NCBI RefSeq assembly: GCF_037977235.1
Contig: NZ_CP150276.1
Location: 1,054,001-1,118,000, forward strand
Direction of reading: 5' to 3'
From: Paenibacillus sp. FSL K6-0276
Lineage (GTDB): Bacteria; Bacillota; Bacilli; Paenibacillales; Paenibacillaceae
Length of the DNA stretch: 64,000 bases
Below, one piece after another: positions 1 through 64,000 of the stretch; positions within the stretch are counted from its first letter, which is position 1; each line of letters starts with the position of its first letter. The notes under the pieces are model-generated. The model was not told the DNA's origin and made no database searches. It worked only from the letters and a program-made list of their open reading frames with translations. The translations under genes and the position numbers were made by a program.

Positions 1-346
1 AAACAGGGTCGATTATGGATCCTGGATACACCTCATCAGCATCTGGAATGTCTTCCAGTGGCTGATCTTCCTCTTCCATCTCTAGCAGCTCTTCATCCTC
101 AGCATAATCCATATCACTGCTAGTTAATCCTGCCGTTTCAGCAGCCAGAAAGGCGTCGGATTCCAGTAAGTCATTTCTTTCGAGAGTTTCCTCAGGTAGG
201 TTTAAACCAATATCCGCCGCCAAATATTTATCGCCAACTAACACGGGGTCAGCGTCTTCATTGACAACATCCTCTACATCAATATCAGCTTGTATATAAC
301 GCTCATATGCAAAGTCGGCTTCAGTTTTATTAGGCGCATCTTCCAT
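1..346 (-). CDS. acidic hypothetical protein, partial at its C-terminus
   Basis: An open frame on the minus strand starts at ATG 346-344 and runs off the left edge of the window without a stop, so only about the first 115 residues are visible. The start is supported by a GAGGGAG ribosome-binding site just upstream. The visible protein is strongly acidic, rich in Glu, Asp and Ala, with no signal peptide, no membrane segment and few hydrophobic stretches. It could be a disordered or low-complexity protein. I do not recognise the family. It is divergent from the sensor kinase at 571, with a 224-base intergenic region between them. Confidence 0.6.
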   Translation of the reverse strand, partial: MEDAPNKTEADFAYERYIQADIDVEDVVNEDADPVLVGDKYLAADIGLNLPEETLERNDLLESDAFLAAETAGLTSSDMDYAEDEELLEMEEEDQPLEDIPDADEVYPGSIIDPV

Positions 347-508
347 AGCTGTTCACTCCCTCATTAGGATAAGATTTGAACTTCTCATATGTATCTTTAC
401 CCGATTGCCTATAATCGAATCCTTTTACAAATAATCGGGAACTAATAGCCGATAAATAACGTCTTTTTTCGAGGAAATTTACAAGAATAGGCAGGAATAG
501 TGCGAAGG

Positions 509-516
509 TTGTCGAA
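509..516 (+). promoter_or_regulatory. possible Spo0A box upstream of the first kinase
   Basis: The sequence TTGTCGAA contains the TGTCGAA core known for Spo0A binding sites in Bacilli. It lies about 55 bases upstream of the ATG at 571. A seven-base motif occurs often by chance, so this is a suggestion only. It would fit a sporulation-type kinase being controlled by the phosphorelay it feeds. Confidence 0.25.
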
Positions 517-570
517 ATTAAGAATCATGTATGAACGTTTAAACAACTAATGAACTACTGAGGTGCTACG

Positions 571-2460
571 ATGAAGTTGCCAAAACCCAAGATAGCAGCT
601 ACTTTGCTATTATTTCTATTGCTGTCTGCAATAGTGCCTTACGGTGCGGCGATAGTGAGTGCTGGATCATCAGACTCTACGCTGCCAAGTTGGGAGATTA
701 GATTTGGAAGTACTGAAGCAGAAACTGTTGAAGAAGCTGTAGCAGCTTCTGAAGATGAATGGATTCGCGTAACGCCTCATGATAACAAATCAGAGACTCC
801 AAGAGGAACATCCTCGGCGTGGCTCCGGATTTCTTTGCCGCAAATTAGTGACAAATCAGCGTTATTCATTGATAAAGTATATGGAAATAACGTCAAGGCT
901 TATCTGAATAATGCGTTAGTATACGAATCTGAGAATAAGTACAATTTCAACGGCATCAAAATTCTAATTCCTCTATCCAAGGGAGATGGAGGGCAAGAAC
1001 TATACATATGGACCCAGGGAGGAAGCAAGGACTTAGGGATAGAAGGCGAAATAAGAGTGGACCGCTACAATGAGCTCCTTTCCATTTATGTGAAGCAGGG
1101 TTTAATGGATCTCATCATCGGGACGACACTTATTTTTATAGCCATTGTGCTGTTGATTTGTTCGTTATTCTTAAAAAAAGGATTTTTTACGGGCGGTTTT
1201 TTACTTGTGCTGATTACTTTATCCCTTGGAGTCGTAGTGGTTACGTATTCTTCTTTTCTGCCCTCCATCCTAGGTGACTATGGAAATGTTGCACTCGTTT
1301 TCTTTGATTTAGCTTTATATACTTTACTGCCATCTTTTACATTGTATTTTGAGAGAATATTCGGTCCGGGGAAAAAACAAATCGTCACCCGATTCCGTAA
1401 GTTTCAAATGGTTTATTCTATATTCTGTCTATCACTAATGATTATTAATATCCTTCTGTCGTATCAGCTGGAAGACTTTTATAGATTCATGACTTCTAGC
1501 GTTCTAGGCGTCATTATGATTGTGCAATTTGTATTATTGGTAAGTTTGGCGTTTATTCATGCTTATCGCAGGAATACGGATGCTATTGTTTTTACTACAG
1601 GCTTCTCTGTATTTGCATTGATGTCCATTAGTGAATTAATCAAATACTATGTATCAGGAGAATCCTATCAATTGTTTTGGTGGAAATGGGGGATGGTTGG
1701 ATTCGTCATATCGCTGATCGTCATTCTGGGCAGAAGGTTTACGAGAAACCATGAGCAGCTCGTTGAGTATTCTCGTAAGCTTGAGAAGTTCAATAATGAT
1801 TTGCAACGCTCCGAGAAAATGGAGATTATTAGTGAATTAGCCGCTTCTGTAGCGCATGAGGTACGCAATCCCTTACAGGTAACCCGTGGTTTTCTTCAGA
1901 TCCTAGGAGAACGGTCAGATCATAAGGAGAGAGAATATATGCAGATGGCAATCGCAGAACTGGATAGAGCCACGGTTATAATCTCAGACTTCCTTACCTT
2001 TGCTAAGCCGGGGCTAGAGACCATTGAGAGGCTTGATGTATCTGAAGAGTTACGGCATGTGTCTGGTATTCTATCTCCGCTTGCGAATTTGCAAGGGGGA
2101 GTCATTGAACTCAACCTGCAGTCAGGACTTTGCGTGATTGGATCATCTGCCAAATTCAAACAAGCATTTATTAATATTATAAAAAATAGCATCGAAGCCT
2201 TGCAGGACAATGGACTTATTAGAGTTTCAGCCTGGAAATCCGGAGCTCATATAATGATCAGTGTACGTGATAATGGGGAAGGGATGAATGGTAGTGAACT
2301 GGCCCGATTAGGTGAGCCCTATTACTCCAACAAAACAAAAGGAACGGGGCTTGGACTTATGGTAACCTTCCGTATTATTGAGGCGATGGAAGGGACAACT
2401 GAGTTTCAGAGTGAGAAGGGGGAAGGGACGGAGATTATTGTCAAATTACCAAAAGTTTGA
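571..2460 (+). CDS. orphan membrane sensor histidine kinase, 7TMR-DISM-like (paralogue 1)
   Basis: A 629-residue kinase. Residues 1-30 are a signal peptide. Residues about 35-175 form an extracytoplasmic domain with the W-x-R-I-x-L-P pattern typical of jelly-roll sensor domains of 7TMR-DISM proteins. Residues about 178-390 hold some seven hydrophobic segments, followed by a short coiled coil. The phospho-acceptor is His429 in AHEVRNPLQVTRGFLQ, a HisKA box of the kind found in sporulation kinases KinA-KinE. The ATPase domain shows an N-box (NIIKNSIEAL), DNGEGM at about 567 and GTGLGL at about 591. The start has a GAGGTG site upstream. No response regulator is adjacent, so it probably feeds a distant partner; Spo0F is a guess from the H-box. 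The next gene is a diverged copy, and the convergent neighbours look like a pheromone synthesis pair, so a receptor role is possible but unproven. Confidence 0.9.
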   Translation: MKLPKPKIAATLLLFLLLSAIVPYGAAIVSAGSSDSTLPSWEIRFGSTEAETVEEAVAASEDEWIRVTPHDNKSETPRGTSSAWLRISLPQISDKSALFIDKVYGNNVKAYLNNALVYESENKYNFNGIKILIPLSKGDGGQELYIWTQGGSKDLGIEGEIRVDRYNELLSIYVKQGLMDLIIGTTLIFIAIVLLICSLFLKKGFFTGGFLLVLITLSLGVVVVTYSSFLPSILGDYGNVALVFFDLALYTLLPSFTLYFERIFGPGKKQIVTRFRKFQMVYSIFCLSLMIINILLSYQLEDFYRFMTSSVLGVIMIVQFVLLVSLAFIHAYRRNTDAIVFTTGFSVFALMSISELIKYYVSGESYQLFWWKWGMVGFVISLIVILGRRFTRNHEQLVEYSRKLEKFNNDLQRSEKMEIISELAASVAHEVRNPLQVTRGFLQILGERSDHKEREYMQMAIAELDRATVIISDFLTFAKPGLETIERLDVSEELRHVSGILSPLANLQGGVIELNLQSGLCVIGSSAKFKQAFINIIKNSIEALQDNGLIRVSAWKSGAHIMISVRDNGEGMNGSELARLGEPYYSNKTKGTGLGLMVTFRIIEAMEGTTEFQSEKGEGTEIIVKLPKV

Positions 2461-2573
2461 AATATTTAGGAGAAGTTTATGAATATTCCGTTTTTTAGAA
2501 GGAAAGGGTAGTATAGTGAGCGAAGTAGTACACACAGAATATTGTTTCTGATACTTCCTTCTGAGGTGCCTTT

Positions 2574-4493
2574 ATGCGCTTGATGGTTAGAATACTTCAC
2601 ATAGCAATAACCCTTTCACTTCTCCTGATAGGTTATGGTTCAATTATTGTATCGGCGGCTAACCCCTATCCATCTCAAGAAATTACAAAGTGGGAAATGA
2701 AATGGGGAGCTCAAACAGGAAATACATGGAAAGAGATTCCGTGGAGTGAAGGCCAGCAAAGCTGGACGAACGTAGATTCTATGAAGGGACTCCCAGAGTT
2801 ACCTTCAAGTGTATCCTCTTCTTGGACTCGTATTACCTTACCCGATTTTAAATATGTGTCTCCTTCGGTTTATATTGATACTTTATATGCTCTTCATGTG
2901 AGGGTGTATGTGGAGGATCGGTTGATCTTCGAGGAAGATCGTAATTATATTAAAGATAACTATTCTTTGTTATTACCTTTAAGTCAAGGAGATAACGGGA
3001 AAACATTATATATCTGGACAGCAACGATGCAGGACAGAATCGGAATTAAAGACAGTGTAGTGATCGGTGAACACAGTCAATTAATCAATGATTATATTGG
3101 GAATGGACTAAGCGATGTGATTTTGGGCTGCGCATTTTTTCTGGTGGCCATCGTTCTATTTATAAGTGCTTTATACATAAACAAAGATTACTTCTCCAGT
3201 GTTGCTTCACTAGCTGTGGTTATAGCGTGTACCGGAATCCTCTCTATAACCTACTCCTCTTTCATTTACACCTTTTACAATAAATTGGGGCCGATCAGTA
3301 ATGTATGCTTGGATTTAGCCCTATTGTCACTGTTACCGGCGCTTACCTTTTTATTTGAAAAATTATTCGGTAGTGGTAAGTTCGGTATCATTCGAAAGTT
3401 TCGTCAATTTCAAGTCCTTTACTCCTCCTTTTGTTTGTTATGTCTTTTTATCAATCTCCTATCGAATAATCGCTATATTGAGTTTTATTATTTTGTTTCT
3501 ACCACCATTATAGGGTTCATCCTCATCCTTCAGTTCATCCTGTTAATCGCATGTGTAATCATGTTCTCACTAAAAGGAAATAAGGACGCTATTATTTTTG
3601 CCATTGGATTTGGAACCGCTGCGTTTACTGTAGTTGCAGAGCTACTATGGTATTACATCCATAAAGGGAACTATGATTTGTTCTTGTGGAAGTGGGGACT
3701 TGTTGCTTTTATTATCTCCTTGATCGTTATTCTGGAGCGAAGATTGGCCTATAGCCATCAACAGGTTGTTAATTATTCTAGAGAACTAGAGCGTTTCAAC
3801 AATGAATTGGAGCGTTCGGAAAAAATGGAGATTATTAGCGAGCTTGCTGCATCCGTAGCTCATGAAGTACGAAACCCTCTACAGGTAACTCGAGGCTTCC
3901 TTCAGCTGCTTAGCGAGAAATCCGTTAGCGAAGAGCAAATATATATGTCAATGGCCCTTAGCGAACTAGATCGCGCATCTAATATTATTACGGATTTCTT
4001 GACCTTTGCTAAACCGGAATTTGAGACGATCTCTAGTCTGAATTTATATGATGAATTCAAGCATATTGAGAGTATTATGCAGCCCCTCTGTCATATTAAT
4101 GGAGGAAAGATGATTCTGGATGTATCCGGCCAATTATGGGTGAAAGGAAATTCCTCGAAGTTTAAGCAGGCATTCATCAACATTATCAAGAACAGCATTG
4201 AATCGTTCAGTGAGGAAGGGTTCATTTATATGTCGGTATATGGTGAAGATGACAAAGTGATTATTCACATCAAAGATAACGGGGAAGGGATGGACGCAGA
4301 TGTTCTGCACCGACTAGGAGAACCGTATTTCACCAAGAAAAATAAAGGAACAGGTTTAGGCTTAATGGTCACCTTCCGCATCATTGATGCTATGCAAGGT
4401 GAAGTGAGATTTACAAGCAAAAAAGGAGTAGGAACCGAATCCATTACCATACTGCCATTGGCAGAAGCTCCGGATGATTCCTACTCCCTATGA
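2574..4493 (+). CDS. orphan membrane sensor histidine kinase, 7TMR-DISM-like (paralogue 2)
   Basis: A 639-residue paralogue of the upstream kinase with the same plan: signal peptide ending near residue 28 (IIVSAANPYP), extracytoplasmic jelly-roll-like domain with SSSWTRITLPDF, about seven membrane segments at 180-390, coiled coil, His430 in AHEVRNPLQVTRGFLQ, N-box NIIKNSIESF, DNGEGM and GTGLGL. The cytoplasmic halves are far more alike than the extracytoplasmic halves, as expected after duplication with change of ligand. A GAGGTG site precedes ATG 2574. It follows paralogue 1 by 113 bases and ends only 16 bases from the end of the convergent NHLP/ComX-like gene. No response regulator is nearby. 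Sensing the product of the convergent genes is an inference from position. Confidence 0.9.
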   Translation: MRLMVRILHIAITLSLLLIGYGSIIVSAANPYPSQEITKWEMKWGAQTGNTWKEIPWSEGQQSWTNVDSMKGLPELPSSVSSSWTRITLPDFKYVSPSVYIDTLYALHVRVYVEDRLIFEEDRNYIKDNYSLLLPLSQGDNGKTLYIWTATMQDRIGIKDSVVIGEHSQLINDYIGNGLSDVILGCAFFLVAIVLFISALYINKDYFSSVASLAVVIACTGILSITYSSFIYTFYNKLGPISNVCLDLALLSLLPALTFLFEKLFGSGKFGIIRKFRQFQVLYSSFCLLCLFINLLSNNRYIEFYYFVSTTIIGFILILQFILLIACVIMFSLKGNKDAIIFAIGFGTAAFTVVAELLWYYIHKGNYDLFLWKWGLVAFIISLIVILERRLAYSHQQVVNYSRELERFNNELERSEKMEIISELAASVAHEVRNPLQVTRGFLQLLSEKSVSEEQIYMSMALSELDRASNIITDFLTFAKPEFETISSLNLYDEFKHIESIMQPLCHINGGKMILDVSGQLWVKGNSSKFKQAFINIIKNSIESFSEEGFIYMSVYGEDDKVIIHIKDNGEGMDADVLHRLGEPYFTKKNKGTGLGLMVTFRIIDAMQGEVRFTSKKGVGTESITILPLAEAPDDSYSL

Positions 4494-4509
4494 GGTTAAT
4501 CTTGCTGTC

Positions 4510-4749
4510 TTACCAAGAACCGCGTGGTGCTGCGGTTGCTTTCAATACATCTGATGATGGACTTGGTGGAATTACAAGATAGAATTCATTTGAACCTTCT
4601 TCAACGGCTTTCAAGGTAACGCTGTCGGGAATGATTACGCCTAGCGCTTCTTGGAGAGCTGCTTTTGGATCTGCGAGTAGTCTTTTCTTGAAACTTGGAT
4701 CTTCCCATGCCTTTTGAATGACTTGATTTCTAAGAACTGCTTCTGACAT
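4510..4749 (-). CDS. NHLP-leader peptide precursor with C-terminal Trp (ComX-like pheromone candidate)
   Basis: A 79-residue peptide. A longer reading from 4803 exists, but ATG 4749 has an AGGAAGGG site 7-8 bases upstream, and the family match begins there. Residues 8-62 follow the nitrile-hydratase-like leader (NHLP, TIGR03793) pattern: KAWEDPSFKKRLLADPKAAL, then a Leu-Gly-Val-x-x-Pro stretch, a Val-x-x-x-x-Glu region and LVIPPSP. In NHLP precursors the leader normally ends in a Gly-Gly or similar site before a core peptide. Here the segment after LVIPP is very short (SPSSDVLKATAAPRGSW) and ends with Trp79. The gene lies 93 bases downstream of a ComQ-like isoprenyl-transferase homologue on the same strand. 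ComQ prenylates a Trp near the C-terminus of ComX, so a prenylated-Trp signal is the best reading. No radical SAM, YcaO, lanthionine or PCAT transporter gene is nearby. The prenylation is inferred. Confidence 0.75.
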   Translation of the reverse strand: MSEAVLRNQVIQKAWEDPSFKKRLLADPKAALQEALGVIIPDSVTLKAVEEGSNEFYLVIPPSPSSDVLKATAAPRGSW

Positions 4750-4842
4750 AATAATCACCCTTCCTAAATGTATATATTTACCTTTATTAATATAACATAG
4801 CAATTGTGCTAATACTATTCTTTTTTCTACAAAATAATAGAA

Positions 4843-5778
4843 TTATTGTATATTTTTTGACAGATAATAAAATAATCCTCCGCCTTGTAAAAGCTGCTTC
4901 TCTGCTTCGATGGAATCGGAGATCTGTTGTAAATTAGTCACCAGCATAGAGTGGAACGCAATGAGATGAGGCACATCCAAGCTTGAAGCCATAACTTTGG
5001 TATGCGTATCATGCGCTAATTCGGCATAGGTTTGTAGTCCGTTTGCAGTGAACAGGAAGAATTCGACTTCTTTCGAAGTGAGTATAGTTGCACTATCACT
5101 GGATAGATAGCTTCGTGTGAGGGAGAGTAAACAATTATAACTGCCTTCTGACAAATCTTCTTTCCAGTCTTCATAGTCGTCAAGCATTTGCAGTGTAAGT
5201 AGGACAGAGTCGATCATTTCCTCAGACTGCGACACAAGGGAATCCTTACCAGATAGCAGAAGGGCAGCGGTGCTGGATAGTTTGAGCGGACTGGCTTTAT
5301 AAGAGATTTTGATTCGATCGTTAAGGAAATAGTCGCTGGTGGTTTCATTACTAACACTGTCTGCCCATTGAGAAATGTAACGATTAAACGAAGCCCAGAA
5401 AGAGGAGTCATTCGGAAATAAAAGCCTGTAGATATTCAAAAATTCAACATAGAGTAGGTTCGCCAAAGGTAGTCTTTCGTATGTAGAGGATTCTTTGCTA
5501 TCCATCAGGTCATCTTGTATGAAGAAATATAGCATGAAGAAGACATTGCCCATCGACATTTGACGGGTAATTTCTGCGGAGAGTCCGCAGCCTTTCTGAA
5601 GCCAAAAGGGCAATAGATAACATATGTAATTTTTGTGGCTTTCAGCATTGAATACGTTAAAATGTTCAAGATAGGACAGACCTTGTGAATTTAGAGGCTC
5701 TGGAAACTCGGAGATGATCTTTCTGCTCTCTTGGAATACTAAGCGGAGTTCTTCTTCGTAATCATTTAGCCAATCCAT
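4843..5778 (-). CDS. ComQ-like / class I polyprenyl-synthase-like protein
   Basis: A 311-residue, mostly alpha-helical protein of the class I isoprenoid synthase fold. It carries the two aspartate-rich Mg-diphosphate motifs expected of this fold: DDLMD (Asp89, Asp90, Asp93) within FFIQDDLMDSKE, and DDYED (Asp200-Asp204) within LQMLDDYEDWKED. The N-terminal Gly-Gly-Lys-Arg motif that binds isopentenyl diphosphate in chain-elongating synthases is not visible. That argues for transfer of a ready-made prenyl group to another acceptor, as in ComQ. Start ATG 5778 is five bases after AGGAGGG. A consensus sigma-A promoter lies upstream at 5855-5827. The gene is followed by the Trp-terminated NHLP precursor. 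An alternative is a small terpene or prenyl-diphosphate synthase unrelated to the peptide, but the gene pair makes the ComQ reading more likely. Confidence 0.75.
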   Translation of the reverse strand: MDWLNDYEEELRLVFQESRKIISEFPEPLNSQGLSYLEHFNVFNAESHKNYICYLLPFWLQKGCGLSAEITRQMSMGNVFFMLYFFIQDDLMDSKESSTYERLPLANLLYVEFLNIYRLLFPNDSSFWASFNRYISQWADSVSNETTSDYFLNDRIKISYKASPLKLSSTAALLLSGKDSLVSQSEEMIDSVLLTLQMLDDYEDWKEDLSEGSYNCLLSLTRSYLSSDSATILTSKEVEFFLFTANGLQTYAELAHDTHTKVMASSLDVPHLIAFHSMLVTNLQQISDSIEAEKQLLQGGGLFYYLSKNIQ

Positions 5779-5826
5779 TGCATCCCTCCTACAATAAAAT
5801 TACAAAAAAATGGTTCTTTCGCCCTG

Positions 5827-5855
5827 ATTATATCCTTCTCTTTATTCCATTACAA
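5827..5855 (-). promoter_or_regulatory. sigma-A promoter of the ComQ-like/NHLP unit
   Basis: Read on the minus strand, TTGTAA and TATAAT are separated by exactly 17 bases. The predicted transcript starts near 5820, giving a leader of about 40 bases before ATG 5778. No clear rho-independent terminator was seen between the two genes of the unit, so they are probably co-transcribed. The 93-base gap is very AT-rich and might hold a second promoter for the precursor. Confidence 0.65.
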
Positions 5856-5881
5856 CTAAAATTTAGGAGGTTTGAAGACGT

Positions 5882-6175
5882 ATGGAGTGCTATACATTTG
5901 GTCAAATGCTTATGGCTATTCGAATGGGGCAAAAAGCTGAAACACCAGACGGCCGCATTGTGATGCGTACCACTGCGGGACTGATTTGGACCAGTGGGAT
6001 ATTGAATGGGAAAATGGTAGAAATCAAAGATTATTTGTTCTCTGATCTGTGGCAGATCTATGAGGATGAGGAAAGCAAGAAAGAGGGGATTGGCAGAGAA
6101 AAGCATGAAGAACGGGAGCGGGAGATGCTTGAGAATCAATATGAAGAGCTGCGATTAGCGAGCCGTAAACGCTAA
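5882..6175 (+). CDS. small hypothetical protein with charged C-terminal helix
   Basis: A 97-residue protein. ATG 5882 is preceded by AGGAGG with an 11-base gap. The N-terminal 55 residues look like a small folded domain (YTFGQMLMAIRMGQKAETPD near the start, then a Trp-Thr-Ser-Gly turn). Residues 60-97 are very rich in Glu, Lys and Arg and probably form a single helix. The pattern F-x-x-x-L-x-A-I-x-x-G-x-K-A loosely recalls small DUF2829-type proteins, but I cannot assign it. It is divergent from the ComQ-like gene and shares the intergenic region with its promoter, so it could belong to the same regulatory unit. No signal peptide or membrane segment. Confidence 0.65.
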   Translation: MECYTFGQMLMAIRMGQKAETPDGRIVMRTTAGLIWTSGILNGKMVEIKDYLFSDLWQIYEDEESKKEGIGREKHEEREREMLENQYEELRLASRKR

Positions 6176-6204
6176 ATTCAACGTTCGACTCGCCAATCGC
6201 AGCT
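6147..6204. terminator. bidirectional hairpin between convergent genes
   Basis: A 16-base inverted repeat (arms 6147-6162 and 6189-6204, one G-T wobble position) spans the stop codon of the 5882 gene and lies just beyond the end of the convergent GH20 gene. There is no T-run directly after the stem on either strand, so termination may be inefficient. Its left arm lies inside the coding sequence of the small protein. Confidence 0.5.
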
Positions 6205-6216
6205 ATAAAGAGGAAA

Positions 6217-8127
6217 TTACTTCGATTTTAATGCTTCGTATTGACCTCTTAGACGTAGAAGTCTCCAGATACTTTGATCCAAGCCGCCGAGTCGGTTTCG
6301 CTCGGTCCACAATAGACGATATTGGTGAAGAAGCACATTCAGATCATTGATTTGTTTCGTAATCAGGTTAGGGTCAATCGAATCTGGTGCGGATACGAGC
6401 TGCAGTTTGATTCTGCCAAGCTGCACAGCGTGCTTCACAAAATGGATTCCGTTACTCAGTTCCTCTAGGACAAGATCAGCATCATCACATTGAAGATCAA
6501 GTCCCGAGAGACGTGCTTCGATAGAGAGTAGGTATTCCTCGAGATTGTTGAAATGTTCTTCGGTAAGTTTCTCTACGATTAACAAATTGTCGAGATTGGT
6601 GCGAAGAAGCAGGGACATTTCCGTATCATTTGAACGATTAATCTCGGATTCAAGCTGATAGTAATTGCCGAGATCAAGGAGCAATTGGCCAATACCCTCA
6701 GAGCGATCCGCGAAAACGAATGTATTTAAATACTTTGCAGTGTCCGCTGCTAGATTGTTATCTACATTCCAGGCAATTGCAGCACCGTAAGCATATCCAG
6801 CATAGCTGATTGGGAGATGCTGCCAGTGTCCGTGATCACCCCAATCGGTAATGAGATAGCCAATGGCGCCATTGTTCTTGCCATGAATAGCTGCGCTACG
6901 CAGATTGGCGAGCATATTGTCACTGCGCCCTGTAATGGAGTTCCATGAGCTGGTGCCTGGGCAGACATAGAAAGGAATACCTGCTTCACGGAATTTGAGA
7001 GTATCCGACTCGAAAGGATGTTCCGCACTGTAACCCCATTCCATAGCAATAATATCTTTAGGCAGGTGAGGGATTAGTTCGGGATGTTGGATAATAATAT
7101 CGCCCCAGAATTGCATCGTTTTGCCGCGTTTCGTAACGAGCTCATAAATCTTCTGAAGGAAAGATAAATAGATCTGACCTTTGCCTTGTGATTCAGCTAG
7201 CGCTTTACTTTTACCAAGACCAAGCTCATACGTCTCATCACAGCCTACATTAAACTGATTAGAGGTAAAGTAAGGAAGCAGATCGTCGAACATTTTTTCT
7301 AGCAGAGGGAGCACGGCAGGATCTTCGGTGTCAAAAGTACCTGGATGCATAAATAGTCCTTCTGGATATACGTCCCCCATATACAATTCCTTCGGAAGCA
7401 TAAAGCCTTCTGGAATTTCGGCCAAAGCGTTGAATTCAGAACGGGAAAGCCAGCCTTCCATATGTCCAAAGCTATTCTGGTTCGGAACAAGCTCAATATA
7501 ACGCGCCTTGCAGTAGGTATCTAGAAGCAAGATTTCCTCTCCAGTTATCGGAGTTTCAAGCTCCCACACTTGAGGGAAAGATTCATACGCGAACGGAGCA
7601 CCTTCTATATATAGCTGAAGTTCGTTCATCTTCAGATCGGCCATAAGGTCAATGATTCGGTATAAGGTTTCTTGCTTCGGAATTTTATTGCGGCTGATAT
7701 CTATAGTTATACCTCTGGCTCCAAAATCAGGTTCATCGCGAATATGTAGATTCGGAATAGATTTTCCGTTTTGTTCTATGATTTGTTTCAGGGTTGCTAC
7801 CGCGTAGAAGGCTCCGACAGGTGAGCTATAGGAGACAACGATCCCACTCTGGTCGACAACAATCTCATATGCTTGCTCAGACAATAATGCCACATAGCTA
7901 AAGATACAGGCGGATACAACGGTTGGACGTGTACCAATGGATAAGGTCAGATGAAGATTCAAGGCTTGTTTAATCACAGCTTGCAACTTTTGTGCAGCTG
8001 GCATTGCACATTGTTCTCCTGTACTAGGAAGCACGATGCTTCCGCTTATTGGAAAACGGAATGAGCCTTGTGACAATGTGATTTCACGCGGATTAGGTAG
8101 AAGCAGTAGCGTAGAATGATTAAGCAT
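6217..8127 (-). CDS. glycoside hydrolase family 20, beta-N-acetylhexosaminidase
   Basis: A 636-residue protein without a signal peptide, so probably cytoplasmic. Residues about 5-120 match the small alpha/beta GH20b domain that precedes the catalytic barrel. The barrel starts near FGARGITIDISRNKIPKQET and contains the family signature NVGCDETYELG, with the catalytic Asp297-Glu298 pair; the preceding Asp assists the acetamido group in substrate-assisted catalysis. It would remove terminal GlcNAc or GalNAc from imported oligosaccharides. GAGGTG precedes ATG 8127. The C-terminal 130 residues are helical and not part of the minimal barrel. The divergent AraC-type gene at 8212 is the likely regulator. 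Confidence 0.9.
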   Translation of the reverse strand: MLNHSTLLLLPNPREITLSQGSFRFPISGSIVLPSTGEQCAMPAAQKLQAVIKQALNLHLTLSIGTRPTVVSACIFSYVALLSEQAYEIVVDQSGIVVSYSSPVGAFYAVATLKQIIEQNGKSIPNLHIRDEPDFGARGITIDISRNKIPKQETLYRIIDLMADLKMNELQLYIEGAPFAYESFPQVWELETPITGEEILLLDTYCKARYIELVPNQNSFGHMEGWLSRSEFNALAEIPEGFMLPKELYMGDVYPEGLFMHPGTFDTEDPAVLPLLEKMFDDLLPYFTSNQFNVGCDETYELGLGKSKALAESQGKGQIYLSFLQKIYELVTKRGKTMQFWGDIIIQHPELIPHLPKDIIAMEWGYSAEHPFESDTLKFREAGIPFYVCPGTSSWNSITGRSDNMLANLRSAAIHGKNNGAIGYLITDWGDHGHWQHLPISYAGYAYGAAIAWNVDNNLAADTAKYLNTFVFADRSEGIGQLLLDLGNYYQLESEINRSNDTEMSLLLRTNLDNLLIVEKLTEEHFNNLEEYLLSIEARLSGLDLQCDDADLVLEELSNGIHFVKHAVQLGRIKLQLVSAPDSIDPNLITKQINDLNVLLHQYRLLWTERNRLGGLDQSIWRLLRLRGQYEALKSK

Positions 8128-8211
8128 AGCGTGGACACCTCTTATTCATGTAGAATATGATCAACTTCACAATAACCTTATCACTACTAAACACGGGGAG
8201 GAATGTCTATA

Positions 8212-9066
8212 ATGTCCAAGCACATGGATTATATGATCAGCCCATATCCAATTCGAATTATTGATCCAAAGGTTGAGTCCTCCAAACTGAAGCTTAAAAA
8301 TATAAGAGTAGGACAAGCCGGTCATTTGCCAGGAAGAACGTTATTCCGTTCAGGCGTAGTTTTTGAACACTGGGCTATTGTTTACATAGTATCTGGTGGT
8401 GGCACCTATATGGAGACTTCGGGGAAAGAACAGCAGGTGCGTGAAGGTAGCTTATTCTTTTTTCGCCCAGGATATAGTTACAATTTCGGTCCACCACCTG
8501 GAGGGAGCTGGGATGAGTATTATATTAATTTTAACGGAACACGTGTATCTGAATGGTTGGAATCAGGTCTGATTGCAGGTGGGAATGTGTTCCAAACGAA
8601 TTCGATCATGGGTCTTTCGACCTTATTTGAAGAAGTGCTGAAACGAATGGAGAGCGGAGAACCAGCAGATGCGGATCGGGCCGCATTACTCGTTGAAAGA
8701 ATGCTATTGGAGTGTTCATTTATAATAGAAGAAAAAAGTTGGAATGCTCAGGCAGATTATATGCGTCAGATTCGGGAGGACCTGAATTTATGCATTTATG
8801 GTGAAATGGACCTAGAGCAAATTGCGGCAAAACATCATATTTCGATGTCTACCCTTCGTCGTCTTGTTCGTCGTAGTAGCGGATATCCACTTCATGAATA
8901 TATTCACCGTCTTAAAATGGCAGAGGCCAAAAAGCTGCTTCTCAACACCTCATTACAAGTTAAAGAAATTTCTGGCATGCTTCATTATAATGATCCGTTC
9001 TATTTTTCTCGTTTGTTTAAAAAATATATGGGGATTGCACCACAGCTGTGTCGAAGTAATATATAA
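8212..9066 (+). CDS. AraC-family transcriptional regulator
   Basis: A 284-residue regulator. An ATG at 8203 is only one base from the GGGGAGG site, so the in-frame ATG 8212, with a ten-base gap, is the better start. Residues about 20-140 form a cupin-type sugar-sensing domain (WAIVYIVSGGGTYMETSG, then SLFFFRPGYSYNFGPP). Residues about 185-284 hold two helix-turn-helix motifs with the family hallmarks IAAKHHISMSTLRRLVRRSS and FYFSRLFKKYMGIAPQ. It is divergent from the GH20 gene with an 84-base shared promoter region, so it most likely switches that gene in response to an amino-sugar ligand. Confidence 0.9.
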   Translation: MSKHMDYMISPYPIRIIDPKVESSKLKLKNIRVGQAGHLPGRTLFRSGVVFEHWAIVYIVSGGGTYMETSGKEQQVREGSLFFFRPGYSYNFGPPPGGSWDEYYINFNGTRVSEWLESGLIAGGNVFQTNSIMGLSTLFEEVLKRMESGEPADADRAALLVERMLLECSFIIEEKSWNAQADYMRQIREDLNLCIYGEMDLEQIAAKHHISMSTLRRLVRRSSGYPLHEYIHRLKMAEAKKLLLNTSLQVKEISGMLHYNDPFYFSRLFKKYMGIAPQLCRSNI

Positions 9067-9234
9067 ATCGACATCATTCTACTTATTTCATGGGTTTAAT
9101 TTACATTAATGTAATAGTTCTTATTAACTAAAGTTTATGAAATAGTTAAAAAATGGACTATTGATTCCTGAAAAACGAAAAAAAATAATTGTAATTTTTT
9201 TCTTATTGGAAGCGCAAACATAGAGAATGTCAAC

Positions 9235-9263
9235 TTGTTATTGTGATTTTTCTCATGTATGAT
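9235..9263 (+). promoter_or_regulatory. sigma-A promoter of the NarL-type two-component pair
   Basis: TTGTTA and TATGAT are separated by 17 bases. The predicted start of transcription is near 9270, about 55 bases before the kinase ATG at 9326. Nothing else recognisable is in the 9067-9325 gap, which is strongly AT-rich. Confidence 0.6.
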
Positions 9264-9325
9264 GCTTTTAACAAGCATAGTACAATCTCACATTTTCCAC
9301 AAAAACTGGAGAATAAGGTGGTGGG

Positions 9326-10972
9326 ATGAAAATCAAACCAACTGCAGAAGACAAACTGATCACGTTTTACAGGTATTTTTCTTTGTCCCTCACATCACTC
9401 ATGTATCTTCTAGATAAAATGGGGCCTTCCGTAATATACAAATCCCTTGTTATTGCTACACTATTTCTATTTGCACAAACGTTCTCATTTTGTTATCGGA
9501 AACTACGAAGCAGACCACGGACTCTCGTCTTGGCTGTTAGTATAGAGATGGTGGGAATTATTTTACTGACCTTATTTACTGGTGGGTTCGAAAGCTCCTT
9601 TAGGTTGTATGTGCTTAATCCCGTGTTGATTGCTGCAGGATCGTTATCCATTTATTTTGGTTGGTCTTTGCTCTTTAGTTACATCAGCGCTTTTGCGGTG
9701 CTCTGTTATTTTTTCATCAATTCGGCGAACAAAACGTTTCTTGAAGTTGTGTCTGTAAATGGGAATCTGTTTCTAACGCTGGTACTAGCTGTTATAATAA
9801 TGCAGAGCGTTAATCGGATGAAGCATCAACGTGAAGAATCGATTGCTCGCGCGAAAGAGACGATGGATCATATCAAAGCGTTGTACCATATCGTGGAAAC
9901 CTCAAGCCAACATGATTTCATGAACATCGGTCAAGTGATCACCGATTATGTTGTTAAGCTAACGAAGCTGGATAAAGCTTTGTTTTGGTTCGCTAAGAAA
10001 AGCGGAGAACCAGCGCCGCAGAGCAGGCAGACCGGCTGGCAGCAGGAAGAGGAACAGTTCTTATTTTCAGAACTGGGAAAACATGAACATGAATGGAGAT
10101 TGCAGCGAGAGCCTATTTTTAGAAGTCTTCCGGGATTAGGGGACTTCCTGCTGATGCCTGTACGGATGAGCACCCGTTTTGTAGGGGTGATTGGACTCAA
10201 GCTGGAGTCTACAGAAGGGCTAGAAGGCCGGAGATGGTATATCCAGCAATTGATATTCCTATCTGAGCTAAGCGCGAATATTCTTGAACGTCATGAATTA
10301 GGTGTGATTGAGAACCGGCTGATCATCACGAACGAGCAGAACCGGATTGCAGATGAAATGCATGACAGTGTCTCACAGAGTCTTTTTGGTATCGTGTATG
10401 CTACTCATTCGCTGAAGGAAACGTGGAAGAAAATGACGGACTCTGAGCTGGAGGAGCAAATCGAGCTTATCCATGATTCTGCTACAAAAGTAGCCAAAGA
10501 ACTGCGGATTACGATCTACAGTCTTAGTTCTAAGAAGAGCGGCGGACCTACATGGCTAGGTATGGTAAGATCGCATTTGCAGAGCTTATCCAGATTAAAT
10601 GATGTCGATATTGAATTAAAAATAACGGGCGATGACTTTAGTCTCCCTTATCCTTACCACAAGGCGCTTTTTCGGATTATCTCTGAAGCCACTGGGAATG
10701 CCATTAGGCATGGTGCCGCTAGTCGAGTAGATGTGGAGTTATCTCTGAAGCCGAACTGGATCCGCTTATTGATTTGTGATGATGGTGTTGGATTTGATAC
10801 AGATCTGTTATGGATTGAATCCGAAGATAGTGCAAGTGGTCTTGGCATGAAGAATATGCAATATTTGACGCAGTCGCTAGGTGGCGACTTCCAGCTGTCC
10901 AGTAATGAAAATATGGGAACGAGAATCTTGATCTCCATTCCTGTGGGTGTAGCTGAATTAAAGAATGCATAA
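9326..10972 (+). CDS. NarL-type sensor histidine kinase (HisKA_3)
   Basis: A 548-residue kinase. Residues about 15-165 contain four to six membrane segments. Residues 190-320 look like a GAF-type cytoplasmic sensor domain (LTKLDKALFWFAKK, FVGVIGLKLE). The dimerisation box has His346 in ADEMHDSVSQSLFGIVY, the HPK7/HisKA_3 form seen in DegS, LiaS and NarX. The ATPase domain includes an N-box (RIISEATGNAIRHGAA), CDDGVGFD and SGLGMKNMQYL. The response regulator gene starts 24 bases downstream, so the two form an operon. The pair sits directly before the exopolysaccharide operon. Control of that operon is suggested by position only. Confidence 0.92.
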   Translation: MKIKPTAEDKLITFYRYFSLSLTSLMYLLDKMGPSVIYKSLVIATLFLFAQTFSFCYRKLRSRPRTLVLAVSIEMVGIILLTLFTGGFESSFRLYVLNPVLIAAGSLSIYFGWSLLFSYISAFAVLCYFFINSANKTFLEVVSVNGNLFLTLVLAVIIMQSVNRMKHQREESIARAKETMDHIKALYHIVETSSQHDFMNIGQVITDYVVKLTKLDKALFWFAKKSGEPAPQSRQTGWQQEEEQFLFSELGKHEHEWRLQREPIFRSLPGLGDFLLMPVRMSTRFVGVIGLKLESTEGLEGRRWYIQQLIFLSELSANILERHELGVIENRLIITNEQNRIADEMHDSVSQSLFGIVYATHSLKETWKKMTDSELEEQIELIHDSATKVAKELRITIYSLSSKKSGGPTWLGMVRSHLQSLSRLNDVDIELKITGDDFSLPYPYHKALFRIISEATGNAIRHGAASRVDVELSLKPNWIRLLICDDGVGFDTDLLWIESEDSASGLGMKNMQYLTQSLGGDFQLSSNENMGTRILISIPVGVAELKNA

Positions 10973-10996
10973 ACTTTAGGGCGGGAGGTCGTTTCT

Positions 10997-11632
10997 ATGA
11001 AAATCGTCATTGTAGATGATCATCCTCTAGTTAGAAGAGGGCTGGCATCTGTTATTTCGATGCAACCGAATGTGAAGTTTGCTGGAGAGGCGACGAATGG
11101 CCAAGAAGCGCTTCTTGTGATTGAGGAGACGCAGCCTGACCTCGTACTCATTGATCTTAAACTAGCGGATGAATCAGGACTCGATGTCATCAAGACAGCA
11201 CGTGCTCGTGGTATCGTTAGTAAGTTTATTCTGCTGACTTCATCTGCAAGCAGAGAGGATTTTCTGAAAGCTGAGGAAGTGCTGGTAGACGGATATGTAC
11301 TGAAAGAGGCATTGCCAGAAGAGTTACTATTTGCTATTCAGTTGGTCCACAAAGGGAGAAAGTATTATGATCCTGGTCTGATGGAAGATAAGATGCGAAT
11401 GAGTGGAAGCAGTCCGACAGATGAATTGACGCCGAAAGAGAAGGAAGTCCTAATCGAACTAGGACAGGGCGCTTGCAATAGAGAAATTGCCTCACGTCTT
11501 TTTATTAGTGAATTTACAGTGAAGAAGCATGTCAGTCAGATTTTAGCGAAATTACAGGTGGCAGATCGTACACAGGCGGCGCTTTATGCAAATGCTGTCG
11601 GATTGACCAAATATGAAATGTCATTTGACTAA
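10997..11632 (+). CDS. NarL/LuxR-family response regulator
   Basis: A 211-residue regulator. The receiver domain (residues 1-120) shows the acidic pair Asp7-Asp8, phospho-acceptor Asp53 in LVLIDLKLADESG, Thr/Ser near 82 and the conserved Lys in GYVLKEALP. The C-terminal LuxR-type helix-turn-helix (about 143-205) contains LTPKEKEVLIELGQGACNRE and FTVKKHVSQILAKLQVADRT. A GGGAGG site precedes ATG 10997. It is the cognate partner of the kinase at 9326. A strong terminator follows at 11662. Confidence 0.93.
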   Translation: MKIVIVDDHPLVRRGLASVISMQPNVKFAGEATNGQEALLVIEETQPDLVLIDLKLADESGLDVIKTARARGIVSKFILLTSSASREDFLKAEEVLVDGYVLKEALPEELLFAIQLVHKGRKYYDPGLMEDKMRMSGSSPTDELTPKEKEVLIELGQGACNREIASRLFISEFTVKKHVSQILAKLQVADRTQAALYANAVGLTKYEMSFD

Positions 11633-11661
11633 ACGTACGAAATAAATGGAGTTTATATATG

Positions 11662-11690
11662 AACACGGACAAGATGTCCGTGTTTTTTTT
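11662..11690 (+). terminator. rho-independent terminator after the two-component pair
   Basis: A perfect ten-base stem (11662-11671 with 11675-11684) with a three-base loop, followed by a run of T to 11690. It separates the two-component operon from the exopolysaccharide locus. Confidence 0.9.
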
Positions 11691-11707
11691 GTGCGTTCAC
11701 CCTCCAT

Positions 11708-11755
11708 ATGGTACTAAAGTATACCATCCCCCCCTCTTAAGGTGTAAAGCACCTT
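11708..11755. promoter_or_regulatory. two dyads upstream of the exopolysaccharide operon
   Basis: Two inverted repeats lie side by side. The first is ATGGTA (11708-11713) with TACCAT (11722-11727). The second is AAGGTG (11739-11744) with CACCTT (11750-11755), separated by five bases. They are 130-180 bases upstream of the first exopolysaccharide gene and could be operators. A convincing -35/-10 pair was not found in this gap. Confidence 0.35.
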
Positions 11756-11884
11756 ACTCCAAAGTGAACAGGAAAGTAATGATATGACCCATGTGGCGAA
11801 TGATGTGGATTGATAGAATTAAAGCAACAACTGAAACTTTCATGAATTATTTCAGAATGTAATTTATGCGGAAGGAGGGTTACT

Positions 11885-12625
11885 GTGGAAAAGACGATTC
11901 TGGATTACATTAACCTGATTAAAAAAAGGTTTTGGCTCATCATGGTATTCGTTTTGATCTCCTGTGCTACTACTTACTATGTTAGTAAAAACTTCGTTGT
12001 ACCCGTCTATTCCGCTTCCGGACAGCTGCTAGTCAATAACATCGTGAATACTCCCGAGAGCAACAATCTTAACGATTTGAGCTTTAGCTTAAATCTAATT
12101 GAGAGTTTCAAGGAAATTATTAAATCGCCCACCATCATGAAAAGCGTAATAGAAAGTCATCCGGAATTTGGACTGACGTCTGAAGAACTGAGCAAGAAGC
12201 TAGAGATTAAATCTTCAGAGAAGAGTCAGGTGATCAACCTTAGTGTTCAGGATGAAAGCTACACCAAGGCTGCCGGAATCGTAAATGCGGTTTCGCAGAC
12301 ATTCATTCGTGACTTGCCATCGCTGATGAGGGTAGACAATGTTACCTTTCTCACACCGGCCGATCCGACGGATGTTCCAGGGCCCTCGAACGGCGGGTTC
12401 GCTATGAATCTCGTCATCAGCTTTGTAGTATCGCTAATGGCTGCATTAGGAATCATTCTGCTGATGGAAACACTCAACGGTACATTAAGGTCTGAAAAGG
12501 AAGCAGAGGTTGACCTTGGTCTTCCGGTAATTGCCACGATCGCAACCATTCGCAAACGCGATTTGGGTAAAGCGACAGATGGCAAAACAAGAGTGAAGGA
12601 GGGTGCTTATGTTACGGCTAAATAA
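11885..12625 (+). CDS. Wzz-family chain-length / kinase-modulator protein (YveK/CapA-like)
   Basis: A 246-residue membrane protein starting with GTG 11885, six bases or so after GGAAGGAGGG. It has the Wzz topology: cytoplasmic start (TILDYINLIKKRFWLI), membrane segment at about 17-37, extracytoplasmic helical domain with SGQLLVNN, a proline-rich stretch (PADPTDVPGPSNGG) just before the second membrane segment at about 170-195, and a cytoplasmic tail. In Gram-positive bacteria this protein activates the separate BY-kinase encoded next, and together they set polymer length. The following gene overlaps its 3' end. It is the first gene of the exopolysaccharide operon. Confidence 0.88.
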   Translation: MEKTILDYINLIKKRFWLIMVFVLISCATTYYVSKNFVVPVYSASGQLLVNNIVNTPESNNLNDLSFSLNLIESFKEIIKSPTIMKSVIESHPEFGLTSEELSKKLEIKSSEKSQVINLSVQDESYTKAAGIVNAVSQTFIRDLPSLMRVDNVTFLTPADPTDVPGPSNGGFAMNLVISFVVSLMAALGIILLMETLNGTLRSEKEAEVDLGLPVIATIATIRKRDLGKATDGKTRVKEGAYVTAK

Positions 12626-13250
12626 GAGTCTGATTACGAACATTAATCCATCCTCGTCGATCTCGGAATCGTTCCGATCGCTGCGTACGTATATTCGCCA
12701 GCTTGGGCTGGCACAGGGCAACGGAGGAAAAGTGCTGCTCTTTACCTCAGCTGAAGCTGGAGCGGGCAAGACGACAATTCTGTCCAATCTCGCGGTTTCT
12801 TTTGTGCAGGAGGGGAGAAAGGTAGCTGTCATAGACTGCAACTTACGACATCCCAGTCTCCATACGGTATTTGAAGTGGAAGGCAGTCAGGGACTTGCGG
12901 CATATTTAGACGGCATGGAGGAAGTCGATCGAATTGTTGTGCATGGAAAATTAGCTAACCTTTCGGTCATCCCGGCTGGTATATCCAGAATCAGCCCTCC
13001 GGATCTACTCGGCAGCGATAAAATGATCGCTTTACTGGATGAACTGAAAGGAAGTCATGATCTAATTCTGCTCGACTCACCTTCGGCGATGGATTACAGT
13101 GACGCTCGTATATTGGCCTCCCAAGTGGATGGCGTCATTCTCGTAGCCAGATATGGGAAGTCAAAAAGGGAATCCATTCGTAAGGTCAAGGTGCTGATGG
13201 AGCAGGCCGGTTCACAGATTATCGGTATTGCCATGAATCAGGCGAAATAA
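12609..13250 (+). CDS. BY-kinase-like CpsD/CapB family ATPase
   Basis: A 213-residue P-loop ATPase partner of the Wzz-like protein. GTG 12603 overlaps the AAGGAGGG site, so ATG 12609, five bases after it, is preferred. Motifs: Walker A in SAEAGAGKTT, Walker A' in VIDCNLRHPS, Walker B in LILLDSPS. Two features are unusual. In the A' motif the second Asp of the usual Asp-x-Asp-x-Arg is Asn. The protein ends in GIAMNQAK without the tyrosine cluster that is normally autophosphorylated. It may therefore be a weak or altered kinase, or act mainly as an ATP-dependent assembly factor. Known targets of the family include UDP-glucose dehydrogenase, which is also encoded in this operon. No CpsB- or YwqE-type phosphatase gene is in the window. 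Confidence 0.85.
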   Translation: MLRLNKSLITNINPSSSISESFRSLRTYIRQLGLAQGNGGKVLLFTSAEAGAGKTTILSNLAVSFVQEGRKVAVIDCNLRHPSLHTVFEVEGSQGLAAYLDGMEEVDRIVVHGKLANLSVIPAGISRISPPDLLGSDKMIALLDELKGSHDLILLDSPSAMDYSDARILASQVDGVILVARYGKSKRESIRKVKVLMEQAGSQIIGIAMNQAK

Positions 13251-13313
13251 CGGTAATCGAGCATTAGCAATCGAAGTGAACTCCAATAAATAGATTTTAG
13301 GAGGTAAAGTGCG

Positions 13314-14204
13314 ATGAAGAAAGTGAAAAAAGTAATTATACCAGCAGCGGGACTAGGAACGCGCTTTCTTCCGGCGACAAAGGCAATGCCTAAAGAAATG
13401 CTTCCAATCATCAATAAACCTACTATTCAGTACATTGTCGAGGAAGCTATTGCTTCCGGAATTGAAGACATCATTATTGTAACGGGTAAAGGAAAACGAG
13501 CAATTGAGGATCATTTTGATAACGCGTTTGAATTGGAATCTCGACTCCTGGAAGATGGCAAGCTGGAAATCCTGAAAGAGGTTCAGCGTTCTTCCAAGGT
13601 TGAGATTCACTATATCCGGCAGAAGGAACCAAAGGGTCTCGGTCATGCGGTATGGTGTGCGAGACGATTTATCGGTGATGAGCCTTTTGGCGTAATGTTA
13701 GGTGACGATATCGTAGTTGGGCAAACCCCTTGTCTGAAACAGCTGATTGAGCAATATGAAGAAACGCAAAACTCGGTCATAGGTGTTCAGCAGATTCCTG
13801 ATGAATTTACGAATCGTTACGGGATCATCGAACCCGATCTGCAGGACGGGAAACTGTACCGAGTTAATAATTTTGTGGAGAAGCCAGCGCTGGGTACAGC
13901 CCCTTCTAATTTGGCTATCATGGGCCGCTATGTATTTACACCAAAGATCTTCAAGTATCTTGACTTGCAAGAAAAAGGTGCCGGTGGAGAAATTCAGCTG
14001 ACAGATGCCATTCAAAAGCTGAACCAAAGCGAACGCGTATATGCCTATAACTTTGACGGAACGAGATATGATGTCGGCGAGCGACTGGGATATATTTTGA
14101 CAACACTAGAATTTGCACTGCAAAGCGATGATTTACGGTATCCGATTATGGATGCTATGGCGGACTGGCTTAGTAAAGCAGGACAAACCAGCCTGAGCAG
14201 TTAA
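13314..14204 (+). CDS. galU: UTP-glucose-1-phosphate uridylyltransferase
   Basis: A 296-residue nucleotidyltransferase that makes UDP-glucose from UTP and glucose-1-phosphate in the cytoplasm. The N-terminal nucleotide-binding motif is [20 protein letters not shown], and further family blocks are [40 protein letters not shown] and [10 protein letters not shown]. Length fits the family. AGGAGG precedes ATG 13314. With Ugd at 25258 it provides the UDP-glucuronate branch for the polymer. The closest named relatives are GtaB and YngB of B. subtilis, and I cannot separate them by eye. Confidence 0.93.
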
Positions 14205-14242
14205 ATGGATATTCCCAAAAATTCAAGGAGGAATGAAGAGAG

Positions 14243-14935
14243 ATGAGCATGCAAAAAATGCCGGAAGACTATGAGGCCGTCCTGCCGAAACTTTACATGC
14301 TACATGCCAAAGAAGGAAAGAAAGAAACGGAGTTCTATCTGGTAATGAAACGGATGATCGATATCTTTTTTTCCGCTCTTGGTCTTCTCATATTGCTGCC
14401 CTTATTCGGCTTGGTAGCGATCTTGATCAAACTGGAGGACCCGAAAGGCAAAGTGTTCTTTCGGCAAAATCGCGTGGGTAAGGATGAAAAACAATTCCCA
14501 ATGTATAAGTTCAGATCCATGGTGAGTAATGCTGAGGAATTAAAGGAAAACTTACTCGCTTATAACGAAGTGAGCGGTGCGATGTTCAAGATCAAGAATG
14601 ATCCTCGGATCACGCAGATTGGCAGATTTCTGCGGAAGACAAGTATAGATGAGTTACCTCAGCTGTGGAATGTCCTGCTGGGTCACATGAGTCTAGTTGG
14701 ACCACGTCCTCCGCTTCCGGAAGAGGTGGCACAGTATACAGAATATGATAAACAGCGGCTCACGGTTACACCGGGCTGTACCGGATACTGGCAAGTGAAC
14801 GCCAGAAACAGCGTCGGCTTCGACGAAATGGTACAACTGGATCTAACCTACATCCATATTCGAAGTACTCGACTGGATCTGAAGATTATTGCCAAAACCG
14901 GACTGATGTTGCTCGGTTCGAAAGACGCTTATTAA
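14243..14935 (+). CDS. priming undecaprenyl-phosphate sugar-1-phosphate transferase
   Basis: A 230-residue bacterial sugar transferase of the short (WbaP C-terminal/EpsL-like) type. One hydrophobic segment (about residues 37-62) is followed by the catalytic cytoplasmic part, with VFFRQNRVGKD, YKFRSM, LRKTSIDELPQLWNVL, SLVGPRPPLPEEV and GCTGYWQVNAR. It would attach the first sugar phosphate to undecaprenyl phosphate and start each repeat unit. AAGGAGG lies 11 bases before ATG 14243. The donor, whether UDP-glucose, UDP-galactose or another, cannot be told from sequence. Confidence 0.92.
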   Translation: MSMQKMPEDYEAVLPKLYMLHAKEGKKETEFYLVMKRMIDIFFSALGLLILLPLFGLVAILIKLEDPKGKVFFRQNRVGKDEKQFPMYKFRSMVSNAEELKENLLAYNEVSGAMFKIKNDPRITQIGRFLRKTSIDELPQLWNVLLGHMSLVGPRPPLPEEVAQYTEYDKQRLTVTPGCTGYWQVNARNSVGFDEMVQLDLTYIHIRSTRLDLKIIAKTGLMLLGSKDAY

Positions 14936-14960
14936 TATTATGGAAATTAGGTGAATGCCG

Positions 14961-15896
14961 ATGAATGTCTACGGAATCGCTCCTATGGTTTCCATTATCA
15001 TCTGTACTTACAATCGATCAGATTTATTGATCACAACGCTACAGTCACTATTAACACTGGATGATTTGGAGCAGGCCGAAATTATTGTTGTAGATAACTG
15101 CTCTAAAGATGATACAGCAGCTTGCGTCAAAAAGTTCATAGCTGCGCATGGGGCAGTTCTGGATATCCGCTATATGATGGAGCCCGTGCAGGGATTGTCT
15201 GCGGCTCGCAATACAGGGATTCTAGCTTCGAGAACGCCACTCATTGCATTTCTTGATGATGATGCGATCCCTTGTCAGACATGGATTACGACGATTATCA
15301 GCACCTTTGAAAGTAAACCTGAAGTGATGGCTATGGGAGGGAAGATCGCTCCGATCTTCGAAAGCAAACGTCCGGAGTGGCTGATCAAACCATTCGAACT
15401 TCCGTATACGATCGTTGATCTAGGCAGTCGAATCAAGGAGTATCCGGCCCATCTTCATCCTTGCGGAGCTAACATGGCGATGCGCAAGCTCGTGTTTGAC
15501 ATCAGTCTGTTTCCGCTGGATCTCGGTAGAAAGGGAGATTCTCTCCTCTCAGGTGAGGAGTCCTGGTTATTTGGACAGATCCAGAGGGAAGGGCATTCCA
15601 TTCTGTATCATCCACAGATGGCGGTTGATCATTTTGTTCCTACGAATCGTTTAACCGAGGATTGGATTATGAAACGTTATTATAGCCAGGGTATCACCAA
15701 CGCAGTAAAGAGCGAGGGAATGAAGGGAAAGCTGTCCCTGCTAGGAAAGACAGCCGCTAAGCTAGTGTATATTCTGGCTGATATGGTTCTTTCGAGAAGT
15801 AAGGGAAGGAGGCTCCTGAATAAATGTAGGCTGGAGAGTATTCGCGGAACTCTTCATATGATTCTGGGCCTTAAGAGGCATTCCGCAGCGGGGTGA
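14961..15896 (+). CDS. family 2 glycosyltransferase
   Basis: A 311-residue GT-A glycosyltransferase. ATG 14955 is only a base from the TTAGGTG site, so ATG 14961 is the better start. Motifs: VSIIICTYNRSDLL at the N-terminus, VVDNCSKDDT, AARNTGI, the metal-binding FLDDDAIP, and a later GEESWLFGQIQREGHSILYH region. The C-terminal 60 residues hold a hydrophobic patch that may attach it to the membrane. It probably adds a sugar to the lipid-linked repeat unit. Donor and linkage are unknown. Confidence 0.88.
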   Translation: MNVYGIAPMVSIIICTYNRSDLLITTLQSLLTLDDLEQAEIIVVDNCSKDDTAACVKKFIAAHGAVLDIRYMMEPVQGLSAARNTGILASRTPLIAFLDDDAIPCQTWITTIISTFESKPEVMAMGGKIAPIFESKRPEWLIKPFELPYTIVDLGSRIKEYPAHLHPCGANMAMRKLVFDISLFPLDLGRKGDSLLSGEESWLFGQIQREGHSILYHPQMAVDHFVPTNRLTEDWIMKRYYSQGITNAVKSEGMKGKLSLLGKTAAKLVYILADMVLSRSKGRRLLNKCRLESIRGTLHMILGLKRHSAAG

Positions 15897-15905
15897 GGGA
15901 ATAAC

Positions 15906-17252
15906 ATGACAAATTTTGAGTGGGGCTCCAAAATCAATGCTTTACCATACGGGATGCTCTATCTCATCTTGGCCCTTTTCTTCGGAACGGCGGTCATTTA
16001 TCAGCCGACGATTGCGATAGCTGCCGTACTTCTGATTATTTTATTAGGGATTTCGATATCTAGGCCTCAGCTGATCAGCTATTTCGTTCTATTCACGACG
16101 GCGATATCCATTAACTTTTTAGTCGATGGCAGTCTTTTCGGAATGGAAATACTGTCCCTTTATAAAATGGCTATCATCGCGCTTCTCGTCCCCTGCATGC
16201 TAGTGAATGGTTTGCGATTTCATCTAAGTCATCCCATTTGGGCCATGGTCATGCTGCTGATCATAACCTTTACAGCTTCCATCTGGTTGCCGCAGATGAC
16301 ATCATCGATTGCTATCAAAGCTTTTATTGGTCTTTCCATTCCGTTCGCTTTCTTATTAATTAATTGGAAAAAGGAAGTCGCCGAACGGCAAATTCGAATC
16401 ATCTGCTTACTACCTTTAGTAAGTGTAGGTGTAGGATTGCTACTGCAGATTGCTCATATCCATAATTTTCTCAATGTAGAGTTTACAGGCGCTGTACGGA
16501 TTCAGGGGGCGAATATTCCGGCGCATTTAGCCATGCTGGCTTTTATGGGAGTCGCAATCCCGTTCATTGAGGTAAAGCGGAATCCGAAGCATGCACGGTA
16601 CTTTTATATCCTGCTGGTTCTGAATTTCTTCATTCTGATTGGAACTGGAACAAGGGGTCCCATGCTGGCTCTGGTACCTATGATTCTGTATTACTTCTAT
16701 GACATTCTACGCCAATACCTGAAGGGCAAAACGCTTTTATTAATTCCGTTGATGGGTTCATTCTTCCTGATGATTGTCGCGGTATTCTGGCAGCTCGAAA
16801 ATCTTAAAAAGCGTTCCTTCGAGAGATCGACCGATAGCGCTGTTGATTTGTCTGGACGGTCGGAGGCATGGGAGTATTTTCTGAATAAGGCCGCGGGATC
16901 TCCTTGGTCAGGTAGAGGGCTCGGCTCAGTTACTGTTGCGAATGATGGAACACTGTACAAAGGTTTTGTTGTTCCGCATAACGAGTATATCCGTTTTTAC
17001 TTCGATGGGGGGTACATTGGCTCCATATTGCTGCTGCTCTCCCTATTGGCTGTGTTTTATCTAGTTTATAGAGCTCTGGTGCCGCCGGTTAAAGCCTATT
17101 ATCTGCTCTTTCTAGCAGGATTCCTAATCTATTCATTTTCCGACAATACGCTGTCGACGGTCCAATCTATTATTCCGTTTTGTTGGTACCTAAACTGTCT
17201 GTACCGATCTTCACAGCCAACCGATTCCCCACAAAAAGAAGTGATACGATGA
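15906..17252 (+). CDS. Wzy-type polymerase / O-antigen ligase-like membrane protein
   Basis: A 448-residue protein with about eleven or twelve membrane segments and one large extracytoplasmic loop (about 300-355) with the O-antigen ligase family pattern SGRSEAWEYFLNKAAGSPWS, then GRGLGSV and VPHNEYIRFYFDGG. The His-Asn motif in that loop is typical of the Wzy_C/WaaL fold. It should polymerise lipid-linked repeat units on the outer face of the membrane, or ligate finished chains. The following gene overlaps its stop codon by four bases, so the two are translationally coupled. A second protein of this type lies at 18023. Confidence 0.85.
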   Translation: MTNFEWGSKINALPYGMLYLILALFFGTAVIYQPTIAIAAVLLIILLGISISRPQLISYFVLFTTAISINFLVDGSLFGMEILSLYKMAIIALLVPCMLVNGLRFHLSHPIWAMVMLLIITFTASIWLPQMTSSIAIKAFIGLSIPFAFLLINWKKEVAERQIRIICLLPLVSVGVGLLLQIAHIHNFLNVEFTGAVRIQGANIPAHLAMLAFMGVAIPFIEVKRNPKHARYFYILLVLNFFILIGTGTRGPMLALVPMILYYFYDILRQYLKGKTLLLIPLMGSFFLMIVAVFWQLENLKKRSFERSTDSAVDLSGRSEAWEYFLNKAAGSPWSGRGLGSVTVANDGTLYKGFVVPHNEYIRFYFDGGYIGSILLLLSLLAVFYLVYRALVPPVKAYYLLFLAGFLIYSFSDNTLSTVQSIIPFCWYLNCLYRSSQPTDSPQKEVIR

Positions 17253-18022
17253 ACCAAGTGAATATGTTCGATGTCAAATTTGATAATTATGATTTTATGG
17301 ATTTGCTTGATTACATTGATAAAACCATACAGGAAAGGAATCAATCCTACATCCTGACCTGCAACGTGGACCATGTGATCAAGCTTCGGAAGGACAAAGA
17401 ATTCCAAATGGTGTACTCCGAGGCAGGAGCTGTCGTTGCAGATGGCATGCCGCTCATCTGGGCATCCAAAATGCTAGGCAAACCGCTGAAGCAGAAGGTA
17501 TCTGGAGCTGATCTATTCAGTCGTCTTGGCAATGCTTTTGAGCAAAGGAAGTACCGGCTGTTCTTCTTAGGCTCAGCAGAAGGCGTGCCGGAGCGAGCAA
17601 CCATGAATCTTAAAGCGGCTTATCCAGGAATCAACATCGTCGGCTGCTACTCTCCATCTTATGGTTTTGAGCACAACGATGAGGAGAATGAACGTATTGT
17701 AAAAATGCTTACGGAAAGTCAGCCTGACATCGTATTTGTCGGAGTGGGAGCCCCCAAGCAGGAGAAGTGGATTTATCGTCACTATACTTCTTATCAAGCC
17801 CCGATCTCGATCGGCGTGGGAGCGACCTTTGATTTTCTCTCAGGGTCGGTGAAACGGGCGCCGGATTTCATGCAGAGAACGGGTCTTGAATGGTTCTGGC
17901 GTCTGAGTCAGGAGCCGGGAAGACTCTGGAAAAGATATCTTGTGGATGATGCACAATTTCTAGTGCTATTGCTCAAAGAGTTGCGCAAGCGTGATAAAGC
18001 AAAGGGAGGAGGCCTGGAATGA
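17249..18022 (+). CDS. WecG/TagA/CpsF-family glycosyltransferase
   Basis: A 257-residue GT26 enzyme. The frame is open from 17180, but ATG 17249 overlaps the stop codon of the previous gene in an ATGA arrangement and begins the conserved domain. Family hallmarks are TCNVDHVIKLRKDKEFQ, VVADGMPLIWASKMLG, RLFFLGSAEGVPERA, VGVGAPKQEKWI and VGATFDFLSGSVKRAP. Relatives transfer N-acetylmannosamine or related sugars to undecaprenyl-linked intermediates at the inner face of the membrane. Here it is probably one of the early transferases of the repeat unit. Confidence 0.92.
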   Translation: MNQVNMFDVKFDNYDFMDLLDYIDKTIQERNQSYILTCNVDHVIKLRKDKEFQMVYSEAGAVVADGMPLIWASKMLGKPLKQKVSGADLFSRLGNAFEQRKYRLFFLGSAEGVPERATMNLKAAYPGINIVGCYSPSYGFEHNDEENERIVKMLTESQPDIVFVGVGAPKQEKWIYRHYTSYQAPISIGVGATFDFLSGSVKRAPDFMQRTGLEWFWRLSQEPGRLWKRYLVDDAQFLVLLLKELRKRDKAKGGGLE

Positions 18023-19519
18023 GTGATGATGAGCGAGAATGAGAACAAGTTGCCGCTCCCATCCGTAAATCCCATCCAGAGCGCTGGAGTCATCGGCGGA
18101 ATGATGATTATGGGACTGCTTCTTCCACTGATGATTGGCTTCGCCAGTGCGAAGCTGGACTACTCGAACAGTCTGCAGGGTGCCATCCTATCGACCATAT
18201 TATTCCCGGCTTTTCTTCTAGCACTGCTCAGACCCAAATTGTTGGTTTCTTACACCTTGCTAATTTGGGCGATAGCTCCAGAACTTCGACGTATCATTGA
18301 TTGGTCACAGGATGTGTACCACTCTGTATCCTTGTTAAGTCTAGCCCCATTGTTAACTGGAGCAACGCTAGCGATTCCGGTACTAAGAGAGATTCATAAG
18401 ATTCAGAAATCATCTACCCGGATTATTCTGCTCTTCGCAGTAGCGCTGGTCTACGGAGCCATCATTGGACTTACTAAGAATGGGATGGGATCGGTTTACG
18501 ACTTGGCGAATTATATTGTTCCACTGTTGTTGCTGCCCTACTTTGCGGTTACGCGGTTCAAGCCCAAGGATATAGACCGACTGTTATACACTTTTGCCAA
18601 TATTGCTGTCATGGTTGCCATTTATGGAATAATTCAATATTTAACCGTTCCACCTTGGGATGCTTTCTGGATGAGGCATGCGGATATGCTGTCCATAGGA
18701 ACGCCTTATCCACTCGAGATTCGCGTGTTCTCAACGTTGAACTCTCCAGGGCCTGCTGCAACCTTCCTGGTATTCGCGTTAGTTCCTATGATTCTAGAAA
18801 AAAGATGGCAGGGAACGCTGCGCTGGATCGGCGTTCTGCTAGTTGTAATCTGTCTTTTGACTACGCTGGTTCGTTCAGCTTGGCTAGTTCTAGTGGTTAT
18901 GCTGCTCATGTACATTGGCTCATCTCCGTCCAAAGGAAAGTGGAAGACCTTAATTCAGTTGGTATTTGTAGCATCGCTACTATTCTGGATTGTACCTAAA
19001 CTGCCTGGAGCAGAAGGGTTGGTTGCACGGGTGGAGACACTTTCTTCTGTGAAGGAAGACCAATCTTATAACGAGCGGCTAAGTTTATGGCAGAACATGC
19101 TACCAATGGTCGCTGCGAATCCGGTTGGAGAGGGAATAGGCAGTGTAGGGCAGAGCACCAAGCTAGGAAATAGCGGTGAGCTTGGAGAGTACGGAAATAT
19201 GGATAATGGAGTGATTGCATTATTGCTAACCTTCGGTGTTCTGGGAGCGGTCTTCTTCTTCGGTGCTTTGGGTACTGTCGCCAAACAGATACTTACCAGA
19301 GTAACCAGTAAGGATATATGGCAACCGTACGCGCGGCTTGCTCTGGCTGCTTGGACCGGTGCAGTAGTCAGTCTAGTATCAGACAATGGGTTCCCTGGAC
19401 TCAAGGGATATTTGATCTGGATGTTGATTGGTCTTGGGATTAGTGCAAGAGAGATTACTCAGAGCAGAAAGAAGGAATTACCTCATGCAGCAGTTGAACG
19501 CAAAATCGCTCCCCACTAA
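18023..19519 (+). CDS. second Wzy / O-antigen ligase-like membrane protein
   Basis: A 498-residue polytopic protein with about twelve membrane segments. Three starts are possible (GTG 18023, ATG 18026, ATG 18029); GTG is best spaced from GGAGGAGG at 18005-18012. The large loop contains SYNERLSLWQNMLPMVAANP and GEGIGSVGQST, typical of the Wzy_C/WaaL fold, and is longer in overall length than the protein at 15906. Having two such proteins in one operon suggests that one polymerises repeat units and the other attaches the chain to something or handles a second polymer. Which does which cannot be told from sequence. Confidence 0.83.
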   Translation: MMMSENENKLPLPSVNPIQSAGVIGGMMIMGLLLPLMIGFASAKLDYSNSLQGAILSTILFPAFLLALLRPKLLVSYTLLIWAIAPELRRIIDWSQDVYHSVSLLSLAPLLTGATLAIPVLREIHKIQKSSTRIILLFAVALVYGAIIGLTKNGMGSVYDLANYIVPLLLLPYFAVTRFKPKDIDRLLYTFANIAVMVAIYGIIQYLTVPPWDAFWMRHADMLSIGTPYPLEIRVFSTLNSPGPAATFLVFALVPMILEKRWQGTLRWIGVLLVVICLLTTLVRSAWLVLVVMLLMYIGSSPSKGKWKTLIQLVFVASLLFWIVPKLPGAEGLVARVETLSSVKEDQSYNERLSLWQNMLPMVAANPVGEGIGSVGQSTKLGNSGELGEYGNMDNGVIALLLTFGVLGAVFFFGALGTVAKQILTRVTSKDIWQPYARLALAAWTGAVVSLVSDNGFPGLKGYLIWMLIGLGISAREITQSRKKELPHAAVERKIAPH

Positions 19520-20864
19520 CACGATCTGGTCTACTCTCAAGCGTTTCACGAAGAGTAAGGGTAATAGCTCAGCAGCCATGAAAACCATGATAGTCAGCGT
19601 ATTGGTTCTGCTGATTAACATGCTGACAGGTGTGTTGACAGCCCGATATTTGGGTCCGACCGGTCGCGGGGAACAGACAGCGATGATGAACTGGTCACAG
19701 TTTCTGGCGTTCAGCATGAGCTTTGGAATTCCGTCGGCATTGATTTATAACGCTAAGAAGAATCCGGATGATGCCGGCGTGTTGTACCGGATGTCCCTTC
19801 TACTTGGCATTGGCTTTGGGATCGTGGCCATGATTATAGGCATACTGGTCCTGCCCTATTGGTTGAAATCCTTCAGTCCGGAGGTTGTCGCTTTTGCACA
19901 GTGGTCGATGATTCAGTGTCCACTTATGGTCGTCGCCCAGATCAACAATGCGGCCTATCAATTTAGAGGGGAATACCAGAAGTTTAATGGTCTTCGTTAT
20001 GTGATTCCACTGCTAACACTAGTCATCATTGGGATTCTGATTATGGGTGGGTGGATGAACCCTTTTACAACGGCTCTTGCTTATCTTGTTCCAGGAGCCC
20101 CGCTCTTCATCGGGATGACGATTTCCCTGCTACGCACCTATAAGGTAAAGATGAAGGATGCTTATCTGAATTTCAAAAGATTGTTTACTTACGGACTGGG
20201 TTCCTACGGCAATGATTTGCTTGGTCAGTTCTCTTACTATATCGATCAGATTGTAATTGCAGGCTTGTTAAGACCGGCTGATCTGGGACTTTATGTAGTG
20301 GCCGTGAGTTTATCACGGATGGTTACTTTCTTCTCAAGCTCCGTTACGGTGGTACTGTTCCCTAAAGCTTCTGAACTGTCGAAGGAAGAAGCCATTTCTC
20401 TCACCTTCAAGGCGTTTAGGATAAGCACTACCTTTACACTGTTAGGCTCCTTGGCCCTGATGGTTGTAGCCCCCCTTGTGATTCCACTGCTGTACGGAAA
20501 AGATTTCAATACGGCGCTAACCGTGTTCCGATTGCTGTTGTTGGAAGTAACCATTAGCGGAGGAACGATTATTCTGGCGCAAGTATTTATGGCGCTTGGT
20601 AAGCCCAAATTTGTATCGATGCTTCAAGGCTTTGGTCTGATCTTGGTGATTCCGCTCTTATTCTTGCTGATTCCGAAGTACGGCTTGCTCGGTGCAGGAG
20701 TAGCGATGCTTTCATCCGCAGTACTGCGCTTCCTATTCATCATCTTAAATATAAGATTCAACTTGAAAGTTAAGCTTCCTCGACTGCTGATTACTGGGCA
20801 AGACATTCAGTGGATGAAGACGACGATGAATTCATATATTCGCAAGAAACCTATGGATGTATAA
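19485..20864 (+). CDS. Wzx-type polysaccharide flippase
   Basis: A 459-residue membrane protein of the MOP/MVF superfamily with about twelve to fourteen membrane segments. The frame is open from 19428, but ATG 19485 has a GAAGGAA site upstream and overlaps the previous gene by 35 bases. Family features include the early LTGVLTARYLGPTGRGEQTA, the central SYGNDLLGQFSYYIDQIVIA and YVVAVSLSRMVTFFSS. It would move lipid-linked repeat units across the cytoplasmic membrane before polymerisation. Confidence 0.9.
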   Translation: MQQLNAKSLPTNTIWSTLKRFTKSKGNSSAAMKTMIVSVLVLLINMLTGVLTARYLGPTGRGEQTAMMNWSQFLAFSMSFGIPSALIYNAKKNPDDAGVLYRMSLLLGIGFGIVAMIIGILVLPYWLKSFSPEVVAFAQWSMIQCPLMVVAQINNAAYQFRGEYQKFNGLRYVIPLLTLVIIGILIMGGWMNPFTTALAYLVPGAPLFIGMTISLLRTYKVKMKDAYLNFKRLFTYGLGSYGNDLLGQFSYYIDQIVIAGLLRPADLGLYVVAVSLSRMVTFFSSSVTVVLFPKASELSKEEAISLTFKAFRISTTFTLLGSLALMVVAPLVIPLLYGKDFNTALTVFRLLLLEVTISGGTIILAQVFMALGKPKFVSMLQGFGLILVIPLLFLLIPKYGLLGAGVAMLSSAVLRFLFIILNIRFNLKVKLPRLLITGQDIQWMKTTMNSYIRKKPMDV

Positions 20865-20887
20865 GACAGCAAAAAGGAGGAACCTTC

Positions 20888-21742
20888 ATGGATTCAGTGA
20901 CAAGCGTGTTAGGCGGCCCCGGCAGTTATCCAATCTCGGCCGTTATCATTGCTCAAGATGACGAAATTCGAATAGCCAAAGCCATTCAGTCCTGTAGGCT
21001 ATTTGCTGACGAGGTGGTTGTCATCGACGGAGGTAGCAAGGATGGGACGGTGGAGTTATCCGAAAGCTTGAATTGCCGGGTATTCGTCAACCCATGGCCC
21101 GGATATGCGAAGCAGAGAGAATTCGGAGTGGAACGCGCCGTCCATGATTGGGTCTTTCTTATTGATACCGACGAGATTGTCAGTGATGAACTGGCCGCAA
21201 ATATTCTTGAACGAAAGAAAGTGCTCACAGACCCAACCGCTGCTTATTCCATCTACCGGATCGGTGATTTTCTCGGAAGATGGCTGAATCACGGAGAATA
21301 CCTAGTACGCCTTTATAATCGTAAGCAATATGGCATTCTTAACAGCTTGGTGCACGAAAGACCTGAGGTATCTGAAGAACGGACCGTCCGATTAAACGGA
21401 ACACTCTGGCATCAGGGATTCCGCAGCATTAATGATCATGTGATGCGATTTAATAAATACACGGATCTGGAAGCTCAAAGCGCTTATCTCAGCGGCAAGC
21501 CTTTTCGACTTAGTCGGCTGCTCGTACGTCCACCAGCTCGCTTTGTTCAGCAGTATTTTGTGCACGGATTGTTCAAGAAAGGGATATCAGGTTTCGCGGT
21601 CGCTGTATTCTGGGTGATGTATGAATTCATGGTCGGCTTCAAGCATTACGAATTGAATCACTCCGCTAAGCTAGCTCAGCACAATGCGGAAGGGCAAGCC
21701 GAGCCAGAGAAAAAGGGGGAGAGAAGTTATGCCGTACAGTGA
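20888..21742 (+). CDS. family 2 glycosyltransferase, WaaE/KdtX-like
   Basis: A 284-residue glycosyltransferase. AAAGGAGG is seven bases before ATG 20888, so the longer frame from 20810 is rejected. It carries the WaaE-type signature ADEVVVIDGGSKDGT, then NPWPGYAKQREFGVE and VFLIDTDEIVSDEL, with the GT-A metal-binding acidic motif. A C-terminal hydrophobic segment at about 235-260 may bind the membrane. In lipopolysaccharide systems relatives transfer glucose; in Gram-positive loci they are repeat-unit transferases of unknown specificity. The next gene begins inside its 3' end. Confidence 0.88.
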   Translation: MDSVTSVLGGPGSYPISAVIIAQDDEIRIAKAIQSCRLFADEVVVIDGGSKDGTVELSESLNCRVFVNPWPGYAKQREFGVERAVHDWVFLIDTDEIVSDELAANILERKKVLTDPTAAYSIYRIGDFLGRWLNHGEYLVRLYNRKQYGILNSLVHERPEVSEERTVRLNGTLWHQGFRSINDHVMRFNKYTDLEAQSAYLSGKPFRLSRLLVRPPARFVQQYFVHGLFKKGISGFAVAVFWVMYEFMVGFKHYELNHSAKLAQHNAEGQAEPEKKGERSYAVQ

Positions 21743-22922
21743 CGGATTGAATATTATGACGACTGGTCTTAGCTGGCCATCGCTACAGCCGGGTGGACTC
21801 AATACGTATTTCAAATCCGTTTGCGAGCAGCTCTCTTCACGCAACAAGGTACACGCCTTAATCTGTAGTCTAGAAACACCGTCTACCCCGGAAGAGTTAA
21901 AGATCCATAATGCAGGGGATCCAAAGGATGGGATCTGGAAACGGAAGGATGACTTTCAGCGCAAGGCGGCGGATCTAATGGGAGAAGGGAGTGGGCGTAT
22001 AGACATTCTATACACACACTTTGCACCCTATGGTATCGGACCCGCATTGGAAGCTAAGAAACGTGGAATTCCAGTAATCATGACCTTTCATGGACCTTGG
22101 AATGAGGAAATGAAGATGGAGGGGCGCGGCATTAAACATCGGGTCAAGAGCACGATTGCCAAAAACATTGAACATAGAGCCTATAAGCTGGCAGATAAAT
22201 TTATTGTTCTGAGCGAGACGTTCCGTGACATGCTTCATAAGCTCCATGGCGTGCCATTACACAAAATCATAGTTATCCCGGGAGCGGCTAATGTAGAACG
22301 TTTCGTTCCTGCTCCCAATCGGCTAGCAATCCGCAGAACCTTGAATTTACCTGAGGGTGCAACGACGGTGTTAACCGTAAGACGTCTGGTAAATCGGATG
22401 GGACTGCTTCAATTGCTTGAAGCTTGGAAGCAGGTGTCCGAACGTTTCCCGAATGCAATTCTGCTTATTGGGGGTAAAGGCCCACTACGCGGGGAATTGG
22501 AAGAAAAGATCGCTGATTATGGCTTAAGCAGTAAAGTAAGGCTGCTGGGTTTCATTCCGGATCATGAACTGGTTTCTTATTATCAAGCTGCGGATTTGTT
22601 CGTAGTTCCCTCACAAGCACTGGAAGGCTTCGGTCTGATCACTGTGGAGGCCATGGCCTCGGGATTGCCAGTAATGGCTACACCGATCGGTGGGAACAAG
22701 GAGATATTGGCAGGCTTTAGACCGGAGCTTCTGTTCAAAAGTGCAGCGAGCGAGGATATGGCTGAAGGCATGATTCATATGTTAAGCAACCGAAAGTTGC
22801 TTCCGAGCCGTGATGAATGCAGGGAACATGTTCTGGAGAAATACACCTGGGAGCGTGTCACTGACCAAGTGGAGTCTGTATTCCTAACTGCATTAGGAGA
22901 TGAGGTGGCAACAAAATGCTAA
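21729..22922 (+). CDS. family 4 glycosyltransferase
   Basis: A 397-residue GT-B enzyme. The frame extends upstream, but ATG 21729 follows GGGGAGAG and begins the conserved fold. N-terminal acceptor domain: SWPSLQPGGLNTYFKSVCE. C-terminal nucleotide-sugar domain: TVRRLVNRMGLLQLLEAWKQ, LLGFIPDHELVSYYQAADLF and the E-x7-E motif region EGFGLITVEAMASGLPV. The start overlaps the previous gene by 14 bases and its end overlaps the next gene by seven, which points to coupled translation. Many relatives are mannosyl- or glucosyltransferases, and GDP-mannose is made by the enzyme at 27082. Confidence 0.9.
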   Translation: MPYSDGLNIMTTGLSWPSLQPGGLNTYFKSVCEQLSSRNKVHALICSLETPSTPEELKIHNAGDPKDGIWKRKDDFQRKAADLMGEGSGRIDILYTHFAPYGIGPALEAKKRGIPVIMTFHGPWNEEMKMEGRGIKHRVKSTIAKNIEHRAYKLADKFIVLSETFRDMLHKLHGVPLHKIIVIPGAANVERFVPAPNRLAIRRTLNLPEGATTVLTVRRLVNRMGLLQLLEAWKQVSERFPNAILLIGGKGPLRGELEEKIADYGLSSKVRLLGFIPDHELVSYYQAADLFVVPSQALEGFGLITVEAMASGLPVMATPIGGNKEILAGFRPELLFKSAASEDMAEGMIHMLSNRKLLPSRDECREHVLEKYTWERVTDQVESVFLTALGDEVATKC

Positions 22923-24055
22923 AAGTCGCTTATATAGATCACACGGCGAAATGGAGTGGTGGAGAGGTTGCGTTGTTCAACGTCCTCACGAATATTGGAG
23001 AGCATATTGAACCACTCGTGATATTGGCAGAAGAAGGAACATTGGCAGAACGCTTGCGGGAAAAGGGAATTGATGTGCGTGTTGTTCCCCTGGATGAAAG
23101 TATTCGTAGTCGTAACCGGAATGCTGTGAATCTGGGAGCACCTGCTGCTGCGTTTAAGCTGCTTTCATACGGGCGTAAGCTTGCACCGTTACTCAAGCAG
23201 GAGAAGGTTGATTGTGTTCATACCAATTCTCTGAAGTCAGCGCTTTATGGAACGATCGCCGCTAAGAAAGCAGGCATTCCCTTAATCTGGCACATTCGAG
23301 ATCATATTGGTGCCCCTTATTTAAAGCCCATTGTAGCCAAAGTGATTCGGCTCCTGTCTCGACTGCTTCCAAACGGTGTAATTGCCAATTCACATTCTAC
23401 GTTGAACGCATTGGATCTACCTAGTTCCAAGAAAACACTAGTTGTTCACTGTGGCTTCGGTAAAATCATTGGCAACGGAATCGGTAATCGTAATCAGAAG
23501 GATTTTAACGTGTTGTTGGCGGGGCGATTAGCGCATTGGAAGGGCCAACATATCGTACTGGAAGCAGCGAGGATGCTTAAGCAAGATCCCCGTGTGAAAT
23601 TCTGGCTAGCGGGTGACGCTCTGTTTGGAGAGGCGGAATATAAACAAGAGCTGCTTCAGAAGATAGAACGAGATGAGCTCACGAATGTAAGTCTATTAGG
23701 TCATGTGGAAGACATTCAAGGATTAATGGGTACGGCCAATTTGCTGATTCACACCTCGATAACACCAGAGCCATTTGGTCAAGTGATCGTAGAAGGGATG
23801 GCAGCTGGACTTCCGGTCATCGCATCTAATGAAGGCGGACCCGTTGAAATTGTAGTTCCTGGGGAGACGGGGATGCTGATCCAGCCTGGGGACCCAGCCA
23901 TTCTTGCTGAGTCTATTACTTGGATGTTGGAACATCCAGAGGATAGAAAGCGGATGGCGGCTAATGGAGTGAAGCGGGTGAAGGAACATTTTGTAATAGA
24001 GAATACGGTTAAGGACATAGTCAACTACTATAAAGGCCTGCTGACGAGCACCTAA
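22916..24055 (+). CDS. family 4 glycosyltransferase
   Basis: A 379-residue GT-B enzyme. The N-terminal domain opens with VAYIDHTAKWSGGEVALFNV, and an acceptor-side stretch contains HTNSLKSALYGTIAAKKAG. The C-terminal domain has LLAGRLAHWKGQHIVLEAAR, LLGHVEDIQGLMGTANLLIH and the E-x7-E region PEPFGQVIVEGMAAGLPVIA. The start codon overlaps the preceding gene. It acts in the cytoplasm on the lipid-linked repeat unit. Donor and acceptor are not predictable. Confidence 0.9.
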   Translation: MLKVAYIDHTAKWSGGEVALFNVLTNIGEHIEPLVILAEEGTLAERLREKGIDVRVVPLDESIRSRNRNAVNLGAPAAAFKLLSYGRKLAPLLKQEKVDCVHTNSLKSALYGTIAAKKAGIPLIWHIRDHIGAPYLKPIVAKVIRLLSRLLPNGVIANSHSTLNALDLPSSKKTLVVHCGFGKIIGNGIGNRNQKDFNVLLAGRLAHWKGQHIVLEAARMLKQDPRVKFWLAGDALFGEAEYKQELLQKIERDELTNVSLLGHVEDIQGLMGTANLLIHTSITPEPFGQVIVEGMAAGLPVIASNEGGPVEIVVPGETGMLIQPGDPAILAESITWMLEHPEDRKRMAANGVKRVKEHFVIENTVKDIVNYYKGLLTST

Positions 24056-24152
24056 CAGATCATAGGGCCCAAGGTTGATGCTCCTGAAAGCAGATTTTGA
24101 TAACGGGGTAACGCTGAAGAAGATGCTCCATAAAACTTTGAGGATGATTCAC

Positions 24153-25253
24153 ATGAAAATTGCGATAGCGCATGATTACTTAATCCAAATGGGCGGAGCG
24201 GAAAGAGTAGTGGAAGTCTTTCACCACATGTATCCGGATGCTCCGATCTTCACGACGGTTTTTAACGGAAGTCGCCTCACTGACAACCTCAAAGATGCGG
24301 ATATCCGAGCCTCCTGGCTACAAAAAATTCCGGGAGTGAAGACCAATTTTAAAGGGGTGCTGCCACTTTATCCCATGGCCATCCGTGATTTGGACTTTCG
24401 CGGTTTCGATATCGTCCTGAGTTCCAGCAGTGCTTTTATGAAAAGCATTCAGGTGCCGAAGCATACGTTTCATCTTTGTTACTGCCATACTCCTATGCGG
24501 TTTGCATGGGATTACGACACTTACATGGAACGGCAGTCGAATTCCGGTCTGTTCAAGAGATTGCTGAAGGTGTATATGCAGCAGCTCAAGACTTGGGATC
24601 AACGGACATCCAAAAATGTAAATCAGTTCGTGGCCAATTCTTCTGTAGTGAAGACACGAATTCAGAACTATTATCACCGGGAAGCCGATGTCATATTTCC
24701 ACCTATCAATACCTCACGTTTCACAAGCTCTTCATCGATCGGAGATTATTATTTGATCGTTTCCCGTCTTGTCTCCTACAAAAGGATCGACCTAGCGGTT
24801 GAAGCATTTAATCGTAACGGTCTGAAGCTCTACATCGTCGGTGACGGACCTGACCGAAAGCGTCTTGAAGGGATGGCTAAAGACAATGTGTCGTTTCTGG
24901 GGAGGTTGGAGGATGAACAAGTTACGGGATTGATGGCGAAATGTCGGGCGTTTATTTTTCCGGGAGAAGAGGATTTTGGGATTACACCGCTGGAGGCTAA
25001 TGCTGCTGGAAGACCAGTGATAGCCTATCAAGCCGGTGGTGCACTGGATACGATTATTCCTTATGTCAATGGTGTCTTCTTCGAGCATCAAGAAGTGGAT
25101 GACTTGCTGAAGGCCATTTATGAGGTGGAGTCCTATGCGTGGGATATCGATCAGATTATGGGCCATGCACGGAAATTCGATGAGCAGGCGTTTATGATCC
25201 AATTCAAGCAATACGTGGAACAGGCCTACGTCAATTTTCTAAAAGGGGAATGA
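24153..25253 (+). CDS. family 4 glycosyltransferase (mannosyltransferase-like)
   Basis: A 366-residue GT-B enzyme. The frame is open from 24075, but the protein family begins MKIAIAHDYLIQMGGAERVV, so ATG 24153, after a GAGG site, is chosen. Other blocks: YCHTPMRFAWDYDTYM, VSRLVSYKRIDLAVEAFN, FLGRLEDEQVTGLMAKCRAF and FPGEEDFGITPLEANAAGRP with the E-x7-E pair. This subfamily is often annotated as GDP-mannose-dependent, which fits the GDP-mannose enzyme encoded downstream, but that is family-level knowledge rather than proof. It ends four bases before ugd. Confidence 0.88.
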   Translation: MKIAIAHDYLIQMGGAERVVEVFHHMYPDAPIFTTVFNGSRLTDNLKDADIRASWLQKIPGVKTNFKGVLPLYPMAIRDLDFRGFDIVLSSSSAFMKSIQVPKHTFHLCYCHTPMRFAWDYDTYMERQSNSGLFKRLLKVYMQQLKTWDQRTSKNVNQFVANSSVVKTRIQNYYHREADVIFPPINTSRFTSSSSIGDYYLIVSRLVSYKRIDLAVEAFNRNGLKLYIVGDGPDRKRLEGMAKDNVSFLGRLEDEQVTGLMAKCRAFIFPGEEDFGITPLEANAAGRPVIAYQAGGALDTIIPYVNGVFFEHQEVDDLLKAIYEVESYAWDIDQIMGHARKFDEQAFMIQFKQYVEQAYVNFLKGE

Positions 25254-25257
25254 TTCT

Positions 25258-26604
25258 ATGAAGCTAGCAGTAATCGGTACGGGCTATGTCGGTTTAGTAT
25301 CCGGCGTATGCTTTGCGCTGGGAGAGAATCAGGTCATCTGCGTCGATAAAGATGTGGAGAAAATCAACAAGTTAAACCGGATGGAATCTCCGATCTATGA
25401 ACCCGGAATCGAAGCATTGATTGAAATAAACTTCCGTGAGGGACGCTTGTCCTTCTCTACTGATCTTCAAGAATCGGTACGCTGCTCTGATATCATCATT
25501 CTTGCTGTTGGTACGCCCTCTCTCCCCAATGGGGAGGTGGACTTACAATATATCGAAGAAGCAGTTATCGAAATCGCTAATGCGATGGATGGTTACAAAA
25601 TTATAATGACCAAGTCTACGGTTGTAGTGGGGACGAATGAGAAAATACGAAAAATGATATCGGATCGTACAAAGCATCCTTTCGATATCGTATCTGCTCC
25701 TGAGTTTCTACGCGAGGGCTCCGCGATTCGGGATACTCTTCATCCTGACAGGGTTATAATCGGACTAAATAATACTGAATTAGTGCAAACCATGCGCCAG
25801 CTTCATCAAGGATATACCGACAATATCTTCGTGACCGATATCCGAAGCGCAGAAATGATCAAATATGCATCCAACGCCTTTTTAGCGACCAAGATCTCTT
25901 TTATTAATGAAATCTCTAATATTTGTGAAAAAGTGGGAGCTGATGTGACCGAGGTGGCGGAAGGAATGGGCATGGACCGAAGAATTGGATCCTCCTTCCT
26001 GCAAGCTGGTATTGGTTATGGAGGCTCCTGCTTTCCGAAAGACACCAATGCTCTTATCCAAATCGCTGGTAACGTGGATTACGATTTTAAGCTACTGCAA
26101 TCCGTTGTTGAGGTGAACAGAGAGCGGCGATTCATGATCATTCCAATGCTGCGCGAATCATTAGGAACATTGAACGGTGCGGTTATAGGGATATGGGGTT
26201 TGGCGTTCAAGCCGAACACAGATGATGTTCGTGAGACCCCTGCTCGGGAAATTATTGAGATGCTTGTCGCGGAGGGGGCGATCGTGAAGCTATACGATCC
26301 CATCGCTGCTGATAACTTCCGGCAGCAATATGATCATCCGCAGCTCCGTTGGTGTACGCTTCCCGAGGAAGCGGCTGATGGCAGCGATGCTGTATGCCTG
26401 CTTACTGCTTGGGGAGTCTTTAAGGATATAAATCTGCAAAAGGTAGCCAACGTCATGCGCCGGAAGGTGCTGATCGATGGCCGTAACGTCTACACGAAAG
26501 AGCAGGTTGAGGGCACCGGCCTATCTTATTATTCGATAGGACGCCCGCAGTTGAGTGGTCTGAATGGTGATATTCCCGCACAGCCTGCTGAGGTTAATTC
26601 TTAG
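25258..26604 (+). CDS. ugd: UDP-glucose 6-dehydrogenase
   Basis: A 448-residue NAD-dependent enzyme that oxidises UDP-glucose twice to UDP-glucuronate. The N-terminal Rossmann motif is VIGTGYVGLVSGVCFA. The catalytic Cys258 lies in GIGYGGSCFPKDTNAL. Other blocks are PEFLREGSAIRD, and the C-terminal domain with WGLAFKPNTDDVRETPA. Length and motifs fit TuaD/Ugd. It supplies glucuronate to the polymer. BY-kinases of this type of operon are known to phosphorylate Ugd. It is the last gene of the tightly packed run that starts at 11885, and a long non-coding segment follows. Confidence 0.95.
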   Translation: MKLAVIGTGYVGLVSGVCFALGENQVICVDKDVEKINKLNRMESPIYEPGIEALIEINFREGRLSFSTDLQESVRCSDIIILAVGTPSLPNGEVDLQYIEEAVIEIANAMDGYKIIMTKSTVVVGTNEKIRKMISDRTKHPFDIVSAPEFLREGSAIRDTLHPDRVIIGLNNTELVQTMRQLHQGYTDNIFVTDIRSAEMIKYASNAFLATKISFINEISNICEKVGADVTEVAEGMGMDRRIGSSFLQAGIGYGGSCFPKDTNALIQIAGNVDYDFKLLQSVVEVNRERRFMIIPMLRESLGTLNGAVIGIWGLAFKPNTDDVRETPAREIIEMLVAEGAIVKLYDPIAADNFRQQYDHPQLRWCTLPEEAADGSDAVCLLTAWGVFKDINLQKVANVMRRKVLIDGRNVYTKEQVEGTGLSYYSIGRPQLSGLNGDIPAQPAEVNS

Positions 26605-27081
26605 AGTTGTATCCAGAATTTTATCTTGGTATTTATCTCGGCTTCTGCGAACAACTTTCTATGTTCTAGACGTTGCCTGCCGTCGAAGGCGGCAAAAGAA
26701 TCTTTAGCAATCATCCCATCAGCTCCCGCTGGAACAGCTGGGAAGCAAGGTAAGGGTATGGTTGCTCCAGCGAGCGAAAGCGAGTGGGATCCATATAAAA
26801 AAGGGTTGATAGGAAGGGAACGGAGAGGATTATTGGAACTGTAGAAACGAAGTGTTCGCCTTTATCCTCAGATTTCTACCGCGAGAAGCGGTTCAAATCA
26901 GGAAATCTGAGGATAACAGCGATCGGAAGTCCAATATTCCTTGGAGTGGCTTATGCCTAACAATGTTTTTAGAATGGCGACCAAGAAAAGCGAGGGGAGC
27001 AACACTACACCCATGCTCCCGACACAATCAGCGAAGCGTAATCCAATGATGAATAACAATCCTTTTGCGGAGGCGACAAAT
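26605..27081 (+). other. long non-coding segment between ugd and the GDP-mannose gene
   Basis: This 477-base stretch has no convincing gene. Short frames here lack ribosome-binding sites and family features. It contains an imperfect hairpin near 26731-26751 (TCCCGCTG with a bulged CAGCTGGGA) and the multi-stem element at 26826-26941. It could be the 5' leader of the 27082 gene, a small RNA, or a chromosomal repeat. No clear promoter was found. Confidence 0.5.
26826..26941. repeat. multi-stem structured element (nested inverted repeats)
   Basis: Nested inverted repeats fold this segment into a branched structure. The outer arms are 26826-26840 and 26928-26941 (one mismatch, one bulge). The central arms are a perfect 15-base pair, 26862-26876 with 26902-26916. 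Inside that is ACCGC-gagaa-GCGGT at 26878-26892. A small CGAA-gtg-TTCG hairpin lies at 26848-26858, between the outer and central stems. Such a compact, designed-looking fold suggests a dispersed palindromic repeat or a structured RNA. I have the impression that similar elements recur in Paenibacillus genomes, but this cannot be shown from one copy. Confidence 0.65.
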
Positions 27082-28455
27082 ATGAAGCTAGTACTTTTAT
27101 CAGGCGGTTCAGGAAAACGGTTGTGGCCTTTATCTAATGATTCACGTTCGAAGCAATTTCTAAAGGTGCTGGAAAGTCCTCAGGGTGAAGCGGAGTCGAT
27201 GGTTCAGCGAGTATGGAGACAACTGAAAGAGACAGGAATGGCGGATTCCTCCTATCTAGCCACAGGTCGCAGCCAAGTGGAAATGATTCAGAGCCAATTG
27301 GGCGCTGATGTGCCGATCATCGTTGAGCCGGAACGCCGCGATACTTTTCCAGCCATTGCACTGACAGCAACTTATTTATATTCGGTAGCGGGAGTTTCTC
27401 CTGCGGAGACTATAGCCATTTTACCGGTGGATCCCTATGTGGAGGCTTCATTCTTCGATACTGTAGCTGAGCTAGAGCATACCATGCAGGAAAGTGGCGC
27501 TAATCTGGCGCTGATGGGGGTTGTACCTGAACATCCATCGGAGAAATACGGATATATTATTCCTACCACAGATCAGGCGGGGGAGAATGGTTTTATGAGA
27601 GTAAGTCACTTTCAGGAGAAACCAGACCGGACCCAAGCTGAAGAGCTAATCGCCCGGAATGCTTTGTGGAACTGCGGGGTTTTTGCTTTTCGCTTAGGGT
27701 ATTTGCTAGATATTTTGCAGCGTAAAGGGTTGCCTTTAGGTTATGAAGAGTTACAGAAACAGTATAAGCTGCTGTCTTCTATCAGTTTTGATTATGAAGT
27801 GGTCGAAAAAGAAGAGAATATCGTGGTGCAGCCGTATGATGGGTTCTGGAAAGATCTTGGAACCTGGAATACGTTAACTGAGGAAATGACTAGCAACCAT
27901 GTGGGCAAAGGTACTGTAACAGCGGATTCTGAAGGGACTTGCTTGATCAATGAGCTTGATATTCCGATTACAGTCATCGGTGCGAAGGATCTGATTATCG
28001 CTGCCAGCCCGGATGGAATTCTAGTAACGCATAAAGCCGAGAGTCCACGAATTAAAGAGGTACTTAAGTCTTTTGAACAAAGACCAATGTACGAGGAACG
28101 CCGCTGGGGACACTATAAGGTCATTGATTATGTGAAATATGATGAAGGAAATGAAGTGCTGACCAAACGGATATTTATTGCCGAGGGTAAAAATATCAGC
28201 TATCAGCTGCATCGTAAACGCAGTGAGATCTGGACGATTGTCAGCGGTGAAGCAAGCATTGTGCTGAATGAAAAGATGCATAATGTTAAAGCAGGCGATG
28301 TGGTCCGGATACCAGAAGGGACAAAACATGCCATTCTCGCTTTGACGGATGTTGAATTTATTGAGGTACAGACGGGATCTGAACTAGTAGAGGAGGACAA
28401 TATTCGTATTACTTTAGACTGGAATGATATTGAGCTACAGCAGTTCATTTCATAG
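27082..28455 (+). CDS. mannose-1-phosphate guanylyltransferase (ManC/AlgA-like, with cupin domain)
   Basis: A 457-residue enzyme. The frame is open from TTG 26941, but GGAGG lies eight bases before ATG 27082, exactly where the catalytic domain begins. Residues 1-280 are the nucleotidyltransferase, with LLSGGSGKRLWPLS, a conserved EPERRDTFPAIALTA, FQEKPDR and WNCGVFAFR. Residues about 335-457 are a type II phosphomannose-isomerase-like cupin domain (RWGHYKVIDYVKYDEGNEVL, ISYQLHRKRSEIWTIVSGEA). The enzyme makes GDP-mannose from GTP and mannose-1-phosphate and may also have isomerase activity. It shows the polymer probably contains mannose or a GDP-mannose-derived sugar. Confidence 0.92.
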   Translation: MKLVLLSGGSGKRLWPLSNDSRSKQFLKVLESPQGEAESMVQRVWRQLKETGMADSSYLATGRSQVEMIQSQLGADVPIIVEPERRDTFPAIALTATYLYSVAGVSPAETIAILPVDPYVEASFFDTVAELEHTMQESGANLALMGVVPEHPSEKYGYIIPTTDQAGENGFMRVSHFQEKPDRTQAEELIARNALWNCGVFAFRLGYLLDILQRKGLPLGYEELQKQYKLLSSISFDYEVVEKEENIVVQPYDGFWKDLGTWNTLTEEMTSNHVGKGTVTADSEGTCLINELDIPITVIGAKDLIIAASPDGILVTHKAESPRIKEVLKSFEQRPMYEERRWGHYKVIDYVKYDEGNEVLTKRIFIAEGKNISYQLHRKRSEIWTIVSGEASIVLNEKMHNVKAGDVVRIPEGTKHAILALTDVEFIEVQTGSELVEEDNIRITLDWNDIELQQFIS

Positions 28456-28573
28456 GACTGATAAGTTATAAACAGGTATTGTGACCTAATTATTGAATAA
28501 TAGACATAAATAGATAAAATAACAATTAAATGAAGTCGATATTTACGGTAGAGGGATTAATCCTCCTCAATTT

Positions 28574-28650
28574 GATAATGGCAAACCTATCGAAAGATAG
28601 GGACGCAAAGCTATAGGGCCTTCGCAAGAGTGGCAGCCTGGCTACCGAAA
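28574..28650 (+). promoter_or_regulatory. cyclic-di-GMP class I (GEMM) riboswitch
   Basis: The aptamer shows the conserved blocks of the c-di-GMP-I class: GGCAAACC, then a stem CCTATC-GAAA-GATAGG with a GNRA loop (28586-28601), the highly conserved GACGCAAAGC (28602-28611), TAGGGCC, and the closing GGCAGCCTGGCTACCG (28632-28647). Immediately after it come AAAGGAAG and a TTG start codon at 28662, so control is probably at translation initiation or through the adjacent first stem. CCTCCT near 28562-28567 could pair with the ribosome-binding region in one state. The controlled gene is the broken GH26 gene at 28662, and possibly the intact genes behind it. Confidence 0.9.
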
Positions 28651-28661
28651 GGAAGATTTTT

Positions 28662-29654
28662 TTGAAAGCTTACCGTACGTATCGACTTCTCAGCACGTTC
28701 CTGTCTCTGGTCTTGTTGTTGATGGTGATTCCATTGGGATTTGGGATTGCACCGTCTGTAGCAGGCGCAGCTTCCAGCTCTGGAAATCCGGTGAATCCAG
28801 AAGCTTCTCCTGAAGCAGTCAAGCTGCTTAATGACCTGTATTCTATTTCCGGAAAAGGGATTCTCGCAGGACAGCATGACTATTTGGAAAGTCCGGATGA
28901 AATCAACAAATGCAAAGGTGCCCGTTCTATGGAGACCTTACCATGAAATGAATGGAAATTGGTTCTGGTGGGGGAAGAAGAACAACTTTTCTGAGCTGTG
29001 GAATATTATGTATGATCGTTTTGTTAACGTTCATAAATTAAATAACTTGTTGTGGGTATGGAGCCCGAATGCTCCAAATGCGTGGTCAGATCCTTATGCC
29101 CTTACTTATCCGGGCGCGGATAAGGTGGATATTTTGGCAGCAGATATCTATGAATATGACTATCAGCAAAATTATTATGACAGTTTGCTTAGTCTGGCTG
29201 CTGGTAAACCCATTGCTATCGGAGAGAATGGTGGGGTGAATACTTTAAGAATATGCGTCTATCCGGAGCACCAATCCTCACTAAGAACGATGCAGTGATT
29301 GATTTTAACTGGCAGTTAGGAGCACCGGATGCTTCACTTGGAATAGACAATTTCTCTATATGCTGGAGCGGTAAAATGAAGGCTCTATATAGTGAAACCT
29401 ATCAAATCTATACCGCATCTGATGATGGTATACGTGTCTGGATTGATGGGATACCCGTAATTGATAGCTGGATAGAACAGAGTGTAACGGAGCGTCAAGG
29501 AAGCATCACTCTGAAGGCCGGACAACTATATGATATCAAAGTGGAATATTACGAGAATCAGGGAGACGCGAGGGTAAGGCTGATGTGGCAAAGCCCAAGT
29601 CAACCAAAAGGAACCATTCCTTCTAACGTATTTTTTCTCTCAGATATCTCCTAA
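28662..29654 (+). pseudogene. broken GH26 mannanase-PA14 gene
   Basis: Starting at TTG 28662, six bases after GGAAG, the frame encodes a signal peptide and then ASPEAVKLLNDL and GKGILAGQHDYLESPDE, closely matching the intact gene at 29748. Near 28906-28918 the frame changes and about 95 codons are missing, so the text jumps to VPVLWRPYHEMNGNWFWWG. Near 29230-29240 a second deletion removes the segment after GENGG, and the frame returns to the first phase with the PA14 domain (SDDGIRVWIDG) until 29654. The catalytic acid-base and nucleophile regions survive, but the fold cannot. Two separate deletions against the paralogue argue for true decay rather than sequencing error. Confidence 0.88.
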
Positions 29655-29747
29655 GCTATAGTCCTCATTTGGCTAAAAAGATGCTTGTCCTGAAACAGGA
29701 ATATGATCACTTGAGCACTTGTGGAGGCTGCCGGAAGGAGGATTAAC

Positions 29748-31307
29748 TTGCGCTTTTATTGTAAGTACCCGTTTCTTGTCACTGTCGTGCCCATCCTTAC
29801 TGTATTTATTTTGTCTTTTCTACCGTTGAGTGAGGCACGCGGCCTTCTTGAACCTCAGAGTGTTACCACATCAGCCACCACTACAGCAACTACCAACACA
29901 ACAACATCCATTACAATACCAGCGATACCGATTAATCCTTTAGCTTCTGAGGAAGCCAGTCAATTGCTTAATGATTTGGCGAATTTCAGCGGAAAAGGGA
30001 TTATGGCGGGTCAGCACGATTATCTGGAAAGTCCGGATGAACTCAATAATAAGGTAAAGAACACCTCTGGCGAGCATGCCGTATTACATGGTTACGAATT
30101 AGGAGCTATAACTAACCAATCCAAAGCTACAATTGCTTCTCAGCGTCAAGCTGTTGTCGATAGTGCGATCAAGTGGTCGAGGGAGGGCGGCATCGTAGCG
30201 ATGACGTTCCATCAGAGTCTGCCGGGAACTTCTCTGAAATGGTCTAACGTATCCATGAAACTAAGTCAGGAGAAATTTAATGCTTACGTTACCCCTGGAA
30301 CCTCTCAATATCAGAGTTTGATGGCTGATTTTGACGAGATTGCTATATATCTAGGAGAACTGCGTGATGCTGGCGTTCCAGTCTTATGGCGACCCTATCA
30401 TGAAATGAACGGCAATTGGTTCTGGTGGGGATGTAAAGATAATTTTACTGTGCTCTGGAACCTGATGTACGATCGTTTAGTGAATACACACAAGCTGAAT
30501 AATCTGTTGTGGGTTTGGAATCCCAATGCGCCGAATGAATGGTCAGCTCCATATCAAGCTTATTATCCGGGAGCAGATAAGGTCGATGTACTGGCAGCAG
30601 ATATTTACAATAACGATTATAAGCAGTCTTATTATGACGGTTTGCTTAAGCTTGCCGCAGGTAAACCTATCGGAATTGGCGAAAGCGGAGAGCTTCCTAA
30701 CCCCAGCATGTTATCCAAAACGCAGAATCAATGGGTGTACACGATGACATGGGGGAAGATGCTCACCGAGAATAATACCCTGCAGCAGATCAAAGATTTC
30801 ATGAGTCATCGCTACACCGTATCGAGAGAGGATTATATGGTGACAACGGCTACTACTAGCCATAAAGCAGCAAAAGTCTCGCGAAACGGGTTGACTGGAG
30901 AATACTTTAATAATATTGATCTATCTGACCAACCGGTAGTTACGCGTAATGATAACAAGATTGATTTCAATTGGCAGGGTGAAGCACCAGCAGCGGGGGT
31001 TGAGAAGGATGTCTTTTCCGTACGTTGGCAGGGGAAGGTCAAGCCAGTTTATAGTGAAAAATACACGTTCTCAGTGTCTTCCGATGATGGAGTCCGCGTC
31101 TGGATTGATGGCAAGCTGATTATTGACGATTGGCGAGATCATAGCGCTACCCTTAATAAGGGGAGCATTGAATTAACAGCTGGAATCTTGCATGATATCA
31201 AAATTGAATATTATGAGAATCGCAGAGACGCAAGTATTCGTCTAATGTGGGAAAGCCCACGCCAGAAACAGACGGTGATTCCTCAAAACGCACTATTCTT
31301 TCCTTGA
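29748..31307 (+). CDS. secreted GH26 beta-mannanase with PA14 domain
   Basis: A 519-residue exported protein. TTG 29748 is six bases after AAGGAGG; GTG 29721 has no such site. Residues 1-32 are a signal peptide. A Thr-rich linker follows, then the GH26 barrel (about 60-385) with GIMAGQHDYL, the acid-base Glu219 in WRPYHEMNGNWFWWG and the nucleophile Glu312 in IGIGESGE. Residues about 390-515 are a PA14 domain (TGEYFNNIDL, SSDDGVRVWIDGKLIIDDW), often carbohydrate-binding. GH26 enzymes cut beta-1,4-mannans. At the end of an exopolysaccharide locus it may trim or release the cell's own mannose-containing polymer. It lies 93 bases after the pseudogene and may share the cyclic-di-GMP-controlled transcript. 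Confidence 0.9.
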   Translation: MRFYCKYPFLVTVVPILTVFILSFLPLSEARGLLEPQSVTTSATTTATTNTTTSITIPAIPINPLASEEASQLLNDLANFSGKGIMAGQHDYLESPDELNNKVKNTSGEHAVLHGYELGAITNQSKATIASQRQAVVDSAIKWSREGGIVAMTFHQSLPGTSLKWSNVSMKLSQEKFNAYVTPGTSQYQSLMADFDEIAIYLGELRDAGVPVLWRPYHEMNGNWFWWGCKDNFTVLWNLMYDRLVNTHKLNNLLWVWNPNAPNEWSAPYQAYYPGADKVDVLAADIYNNDYKQSYYDGLLKLAAGKPIGIGESGELPNPSMLSKTQNQWVYTMTWGKMLTENNTLQQIKDFMSHRYTVSREDYMVTTATTSHKAAKVSRNGLTGEYFNNIDLSDQPVVTRNDNKIDFNWQGEAPAAGVEKDVFSVRWQGKVKPVYSEKYTFSVSSDDGVRVWIDGKLIIDDWRDHSATLNKGSIELTAGILHDIKIEYYENRRDASIRLMWESPRQKQTVIPQNALFFP

Positions 31308-31357
31308 TTTATTAAAGCTTTACGGGCAGACATCTGAAAGAAAGCGAGGACATGGGG

Positions 31358-34033
31358 ATGGAAACAACAAATAGAAGAATGAAGTTGAGTGGAAATAGAC
31401 CTTTACTGATCCTGCTAAAATCCTCTACTTTGATTGTCTTGCTTCTAATGACTGTCTCTATATTCGGTATGGAGGGGACCTCAAAAGGTAAGGTGGGTAA
31501 CGTTGCAGCTGGTAAAGATTTGGGTCCCGAGTTCCCAAAGAGCACAATGATCTGGAGACTCGGGCAGCATGATGGATCATCGAATGAATTTGCAGACATT
31601 AACGCCTCAGATAACCATACAGTCATTCATATTACTTCATCTACCGTCAAAGCCTCAGAACTTCAGAATATCCCCTCTGGTCTTAATGGAAAGACATTTC
31701 CTGAGCTACGGATTAATTATCAGCTGAACAAGATTCCGGCGAATGGGATTTTATTTCGTGTAGGTATTCTTGAGGCTTATAAATCGGTTCCGCAGATGAG
31801 TGTACTTTCTAATCGGCAGCTTTCAGGGATAATTCAGATTGCAGGAATTGCTGATACAGAAAGTGAGTACGGCTTCCGCAAAACCTATGAACTGTATATT
31901 CCTAAAGAGCAGTTGAAGACAGGAACGAATGAATTGAAGCTGCAAACGACTCGTTGCTTATATTGCTCCGAGAAGGAAGATGAATATATAGGCTGGACTT
32001 GGGATGATTTAAGTCTGGAATCTTTAAATACACCCATAAAAGAGCCGATCCACGGTAACTATACGCTGACGGGTACGGCCGTGAATAATAAAGAGTTTTA
32101 TTTTGATAAAGGCGCGGTTACCCATTTACCTTATGTGATGAAATGGCTCGGTGTAGCTTACAGTGGCAATATTATGCGTGCCAGCTGTGTTAGTGATGTA
32201 GACCGCTCCTGCTCTAATATGGAGGAATATTACAAGGTATTACGAGATTATAATACGCAGGCAGTCGCACTGCATTTGTATACCGGTGATATTAAACTGA
32301 AGAACGACGGCTCACTGCCGGATGATGCGGTTAAGAAGCTGACAGATTATTTCGAGAAGTATGGTTCCTATTTTCAGTACTATGAAGTGGATAATGAGCC
32401 AGGACTATTCAATCGTTCCAAGGCTGTAAATTTGGCGATTGCAGATTGGTTGAATAAGAAGGGGAAACAAATTGTCCCACATTTGCTTACGGTTGCACCA
32501 GGCTGGGCATATTGGCCGAGCTACAAGGAGAAGCCTTGTGGCTATCAAAAAGGGAGCGTGCGACAATGTGGTGACCCAGATGGTTGGGAGCGGGATCCGG
32601 AGCAGCGTAAGGAGCTTGAAGAGGTTACGGATCTGACGAATGGTCACTCTTATGGAAATTCCTATAGTGATAGCGAAGGTGGCAGTTTTACCGAGAATTT
32701 AAAGACATTCGGTGGTGCGGTGGATGGGCTTAGCAAAAACATGCTGACTACTGAATTTGGGACCTCGGATAGTCATAAAGATGCTTATCAATATGGGGCT
32801 AGCGAGCGCACAGCTGCTGTTTTCGATCGGATCATGCGAGCGCAGATTGGTTATGCAGATATGTTTGTGCAGCATGCTGCTTTTTTCAAGGACTTTAGTT
32901 TATTTAAATATGATTTTAATCTGGAGGAGCATGACCCGGCCTCGACAGAGATTTATTATACGAAACAGAACGAGGATTCACGTGTCAGCATTATGCGAAG
33001 ACTAAGTCTTGCTTATGCTACACACGGAGCTCCGTTAACCTACGAGGTTACCAATAAGAATGCCCTAGCGGATAAGCTTGTCTACGTCCGGGCTGTGGAT
33101 ACCTCTACCTTGAAGCCACTGGCTGGAAGTGGTGCTACCTCAAACAAAGTGCTTGTGAATCTCATCAATTTTGAGACTACACCACAGACCATCAATGTGA
33201 ACGTCACGATGCCGAAACAAGCTATATATGAAGGTGAACGTTTTGGTAATGGAGATACGTATGAGCAAGCACGAAGTTATGTGCCCGGGAAGAAGGCTTC
33301 CCCCCAGCTCACATTTAAAGAAACGCTGGCCCCAGGCGAGGCCGTGCAGTATATTTTGCAGCCTTCGTCAGAGGTCGTCGATACTGCACCTCAGGGACTT
33401 AAAGCTGTTGTTGTCAAAGGAATGTCTATCCAATTGAATTGGCTAGAGGCTCCAGGCGTTAGTTATGAACTGCTGCGAGCGACTGGAAATGGGGGCGAAC
33501 TGAAGACTATTGCTTCTAATATAAAAGAAACTCATTATACAGATCGCAATTTACAGGAAGGGACGTTGTATACGTATGCTGTAAAAGTAACAGGCTCAGG
33601 TAAGACGTCTGACAAGATACAGATTACAGCTACTGGATTGGTTTCTTTGGAACGATCGGAATGGAAGGTTTCCTCGAATAGGAACACGGGAAGCTCTTAC
33701 AATGCTATTGATGGGGATCGGCGTACACGCTGGGATACCGGGAAACATCAGGAATCGGGAGAATATTATCAGATTGACCTAGGGAAGGCATATAACATTG
33801 AAGGCATTGATCTAGATAATAGCTTATCTCCTTACGATTATCCTAGACAATATCAAGTGTATGTCTCGAATGATGCTCAGCGTTGGACGCAGATTATTTC
33901 TGGTACTGGAAGAAAGGAACTAACCAAGATTGTCTTCGCTAAGGTAAATACACGGTACATCAAGATTGTGCAGACCGGAGCTGACGGGAATTACTGGTCT
34001 ATACAGGAGCTTCAGGTATATTCCAGAGACTAA
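31358..34033 (+). CDS. secreted clan GH-A glycoside hydrolase with C-terminal discoidin domain
   Basis: An 891-residue exported protein. ATG 31358 is seven bases after GAGGA and is preferred to ATG 31352. A hydrophobic signal segment (about 20-40) is followed by a jelly-roll-like N-terminal domain (about 60-230). A TIM barrel (about 250-590) has the acid-base Glu347 in YYEVDNEPG and probable nucleophile Glu466 in MLTTEFGTS. Next come a beta-domain, an FN3-like module (about 685-765) and an F5/8 type C (discoidin) domain (about 770-890) for sugar binding. The exact GH family is not clear to me. It is the last gene of the exopolysaccharide region, next to the mannanase, so it probably acts on the same polymer or another wall or capsule glycan. 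Confidence 0.78.
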   Translation: METTNRRMKLSGNRPLLILLKSSTLIVLLLMTVSIFGMEGTSKGKVGNVAAGKDLGPEFPKSTMIWRLGQHDGSSNEFADINASDNHTVIHITSSTVKASELQNIPSGLNGKTFPELRINYQLNKIPANGILFRVGILEAYKSVPQMSVLSNRQLSGIIQIAGIADTESEYGFRKTYELYIPKEQLKTGTNELKLQTTRCLYCSEKEDEYIGWTWDDLSLESLNTPIKEPIHGNYTLTGTAVNNKEFYFDKGAVTHLPYVMKWLGVAYSGNIMRASCVSDVDRSCSNMEEYYKVLRDYNTQAVALHLYTGDIKLKNDGSLPDDAVKKLTDYFEKYGSYFQYYEVDNEPGLFNRSKAVNLAIADWLNKKGKQIVPHLLTVAPGWAYWPSYKEKPCGYQKGSVRQCGDPDGWERDPEQRKELEEVTDLTNGHSYGNSYSDSEGGSFTENLKTFGGAVDGLSKNMLTTEFGTSDSHKDAYQYGASERTAAVFDRIMRAQIGYADMFVQHAAFFKDFSLFKYDFNLEEHDPASTEIYYTKQNEDSRVSIMRRLSLAYATHGAPLTYEVTNKNALADKLVYVRAVDTSTLKPLAGSGATSNKVLVNLINFETTPQTINVNVTMPKQAIYEGERFGNGDTYEQARSYVPGKKASPQLTFKETLAPGEAVQYILQPSSEVVDTAPQGLKAVVVKGMSIQLNWLEAPGVSYELLRATGNGGELKTIASNIKETHYTDRNLQEGTLYTYAVKVTGSGKTSDKIQITATGLVSLERSEWKVSSNRNTGSSYNAIDGDRRTRWDTGKHQESGEYYQIDLGKAYNIEGIDLDNSLSPYDYPRQYQVYVSNDAQRWTQIISGTGRKELTKIVFAKVNTRYIKIVQTGADGNYWSIQELQVYSRD

Positions 34034-34068
34034 TCTACTGCTGAACGTGAATAGTTAAAGTGCATACT

Positions 34069-34106
34069 AAATAACCTCTTCGGGACAATTCCCGTAGAGG
34101 TTATTT
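34069..34106. terminator. long hairpin ending the exopolysaccharide region
   Basis: Arms 34069-34085 and 34090-34106 pair almost perfectly (AAATAACCTCT with its complement, then CGGGA with TCCCG). It lies between two convergent genes. No long T-run follows on the plus strand, so efficiency is uncertain. Confidence 0.6.
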
Positions 34107-34122
34107 ATGTTATTTAAATCTG

Positions 34123-35190
34123 TTAAATGAAACGTAGTCCGGACATATACGGCAAAGAAATGGCATCGGAAGCCTCTGAGGAATCAGAGGATCGAAGCGG
34201 GCTCGCTGGATCAAAGAGCAGCGAGATCAGCTCCTTGTCGTCCTGCACGGACGACAAGTCGAGGCTCTTGCGGCATCCTTCGGTCTGCCGCAAAAGCGCT
34301 TCCCGGTCTGCGATGCAGACCGTCCCGCTGTTCGCGCCGCCGCTTAGGCTGGCGCCGGCGTCCCGCAAGAGCGCGAGCAGGCTGCGCTCCTGCCACGGCA
34401 CGGGCACCTGCAGCGTGCCTTCGCCGCTGCACAGGGCCGCCTTGGCCAGCAGCGCCGCAACCGCTTGCGGCTGGCCGGCCCATTCCAGCGCCGTCGCCGC
34501 ACTCGGCGCTGGAACATCCGCCGCCGCTGGCATAGCAACTGCGGCGAACCCCTCGATGCTGCCGTCCCGTACGGCTACGAGTGTGCGCTGGGCTAAGCCC
34601 ACCACACCCGCGTAAGCCTCGGTCCCCAGCAGCAGCGCCAGCTCACCCGGACTATACACATGTCCGGTTTCGCGTTCGTTTAGCAGCCGGTTGACGGCGA
34701 AGAAGTCGCCCGGCTGCATTGGCCGCAGCGTCCATTCTTCCCCTGCTGCGGCTGCAAGTGCCTGAGCTGAGCTTGCGCTCAGCTCAGCAAATTGCGTACC
34801 TCCGAACGGTACGCACCCCGCTCGGGTGTACAACGAGCGGTCACCAGAGACAAAAATCAGCGATGCGCCAGCTTCCGCAGCATGAGTCTGGCACAGCTGA
34901 AGAAGCTGGCCCGCCAGCCCTTGTCCACGAAAAGCTGGATCCGTGCAGACAGCACCTATGGAGAATACGTCTAGGTAATCATTACCAGTCTTGATCGTAG
35001 AGGGTACGAGTCCCATGAAAGCTGCAACCGTTCCATCCTCGGCAATAGCTGCGTAAGAATGACTGAGTCCAGGGCGGAAAATCAGTGGAAACAGTTCTTT
35101 CATTGAAATGGCACCCGCTTCACGAAAGATGGAATCAGCGAGTAGAGCGGCTTGGTCCAGCTCCGTAGGTTTAATTAATCTCAGTTGCAT
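34123..35190 (-). CDS. GNAT-family N-acetyltransferase
   Basis: A 355-residue protein. The N-terminal half is a GNAT domain with the acetyl-CoA-binding pattern VCTDPAFRGQGLAGQLLQLC and the later VSGDRSLYTRAGCVPFGG. The C-terminal half is a second, poorly conserved region that in similar double-domain acetyltransferases is a degenerate GNAT fold. The acceptor is unknown. Base composition is mixed: the first 280 bases of the gene resemble the surrounding DNA, while about 34200-34900 is very GC-rich with Ala-rich coding and several long shadow frames. That could be a segment acquired by recombination from a higher-GC relative. Start ATG 35190 has a weak GGAGC site. Confidence 0.82.
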   Translation of the reverse strand: MQLRLIKPTELDQAALLADSIFREAGAISMKELFPLIFRPGLSHSYAAIAEDGTVAAFMGLVPSTIKTGNDYLDVFSIGAVCTDPAFRGQGLAGQLLQLCQTHAAEAGASLIFVSGDRSLYTRAGCVPFGGTQFAELSASSAQALAAAAGEEWTLRPMQPGDFFAVNRLLNERETGHVYSPGELALLLGTEAYAGVVGLAQRTLVAVRDGSIEGFAAVAMPAAADVPAPSAATALEWAGQPQAVAALLAKAALCSGEGTLQVPVPWQERSLLALLRDAGASLSGGANSGTVCIADREALLRQTEGCRKSLDLSSVQDDKELISLLFDPASPLRSSDSSEASDAISLPYMSGLRFI

Positions 35191-35384
35191 AACAGTCAGC
35201 TCCTATATGTACAAATGATGGGGAAGAAAGCATTTACATAAAGTATAAGCCCCGGGGGATGAAATCTCCAATCTTGTTCATATTATTCAATGTCTCAAAT
35301 GGATGTGGAGAAGGGTAATAACGTACATAAATAAGGAAGCCCCTTATATTTTTAAGCTAGAAGAGAAAGGGAAGTGAATAATCG

Positions 35385-36845
35385 GTGTCCCAACTTGCAG
35401 ATAATATTATATTATTGCTGGCAGCGCTCCTGCTCATAGGTGTATTTTCCACCAAGTTCTCCACTAAATTTGGAATGCCAGCGCTAGTGCTTTTCCTTGC
35501 TGCGGGGATGGTGCTAAGCCAATTTGTTTTTTTTAACAATGCTTCCTTAACACAAATGGCTGGGATATTCGCATTGGTTGTCATTCTATTCGAAGGCGGC
35601 ATGCAGACCAATATTAAGGATATCAAGCCTATTATTCGACCGGCATTATCCTTATCCACAGTAGGCGTATTGTTGACGACAGCTATTGTAGGGGTATTCG
35701 CCAAGCTGATCCTCGATGTGTCATGGGCAGAGAGCTTTCTGTTTGGAGCGATCGTTGGATCGACAGATGCGGCGGCCGTATTCTCGGTACTCGGCGGTAA
35801 GAATATCGATAAACGTCTGACCTCGACGCTAGAAGCAGAATCAGGAAGCAACGACCCCATGGCCGTTTTTTTAACAGTATCGCTGATCGAATGGATACAG
35901 CATCCGGATATGGCGATATGGGGGCTCCTGTTGTCTTTTATATGGGAGATGGGAATTGGCTTAGTGCTGGGTTTTGTGCTGGGTAAGATCGCAGTTTACT
36001 GCATCAATCGAATTAACCTGGATTCCACAGGTCTTTATCCAGTAATGGCCATCGGATTTGCTGTTCTGACCTACGGGTTAGCCGCAGGGGTACATAGCAG
36101 TGGGTTGCTGGCTGTTTATGTTATGGGCCTTACCCTTGGCAATTCCGAGCTGATGTATCATCGTACCATTATGAATTTTAGTCATGGCTTTGCATGGATG
36201 ATGCAAATATTCATGTTCATTCTGCTGGGGTTGCTGGTATTTCCACAGGAGCTGGCGGAAGTGGCTTGGCAAGGCATCTTGTTATCCGTCATTCTGATGG
36301 TTGTAGCTAGGCCAATCGGTGTATTTATAAGCCTGCACTTTTCCAAATTCTCGATTCGCGAAAAGACACTGATTTCCTGGGCCGGACTTCGTGGAGCCGT
36401 TCCGATTGTACTAGCAACTTATCCGCTGCTGGCCGACCTGCCTCACGGACGATTATTCTTCAATGTTGTATTCTTTGTCGTGCTGACCTCAGCGGTTATT
36501 CAGGGAACAAGTATTTCGCCGCTGGCTTCACGGTTGAAGCTTGTGGGGCAAGAAGATTCAGCTCAGCCTTCACTGATGGAGCTGGTCGCTCTCGGCAAGA
36601 CGGACTCTGAGTTCAACCATATTGGAATTGAGCCTTATATGCCTATTGCCGGACAGAAAATCTCAAAAATTGGACTTCCCGAGGACATCTTATTTACGGC
36701 GATCATCCGGAATAAAAAGATTGTTACGCCCCATGGCAATACCGTTATTGAGCCTGGGGATACTGTGTATGTACTTAGTCCAAAGAGCAAGCGAGATGAG
36801 ATGAGGGCTTTCTTCCGCAGCAGAGGCTCTTTTTCTAAAGTGTGA
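35385..36845 (+). CDS. CPA1-type K+(Na+)/H+ antiporter with TrkA-C domain
   Basis: A 486-residue transporter starting at GTG 35385. Residues about 5-385 contain some twelve membrane segments of the Na+/H+ exchanger fold, with FGAIVGSTDAAAVFSVLGGK carrying the ion-binding Asp of helix 5. The tail (about 400-480) is a RCK/TrkA C-terminal domain (KISKIGLPEDILFTAIIRNK, VIEPGDTVYVLSP). This arrangement matches the NhaP2/CvrA group, which exchanges K+ or Na+ for protons and is gated by nucleotide binding. It stands alone, between a divergent GNAT gene and dps. Confidence 0.92.
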   Translation: MSQLADNIILLLAALLLIGVFSTKFSTKFGMPALVLFLAAGMVLSQFVFFNNASLTQMAGIFALVVILFEGGMQTNIKDIKPIIRPALSLSTVGVLLTTAIVGVFAKLILDVSWAESFLFGAIVGSTDAAAVFSVLGGKNIDKRLTSTLEAESGSNDPMAVFLTVSLIEWIQHPDMAIWGLLLSFIWEMGIGLVLGFVLGKIAVYCINRINLDSTGLYPVMAIGFAVLTYGLAAGVHSSGLLAVYVMGLTLGNSELMYHRTIMNFSHGFAWMMQIFMFILLGLLVFPQELAEVAWQGILLSVILMVVARPIGVFISLHFSKFSIREKTLISWAGLRGAVPIVLATYPLLADLPHGRLFFNVVFFVVLTSAVIQGTSISPLASRLKLVGQEDSAQPSLMELVALGKTDSEFNHIGIEPYMPIAGQKISKIGLPEDILFTAIIRNKKIVTPHGNTVIEPGDTVYVLSPKSKRDEMRAFFRSRGSFSKV

Positions 36846-36909
36846 CACACATAATAGGCTTTGTAACATAAGTTGTGCTAGAATCGGCAACATATAATCT
36901 CCAGAATAG

Positions 36910-36965
36910 TTGCAAAACGCAAAAGAGTATGTTAAATTGTATATAGATTTAGAACGAGTCTAAAT
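36910..36965 (+). promoter_or_regulatory. dps promoter with a PerR/Fur-family operator
   Basis: TTGCAA (36910-36915) and TAAATT (36933-36938) are spaced by 17 bases. Just downstream, ATTTAGA-ACGAG-TCTAAAT (36947-36965) is a perfect seven-base inverted repeat. Its core TTAGA-N5-TCTAA matches the arrangement of the PerR box of Bacilli. A repressor there would cover the transcription start, as expected for a peroxide-induced dps/mrgA gene. Confidence 0.7.
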
Positions 36966-37000
36966 ACAATTAAAATAATGAACCATAGGAGGTTTTATTA

Positions 37001-37456
37001 ATGACTACACAATTAAAGAGCCATACTGAACTGCATGCTGCATTGAACCGCCAGACCGCGAACTGGTTCCTGCTTGGAGTGAAGCTGCATCATTATCACT
37101 GGTACGTTAGCGGATCGCAATTCTTCACGCTGCATGAGAAGTTTGAAGAACTCTATAATGAAGCTGCTGGTTATGCGGATGATTTGGCTGAGCGTCTGCT
37201 TGCTATTGGTGGACAACCTGCCTCGACTATGAAACAATATCTTGAGCTTTCTGACTTACAAGAAGCCCGCGGTGGTGAAGATGCCAAGGGTATGGTATTG
37301 GAGCTAGTTAGAGACTTTAAGACTGTTGCTAAAGAACTGCAAGCTGCAATTGCTAATGCAGAAGAACTGAGTGATCAACCGACTGCGGATCTGCTGATTG
37401 GCATCAGAAGCAGTATTGAGAAACATGCTTGGATGTTGAATGCCTTTATCGGCTAA
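37001..37456 (+). CDS. dps: Dps-family ferritin-like DNA-protection protein
   Basis: A 151-residue four-helix protein. The ferroxidase signature is seen in KLHHYHWYVSGSQFFTLHEK and FEELYNEAAGYADDLAERLL, which carry the His, Asp and Glu iron ligands shared between subunits. Dps dodecamers oxidise ferrous iron with peroxide, store it and protect DNA. Length fits the family. AGGAGG precedes ATG 37001, and the PerR-like operator at 36947 suggests peroxide control, as for B. subtilis mrgA. A bidirectional terminator follows. Confidence 0.94.
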   Translation: MTTQLKSHTELHAALNRQTANWFLLGVKLHHYHWYVSGSQFFTLHEKFEELYNEAAGYADDLAERLLAIGGQPASTMKQYLELSDLQEARGGEDAKGMVLELVRDFKTVAKELQAAIANAEELSDQPTADLLIGIRSSIEKHAWMLNAFIG

Positions 37457-37486
37457 GACAACGTCCTTATAAGGGATAGAACACAC

Positions 37487-37525
37487 AAAGAGCGCCTGCG
37501 TATAGAAATACGCATGGCGCTCTTT
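37487..37525. terminator. bidirectional terminator between dps and the AIM24 gene
   Basis: Arms 37487-37502 and 37509-37525 form a long stem (AAAGAGCGCC with GGCGCTCTTT outside, GCGTA with TACGC inside, one small bulge). It has A-rich and T-rich ends, so it can stop transcription from both convergent genes. Confidence 0.85.
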
Positions 37526-37538
37526 CATTTGAACACTT

Positions 37539-38243
37539 CTATTTAATAAACACACCGCCAAATGGTACGGCCTCGCGCAGAAATCGTTTAATAATTCCAT
37601 CATCGTTATTATCTCTTTCAAATCGGCGATTCTGGCGTCCTGCCTGAAACAACACAGGGCCGTGGCCCGTCATCTTCCAGTGATAACTCATATGCTGGCT
37701 AGCCAAATGGTTGCCGTAAACAGTAAGCTCCAGCTTCGCATTCTCAGGATAGGCAATAATGCTGCCTGCATCAACATAGAGTGGATTGTACGGATGAAGC
37801 TCAGCTTCACAGACCGTACCCTCCGTCAGTATGCCAATGATGCCTTTACCCGTAAATTTCACCTTCACAATATCTCGTGTAACGAGCACATTCTTCATGC
37901 TCAGCACCCGTGTATCCATCGTAACTCCCTTGCTGTAGAAGAAGAGATGTTTAAAGTCGTACAGTAAATCGCTTTTACCATCGAGCTGAAGAATCTTAAC
38001 CCGATAACCTGGTGGAAGAGCGGCGACAAAATGGCAAGGTCCAGACATATCAGAACGAATCAATTTTCGCTTGCGATATATACCTTTAACATCCATAAAT
38101 CTGTCTGCCCGTCCAGTGGCAGGCCCTTGATAAGCGATGATTTGCTGTGGATGCAGTACATGAACCTCTTCCTTCTCCCCAAGGGAGAAGGTTACAGCTT
38201 GTCCGCTCCCGCTGTCGCTTTCATCTTGGACATCGATATTCAT
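37539..38243 (-). CDS. AIM24-family protein
   Basis: A 234-residue beta-rich protein of the AIM24 (DUF124) family, with blocks such as EVHVLHPQQIIAYQGPATGR, HLFFYSKGVTMDTRVLSMKN, TGKGIIGILTEG and LYVDAGSIIAYPENAKLELT. No signal peptide or membrane segment. Family members fold into a tryptophan-RNA-binding-protein-like beta structure; their molecular role in bacteria is not established. A GAGGGAG site precedes ATG 38243. A gene for a membrane coiled-coil protein lies 49 bases upstream on the same strand, so the two may be co-transcribed. Confidence 0.85.
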   Translation of the reverse strand: MNIDVQDESDSGSGQAVTFSLGEKEEVHVLHPQQIIAYQGPATGRADRFMDVKGIYRKRKLIRSDMSGPCHFVAALPPGYRVKILQLDGKSDLLYDFKHLFFYSKGVTMDTRVLSMKNVLVTRDIVKVKFTGKGIIGILTEGTVCEAELHPYNPLYVDAGSIIAYPENAKLELTVYGNHLASQHMSYHWKMTGHGPVLFQAGRQNRRFERDNNDDGIIKRFLREAVPFGGVFIK

Positions 38244-38292
38244 TTTTCATCTCCCTCATGCTGTGAGTGTGATCTTTACAGAATGTTCAGGA

Positions 38293-38760
38293 TTAGCGCA
38301 GACGGTCACCTTTTCTAGAACGGTAAAGCATGCTGAAACGAATGAAACGGATGAGTATAAAATACCCCAGGATTAGACCAATCCCTGTAAAAATAGTCAC
38401 TTTGATTTTATGATAATATTCTTCGCGTGCCGTCCGGTCATTTTGTAATTCATCAACCATCTGCGTCAGTTGGCGATTCTGCTCCTGTAGGGCTTCGTTC
38501 TGTGTCCGGTAGGCCTCCATCTCCTGCATGCTATTCGCAAGCTTATCTTTAGCCTGCTGTAGTTCTTCAGCTGTCTGTTGAAATCCCTCTTTCAATTCAT
38601 TTACTTCGTTTGGAAGCTCAGAGAAACTTTTGACTCCATTATAGATATCACTGAATATATTGGCTTTTGCTACTGGGGCCGGAAGAGATATGGAAAGGGC
38701 CAGCAGAAGCAGGAGCGAACATAACAGCTGTAGATATTTACGGTATTTAAGTTGTTTCAT
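38293..38760 (-). CDS. hypothetical membrane-anchored coiled-coil protein
   Basis: A 155-residue protein. Residues 1-33 are a signal peptide (LLLLALSISLPAPVAKA). Residues about 45-115 are a predicted coiled coil rich in Gln, Glu and Leu (ELKEGFQQTAEELQQAKDKL). A membrane segment at about 125-145 (IFTGIGLILGYFILIRF) is followed by a short basic tail. This gives an extracytoplasmic coiled coil anchored at its C-terminus. I do not recognise a named family. It is followed by the AIM24 gene and divergent from the M50 protease gene. Confidence 0.75.
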   Translation of the reverse strand: MKQLKYRKYLQLLCSLLLLLALSISLPAPVAKANIFSDIYNGVKSFSELPNEVNELKEGFQQTAEELQQAKDKLANSMQEMEAYRTQNEALQEQNRQLTQMVDELQNDRTAREEYYHKIKVTIFTGIGLILGYFILIRFIRFSMLYRSRKGDRLR

Positions 38761-38986
38761 CTATATAATCACCACCCAATTTAGGCTTCTATTTCTTTTA
38801 TTTTAACACAGCTTGACAGCTTCTGACAGCGTACGCTAAACGTGAATTGGGCTTCTTGGGTCAGTACTATTTGCCAGGTTGAAGTGAGGTTACACTTCCT
38901 TGTAAAGAACGATCAGGCTATGCTCTTCATGATTGAGAAGAGGGACTATTTATCGTATACTTTGGACGGGAAGGGGTTGCTACGGA

Positions 38987-39673
38987 ATGAATAAATGGCT
39001 TAAGACAATGTTATTTTTGGTCGGCTCTGCTTTTTTGACGAGGTTGATTCCATTCTCATCTTTGTTTCGGAATTTGGACACGATGATTCATGAATTTGGT
39101 CATGCGCTGGTGACCTTACTGCTGTCAGGCAGTGTGCTGCGGATTGAACTATACGCGAATCATAGTGGTGTCACCTATTCAGCCATTCAAGATGGAGGCA
39201 GAGCGATACTGGTATCGCTATCTGGTTATTTGATGGCATCCTTGTTCGCATTGCTGCTCTTCTATCTCTATAGTAAAGGCCGGCATGATTGGGGACTTAT
39301 CTTAGCTACTACAGTAGCATTGATTATGCTGCTAATGTACGTGCGGGGAAGCTTCGGAATGATGTGGTTAGGTGGGTTTATTGCGCTGAATGGTTTAATG
39401 CTGGTGGTGTGGAAAAAGGCTAGCAAATATTATTATTTGTTACTGGCTTTTCTGACCTTAGAAGAGTCTGTAATGGGGAGTTTATTTCTGGTATATGCGG
39501 CCGTTGTATCCCCATCCCGTGCGGGAGATGCCAGTAACCTGGCAAGGATGACATCCGTACCAGCCATATTTTGGGCAATCCTATTTTTTATTTTTTCTCT
39601 GTTTTGCGCCAAATGGGCGCTGGGACTATTTTTTAAGCGGGAGAGAGTGCAGCCTAAACTTCAAAGCCGATGA
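38987..39673 (+). CDS. M50B-type integral membrane metalloprotease
   Basis: A 228-residue membrane protein. The frame is open from TTG 38933, but ATG 38987, about ten bases after AAGGGG, begins the conserved domain. The zinc-binding motif HEFGH (His35, Glu36, His39) sits at the start of the domain, followed by VLRIELYANHSGVTYSAIQD and several membrane segments. This matches the peptidase M50B-like group, whose substrates are not known. These are smaller than SpoIVFB/RseP site-2 proteases and lack a PDZ domain. A terminator follows at 39726. Confidence 0.82.
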   Translation: MNKWLKTMLFLVGSAFLTRLIPFSSLFRNLDTMIHEFGHALVTLLLSGSVLRIELYANHSGVTYSAIQDGGRAILVSLSGYLMASLFALLLFYLYSKGRHDWGLILATTVALIMLLMYVRGSFGMMWLGGFIALNGLMLVVWKKASKYYYLLLAFLTLEESVMGSLFLVYAAVVSPSRAGDASNLARMTSVPAIFWAILFFIFSLFCAKWALGLFFKRERVQPKLQSR

Positions 39674-39725
39674 AGAAAAAAACATAAAATTTCGTCATAA
39701 ACAGACAAAAGGGGTTGTTTTTGCG

Positions 39726-39764
39726 AGAGTCAGTCTACTTAGTATGTAGAATGGCTCTTTTTTT
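39726..39764 (+). terminator. rho-independent terminator after the M50 gene
   Basis: Arms 39726-39738 and 39746-39758 pair with a wobble and one mismatch, followed by a T-run. It lies 50 bases after the stop codon. Confidence 0.75.
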
Positions 39765-39863
39765 GTCGATAATATAGAACCGAACATACATTCCATGACA
39801 TGGAGCTGTCCGCCATTATTGGTACATTAATAGAAGACCCAAAAAAAGAAAGAGGTGGAAAAT

Positions 39864-40550
39864 ATGATGGAAAGTATTCATCCTATATTTACGTGGGGTC
39901 AAGATCGTATTTTTGCAGGTGGCAACCGCGATGTTGTTTTGCTTGTCGAATGGAAAGGGAATATGCTTTCAGAACATAGCCGACCCAGCAGCCATAAAGT
40001 GGTTGCACGTGATATTGAACTACGAGTTTGGCTTGAGCCGCATGTAACTTTTAAGCGCTGTTATGGATGTGAAATGGAAGCGGGAGAAGGCAATTCGCTC
40101 TTGCTTAAGCTTGGTAAAATAAAAACAGGACAACGTAAATTCATAGGGTTGGAATTCACTACCTCTAGTTCAGTAGCAGGTAAATATGAAGCGCTATCCC
40201 TACAATGGAAATATAAAAAGCCAACCGTAGAGCGTGTTCGTGAACTCCCTGTGAAGGTGCTTGAGCTGGAATACGCCCATCATACCCGCATTCTGAGCGA
40301 TACTTGCTGCTTTCATGTTGAGAAACATCTGGAATTGTTGAAGACGGCTGAAACGGTTGAGGAGGCAGCGTCGTTACGAAATAAAGGAGAGTATAGTGAA
40401 GCTCGCGAGATGCTGGGTCGTCATGCAGATAAGCTGTTGCTGCTCGCGGTACGTTCTGGAGATCCTTTGCTGCTTAAAGAGGCTGAAACGTTGTATAAAC
40501 AGATAGAGTTCGAGCATCAGCAGCGCAGTAAAGCGATTGGTGGGATTTAA
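39864..40550 (+). CDS. hypothetical protein resembling the tail of vWA-domain proteins
   Basis: A 228-residue protein. GTG 39855 overlaps the AGAGGTGG site, so ATG 39864 is preferred. Residues about 5-125 look like a beta-sandwich (FTWGQDRIFAGGNRDVVLLV, then GLEFTTSSSVAGKYEALSLQ). Residues about 150-228 are helical (EEAASLRNKGEYSEAREMLG). The same order of beta-sandwich then helical tail follows the von Willebrand A domain in many bacterial vWA proteins, but no vWA domain with a metal-binding motif is present here. It may be a stand-alone version or the remnant of a larger protein. No membrane segment or signal peptide is visible. Confidence 0.6.
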   Translation: MMESIHPIFTWGQDRIFAGGNRDVVLLVEWKGNMLSEHSRPSSHKVVARDIELRVWLEPHVTFKRCYGCEMEAGEGNSLLLKLGKIKTGQRKFIGLEFTTSSSVAGKYEALSLQWKYKKPTVERVRELPVKVLELEYAHHTRILSDTCCFHVEKHLELLKTAETVEEAASLRNKGEYSEAREMLGRHADKLLLLAVRSGDPLLLKEAETLYKQIEFEHQQRSKAIGGI

Positions 40551-40749
40551 TATAGGACACATCTCATGAGGATGCACATAAACGAAAAAAGACCTATACA
40601 TAAATTGGATTTTTTTGCGGAATCGGCGGAAAATAATCAGAAGAATTGTAATATAAAATGTGGTAACATAGTAAAAAAGTTCTATCACAATTTTACTTTT
40701 TTTCATAAAATAATGGGTCTATTTAACCATAAATCAAGGGGAACTGAAT

Positions 40750-41715
40750 ATGACAGACCGATTAATCCGACTGATGCGCATTATTACACTTGTTCAAGCC
40801 AAGCCGGGGATATTAGCCCGTGAATTGGCGGAACGCTGCGGCAACAGCGAGAGAACGATATACCGGGATATGGACGCGCTTAGCGCCATGCATATTCCTA
40901 TTACTCACCTTGGGCATGGAAAAGGTTATGCATTTATTGGGAATTTTGCACTCTATCCCTTGGATTGGTCGGAAGAAGAGGCAACCGCATTTTCGCAATT
41001 ACGCTATATTATGGAAGATATAAAACATGTACTGCCTATAGATTTTGAAAGTGCATATGAAAAAGTAGTCGCAGCTGAATATAAACGAAAGGCTGAGAGA
41101 GAAGAAACGATAGAACGTGCAAGAAGAGAAGTAGGGGCGGGTTGGGCGGAAAGAAACAGCACGCAGATGGAGCAACATTCTTTTCTTACTCCCATCCTGG
41201 AGGCTTTATTAAAGCAAAAAAGCATTCAAGCGAATTATAGTGAAAATGCTTTAGAAGAGAAAGGGATCACCATTGATCCTTATTGTCTTGTCCCGCTGGA
41301 AAGTCGTTTTCACCTCATTGGATTTTGTCATCATCAAGGTGTTATTCGTACATATCATATCAACGATTTTTCAAATGTGAAGCCACTAAATCGTTTCTTT
41401 TCGAAGGAAGCGTTTGATTTGCAAGCCTTTATGAAGCAGAAATGGTCACTCGATCGGGATAGTTTACAGGTAGAGTTCAAAGTGAGATTTTCGGAACGGA
41501 TAATGGAAGGAATTAAGAAAGAAGAATTGCCATTTAAGCCAAACAAAGTGGACCGTCAAGCTCGATGTTTTCATTTTAAAGTTGCAGTGGAACAAGATAT
41601 CGGATTTGTCCGCTGGATTAAGAGATTTGAAGAGGAAGCGGAAATCATAGAGCCTTACTATTATCGCGAAGTGATCAGGCAGCAGTTGGAGAAATGGAGT
41701 TCACACTATAAATAG
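40750..41715 (+). CDS. WYL-domain transcriptional regulator (YafY-like)
   Basis: A 321-residue regulator. Residues 1-60 are a winged helix (LIRLMRIITLVQAKPGILAR, NSERTIYRDMDALSAMHIPI). Residues about 165-235 are a WYL domain (IDPYCLVPLESRFHLIGFCH) and the C-terminal 80 residues form the WCX extension. AAGGGGA precedes ATG 40750. WYL domains bind small molecules or nucleic acids. The target genes are not evident: the adjacent genes do not form an obvious operon with it. Confidence 0.9.
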   Translation: MTDRLIRLMRIITLVQAKPGILARELAERCGNSERTIYRDMDALSAMHIPITHLGHGKGYAFIGNFALYPLDWSEEEATAFSQLRYIMEDIKHVLPIDFESAYEKVVAAEYKRKAEREETIERARREVGAGWAERNSTQMEQHSFLTPILEALLKQKSIQANYSENALEEKGITIDPYCLVPLESRFHLIGFCHHQGVIRTYHINDFSNVKPLNRFFSKEAFDLQAFMKQKWSLDRDSLQVEFKVRFSERIMEGIKKEELPFKPNKVDRQARCFHFKVAVEQDIGFVRWIKRFEEEAEIIEPYYYREVIRQQLEKWSSHYK

Positions 41716-41752
41716 TGATGTTCTCATTTGACCTGTGTTCAATTCGAAAGAT

Positions 41753-41800
41753 AGGGTGCTTGAGCAACCATTTAAATGGTTGCTGGAGGCATCCTTTTTT
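41753..41800 (+). terminator. rho-independent terminator after the WYL regulator
   Basis: Outer arms AGGGTGC and GCATCCT (one wobble) enclose a perfect 22-base palindrome at 41763-41784, followed by a T-run. Confidence 0.85.
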
Positions 41801-41883
41801 GTGAATACTAAATATCTAATTATAACAATATATAACTAAACATATACAAACAAAACTCAATCTATAGAAAATCGAAAAACTGT

Positions 41884-41898
41884 ATGCTAGAATAGCAT
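41884..41898. promoter_or_regulatory. dyad upstream of modA
   Basis: ATGCTA-GAA-TAGCAT is a perfect six-base inverted repeat ending 35 bases before the modA start. It could be the operator of the nearby YvgK-like regulator, but no second copy was found upstream of that regulator. Confidence 0.4.
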
Positions 41899-41932
41899 CA
41901 AATATATACATATGAAAATGGGAGGAATGGAA

Positions 41933-42724
41933 ATGTTTAAGAAATGGACGATCAGAATTCTTGGGGTATTGACAATCTTTTCGGTTGTGAGTTTATCTGC
42001 GGGCTCAGTGGTTGAGGTGGAGGCAGCCACCAAGAAGACAGAGATTATAGTATCCGCTGCAGCCAGCTTGCAAGATAGTCTAGATAAAATGGCTCTTCTC
42101 TATGAGAAGAAGCATCCTGATATTGATTTGGTCTTTAATTATGGTGCATCCGGCACACTACAGAAGCAGATTGAGCAAGGTGCTCCGGCTGATCTATTCT
42201 TCTCGGCAGGAGATAAACAGATGAATGCGTTAGTGGATGGTGGACTCATCTCCGACCATAAGGTTCTGCTTAAGAATCAATTGGTTCTGGTCGTACCGTC
42301 GAATTCAAATGCTTCATTAACTACGATCACTCAACTTACGGATAAAGCCTTTAAAAAGGTAGCGGTGGGACAGCCTGAATCTGTGCCCGCAGGCCAATAT
42401 GCTCAACAATCGTTAGCTGCGAAGAAGGTATGGGATACGTTGCTGCAAAACAAGCTTGTCTTTGCGAAGGATGTCCGTCAGGTACTTTCTTACGTCGAAA
42501 CGGGGAATGTCGATGCAGGCTTTGTTTATAAGACAGATGCGCTGACTTCAAAGAAGACCAAGATCGCCCTTACAGTGGGTCCACATGTTCACAAAGCCAT
42601 TAATTATCCGGCAGGTATCGTGAAGAATTCGAAGAATCAGAAGGAGGCTAAGGAGCTGTACAGTTATCTTCAGAGCAAGGAAGCTAGTGATATTTTTGCA
42701 AGTTATGGCTTCTTGCTTCCTTAA
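41933..42724 (+). CDS. modA: molybdate-binding protein ModA (YvgL-like)
   Basis: A 263-residue extracytoplasmic binding protein. Of four in-frame ATGs, 41933 is six bases after GGAGGA and is chosen. The mature part opens IIVSAAASLQDSLDKMALLY, the ModA pattern, with FNYGASGTLQKQIEQGAPAD and YVETGNVDAGFVYKTDA. It binds molybdate or tungstate and passes it to ModB. The signal peptide ends VEAATKK and contains no cysteine, so it is not a lipoprotein. That is unusual for a binding protein in a monoderm; the uncleaved segment could serve as anchor. The permease gene starts 34 bases downstream. Confidence 0.92.
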   Translation: MFKKWTIRILGVLTIFSVVSLSAGSVVEVEAATKKTEIIVSAAASLQDSLDKMALLYEKKHPDIDLVFNYGASGTLQKQIEQGAPADLFFSAGDKQMNALVDGGLISDHKVLLKNQLVLVVPSNSNASLTTITQLTDKAFKKVAVGQPESVPAGQYAQQSLAAKKVWDTLLQNKLVFAKDVRQVLSYVETGNVDAGFVYKTDALTSKKTKIALTVGPHVHKAINYPAGIVKNSKNQKEAKELYSYLQSKEASDIFASYGFLLP

Positions 42725-42758
42725 TAAGAAATCATGAGTAGAAGCGGGGTGGATAAGG

Positions 42759-43421
42759 ATGGAAATAAACTGGACTGATTTCTTCGCCCCGGTATGGCTT
42801 TCCGTTAAAATATCAGTAATTACCAGCATCATTGTGTTCATTCTGGCAACGGCTGCGGCTAAGGCTATGGCAGGTCGGAAATTTCCTGGTTATAGCTTGG
42901 TCGAGACTGTAATGCTGCTTCCGCTCGTGTTGCCGCCGACAGTTGTCGGATTTGTGCTGTTGGTCGTCTTAGGTCGTCGTAGCTGGATTGGCAGATGGTA
43001 TGAACAGATGACGGAGCATACGATTCTTTTCACATGGGGGGCTGCGGTTATCGCCGCGGTTGTCGTAGCTTTTCCTCTCGTCTACCGCACGGTGAAGGCG
43101 GGCTTTGAAGGCGTGGAACCAGATCTTGAAGATGCGGCGCGTGCACAGGGAGCGAGTGAACTGCAAGTACTTCGTTATGTTACATTGCCCCTTGCAGGTC
43201 GCTCATTAGCTGCTGGGTATGTTCTGGGTTTTGCTCGTGGTTTAGGAGAGTTCGGCGCTACGATCATGGTAGCCGGAAATATTCCTGGCCGCACGCAGAC
43301 TGTGCCTACAGCGATCTATGTTGCGGTGGATGGCGGCAACATGACTCTTGCTTGGATGTGGGTGTGCTCCATTATTGTTATGTCTGCTGTGATGTTGATG
43401 TTTGTGAACCGGCGTACTTAA
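42759..43421 (+). CDS. modB: molybdate ABC transporter permease ModB (YvgM-like)
   Basis: A 220-residue permease with five to six membrane segments. The ABC-interaction loop is seen in EPDLEDAARAQGASELQVLR, and GLGEFGATIMVAGNIPG and RTQTVPTAIYVAVDGG are typical of ModB/CysT permeases. There is no modC ATPase gene next to it. The stop codon is followed directly by a strong terminator. The B. subtilis yvgL-yvgM pair also lacks an adjacent ATPase, so a shared or distant ATPase is likely. Confidence 0.93.
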   Translation: MEINWTDFFAPVWLSVKISVITSIIVFILATAAAKAMAGRKFPGYSLVETVMLLPLVLPPTVVGFVLLVVLGRRSWIGRWYEQMTEHTILFTWGAAVIAAVVVAFPLVYRTVKAGFEGVEPDLEDAARAQGASELQVLRYVTLPLAGRSLAAGYVLGFARGLGEFGATIMVAGNIPGRTQTVPTAIYVAVDGGNMTLAWMWVCSIIVMSAVMLMFVNRRT

Positions 43422-43423
43422 AA

Positions 43424-43479
43424 AAACACCAGGCAGCGATTCTCCGATTATTGGAGTATTGCTGCCTGGTGTTTTTGGT
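43424..43479 (+). terminator. rho-independent terminator after modB
   Basis: A 14-base stem (43424-43437 with 43461-43474) encloses an inner CTCC/GGAG stem and is followed by T. It starts three bases after the modB stop codon. Confidence 0.9.
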
Positions 43480-43574
43480 CTGCGGTGGGTCGCTTGAGGA
43501 AATGATGGGCAAGTGAAAGCCGACCGACCTCGAGGTTGGCTATTATTATGGGATATTGATGGAATCTGTGAGTT

Positions 43575-43757
43575 AACTGCATTCTATACAGTTATTCCGT
43601 TTGTAAAAGGGATCATTCGGATTATAACTGTATTCTATACAATTAAAAACTAGAAAATCCATCAATAAGGTAGTAAATCAAGATAATAAGTGTAGGAAAT
43701 ACAGTTATATCCATTGGCGAATAATTTGAAGAATTATAGTTGTACTAAATACAGTTA
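43575..43757. repeat. cluster of four AACTGTA-N-TACAGTTA palindromic repeats
   Basis: Four related, roughly palindromic 20-base copies lie at 43575-43594, 43626-43645, 43688-43706 and 43738-43757. The consensus is AACTGTA, about six variable bases, TACAGTTA. Copies 1 and 2 keep the left half best; copies 3 and 4 keep AATACAGTTA. Spacing is 51, 62 and 50 bases. They fill most of the 395-base gap between modB and the YvgK-like gene, which has no coding frame. They could be operators or a dispersed palindromic repeat family. Confidence 0.65.
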
Positions 43758-43816
43758 AATGTTTAAATGTATTGCTTCCGTCGATCCTCTATACAGCTAC
43801 GCAAGCCTGTGCTCTC

Positions 43817-44791
43817 TCAGGTCTCGTAAATAATCGTCCCTGTTTCCGTGAGATCGTATCCATGAATGGAGCCAAGCTCACTCTGAAAAGCTGGCGAACG
43901 TAAAATATCAATCACTGTAGCGATCCACTGCTCATGCTCCGGCTTCTTAAGCATCACGAGATCGTAACACTCCTGAATCAAGGGAATGAAATCAATGCCG
44001 TCGACAATTTTGGCAGCCTTCTCGGTGCCGATTGCCACATCCGCTTCTCCTCGTGCCACTTTACCGGCGACCGCCAAATGGCTATTCTCCTCCTGCTCAT
44101 ATCCAGATAGACTTGCGGCTGGAATGCCGTGCAATCGGAGCTGTTCATCCAATAACACACGTGCGCCAGAGCCACGTTCTCTATTGATCAGTGTGAGCCC
44201 TCCCTGTTGTAGATGAGACCAATCATGAAGACCTCTAGGGTTTCCCTTTTGAACATACAATCCTGCACTTCGGGTCAACAGACGGACTACAACATAAGAG
44301 AAGCCCACAAGTATTTTACGGATATAGGGAAGGTTATATTCTCCAGTATCCCCGTCGAGCAGATGAGTACTGACGATGTCCGATTCGCCCTGATACATAG
44401 CAATTAGACTGTCTAGACTGCCGGCGTAAGAACGAAGAGGGCGCTCAGTAGGCAGGTGACGCTCCAAATAGGTGGCTAGAATATCCAGTGACATATCCTG
44501 ACCCGTAATAACAAGGCTGTGTCCTGCATCTTTACTGCTAATATGGCTAGAATGGGCTCCAGCTTGAGTTGGAGGATTCGCTCCAGCAAAAGTCAGCGGA
44601 AATGTCGATGGGGCCATGCCACTCCGAGTATTCTGTTTGTAAACTTCCAAATCCGATTGATCCACACGCATCTGTTTTCCTACACGGTAGGAGGGGAGCT
44701 CCCCTTTTTTAATTAGGTCATATACTTTTAATTTCGATATCTTCAGTAAACGGGCAATTTCCTCAGTCGTATATGATGTATTATCAGACAT
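43817..44791 (-). CDS. HTH / periplasmic-binding-like regulator (YvgK-like)
   Basis: A 324-residue cytoplasmic regulator. Residues 5-55 are an excisionase/MerR-type helix-turn-helix (YTTEEIARLLKISKLKVYDL, then GELPSYRVGKQMRV). Residues about 100-324 are a PBP-like ligand-binding domain (SYAGSLDSLIAMYQGESDIV, LINRERGSGARVLLDEQLRL, AVAGKVARGEADVAIGTEKA). Proteins of this build are found next to modA-modB and are taken to sense molybdate or molybdenum cofactor. The B. subtilis yvgK-yvgL-yvgM neighbourhood is the closest named parallel. Here it is convergent with modB, separated by the repeat cluster. Confidence 0.88.
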   Translation of the reverse strand: MSDNTSYTTEEIARLLKISKLKVYDLIKKGELPSYRVGKQMRVDQSDLEVYKQNTRSGMAPSTFPLTFAGANPPTQAGAHSSHISSKDAGHSLVITGQDMSLDILATYLERHLPTERPLRSYAGSLDSLIAMYQGESDIVSTHLLDGDTGEYNLPYIRKILVGFSYVVVRLLTRSAGLYVQKGNPRGLHDWSHLQQGGLTLINRERGSGARVLLDEQLRLHGIPAASLSGYEQEENSHLAVAGKVARGEADVAIGTEKAAKIVDGIDFIPLIQECYDLVMLKKPEHEQWIATVIDILRSPAFQSELGSIHGYDLTETGTIIYET

Positions 44792-44857
44792 GATAAAAGC
44801 CTCCAGAACTTCATATTAGGACAAGACTACCCTATTTTGAAGTCCTGTGCAATTAGG

Positions 44858-45607
44858 CTATTGTGGTTTACCCGCCTGCTGTGTATTGGATAGCTTGATC
44901 AATTCTGAAACGGTGACAAATCGAAAACCTCTCTTTTCTAATTCCGGCAAAATAATTTTGAGCGCCTCTCTGGTCTGGGATTGTCCATGCACATGATCAT
45001 GAAACAGAACGATGTCGCCATTATGTGCATTTCGAATAACCTTGTTCACGATACTGTGCACTCCAGGGCGATTCCAATCGCGTGTATCCTGATGCCAGGA
45101 CCATAAAATAGGCTTTAAGCCCATGTTGTTTGAAATATCCACTAGCGTCTCGTCATACATTCCACCTGGAGGTCTGAACAATGCGCTATGCTTTCCAGAG
45201 ACCTTTACAATCTCTTCTTCGGTTAAATTCAGCTCCCGCTCAAACTGGGCTTTGTTAATAGGTTTTCTAAAATAAACGTGATTGTAGGTATGGTTAGCTA
45301 ATTCATGCCCTTCGGAAATGACTCGTTTGGCCACTTCTGGATACGCTGCAATTCTTTTTCCGATAGCAAAGAAGGTGCATTTCGCATGATATTGACTTAA
45401 TACCTTTAATATTTGATCGGTTTCAGAAGGGTCAGGACCGTCATCGAACGTCAATGCAATTACTTTTTGGTTAGTATGTACTTCCCAAATCATGTCTCCT
45501 CTCTTTTCGTAGTAGTCGCGGTTTTTACTCGGGCTACCTAGGGCGGAGTTCGTGAAGCATAACAAGAGTGAGAGGGTAGTCATCATAATTTTGCTGCTAG
45601 TTTTCAT
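44858..45607 (-). CDS. polysaccharide deacetylase (NodB/CE4 family)
   Basis: A 249-residue exported enzyme. Residues 1-24 are a signal peptide. The NodB domain shows the family motifs in order: ALTFDDGPDPSE (Asp55-Asp56), the zinc ligands in GHELANHTYNH, LFRPPGG, a Trp-rich LWSWHQDTRDW and LFHDHVHG. It removes acetyl groups from amino sugars of peptidoglycan or chitin-like polymers, outside the membrane. The length is that of a minimal CE4 enzyme. It is monocistronic and divergent from the dGTPase-like gene. Confidence 0.92.
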   Translation of the reverse strand: MKTSSKIMMTTLSLLLCFTNSALGSPSKNRDYYEKRGDMIWEVHTNQKVIALTFDDGPDPSETDQILKVLSQYHAKCTFFAIGKRIAAYPEVAKRVISEGHELANHTYNHVYFRKPINKAQFERELNLTEEEIVKVSGKHSALFRPPGGMYDETLVDISNNMGLKPILWSWHQDTRDWNRPGVHSIVNKVIRNAHNGDIVLFHDHVHGQSQTREALKIILPELEKRGFRFVTVSELIKLSNTQQAGKPQ

Positions 45608-45820
45608 GTATTCACCTGTTTTTTTTATTTTAGAATGCTCCTATAGATGGTTAAACTATTCATAGCACGATTAATCTCTCCATTTAACTTAGTTTTAGAT
45701 TGGTGGATTACTTCCATCACTTTTGGGATTGGAACAGCATTTGTTTTTTGATGTGAAAATTGTTATGAAAATACCTTATAATGAAGTTCAATATACAGAC
45801 ATTTGGTTAGGGGTGGGAAT

Positions 45821-47230
45821 ATGACACTTATTGAGAAAAGAGAACACCGGCAGTATCCGGAAATTACCCGCCTAGAAACGTCGAGAGCTGCTTATGAGCG
45901 TGATTATTCACGCCTGATTCATTCGCCTACTTTTCGTAGGCTGCAAGGCAAATCTCAAGTGTTCGGGGCTGGCACGGGTGATTATTACCGGACGCGTCTG
46001 ACTCATTCACTTGAAGTTGCACAGATCGCTCGTGAGGCAGCGAAAAGTCTGCTCAGATCTTACCCAGAGGTGGAGACGAGTAAGGCGGAGAATCCGGGGC
46101 TTGTTATAGATCCAGAGGTAGTGGAATGCGCAGCTATTGCTCATGATTTTGGTCACCCCCCCTTCGGACATAAAGGGGAAGAGGTGCTCGATAATATTTT
46201 GGAGCAGCTTATTGAAAAGAAGACTAATGAAGCTGCCCTGCAATCTGGAGCAACAGGTGCAGAGAGACTGCTGATTCATGAGCAGATGAAGCAGCGCTAT
46301 GAGCATTTTGAAGGCAATGCTCACAATTATCGGCTGATTATGTTTCTGGAGAAGCGTGAGAACATTGATGGACTAAATCTATCTGATGCAGTGCTACTCG
46401 GAATTAATAAATATCCTTTTCCTGGCACCTCGCTGAAGAAGGGGATGTACCTTCACGAATGGGCATATATTTCGGAGATTCGCAAAGAGTGGGGAATACC
46501 AGCAGGTAAGAAAACGTTGGAAGCCCAGCTTATGGACCTTTGCGACGATATCGCTTATTCTGCACATGATTTGGAGGATGGGATTAAGGCTGGAAAGATT
46601 GAGGTGCATGAACACTTTATGCATGATTCCTATATTCAGCGGCTTATCGTAGAGAAAATCACAACACTAGAGGATTTCTTCTGGAAGGGTTGGGAGGAGG
46701 AAGGCATTCGCGCTAAGGTCGAAGAGGTGCTTAGTTCATTTCTTCGAGTATGGATGGAGAAAATGCCAACCTGCGAGAACGACTATTCCAGAACTCGGCG
46801 TGAAGTTAAGGCTTATTGGGTCAGCACCTTTGTTGCAAGTCTGGGTGTGATCCCTGATGGGGACTGGAAGAAGGTCACCTTTATAAAGGAAGGAAAAGAA
46901 GATGAGGATATGCTACGGACCGTAAGCGTGCTGAAAAGCTTCGCTTGGGTCACGATGATTCGTGATTTACGTGTGCAGCGGCTTCAGAAACGTAGTGAAT
47001 GGATTTTGCGCCGTCTTTGGGGAGCTTTTCTTGATCCGCAGACGTCTAAAGCCATTATTCCATCAGATTGGCTACAACGCTTTGAGAAAGATCAGAAGCA
47101 AGCAAATCCGATCTGGACCTGGGAACATATGGTGATTGATTATATCGCCGGGATGACGGATGCCTTTGCTGAGAAAATATATAATGAGCTATATGGGTTG
47201 AAGGTCGGCTCGATTTATGATTTGGATTAG
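45821..47230 (+). CDS. deoxyguanosinetriphosphate triphosphohydrolase-like HD protein
   Basis: A 469-residue HD-domain phosphohydrolase. The frame extends to 45803, but ATG 45821 follows GGGGTGGG. Motifs: RDYSRLIHSPTFRRLQGKSQ (the sequence reads YERDYSRL), TRLTHSLEVAQIAREA with the first metal His, and CAAIAHDFGHPPFGHKGEE with the His-Asp pair. These are the blocks of the Dgt family, which cleaves dGTP (and often other dNTPs) to deoxynucleoside and triphosphate. Whether it is specific for dGTP cannot be told. A strong terminator follows. Confidence 0.9.
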   Translation: MTLIEKREHRQYPEITRLETSRAAYERDYSRLIHSPTFRRLQGKSQVFGAGTGDYYRTRLTHSLEVAQIAREAAKSLLRSYPEVETSKAENPGLVIDPEVVECAAIAHDFGHPPFGHKGEEVLDNILEQLIEKKTNEAALQSGATGAERLLIHEQMKQRYEHFEGNAHNYRLIMFLEKRENIDGLNLSDAVLLGINKYPFPGTSLKKGMYLHEWAYISEIRKEWGIPAGKKTLEAQLMDLCDDIAYSAHDLEDGIKAGKIEVHEHFMHDSYIQRLIVEKITTLEDFFWKGWEEEGIRAKVEEVLSSFLRVWMEKMPTCENDYSRTRREVKAYWVSTFVASLGVIPDGDWKKVTFIKEGKEDEDMLRTVSVLKSFAWVTMIRDLRVQRLQKRSEWILRRLWGAFLDPQTSKAIIPSDWLQRFEKDQKQANPIWTWEHMVIDYIAGMTDAFAEKIYNELYGLKVGSIYDLD

Positions 47231-47260
47231 ATAGACGAGAAGATCAAAAGCATTTTATAA

Positions 47261-47315
47261 GAGGTCCCTGCTTGTTCATTTAGGTTTTTTAAATGAACAA
47301 GCAGGGACTCTTTTT
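47261..47315 (+). terminator. rho-independent terminator after the dGTPase-like gene
   Basis: A stem of about 20 bases (arms near 47261-47281 and 47291-47310, one bulged G) is followed by a T-run. Confidence 0.92.
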
Positions 47316-47449
47316 ATAGGACAAGTTCATTATTATTGATTTAAATACCATTGTATCGCAGTAACATCCATTTAACTAACCTCTCTTTATATGTGATTCC
47401 TGGATTTTCTCATTATAGAACAAGTGTTCCTAGAAATCAATTCCTAAAA

Positions 47450-48406
47450 TTAATATTGGCGGGCATAATCGACGAGATTTAGGGATGGAGTGCCAGATGA
47501 TAAATAGGAATTCATATTTTCGGTAAAAATATTTACGATCCGATTAGCGTATTGATCTGTTACGCCTGCGGAATGTGGAGTGATGATTACCTGCTCCATA
47601 GCCCAAAGTGGATGATCCTGCGGAAGGGGTTCGGTCTCGAATACATCCAATCCGGCACCGCGAAGCTGCCCACGATTCAGTGCATCGATTAGAGCCTCGG
47701 TATCGGTAGTCGCTCCACGTCCAACGTTAATGTAATAGGAGCCTTGTTTAAAGGCGGAGAAGATTGCAGTATTAAATAAATGTTTAGTCTCATCAGTGAT
47801 AGGGAGTATGTTGATGATAAAGTCGCCTTGGCTCACAGCTTCTGGCAGGTGGCCTGTGGTATATACTTGATCAAAATCAGCGAGCGGTTTACCTGAGCGA
47901 CTCACCCCGATGGTCTTCATCCGGAAGGCTTTAGCAATTCTAGCTGTTTCGCTGCCGATGGCCCCGGTTCCAACAATAACGGCTGTCTTGCCAAATAATT
48001 CACTTTCACTACCCTCAGAGTTCCAGTAGCGATTCTGCTGATTACGTACTGCTGTATGCAAATTACGTGTAAAGAGTAGCATGAAGCCGAAGATTACCGC
48101 AGAAATAGGCTCGGCATGAACTCCGCTGGCGCTGGTCAAAAGAATACCACGTTCCTTAAAACGCTCAAGCGGAAGTTTTTCAATTCCAGCAGACCAAGAT
48201 TGTACCCAGCGAAGGGGGGAATCTGGACGAAGAAGTGTATCGGCAATGCCTTTGGCCCAGCCGATTACGATTTCAGCATCAGCAAGAAGCTGTAGATCCG
48301 GATTTTTGCCATTTCCTTGCGTGAATGTATAACCGGGGGCCGCCGCTCTGATCCTTTCCTGTTGCTGGGCTGTAAGTGGCTGTAAACATACTATGGACTT
48401 AGTCAT
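47450..48406 (-). CDS. D-2-hydroxyacid dehydrogenase
   Basis: A 318-residue NAD(P)-dependent dehydrogenase. The frame extends to 48469, but ATG 48406, eight bases after AGGAGG, begins the family domain. It shows the nucleotide-binding glycine motif VIVGTGAIGSETARIAK, the catalytic Arg region INVGRGATTDTEALIDALNR, GLDVFETEPLPQDHPLWAME and ITPHSAGVT with the catalytic His. The group reduces 2-keto acids; the substrate is unknown, and similar proteins are often annotated as glyoxylate/hydroxypyruvate reductases. It is divergent from thpR. Confidence 0.9.
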   Translation of the reverse strand: MTKSIVCLQPLTAQQQERIRAAAPGYTFTQGNGKNPDLQLLADAEIVIGWAKGIADTLLRPDSPLRWVQSWSAGIEKLPLERFKERGILLTSASGVHAEPISAVIFGFMLLFTRNLHTAVRNQQNRYWNSEGSESELFGKTAVIVGTGAIGSETARIAKAFRMKTIGVSRSGKPLADFDQVYTTGHLPEAVSQGDFIINILPITDETKHLFNTAIFSAFKQGSYYINVGRGATTDTEALIDALNRGQLRGAGLDVFETEPLPQDHPLWAMEQVIITPHSAGVTDQYANRIVNIFTENMNSYLSSGTPSLNLVDYARQY

Positions 48407-48494
48407 GATGTATTCCTCCTGCTCTACGGTTTGATGAAAATGGATAATGTTATAGGATAAGGATACCAAATCTATAGGAGAAGGTGAAATTGAT

Positions 48495-49097
48495 ATGAAT
48501 GCTAACGCGTCGGATAAAGATTCAGAACGATTGTTTATTGCTGTGAAATTACCCTTGGAACTTCGACAAGTTTTGGCTCAGGAGTGCTCCAATCTATCTC
48601 AGACTTATCAGTTCGCTAAATGGACGCATCCAGAGGATTATCATATTACCCTGCAATTTTTGGGAGACACCCCGAAGACGATAATCCCGGATTTAATCAT
48701 GGCGTTGAAGCAGTTGTCAGGGCAATGCCGCCCCTTCAAACTATCCTTGGACAAATGGGGTACATTCGGTCTTCCAACGGCTCCAAGAGTGTTATGGGTA
48801 GGGGTTTCTGGCGAATTAGAGGAGCTGAATCAACTAGCTACGAAAGTACACTCTGCGATGCTTCCATTAGGTTTTCCAGCTGAATCTAGGGAGTATAAAC
48901 CACATCTCACAGTTGCACGAAAGTATCGGGGAAAAATTTCAATTGATGATAAAATGCTGGAAAATTTACTGAAATTGGATGATGAAAAAAGATCAAAAAT
49001 CTTTCATAGAGACTGGACGATTGATAGTTTTGTGTTGTATGCTACCAGAATGTATGCCATTCCTATGTATGAAATCATTGAAAATATTACATTTTAA
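48495..49097 (+). CDS. thpR: RNA 2',3'-cyclic phosphodiesterase (2H phosphoesterase)
   Basis: A 200-residue enzyme with the two His-x-Thr motifs of the 2H superfamily: DYHITLQFLGD and YKPHLTVARKY. It opens ERLFIAVKLPLELRQ, the LigT/ThpR pattern. ThpR hydrolyses 2',3'-cyclic phosphates at RNA ends to 2'-phosphates. GGAGAAGG precedes ATG 48495. It stands alone between the divergent dehydrogenase and the cell-wall hydrolase. Confidence 0.9.
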   Translation: MNANASDKDSERLFIAVKLPLELRQVLAQECSNLSQTYQFAKWTHPEDYHITLQFLGDTPKTIIPDLIMALKQLSGQCRPFKLSLDKWGTFGLPTAPRVLWVGVSGELEELNQLATKVHSAMLPLGFPAESREYKPHLTVARKYRGKISIDDKMLENLLKLDDEKRSKIFHRDWTIDSFVLYATRMYAIPMYEIIENITF

Positions 49098-49175
49098 AAT
49101 CGATATTTAAGTTTTCAAAGCTTCCGTTTTCGGTTACATACAAATAGGAATGTGCCGTGAAATAGGAGGAATATC

Positions 49176-50081
49176 ATGTTAATTTTTAAAAAAAACCGCT
49201 ATATTGCGTTGCTCGTTGGCGTTATATTAGTGTGTTTCTCTGCCATAAGCTTATTGCAACACGAACAGGTTGCCGAAGGGAAAACTGATAGTGTGCAGAT
49301 GGACAAGTTGCAATCTACGAGCCGTGCAGCGGTACTTGACCTTGTACAAGAACAATCAATATCTAGTAAGACGAGGGGCACTAATAAAGTTTCACAAACA
49401 AATAAGCTTTATAACACAGTTAGCTTGCTCAGTTCCACTTGGACACCAGAGCAGGATGTGGAATGGCTTAGTATGAGTAAAATAAAGCGACAAGACACAT
49501 CACACGCTTCCATAGTTCGGGTAAAGGCTGATGTAGTACAATCTAAGCCAGCTGTGCAGAAAGCGCCGCAAATGGCGGAAACAGCAACAAAGAGCGCTCA
49601 GACTGTGGTTAAGACAGTCTCGGCATCTCAGAAAAACCCCCTCACAACATTATACTTCTCTCGGACCGAGCTATTAAGCCAGGAGCAGCAAAGTAATGCA
49701 ACCCGGCGCTACGCTATATCCGAAGAAGAACTGCTTCTGCTACAAAAGATTGTAATGGCAGAGGCGGAAGGTGAACCGTACCAGGGCAAGGTGGCAGTTG
49801 CCAACGTTGTTCTGAATAGGCTACGGTCAGCCAAATTCCCCGACACGATATATAAGGTCATTTATCAAAAGCACCAATTTAGTCCTGTAGCTAACGGGCG
49901 TCTTAAACGTGTGAAGCCTAGTGATGATTGTATTAAAGCGGTGAACGCTGCGCTCTCCGGAATAAAGGAAGTTCCCGATGATACTTATTTTTTCCTATCG
50001 CTTAAGCTTGCGCAGGATCTTACCGTACATCATTCGCAGGAGTATGTTAAGACCATTGGAAATCATACTTTTTATAAATAA
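49176..50081 (+). CDS. SleB/CwlJ-family cell wall hydrolase
   Basis: A 301-residue exported or membrane-anchored protein. Residues about 7-27 are an N-terminal hydrophobic segment. Residues about 30-185 are a low-complexity linker rich in Ser, Thr, Lys and Gln. The C-terminal Hydrolase_2 domain (about 185-301) begins EEELLLLQKIVMAEAEGEPY with the catalytic Glu, then GKVAVANVVLNRLRSAKFPD and HQFSPVANGRL. The family includes spore germination lytic enzymes that cut cortex or wall peptidoglycan. The linker and lack of a PG-binding domain differ from SleB itself. Confidence 0.9.
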   Translation: MLIFKKNRYIALLVGVILVCFSAISLLQHEQVAEGKTDSVQMDKLQSTSRAAVLDLVQEQSISSKTRGTNKVSQTNKLYNTVSLLSSTWTPEQDVEWLSMSKIKRQDTSHASIVRVKADVVQSKPAVQKAPQMAETATKSAQTVVKTVSASQKNPLTTLYFSRTELLSQEQQSNATRRYAISEEELLLLQKIVMAEAEGEPYQGKVAVANVVLNRLRSAKFPDTIYKVIYQKHQFSPVANGRLKRVKPSDDCIKAVNAALSGIKEVPDDTYFFLSLKLAQDLTVHHSQEYVKTIGNHTFYK

Positions 50082-50155
50082 TTGACCGAATCTGTGAACC
50101 TCAGCTATATATAGGGTAAACTAAACTATATAACCCTGGAGGTGGAAGAATCGTC

Positions 50156-50839
50156 ATGAAGATCACTTATTACGGACACTCAGCACTGCTGGTAGAGACA
50201 GAGCAAGCGAAAGTTATTATTGACCCTTTTTTGTCAGGAAATCCGAACTCCGGTATTTCACCTGATGACATTACTGTAGATGCTGTACTGCTAACTCACG
50301 GTCACTCCGATCATTTAGGTGATGCTGTGCAAATAGCCAAACAGAATGATTGTCCGATCTTTGCTGTTTTTGAGCTTGCAGAATACTGCCGAATGAAGGG
50401 TGCCAAGGTTAAACATATGAATATAGGTGGCAGTCATATTTATGATGCCATTACCGTTAAATATACTCAGGCGTTTCATTCCTCATCGATTCAGGAAGGC
50501 GACGTTTGGATTTATGCTGGACAGCCTGCAGGTATTCTATTGACGATAGAGGGGAAGACGTTATTCCATGCTGGTGACACCGCACTGTTCGGTGATATGC
50601 GTCTAATTGGAGAGAGGACTGCGATTGACTTGGCGGCCCTGCCTATAGGCGATATGCTGACCATGGGACCGGATGATGCGCTCTTGGCTGCACGCTGGTT
50701 GCGGGCGGATAAGGTCATACCGCTTCATTACAATACATTTCCGGATATTGCTCAGGATGCTGTGGATTTCTGTAATCGTCTGCGCCAGGAGGGTGTAGAG
50801 GGATTTCCACTTAAAGCTGGCGAAAGTATAGAAGTATAA
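50156..50839 (+). CDS. UPF0173 metal-dependent hydrolase (YtkL-like)
   Basis: A 227-residue metallo-beta-lactamase-fold hydrolase. Metal-binding motifs: LLTHGHSDHLGD (His-x-His-x-Asp-His), AFHSSS, LFHAGDTALFGDM and VIPLHYNTFP. Length and order fit the UPF0173 family, widespread in Bacilli. The physiological substrate is not known. GGAGGTGG precedes ATG 50156. The terminator at 50866 serves it and the convergent glycosyltransferase. Confidence 0.93.
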   Translation: MKITYYGHSALLVETEQAKVIIDPFLSGNPNSGISPDDITVDAVLLTHGHSDHLGDAVQIAKQNDCPIFAVFELAEYCRMKGAKVKHMNIGGSHIYDAITVKYTQAFHSSSIQEGDVWIYAGQPAGILLTIEGKTLFHAGDTALFGDMRLIGERTAIDLAALPIGDMLTMGPDDALLAARWLRADKVIPLHYNTFPDIAQDAVDFCNRLRQEGVEGFPLKAGESIEV

Positions 50840-50865
50840 ATCAATCCCGATCACATGTTACAAAA

Positions 50866-50905
50866 AAAAGCAGGTAACTGGGGAGTTCCCCGGCTACCTG
50901 CTTTT
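50866..50905. terminator. bidirectional terminator
   Basis: AAAAGCAGGTA pairs with TACCTGCTTTT across an inner GGGA/TCCC stem. A-rich on the left and T-rich on the right, it ends both convergent transcripts. Confidence 0.88.
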
Positions 50906-50907
50906 CT

Positions 50908-52095
50908 TTAAGGTGTAATGCACACAGCTTCTTCGCTTCGGGCTTGAGGTCTTGAACCTCTGATATCAGCTGATTTGTCTGCAGGATTGCCTAACATCTG
51001 CAGAACAGTAGTCGCGCAGCTTTGCGGTTGATGCTTATCAGGGGCAAGTCGGCGTTTGCGCTGCTCTTCGAGAACAGAATATTCACGGAGCATCATAGAG
51101 AACCATTTGTTCACTACTTCACAGTCGAGCACCTCAGCTAACCCTAGCTCGACGAAATATTGGCAGTTTTTCTCTTCCTGTCCTGGAATAGCTTTATAGA
51201 AAAGCATCGGAATTCCCTTAGCCTGACCTTCTGTACAGGTCATACCACCAGGCTTTGTGATTAGTAGGTCGGAAGCATCCATCAATTTATTGATTTCACT
51301 GGTGTATCCAAGAATCTTAACATTAGGATGATTCAGTCTTGGATTGGACTTCATTTTGGCTATAAGCTTCTCATTGCTGCCCATACAGAAGATGAGCTGG
51401 ATGTTATCCATTCTGGCTGTGAGTGAATTCATAATCTTTTTGCCGAACATCAGCCCCCATCCTCCACCCATTATAAGTACTGTAGGGATATCGGCTAGAC
51501 CTAGTTCCTTGCGGAGCAGCGTCTTGTTGGATCGTTCCCAGAACTTCGGATGCACAGGAATGCCCGTGACCGTTACAAGCTCGGGAGCAATTCCACGGCC
51601 TGTTAGAATAGATTTGACGCGTGGGGTAGATACGAGATAACGGTTGACCTCAGAATTTACCCAGCTACCATGTGCATCATAATCTGTAATTAACGTATAC
51701 AGCGGTACCTTCAATCCGCGACGCTTTAGTCTGGAAATGACAGCGGCCGGAATGGGATGCGTGCAAATAATCAAATCAGGCTTTAGCTGCTCGATCACTT
51801 GTGAGGCATGTGTATAAAAAATCCGGTGAAGTGCCATCTTAGTCAACGGGTTCAATGATTTATGATACTGTGTCTTATACATCATGCCGACCAGCTTAGG
51901 CTGGCTGCTAACTGTTTTTCGGTAAGCGGAAAGAATCCATGGGGCGACCATTGGGTTAAGGAATTTACCTAACTCGATGACTCGGCACTGGACATCCGGA
52001 TTCAGCAGCTTTATTCCTTCGGCCAGAGCATAGGCTGCTCCTGTGTGGCCCGTACCGAAGCCTTCCGAAAACAGCAGTACTCTTTTCTTTCGCAT
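50908..52095 (-). CDS. MGDG synthase / UgtP-like glycosyltransferase
   Basis: A 395-residue GT28-type enzyme. The frame extends to 52122, but ATG 52095, five bases after AGGTGA, is the usual start of the family (RVLLFSEGFGTGHTGAAYAL). Residues about 10-175 are an MGDG-synthase N-terminal domain with DLIICTHPIPAAVISRLKRR. The C-terminal domain holds VLIMGGGWGLMFGKKIMNS and TKPGGMTCTEGQAKGIPMLF. Relatives transfer glucose or galactose to diacylglycerol to make glycolipids and the lipoteichoic acid anchor. A peripheral membrane location is likely. The C-terminal tail after about 370 is not conserved. Confidence 0.85.
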   Translation of the reverse strand: MRKKRVLLFSEGFGTGHTGAAYALAEGIKLLNPDVQCRVIELGKFLNPMVAPWILSAYRKTVSSQPKLVGMMYKTQYHKSLNPLTKMALHRIFYTHASQVIEQLKPDLIICTHPIPAAVISRLKRRGLKVPLYTLITDYDAHGSWVNSEVNRYLVSTPRVKSILTGRGIAPELVTVTGIPVHPKFWERSNKTLLRKELGLADIPTVLIMGGGWGLMFGKKIMNSLTARMDNIQLIFCMGSNEKLIAKMKSNPRLNHPNVKILGYTSEINKLMDASDLLITKPGGMTCTEGQAKGIPMLFYKAIPGQEEKNCQYFVELGLAEVLDCEVVNKWFSMMLREYSVLEEQRKRRLAPDKHQPQSCATTVLQMLGNPADKSADIRGSRPQARSEEAVCITP

Positions 52096-52249
52096 AAGTT
52101 CACCTGCTACTTTCCTTTTCAATAGAAATGCGGAATTTCTTCTAAATTAGATTATGGAAAATTGTTCTCTACTCACATTATACAAATAAGACGTAAAATA
52201 AAAGTTAAAACCCTGCAATAAATTAAAAAATAAAAGATTTTCAAAACTA

Positions 52250-52278
52250 TTGCAAACTGCAAAGCTACATGTTAAAGT
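52250..52278 (+). promoter_or_regulatory. sigma-A promoter of the TetR regulator
   Basis: TTGCAA and TAAAGT are spaced by 17 bases. Transcription should start near 52285, immediately before the 24-bp operator at 52292, which fits autorepression. Confidence 0.65.
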
Positions 52279-52291
52279 AATGAATGACCAA

Positions 52292-52315
52292 TTGACCGGA
52301 TTAGTAAAGTGGTCA
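52292..52315. promoter_or_regulatory. TetR operator, copy 1
   Basis: TTGACCG-N11-TGGTCA, an interrupted dyad with TGACC/GGTCA half-sites. The same pattern with the same 11-base gap recurs upstream of the YhgE/Pip gene. An extra TGACC half-site lies just upstream at 52285. Confidence 0.7.
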
Positions 52316-52361
52316 GAAGTCAGCGGTAACGATATTTTCTGGAGAAAGGAAGTGGGCACAG

Positions 52362-52937
52362 GTGGCAGTGGTGGATCGAAGACAGCAGGTGCTTCAAGCC
52401 GCAGCAAAATCTTTTTCTTTATTCGGCTATAAGGCGACTACAATGGATCAGGTTGCTAAGATTGCAAATGTGGGTAAAGGAACCATTTACACCTTTTTTA
52501 CAAACAAAGAGCAATTGTTTGATGAGATCCTGCGCGATATGATGGTGGAAATGAAGATGATTGCTGAGCGCGAGATCAGGCGAGACAGACCGTTCTTTGA
52601 TAACCTGCATCGTGTGCTGGATGCGCTGCTGGAATTTCGAAGCGAGCAGGAGCTATTCATCAAGCTTTCCCAGGAAAGTCGCGAATTCGGAACGCCGCAG
52701 GCAGGAGAAGGGCTCGAGAAGATTGAGAACTTAGTTTTAGAATATTTAGAACGGGAGGTGCAACAAGCGCTCCAAAAGGGAGAAATCAAACCTTGCGATC
52801 CCAAAATCGTATCCGTAGTCATGTTCAGGTTATATATTGTATTGACTGCTGAACTGAATAAAACACATACTCCCTTGGACAAGGAACAGATCAAGATGTA
52901 TTTTCATTTGTTTCTCGCCGAAGGATTGGCACAGTAA
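52362..52937 (+). CDS. TetR-family repressor
   Basis: A 191-residue regulator starting at GTG 52362 after AAAGGAAG. The N-terminal helix-turn-helix is AAAKSFSLFGYKATTMDQVA followed by GKGTIYTFFTNKEQLFDEIL, the classical TetR pattern. The rest is a helical ligand-binding domain. It is followed on the same strand by the YhgE/Pip gene, and both genes have the same 24-bp operator, so it most likely represses itself and that gene. The inducer is unknown. Confidence 0.93.
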   Translation: MAVVDRRQQVLQAAAKSFSLFGYKATTMDQVAKIANVGKGTIYTFFTNKEQLFDEILRDMMVEMKMIAEREIRRDRPFFDNLHRVLDALLEFRSEQELFIKLSQESREFGTPQAGEGLEKIENLVLEYLEREVQQALQKGEIKPCDPKIVSVVMFRLYIVLTAELNKTHTPLDKEQIKMYFHLFLAEGLAQ

Positions 52938-53046
52938 GCGTTGATTCAGGATAGGGATAGCGTTATCAGATTCGCTTTCCCTTAACAAATTCCAAGCTGT
53001 TTTAGGTATTAAAGAAGAGCCGTAAGGCGTTTTTTTATCCCCTAAG

Positions 53047-53070
53047 TTGACCGAATGGGGAAAATGGTCA
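53047..53070. promoter_or_regulatory. TetR operator, copy 2, upstream of the YhgE/Pip gene
   Basis: TTGACCG-N11-TGGTCA matches copy 1 at 52292 in both half-sites and in spacing. It lies 72 bases before ATG 53142. Confidence 0.7.
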
Positions 53071-53141
53071 CCTAGTGTTACGTAATATTTCGCAAATAAA
53101 GCATTTTAAAGAGAGCATAAGCTCATAAGGAGAGAACCAGA

Positions 53142-55496
53142 ATGAAATCATTATCCGTATTTACCAAGGATCTTGGCGCAGCCCTGAGAAATCCAAAAGT
53201 GCTGATTCCGATGATTGCCATCTTATTTATTCCGGTGATGTATAGCGGATTCTTCCTGAAGGCATTCTGGGATCCGTATGGCAAGATGAATGAACTACCG
53301 GTTGCAGTAGTCAACCAAGACGTAGGTGCTAATTATGAAGGAACACAACTTCAGGTCGGAGATGATCTGGTTGCAGAGCTTAAGGTAACCGACGGCTTTG
53401 AGTGGAACTTTGTTTCATTAGAAGAGGCGGAAGCAGGAATGAAGGACAATACTTATTATATGGCGATTGTTGTCCCAGAAGACTTCTCTGCTAAAGCTAC
53501 AACACTTTTGGATGATGAACCACAACCGGCAAAAATTATTTATGAGCCAAATGAAGGCTACAACTTCCTGGCCGGTCAAATCGGCGGCTCAGCTGTATCA
53601 GAAATTAAATCTAAAATATCTGCTAAGGTAACAGAGGCTTATGTGGATGCAGTATTTAATCAGATTACAAAAGCATCTGATGGACTGGGCGAAGCGGGAG
53701 ATGGAGCAACCAAGATCGCCGATGGTGCAGGAAAGCTGGATGACGGCGCTCTGAAGTTGAAAGAGAACCTTCTTGTACTGACTGAAGGTACGGGCAAGCT
53801 TCAAAATGGCTTAAAGCCACTTACTAAAGGTGTAACTGATTTGAATGCAGGTGCTACCGCATTGCAATCTGGTTCTGGCACTTTAGCAGGCGGTTTGCAG
53901 CAATTGTCGGCTGCTCATACACAGCTTCAAGACGGTGTTGCACAAAGTGCTGCTGGCAGTAAACAGCTTAGTGATGGTTTGCAGCAAGCTGTAACAGGTG
54001 CTACACAGCTTCAAGCAGGAACAAAGTCAGCAGTGGATGGTACTACTAAACTACAAGCAGGAACAAAATCTGTAGTGGATGGCAGTGCTAAGCTTGGAGC
54101 GGGTCTGGCCTCTTCCGTAGAAGGCAGTGCGAAGCTTGAAGCAGGATTGAAAGCTTCAGCAGATGGCAGCACGAAGGTAACTGAGGGTGCTAAAGCGGTC
54201 GCTCAAGGATTGCAGCAACTAGCACAGGCTAGTCCTGAATTGGCTCAAAATGCAGCCGTACAGAAGCTCCTGGCAGCTAGTGCAGCTGTTGCACAAGGTA
54301 GTGAACAGTTGCAACAAAGTCAGCAGCAGTTAGCACAAGGAGCAAGCGCACTTCACAGTGGGCAAGAGCAATTAGCACAGGGTGCTACTCAATTGCATAC
54401 CGGTTCGCAGCAGGTAGATGCAGGTGTAACTCAATTACATGAGGGAGCACAGCAGTTAAATGCTGGTAGTACTCAGCTCTTGGCAGGACAACAAAAATTG
54501 GCACAAGGCGCTTCAGCACTTGTAACTGGCGGCGACAAGCTGCAAGCAGGTATGCAACAGTTTGGCGCGAAGCTTAGTGAAGCCGCAGCTGGTGGCAATA
54601 AGCTCGCTAAGGGTGGTAAAGCGCTTGGAGATGGCACATCGAAGCTACTCAGTGGTGTTGGTGAACTAGGTAGCGGCATTGGTGCTGTAGCTGACGGTTC
54701 CAAACAATTGGCTGGTGGTGCAGGCGAGTTGAAGAATGGGATGGATGATCTGAAATCTGGATCAACAGAGCTCGCAACTAAGCTTGGTGAAGCTGCTGAA
54801 CAATCAGGCAGCGTGAAAAAGTCAGATAAAATGATGGAAATGTTCGCACAGCCGGTTGTGGTGGAGGATCAAGTTGTAAATCATGTACCGAACTATGGCA
54901 CAGGGTTTGCTCCTTACTTCTTATCCCTTGGGTTGTTCGTAGGTGCTCTGATTTCTACGATTGTTATTCCAATGCGTGAATCAGCTGTAATTGGCGCTAG
55001 CCGTCTAAATCGTTTTATCAGCCGTACGCTTACTTTCTCAATCATGAGCTTTATCCAGTCTATGCTGGCCGCTGTGGTTGTATTGTACGGACTTGGACTA
55101 GAAGTAAAAAGTGTACCGCTGTTCTTCCTATTCACATTCCTGACTAGTCTAGTTTACACATGGGTAGTTCAATCCATTGTAACTTGGCTGGATCAACCGG
55201 GACGGTTTGTTGTTATCGTTATTCTTATTTTCCAATTAACAACTAGTGCCGGAACATTCCCACTTGAATTGATCCCGAACTGGATGAAATTCTTTAACCC
55301 ACTGCTTCCAATGACATATACAGTTAGTGGTTTCAAAGCAGTAATTTCTACAGGGGACTTCAGTGCAATGTGGAGTGATGTAGGTGTGCTTGCAATCTTT
55401 GGACTTGGTTTCCTTGCTCTTACATTCGGTTACTTCATGACCCGCAGTCGGGACAATGAGGCTGGAATGAAAAGTGAACAAGCTATGACTGTATAA
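53142..55496 (+). CDS. YhgE/Pip-domain membrane protein
   Basis: A 784-residue protein with a membrane segment at about 18-40 and five or so membrane segments in the last 220 residues, of ABC-2 permease-like type. The N-terminal region has the YhgE/Pip signature ELPVAVVNQDVGANYEG. Residues about 180-560 are a long extracytoplasmic stalk of short repeats of the type Leu-x-x-Gly-(Ala/Thr)-x-x-Leu, for example GATQLQAGTKSAVDG, probably a rigid helical or coiled-coil rod. Relatives include B. subtilis YhgE and the lactococcal phage infection protein Pip. The transported substrate is not established. GGAGAG precedes ATG 53142. It is probably repressed by the TetR protein encoded upstream. Confidence 0.9.
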   Translation: MKSLSVFTKDLGAALRNPKVLIPMIAILFIPVMYSGFFLKAFWDPYGKMNELPVAVVNQDVGANYEGTQLQVGDDLVAELKVTDGFEWNFVSLEEAEAGMKDNTYYMAIVVPEDFSAKATTLLDDEPQPAKIIYEPNEGYNFLAGQIGGSAVSEIKSKISAKVTEAYVDAVFNQITKASDGLGEAGDGATKIADGAGKLDDGALKLKENLLVLTEGTGKLQNGLKPLTKGVTDLNAGATALQSGSGTLAGGLQQLSAAHTQLQDGVAQSAAGSKQLSDGLQQAVTGATQLQAGTKSAVDGTTKLQAGTKSVVDGSAKLGAGLASSVEGSAKLEAGLKASADGSTKVTEGAKAVAQGLQQLAQASPELAQNAAVQKLLAASAAVAQGSEQLQQSQQQLAQGASALHSGQEQLAQGATQLHTGSQQVDAGVTQLHEGAQQLNAGSTQLLAGQQKLAQGASALVTGGDKLQAGMQQFGAKLSEAAAGGNKLAKGGKALGDGTSKLLSGVGELGSGIGAVADGSKQLAGGAGELKNGMDDLKSGSTELATKLGEAAEQSGSVKKSDKMMEMFAQPVVVEDQVVNHVPNYGTGFAPYFLSLGLFVGALISTIVIPMRESAVIGASRLNRFISRTLTFSIMSFIQSMLAAVVVLYGLGLEVKSVPLFFLFTFLTSLVYTWVVQSIVTWLDQPGRFVVIVILIFQLTTSAGTFPLELIPNWMKFFNPLLPMTYTVSGFKAVISTGDFSAMWSDVGVLAIFGLGFLALTFGYFMTRSRDNEAGMKSEQAMTV

Positions 55497-55525
55497 TCCA
55501 ATAGATTTTTTGAAAAAAGGTATTA

Positions 55526-55558
55526 AAAAGCGCCTCCTCAGGGAGACGCTTTTTTTTT
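55526..55558 (+). terminator. rho-independent terminator after the YhgE/Pip gene
   Basis: An AGCG-c-CTCC stem pairs with GGGAG-a-CGCT, with a three-base loop and a T-run of eight. Confidence 0.88.
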
Positions 55559-55630
55559 GACTTCAAATCATAAAAGACCTTTTTCTTGCAAACATTCAAG
55601 GGGAATGAAAATTCTTGTAACGCTTTCATT

Positions 55631-55670
55631 GCATAAGTTCTTATGCGTTCTTTGTGCATAATTATGCACA
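55631..55670. promoter_or_regulatory. two palindromes in the gltB upstream region
   Basis: GCATAA-gttc-TTATGC (55631-55646) is followed by a perfect 18-bp palindrome, TGTGCATAATTATGCACA (55653-55670). Both share the GCATAA half-site. They lie about 80-120 bases upstream of the predicted promoter at 55750. They do not match the GlnR/TnrA consensus. The 55497-55873 gap holds nothing else but the terminator at 55526 and the promoter at 55750. Confidence 0.5.
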
Positions 55671-55749
55671 GTGAGGTTTTTTTAAACTTTCTCCCACTAA
55701 AGCTGTGTCGCAAAAACAAATGTTAATCAGCCTCATAAAAAAGTTTAAA

Positions 55750-55778
55750 TTGCGCTGATGTCACCTCGGTGATAAAAT
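55750..55778 (+). promoter_or_regulatory. gltB promoter with a dyad in its spacer
   Basis: TTGCGC and TAAAAT are spaced by 17 bases. The spacer contains TCACC-TC-GGTGA (55761-55772), a dyad well placed for a regulator. The leader would be about 90 bases before ATG 55874. Confidence 0.5.
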
Positions 55779-55873
55779 AATAGCACTAATCTGGCTTGAA
55801 TAATTATTAAAATTTTAATCTGAAAAATTTTCCAAAGATTACGTCATACTTTATTATAGAAAGGTTGTGTTCG

Positions 55874-58800
55874 ATGAGACACACTGAACTGCCCGGAAAA
55901 CAGGGCCTGTATGATCCCCAGTTCGAAAAAGATGCTTGCGGCATGGGATTTGTAGCCCATATTAAAGGCAAACCGTCCCATGATATTGTAAGTAACGCTT
56001 TAACAATGCTCTTTAACATGGAGCATCGGGGAGGACAAGGTAGCGAACCCAACTCTGGTGATGGAGCAGGTATCATGCTTCAAATTCCACACCGTTTCTT
56101 TGCAAGTGAAGCCCAGAAGCTAGACTTTTCATTGCCTGAACAAGGCCATTATGGCGTGGGTATGATCTTTTTGTCTCATAACGAAGAGGTTCGGGTTCAA
56201 CATGAAGCTCTCTTAAGCAACATTATTGCCGAAGAAGGTCAGGAAGTACTCGGCTATCGTGATGTGCCTACCTATGATGAAATGCTTGGCAAGACAGCGA
56301 AAGCTGCTAAGCCTTTTGTGCGCCAAGTGTTTATCGGTCGCTCGACCTCGATTACGAACGAATTGTCTTTTGAGCGTAAACTTTATGTAATCCGCAAACG
56401 TGCAGAGCTTGCGATCCGCTACGGTGGTGTAGAAGAGGCTGAATCTTTCTATATACCAAGCTTGTCATGCCGTAAGATCGTATACAAAGGCATGCTGACT
56501 ACAGAACAAGTCGGACAATTCTACCTGGATTTGCAGAACGAAGAGCTGGAATCAGCGATCGCGTTAGTTCACTCCCGTTTCAGTACGAATACCTTCCCAA
56601 GCTGGGAACGTGCGCATCCCTACCGCTTTATGATCCACAACGGTGAGATCAATACCTTGCGTGGTAATGTGAACTGGATGCATGCTCGCCAGTCGCTGTT
56701 CAAGAGTGAAGTGTTCGGCGAAGATCTGAGCAAGATCAAACCTGTTATTAACCCGGATGGATCGGACACTGCAATGTTCGATAATACCTTTGAGTTTCTT
56801 TACTTGAGCGGACGCTCCTTGCCACAGGTAGCCATGATGATGGTCCCTGAACCATGGAGCAATCATGATAAGATGGACGCCGACAAGAAAGCTTTTTACG
56901 AATACCACAGCACTTTGATGGAGCCGTGGGATGGGCCTGCTGCAATGGGCTTTACCGATGGCGTGCAAATCGGCGCTATTCTGGACCGTAACGGCTTGCG
57001 GCCTGCTCGTTATTATGTAACTAAGGACGACATGATTATTCTATCCTCCGAAGCGGGTGTACTGGACATTCCAGCAGAGGACATCTTATATAAAGATCGC
57101 CTGAAGCCTGGACGCATGCTGCTCGTGGATACGAAGGAAGGCCGCATTATCTCCGATGAGGAAGTCAAATCGGCTATCGCCACTGAGAAGCCTTACCAAC
57201 AATGGCTAGATGAGCATTTGATTAGTCTCGAAGAGCTTCCGGATGCGCCTGAACTGCCAAATCCTAAGCATGACAATGTGCAGCAGCTGCAGCAGGCATT
57301 TGGCTATACTTTTGAAGACTTGCGTAAGGTACTTGAGCCAATGGCATCTACTGGCGCTGAAGCTATCGGTTCCATGGGTTATGATGCACCGCTCGCCGTA
57401 CTTTCGGACCGTCCGCAGCGTCTATATAACTATTTCAAACAAATGTTTGCTCAGGTAACGAATCCACCAATCGATGCTATTCGTGAAGAGCTGGTTACCT
57501 CCACAACGACTACTATTGGACCAGAGCGTAATCTGCTTAAACCAGAACCAGAAAGCTGTCGCCATATCTCGCTGCACACACCAATCCTTTCGAATGAAGA
57601 TTTTGCTAAGATTCGTCATGTTCGTCGTGCGGGCTTCAAATCAATGTCCATTCCAATTCTTTTCCCAGCTGAGCTAGGGGCAGAAGGAATGCGCATTGCA
57701 CTTGAGCGTATGAATGAGGCTGCTGATCGTGTTATGGCTAAAGGGCATAACATTCTGATTCTGACTGACCGAGGTGTGGACAGTGAGAATGCTGCGATTC
57801 CAGCTCTACTTGCGGTATCCAGTTTGCATCACCATCTGATCCGTCAAGGTACACGGACAAAAGTTAGTATTTTGCTGGAATCCGGTGAACCTCGTGAAGT
57901 CCATCACTATGCGCTTCTACTCGGTTATGGTGTGAGTGCAGTAAATCCGTACCTGGCATTTGAAAGCTTGGATGATATGATCGGCCAAGGCTTACTGCGG
58001 GGAATCTCGCATGAGAAGGCTGTTAAGAACTATATTAAAGCTGCGACTAAGAGCGTAGTTAAGATTCTTTCCAAAATGGGGATTTCGACTATTCAATCCT
58101 ACCGGGGTGCGCAAATCTTTGAAGCTGTAGGTCTGAACTCTGAATTCGTGGATCGTTACTTTACTTGGACACCTTCCCGCATTGGCGGTATCGGTCTTGA
58201 GGAAGTAGCAGCCGAGGCACTTATCCATCATAACCGTGCTTTCACAGAGAAAGATGGAAATGATAAAGTGCTTGATTCCGGTGGTGATTATCAATGGCGT
58301 AACGATGGGGAAGAGCATCTGTTCAACCCACAGACCATTCATCTGCTTCAGCACTCCGTGCGTAGTGGAGATTATAAGATGTACAAGAAATATGCTGAAC
58401 TTGTTCAAGGTGAAAGTGAGAAGCATCTGACGCTTCGTTCCTTATTGCAGTTCAAGTCAGCTTATGAACCGATTCCATTAGAAGAAGTAGAACCAGTAGA
58501 GTCTATTATGAAACGGTTTAAGACTGGTGCGATGTCCTTTGGTTCCATTAGTAAGGAAGCACATGAGACACTTGCCATTGCGATGAACCGGATCGGTGGT
58601 AAGAGTAATACCGGTGAGGGTGGAGAAGATCCGGCCCGCTATATCCCGGATAGCAATGGCGATTCCCGTCGCAGTGCGATTAAACAGGTAGCCTCCGGAC
58701 GTTTTGGAGTTACCTCGAACTACCTTGTTAACGCTGATGAGATCCAGATTAAGATGGCTCAGGGTGCTAAACCAGGGGAAGGCGGACAGCTACCAGGACG

Positions 58801-60469
58801 TAAAGTTTATCCTTGGGTGGCTGAAGTGCGTGGCTCAACAGCTGGTGTGGGCTTGATCTCACCTCCACCGCATCATGATATTTATTCTATCGAGGATTTG
58901 GCAGAGCTGATCTACGATCTGAAGAATGCAAATCCACGTGCAAACATTAATGTTAAGCTCGTATCTGAAGTCGGAGTAGGTACGATTGCTGCTGGCGTAG
59001 CCAAAGGGCGTGCCGATATTATCCTGGTTAGCGGTTATGACGGGGGTACAGGTGCATCACCGATGAACTCCATCCGTCATGCAGGTCTTCCATGGGAGCT
59101 TGGCTTGGCCGAAACGCATCAGACATTGATGCTGAACAATCTGCGTGACCGCGTTGTACTGGAAACAGACGGAAAAATGCTTAGCGGCCGCGATCTAGCT
59201 GTAGCTGTATTACTGGGTGCTGAAGAGTATGGTTTCGCCACAGCTCCGCTAGTATCTGTGGGCTGTATCATGATGCGTGTCTGCCAAATGGATACTTGTC
59301 CGGTTGGTGTAGCGACACAGAATCCAGATCTTCGTAAGAACTTTACTGGTGATCCGCAGCATGTAGTTAACTTTATGACCTTTGTGGCGCAGGATCTACG
59401 CGAAATTATGGCGAGTCTTGGCTTCCGTACGATTGAAGAGATGGTAGGCCGTACAGATTGCCTAGACGCTGTTCAGGCTTCGCAGCATTGGAAGAAGAAG
59501 GGCGTAGATTTGAGCAGTCTGCTGCATACACCGGAAATGCCAGAGGGAAGCACACGCTTCTGCAGTAAACGTCAGAATCATGGTCTGGATGAGACGCTTG
59601 ATGTCTCCAAACTGCTGGATCTGGCAGCACCTGCACTGGAGTCTGGTACGGCTGTAGAAGCATCGCTACCCATTACGAACGTTAATCGTGCCGTTGGAAC
59701 CATTCTTGGTAGCGAGCTGACACGTAAATACGGGGCAGCCGGCTTGCCTGATGATACAATTCGTCTTCATTTCACTGGTTCTGCTGGTCAAAGCTTGGGA
59801 GCATTCGTGCCTAAGGGGATCACGCTTATGGTGGAAGGAGATTCCAATGACTACGTTGGTAAAGGACTGTCGGGTGGTAAGATTATTATCAAGCCATCTC
59901 CAAAAGCTACCTTTGCTGCTGAGGACAATATCATTATCGGAAATACTGCATTCTACGGAGCAACAGGTGGAGAAGCTTATATCAGCGGTATCGCTGGTGA
60001 ACGCTTTGCCGTCCGTAACTCTGGAGCGAAGGTTGTTGTAGAAGGCGTGGGCGACCACGGCTGTGAATACATGACTGGAGGTCGTGTGGTTGTTCTTGGT
60101 GAAACAGGCCGTAACTTTGCGGCAGGGATGTCTGGTGGTATCGCTTATGTCTATGACCCAGATAGATCCTTCATCGGCCGCTGCAATCTCGAAATGGTAC
60201 TGCTCGAGAGAGTGGAAGAGCTAGAAGAGATCGAAGAGTTACGCGAGCTGATTAGCCGTCATGTAGAGCTTACAGGCAGTGAGGCGGGAGCGCGGGTACT
60301 GGATCAGTGGGCAGATAGCTTGCCGAAGTTTGTTCGTGTCATTCCGAAGGATTACAAACGGATGATGGAGCAGATTCGCAAAGTAGAACAAACTGGGTTG
60401 ACCGGAGAAGCTGCTTTGATGGCTGCATTTGAAGCGAATATGCGCGAGCTTGCACGCGTAGGTGGCTAA
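55874..60469 (+). CDS. gltB: glutamate synthase large subunit
   Basis: A 1531-residue enzyme that makes glutamate from glutamine and 2-oxoglutarate. A TTG at 55865 is possible, but ATG 55874 with GAAAGG nine bases upstream is better. The Ntn glutaminase domain starts at Cys22 in [16 protein letters not shown], exposed after removal of a short propeptide. Then follow the central domain, the FMN-binding synthase domain ([31 protein letters not shown]), the iron-sulfur cluster Cys residues in [20 protein letters not shown], and the C-terminal beta-helix domain with repeated Gly motifs. Length is typical. The small subunit gene gltD is not downstream; an ABC transporter follows after a terminator. 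Confidence 0.96.
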
Positions 60470-60512
60470 ATAGCTGCAGCTGAAATAACGGAATATTGAA
60501 TGAAGTGATATG

Positions 60513-60555
60513 AGGGACTTGGACACTTCCGTTTGCGGGAGACCAGGTCCTTTTT
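60513..60555 (+). terminator. terminator after gltB
   Basis: AGGGACTTGG pairs with CCAGGTCCT (one mismatch) around an inner TTCC/GGGA stem, followed by five T. Confidence 0.7.
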
Positions 60556-60606
60556 GTTCAAATAGAATCGGAACTTCGGTTTAAAGTAGGTTAAACTGTT
60601 TCTTTT

Positions 60607-60635
60607 TTGTAATTTTCTGAAAAAAGCTGTATGGT
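60607..60635 (+). promoter_or_regulatory. sigma-A promoter of the ABC-2 transporter operon
   Basis: TTGTAA and TATGGT are spaced by 17 bases. The -10 box ends 32 bases before GTG 60668. Confidence 0.5.
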
Positions 60636-60667
60636 AAACTTGTTTGTAAATGAAAGGAAGTGATACT

Positions 60668-61594
60668 GTGTCAAATACAGAAATTTTGTCGGAGCCTGTT
60701 GCACGCCTGCAGGGAGTTACCAAGAAAATAGGCTCTAAGACGATAGTAAGCAATTTAACGTTGGACATCCCACCGGGTCAAATATTCGGTTTTTTGGGAC
60801 CAAACGGTGCAGGGAAGACGACTACAATACGGATGATGGTTGGGTTAATCTCCATGAGCAGTGGGGATGTCCTGATTAGTGGTCATAGTATTAAAAGTAA
60901 TTTTAAAGAGGCTATCTCGAGTGTTGGGGCTATTGTAGAAAATCCTGAAATGTACAAGTTCCTGTCCGGGTATCAGAATCTCAGACATTTTGCACGGATG
61001 GTACCGGGGGTCGAGAAGCAACGGATTGATGAGGTTGTGGAGCTGGTCGGACTTGGTCAAAGAATTCATGACAAAGTGAAAACTTATTCACTAGGTATGC
61101 GTCAGAGGCTTGGAGTGGCGCAGGCGCTTCTAAACCGGCCGAAGCTGCTGATCCTAGATGAGCCAACCAATGGGCTTGATCCACAAGGCATACGTGAGCT
61201 TCGTGACTATTTACGCCGTCTATGTCATGAAGAAGGAACAACTGTATTTGTCTCCAGCCATTTACTTTCCGAGATGGAGCTTATGTGTGACAGTGTAGCC
61301 ATTATTCAGAATGGACAACTGCTCGAGGTAAAACAGTTAAAAGATGTAGGCAATACTGCAATGCCAATCGGAGAAACCTTGTATGAGGTTGACGATGCTG
61401 AAGCTGCACTTACTCTTATTGGATTTGGAGTAGTAAAAAGTGGGGGACTTGTAGTTGAGGCGGAGCGTGAGGCGATTGCTGAGATTAATGCCAGACTAGT
61501 GGCAGGTGGGATTAAAGTGTACAGTATCAAAGCAATTGCCCGTACGCTAGAGGATCAATTCTTAGAGGTTACAGGAGGTGAAGGAATTGAGTAA
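60668..61594 (+). CDS. ABC transporter ATP-binding protein (BcrA-like)
   Basis: A 308-residue ATPase. ATG 60650 lies before the AAAGGAAG site, so GTG 60668 is preferred. Walker A is GPNGAGKTTT, the signature motif is the variant YSLGMRQRLG, Walker B is LLILDEPTNGLDPQGI, followed by the switch His in VSSHLLSEM. The C-terminal 80 residues are the extra domain of the bacitracin-resistance type. It pairs with the permease gene, which overlaps its end. The substrate is unknown; relatives export peptide antibiotics or act in stress resistance. Confidence 0.93.
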   Translation: MSNTEILSEPVARLQGVTKKIGSKTIVSNLTLDIPPGQIFGFLGPNGAGKTTTIRMMVGLISMSSGDVLISGHSIKSNFKEAISSVGAIVENPEMYKFLSGYQNLRHFARMVPGVEKQRIDEVVELVGLGQRIHDKVKTYSLGMRQRLGVAQALLNRPKLLILDEPTNGLDPQGIRELRDYLRRLCHEEGTTVFVSSHLLSEMELMCDSVAIIQNGQLLEVKQLKDVGNTAMPIGETLYEVDDAEAALTLIGFGVVKSGGLVVEAEREAIAEINARLVAGGIKVYSIKAIARTLEDQFLEVTGGEGIE

Positions 61595-62375
61595 TTTTAC
61601 AGCTCTCATACATAATGAGAACATCAAAATATATAGCCGTGTCCGCACATGGATTATGCTGATTATTCTTGCAGTATTTAGTGCGTTTCTTCCTGCTATG
61701 ATGTATTACACAGCGGGTGGCTCTTCATCGCTAATGGGAACTTGGGACAGCTTCCAAATGGTAGTGAGTGTTGTATTCTTTCTGAATACGATCTTCATTG
61801 TTGTTGTGGCTGCTGACTCCGTAGCGGGCGAATTTACCTGGGGAACCATCAAAATGCTTCTGATTCGCCCGTGGAGTCGTTCCCAGATCTTGCTCTCAAA
61901 ATACATTAGCATTGTTTTATTTAGCTTTCTTTGTACGGCAGTATTGATTGTTTTTGGTCTAGCTTCATCGTTGATTTTTGCCTCTCCAACTGGAAATATG
62001 CCATCTTCGATTGCGGCTTGGAGCCCTGCTGAATATTCCTTTATGGATCTCCTATGCCGCTACATCACTCTTTTCTTGACGGTTACGCTTGCTTTCATGA
62101 TATCCACGGTATTCCGCGCAAGTGGACTGGCTATTGGATTATCCATGTTTATCATGTTTGCCCAAGGTATTTTCGCTGCTTTGCTTAATCCAGATGTGTT
62201 CGAATGGGCTAAATATTTAATTTTCACTCATATGGATCTAAGCGTCTATCTAGGGTCTGATATTGGCCCAGGTGGTGCTACACTTGGCTTCTCCATTGCT
62301 GTGCTAGCGGCGTATTATATCGTATTCTTAGCTGTTTCCTGGTTTGTTTTCCGTAAAAGGGACGTTGCTGGATAA
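61587..62375 (+). CDS. ABC-2 type transporter permease
   Basis: A 262-residue membrane protein with six membrane segments. TTG 61587 is five bases after GGAGGTGA and overlaps the ATPase gene by eight bases; GTG 61578 is inside that site. Features of the ABC-2 group include ALIHNENIKIYSRVRTWIML at the N-terminus and DSVAGEFTWGTIKMLLIRPW in the first cytoplasmic loop. It forms the channel for the ATPase encoded just before. It converges on the bactofilin gene, whose stop codon is only eight bases away. Confidence 0.9.
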   Translation: MSNFTALIHNENIKIYSRVRTWIMLIILAVFSAFLPAMMYYTAGGSSSLMGTWDSFQMVVSVVFFLNTIFIVVVAADSVAGEFTWGTIKMLLIRPWSRSQILLSKYISIVLFSFLCTAVLIVFGLASSLIFASPTGNMPSSIAAWSPAEYSFMDLLCRYITLFLTVTLAFMISTVFRASGLAIGLSMFIMFAQGIFAALLNPDVFEWAKYLIFTHMDLSVYLGSDIGPGGATLGFSIAVLAAYYIVFLAVSWFVFRKRDVAG

Positions 62376-62383
62376 AAATGGGT

Positions 62384-62833
62384 TTAACCGGCTTCAAGTG
62401 TTCCTTCTACTTTGGAGGAGCGTTTAGCTGCCTTGTCCTTTTTCATATTACTTTTGGGCTCACCTGCTTTTTCAGAGGTGGGCTGTTCTTGCATGGCAAT
62501 GGAACCATTAAGCAGGCTGCCTTCCATAATACTGAGTGATCCTGCCGAAATATTACCGTGTAGCTCTCCAGTGCCAGTCATTATGAGTCTGCGATCTGCG
62601 GTAACATCTCCATATACTTTACCAGCGATAACGATCTCTTCTGCTCTAATACTGGAGCGCACTGTACCTTCCTCACCTACAGTGACTACACCACTGCATA
62701 TAATTTCACCGCTAAAGGTACCTTCAATCCGCAGGTTCGTATCACAATGCACCTTACCCTCCAGAGTACCCCCATGCCCGATCAGAGAGTCAGTAGACTT
62801 GAAAGGGACGCGCTGCTGCCGCTTGTTCCACAT
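62384..62833 (-). CDS. bactofilin (polymer-forming cytoskeletal protein)
   Basis: A 149-residue protein with a central beta-helical bactofilin domain (about 15-110): IGHGGTLEGKVHCDTNLRIE, GTFSGEIICSGVVTVGEEGT, VYGDVTADRRLIMTGTGELH. The C-terminal tail is rich in Lys and Glu. ATG 62839 also exists but is only three bases from AGGAGG, while ATG 62833 is nine bases away; the start is a near tie. Bactofilins polymerise without nucleotide and often recruit peptidoglycan enzymes. The M23 peptidase gene just upstream on the same strand fits this partnership. Confidence 0.92.
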   Translation of the reverse strand: MWNKRQQRVPFKSTDSLIGHGGTLEGKVHCDTNLRIEGTFSGEIICSGVVTVGEEGTVRSSIRAEEIVIAGKVYGDVTADRRLIMTGTGELHGNISAGSLSIMEGSLLNGSIAMQEQPTSEKAGEPKSNMKKDKAAKRSSKVEGTLEAG

Positions 62834-62896
62834 GTACATACTCCTCCTATTCTAAAATTGAACTTTTCCTTATAAGGACGCCGAAGGCGGTTATGC

Positions 62897-63994
62897 TTAG
62901 GGTTTGACATAATTCAATGGGTTCACAGTTTTGTTCTGCTTCACTACCTGAAAATGAAGATGAGGTCCTGTGCTTCGTCCGGTATTTCCAAGTAAGCCAA
63001 TTTTCTGCCCTTTGTTAACCTTGTCTCCTGCAGATACAATCATTCCCTTCAGATGCATATACCAAGTTTCAAGCCCGTTCGAATGCTTAATCACAATATA
63101 CTTGCCTCTCGCGCCCATTTGCTCAGCGGTAACGACCTCACCATCCAAGGCGGCATATACAGGATCGCCTGAGTTCCCCGCAATATCGACACCGGAATGG
63201 AACGCAGATGAGCCCTTGAATGGGTCTGATCGGTAGCCGAAGCTTGAGGAGATGACCCTGGAATCGGTAGGCCAGAGGGACACTGCATTAAGTCTAGCTT
63301 TTTCAGCCTTAATCTTTTTTGCCTCTAGATTTGCTTGGACGTTATTCACATGCTCTGCCTGAGTGATCGTCTGAGAAATACTTTTCACCATCTCATCGAG
63401 TATCCCATGGATCTCTTCGAAGTCGTCTTTTGCTTCCTCCACCAGATTTAGCGATTCGTTTTGATAAGCAGCGATATATTCTCCGCCTACCTGTGGTGTG
63501 ATTGTACCTTTAAAGGATGTCTCATTAGGTATTGGCAAAGCGTTACGGCTTGATAAGCCTAATGTTGAATTTGAAGCGGTAGATCCTGTTTTTGATTCAT
63601 TTGTTTCTGTGGCGGAGCCTTTGCTTTTGTTAATCAATGACTGCAACTCCTGTTCCAGCGCATTTACACTCTTCAGCTTGTCTTTAATACTATCTGCCTC
63701 TTCTGATAGCTCGCTGACTTGATTACGAAGCTGCATTAGATCCTTATCCTTGTCGGCGACCTTCATTTCCATGCGGAGATTGGTTAGTGATAGTGCGGCT
63801 GCCTCAGCTTCCAGTTGTGAGATCGACTGCGAGGCATGGAAATGCATAGAGGTGACCAGACTGGAGAGGGAAAGTGCTGCCGCTGCCGGCAGGGCGAACG
63901 CAAGTGGCTTGGATATCTGGAGTTGTTTGACTGGGCGTCCGGCATCCCTTACGACGAGCAGCGTAATCCGGTTATGATCTTGCTGACTCTTCAT
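62897..63994 (-). CDS. M23-family peptidase with coiled coil
   Basis: A 365-residue protein. The start at 63994 is the first visible ATG, but only six bases of upstream sequence are in the window, so its ribosome-binding site cannot be judged. A membrane segment at about 28-47 is followed by a coiled coil (about 55-120) and a linker. The LytM/M23 domain (about 240-365) has the zinc ligands in FHSGVDIAGNSGDPVYAA and GPHLHFQVV. It would cut peptidoglycan cross-bridges at the membrane surface. It is followed by the bactofilin gene, a common pairing in shape control. Confidence 0.92.
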   Translation of the reverse strand: MKSQQDHNRITLLVVRDAGRPVKQLQISKPLAFALPAAAALSLSSLVTSMHFHASQSISQLEAEAAALSLTNLRMEMKVADKDKDLMQLRNQVSELSEEADSIKDKLKSVNALEQELQSLINKSKGSATETNESKTGSTASNSTLGLSSRNALPIPNETSFKGTITPQVGGEYIAAYQNESLNLVEEAKDDFEEIHGILDEMVKSISQTITQAEHVNNVQANLEAKKIKAEKARLNAVSLWPTDSRVISSSFGYRSDPFKGSSAFHSGVDIAGNSGDPVYAALDGEVVTAEQMGARGKYIVIKHSNGLETWYMHLKGMIVSAGDKVNKGQKIGLLGNTGRSTGPHLHFQVVKQNKTVNPLNYVKP

Positions 63995-64000
63995 GGCTTC

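Follow-up and report, generated by a model that had tools for sequence, protein, structure and literature searches.

The closest described relative of the locus reported here is PalXQP of Paenibacillus alvei, in which a histidine kinase (PalP), a precursor peptide with a nitrile-hydratase-like (NHLP) leader (PalX) and the enzyme PalQ are encoded in a cluster that is also found in various Paenibacillus; it was described by Miyata, Ito and Fujinami in December 2023 (PMC10853753). In vitro, P. alvei PalQ transfers C5, C10 or C15 chains to PalX, and NMR of the C5 product places the chain on the indole C3 of the C-terminal Trp, giving a tricyclic pyrroloindole (PMC10853753). The PalX leader aids the reaction and is not essential, alanines appended after the Trp abolish it, and a cell lysate cleaves PalX between T72 and D73, releasing the last eight residues (PMC10853753). 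That paper gives no role for PalP (PMC10853753), and our literature search found none reported for PalX or PalP. PalXQP was reviewed in 2026 (PMC13290415); a term search of the accessible part of this review returned neither PalP nor PalX.

The window, by which we mean the whole stretch of 64,000 nucleotides from Paenibacillus sp. FSL K6-0276 that was analysed, carries palX and palQ on the minus strand and two membrane kinase genes on the plus strand, which converge on palX (Table 1). This is the PalXQP system, known from P. alvei since 2023, and not a new class. A first-pass annotation had proposed a new class of prenylated-Trp peptide, a claim anticipated by the December 2023 publication (PMC10853753). 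Its reading of the genes was sound: an enzyme with two aspartate-rich motifs (ORF 4843-5778) is followed on the same strand by a 79-residue precursor ending in Trp (ORF 4510-4749, both on the minus strand). It was incomplete in missing the adjacent kinases, the best evidence for a signalling role. The reading we favour, with a probability of roughly 0.55, is that PalX is prenylated by PalQ, sensed by PalP1 and PalP2, and feeds the Spo0 phosphorelay.

Table 1. Features of the PalXQP locus, in window coordinates.
Feature	Position	Strand	Remarks
palP2 (distal)	571..2460	+	7TM sensor histidine kinase, palP1 paralogue; specificity residues QVGFQI; in separate distal clade of 25
palP1 (proximal)	2574..4493	+	7TM sensor histidine kinase; specificity residues QVGFQL; 16 bases between its stop and the palX stop
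palX	4510..4749	-	NHLP-leader precursor, 79 aa, ending ATAAPRGSW; ATG start, good ribosome site
Trp79 codon (TGG)	4513..4515	-	last residue; probable prenylation site, by comparison with P. alvei PalX (PMC10853753)
palQ	4843..5778	-	peptide tryptophan prenyltransferase homologue, 311 aa; predicted trans-isoprenyl-diphosphate-synthase fold
PalQ Q197 and SARM D200-D-Y-E-D204	5167..5190	-	Q197, D200, D201, D204 invariant in 12 homologues; numbering as in PMC10853753
PalQ FARM D89-D-L-M-D93	5500..5514	-	D89, D90, M92, D93 invariant in 12 homologues; numbering as in PMC10853753
Probable sigma-A promoter, palQ-palX	5827..5855	-	TTGTAA, 17, TATAAT; 10/12 match

The region holds nine promoter-like matches, against 4.0 in shuffles. 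The -35 hexamer of the best match before palQ begins at position 5855, where the first-pass annotation had ended its interval, and the palQ promoter block is conserved across an alignment of 21 loci from the window's clade. In some loci this promoter is followed by GACAAA, which we take to be like a Spo0A box; the motif is absent from the window and was dropped. Divergent from palQ lies a 97-aa ORF (5882-6175, +) with no family match above cut-off. Farther along, a same-strand run of ORFs from 11885 onward resembles an exopolysaccharide cluster, and directly after this long run comes a c-di-GMP-I-GGC riboswitch (28571-28650, +; 68.2 bits).

PalX matches the leader_NHLP model TIGR03793 at 64.2 bits (cut-off 50.9), which bears out the leader type proposed at first; 18 of 18 diverse PalX match the same model at E 0.001 or better, and a PalX query finds one match in the window genome, palX itself. 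The unit had also been called ComQX-like. The arrangement upholds this comparison, as does Trp as the likely prenylation site, given the activity of PalQ in vitro (PMC10853753), but the profiles do not: the suggested check against ComX (PF05952), ComQ and polyprenyl synthase gave no match up to E 1, with no ComX match for PalX among those listed and, for PalQ, neither a Pfam polyprenyl synthase nor any NCBIfam match.

The window PalQ has DDLMD at residues 89-93 and DDYED at 200-204. D89, D93, Q197, D200 and D204 stand at the published numbers and are invariant in 12 diverse homologues; K39 of the published enzyme, termed not highly conserved by its authors (PMC10853753), is His in the window. 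The second aspartate-rich motif proves little, because a D200A/D204A mutant of PalQ was still active (PMC10853753). One genome with a PalX of the published type (T72-D73-NVRRF) and K39 in its PalQ encodes an enzyme 41% identical to the window PalQ. The fold assignment rests on a second structure aligner, because Foldseek returned no match for the PalQ model at E 0.001 or better (best 1.4e-3); a PDB sequence search with a PalQ profile reached E 0.44 at best, and one scan of viral contigs with the window enzyme as query found no relative. PalQ is predicted to fold like isoprenyl diphosphate synthases and some homologues are labelled terpene synthase in databases, both of which would suit an enzyme yielding free prenyl diphosphates or a terpene beside an unrelated palX. 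We find this hardly credible, since PalX is prenylated by purified PalQ of P. alvei (PMC10853753) and X and Q are gained and lost jointly in the genus. By analogy, the Trp prenylation chemistry, already known in the family, very probably holds for the PalQ and PalX of the window. In two P. ihuae loci (L029/L088) and in genome G019, palQ is split into two frames or pieces; the precursor beside the split gene in L029/L088 looks intact.

Whether the precursor always ends in or near Trp had been put forward as a check, and loss of the C-terminal Trp as a result that would speak against the proposal. The outcome does not amount to such a loss, but it is not clean either. Among precursors of at least 70 aa (n=119, of which 107 are distinct over the last 70 residues), 84 of 107 end exactly in Trp and 22 of 107 carry one to six residues after it, while L239 reads differently; an extra residue is found in 16 precursors, two in five and six in two, L239 being one of the latter. 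Traced on a 101-row PalQ tree, the Trp-terminal state switches nine times, at least six of them via well-supported branches. Lineages with residues after Trp would need prior trimming or a more tolerant PalQ, because the P. alvei enzyme rejects extended peptides. The 22 extended precursors count against our favoured reading, in that P. alvei PalQ would refuse them untrimmed, and the residues beyond Trp qualify the published claim of a conserved terminal Trp; their repeated appearance is part of the interest that remains. L239, from a P. alvei-like strain (genome G421; X at 4905-5288), matches published PalX through TDNVRRF and then diverges, and the absence of a terminal Trp from its deposited sequence is either a strain difference or a sequencing matter. 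The published core, DNVRRFFW, had no exact match when 100 genomes from the genus of the window were searched; the taxonomy used probably places P. alvei in a different genus. The tail of PalX evolves faster than the leader (mean identity 0.27 vs 0.56).

Of 60 close relatives, 34 carry PalQ. Sampling across the order gave it in 193 of 296 genomes (22 of 48 genera), and sampling across the class in 26 of 299, all 26 within the window's own family. Surveyed with a single PalX query at E 0.001, 331 of 394 family genomes gave matches, though the weakest could be NHLP peptides of another kind. In the first survey the precursor lay beside the enzyme in all 30 loci examined, drawn from the 34 PalQ-bearing genomes. 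Within the same genus (37 genomes), X was present in 29 of 29 genomes with Q, and a weak X in one of the eight without (Fisher P 8e-7); X and Q come and go together there, and their pairing is not chance. The adjacency proposed from one genome is thus conserved in related ones.

A set of 121 loci was compared, made up of the window, 80 named loci (the best 80 of 204 found) and 40 picked for diversity; several of these 40 repeat genomes of named loci, so that the architecture counts include repeats, as the 107 precursors do not. Q is followed by X on the same strand in 117 loci, the two are divergent in one (L241), and Q stands alone in three, one at a contig end and two (L097 and L105) real exceptions in which PalP, like X, is missing from the neighbourhood; these two count against the favoured reading. 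In 113 of the 121 loci X is faced by a PalP-type kinase, and in two more (L078, L092) such a kinase is placed past Q. The remaining six comprise three at a contig end, L218 with none in 5 kb, and L097 and L105, which lack X and kinase alike. In 114 X-PalP pairs (PalP >590 aa required) the median gap between stop codons is 39.5 bases; it is 30 or less in 49, and four pairs overlap. With genes convergent and sometimes overlapping in this way, transcripts that run on from one gene into the other could cause interference between producer and receptor.

PalX might instead be a prenylated antimicrobial or membrane-active RiPP, with PalP sensing its effect or regulating its production and no pheromone involved. 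NHLP leaders are known from bacteriocin-like RiPPs, going by family names, and according to the accessible part of PMC13290415 prenylation of peptides by PalQ raises antimicrobial activity. We consider this somewhat unlikely: no transporter occurs among the window genes scanned (571-9066), the kinase that faces palX in 113 of 121 loci has a KinB-type core in the window, and in two genomes two X-P pairs share a single Q. The first-pass annotation had noted that radical SAM, YcaO and lanthionine enzymes and a PCAT transporter were missing. This holds for the enzymes among the genes scanned, and for PCAT with the reservation that the whole genome has two overlapping C39 peptidase fragments only (G000:C1:3517802-3518039), far from the locus.

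The predicted structure of the PalP sensor (pLDDT 82) consists of one N-terminal helix, a beta-sandwich and seven helices. The 7TMR-DISM model PF07695 scores 22.1 bits for the window PalP, below its cut-off of 29, and is matched by 6 of 23 PalP at E 0.001. A second aligner related the sensor model to GPCRs and GH2 jelly-roll domains. Foldseek ranked human WLS, which carries lipidated Wnt, first (E 2.3e-5, TM 0.32, rmsd 14); at these values, and with WLS absent from the 50 matches listed by the second aligner, we take the likeness as a common arrangement only. The kinase core of both PalP1 and PalP2 is HisKA (PF00512). In a tree of 136 PalP (103 proximal and 33 distal, quick method), the two window kinases part: the proximal one belongs to a supported group of 26 proximal sequences, the distal one to a group of 25 distal sequences. 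From these separate groups we conclude that the second kinase has been retained across the whole clade and has diverged. Elsewhere a second kinase may lie beyond Q, six loci having one on each side, and in L076 and L082 a single Q accompanies two X-P pairs. In three of these four duplicated units X and P agree as to the group that holds their closest relatives; in L082.1 they disagree, which counts against the favoured reading.

The PalP outer domain evolves faster than the kinase domain (mean identity 0.30 vs 0.65). Together with the fast PalX tail this fits a polymorphic signal and receptor, and equally unconstrained sequence. We looked at covariation in 103 units, L239 and identical PalP copies having been dropped from 113. 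In partial Mantel tests the PalX tail correlates with the PalP outer domain at r 0.13 once Q, leader and kinase are partialled out; with the kinase domain the value is 0.28, the variables partialled out being Q, leader and outer domain. Specific coevolution of tail and sensor was rejected, since the kinase domain covaries more, and the covariation may reflect shared descent only. This result, and the lack of binding data in what we found, would also suit a PalP that was no receptor and repressed or tuned palXQ via another regulator, the product having its target inside the cell or in the cell wall. Such an arrangement seems unlikely to us in view of the large, fast-evolving outer domain and 7TM sensor of PalP, and of its KinB-type core with Spo0F-type specificity residues.

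The adjacent kinases speak for the Spo0 phosphorelay rather than for a pair of the ComP/ComA kind. We predict that PalP passes phosphate to Spo0F, because it has a KinB-type core, no adjacent regulator, KinB-like specificity residues and a Spo0A/SPOB_a context. This wiring, predicted from sequence, is our main inference and apparently unpublished: the literature searched, largely other than subscription journals and preprints, held no statement that PalP phosphorylates Spo0F. Among solved structures the best match to the kinase core is the sporulation kinase KinB (3d36, E 1.6e-52), followed by ZraS (8.8e-27). For specificity, positions H+7, +8, +11, +12, +14 and +15 were mapped in this analysis onto the residues of Table 1 in PMC6136694, which, in the part accessible, gives TAGFQL, TVGFQL, TSGFQI, TGGFQL and TAGFQL for KinA-KinE of B. 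subtilis. On this mapping QVGFQL is present in 96 of 103 proximal PalP (one of the 103 gave an odd motif); of the 33 distal PalP 31 were readable, and each of these has either QVGFQI or QVGFQL. palP1 agrees with the TVGFQL of Bacillus KinB at five of six positions and palP2 at four of six; the same mapping applied to KinB 3d36 reads TAGFQL. PalP has Gln at H+7 in all but the one odd read, vs Thr in KinA-KinE, which counts against the wiring.

The ten closest kinase cores in the window genome are PalP1, PalP2 and eight others. Among the 30 strongest HisKA loci of this genome 26 were readable; four of these have xxGFQL, and all four belong to those eight. No response-regulator-like ORF was found in the examined flanks of the ten loci, and the next two by rank have one; the flanks extended 1.5 kb beyond the matched core, with the upstream side partly covered (for L196 none of it), and were searched with two receiver probes at E 1e-4. 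No regulator lies beside palP in the window, where 570 bases lie upstream of palP2, nor within 2.7 kb upstream of the kinases of a relative (L032). Spo0A is present in the window genome, as is a Spo0B-sized ORF of 256 aa with SPOB_a (PF14689), a weak hit to a model that also matches genomes without Spo0B. According to the accessible part of PMC12826061, 92% of the Paenibacillus genomes surveyed have a membrane-bound Spo0B, one possible explanation put forward there being that these bacteria depend more on membrane kinases.

Two sets of regulators count against this wiring. A receiver-like ORF lies within 1 kb of PalP in 2 of the 121 loci, L241 (887-2500, 537 aa, 163 bases from PalP) and L084 (10702-10896, 64 aa, 475 bases from PalP). 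In the window, what by look are a kinase and a NarL-type regulator (9326-11632, +) lie 3.5 kb from palQ; the nearest receiver ORF is 5.2 kb from the palQ start, and a receiver occurs at a like distance in about 20 loci, most of which belong to the clade of the window. We judge, without proof, that the receivers of L241 and L084 and the 9326-11632 pair are neighbours belonging to other systems. If the product instead acted on that pair, the locus would be a true ComQXPA-like circuit with a kinase and a NarL/LuxR-type regulator. This we hold to be very unlikely, as 57 of 81 loci (the window and the named set, one probe) have no receiver ORF in the examined flanks, the constant neighbour is PalP and not the 9326-11632 pair, and PalX and PalQ match none of the ComX, ComQ or polyprenyl-synthase profiles.

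This analysis established the genes and their conserved triad, the predicted fold and conserved active-site residues of PalQ, and the type and duplication of the kinase; on these builds the reading in which PalP is the receptor for a prenylated PalX. As in P. alvei, PalQ likely adds a prenyl chain to the C-terminal Trp of PalX. About the last eight residues, TAAPRGSW, would then be released, and the trimmed prenyl-peptide is likely exported. The product is predicted to bind the beta-sandwich plus 7TM sensor of PalP1 and PalP2, from which phosphate would pass to Spo0F instead of a ComA-type regulator, and the outcome may be cell-density control of sporulation, biofilm or late growth. A product, export route or phenotype was found for none of the PalXQP loci, which counts against this reading. 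We put at about even odds the fuller proposal of a ComX-like prenyl-Trp pheromone across the Paenibacillus order, whose GPCR-like 7TM PalP kinases, duplicated in the window, would read a polymorphic prenylated peptide, phosphorylate Spo0F and time sporulation without a dedicated response regulator. If true, most sampled genomes of the order carry an overlooked cell-density signal for sporulation that combines a RiPP leader with a prenyl group, and the presence of a peptide prenyltransferase in the 193 PalQ-bearing genomes of the order would be explained. The chemistry is already known, from one enzyme in vitro; the remaining interest lies in the receptor and the sporulation wiring.

Compared with P. 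alvei PalXQP, the window shares the three components in orthologous sequence and order, an NHLP precursor with a C-terminal Trp, and five active-site residues at the same numbers. It differs in having two PalP paralogues and a tail of TAAPRGSW vs DNVRRFFW; prenylation has been shown for P. alvei (PMC10853753), and the window is known from sequence. With the proteusins and other NHLP RiPPs exported by PCAT, PalX has the leader family in common. It lacks their Gly-Gly, and radical SAM, YcaO and LanM are absent among the window genes scanned (571-9066). The ComQ/ComX/ComP/ComA system of Bacillus likewise combines an enzyme of isoprenoid-synthase fold, a ribosomal peptide bearing a Trp and a neighbouring membrane kinase, but the window has an NHLP leader, a terminal and not an internal Trp, a HisKA/KinB-type kinase and no adjacent regulator. 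ComP and ComA are a HisKA_3 kinase with a NarL-type regulator, whereas the kinases adjacent to palX are HisKA (PF00512), with no NarL-type regulator adjacent. The KinB-type sporulation kinases share with PalP the kinase core (3d36), the lack of a regulator beside them and the specificity residues xVGFQL; unlike them, PalP has a predicted beta-sandwich and seven-helix 7TMR-DISM-like sensor, Gln at H+7 and an adjacent peptide gene.
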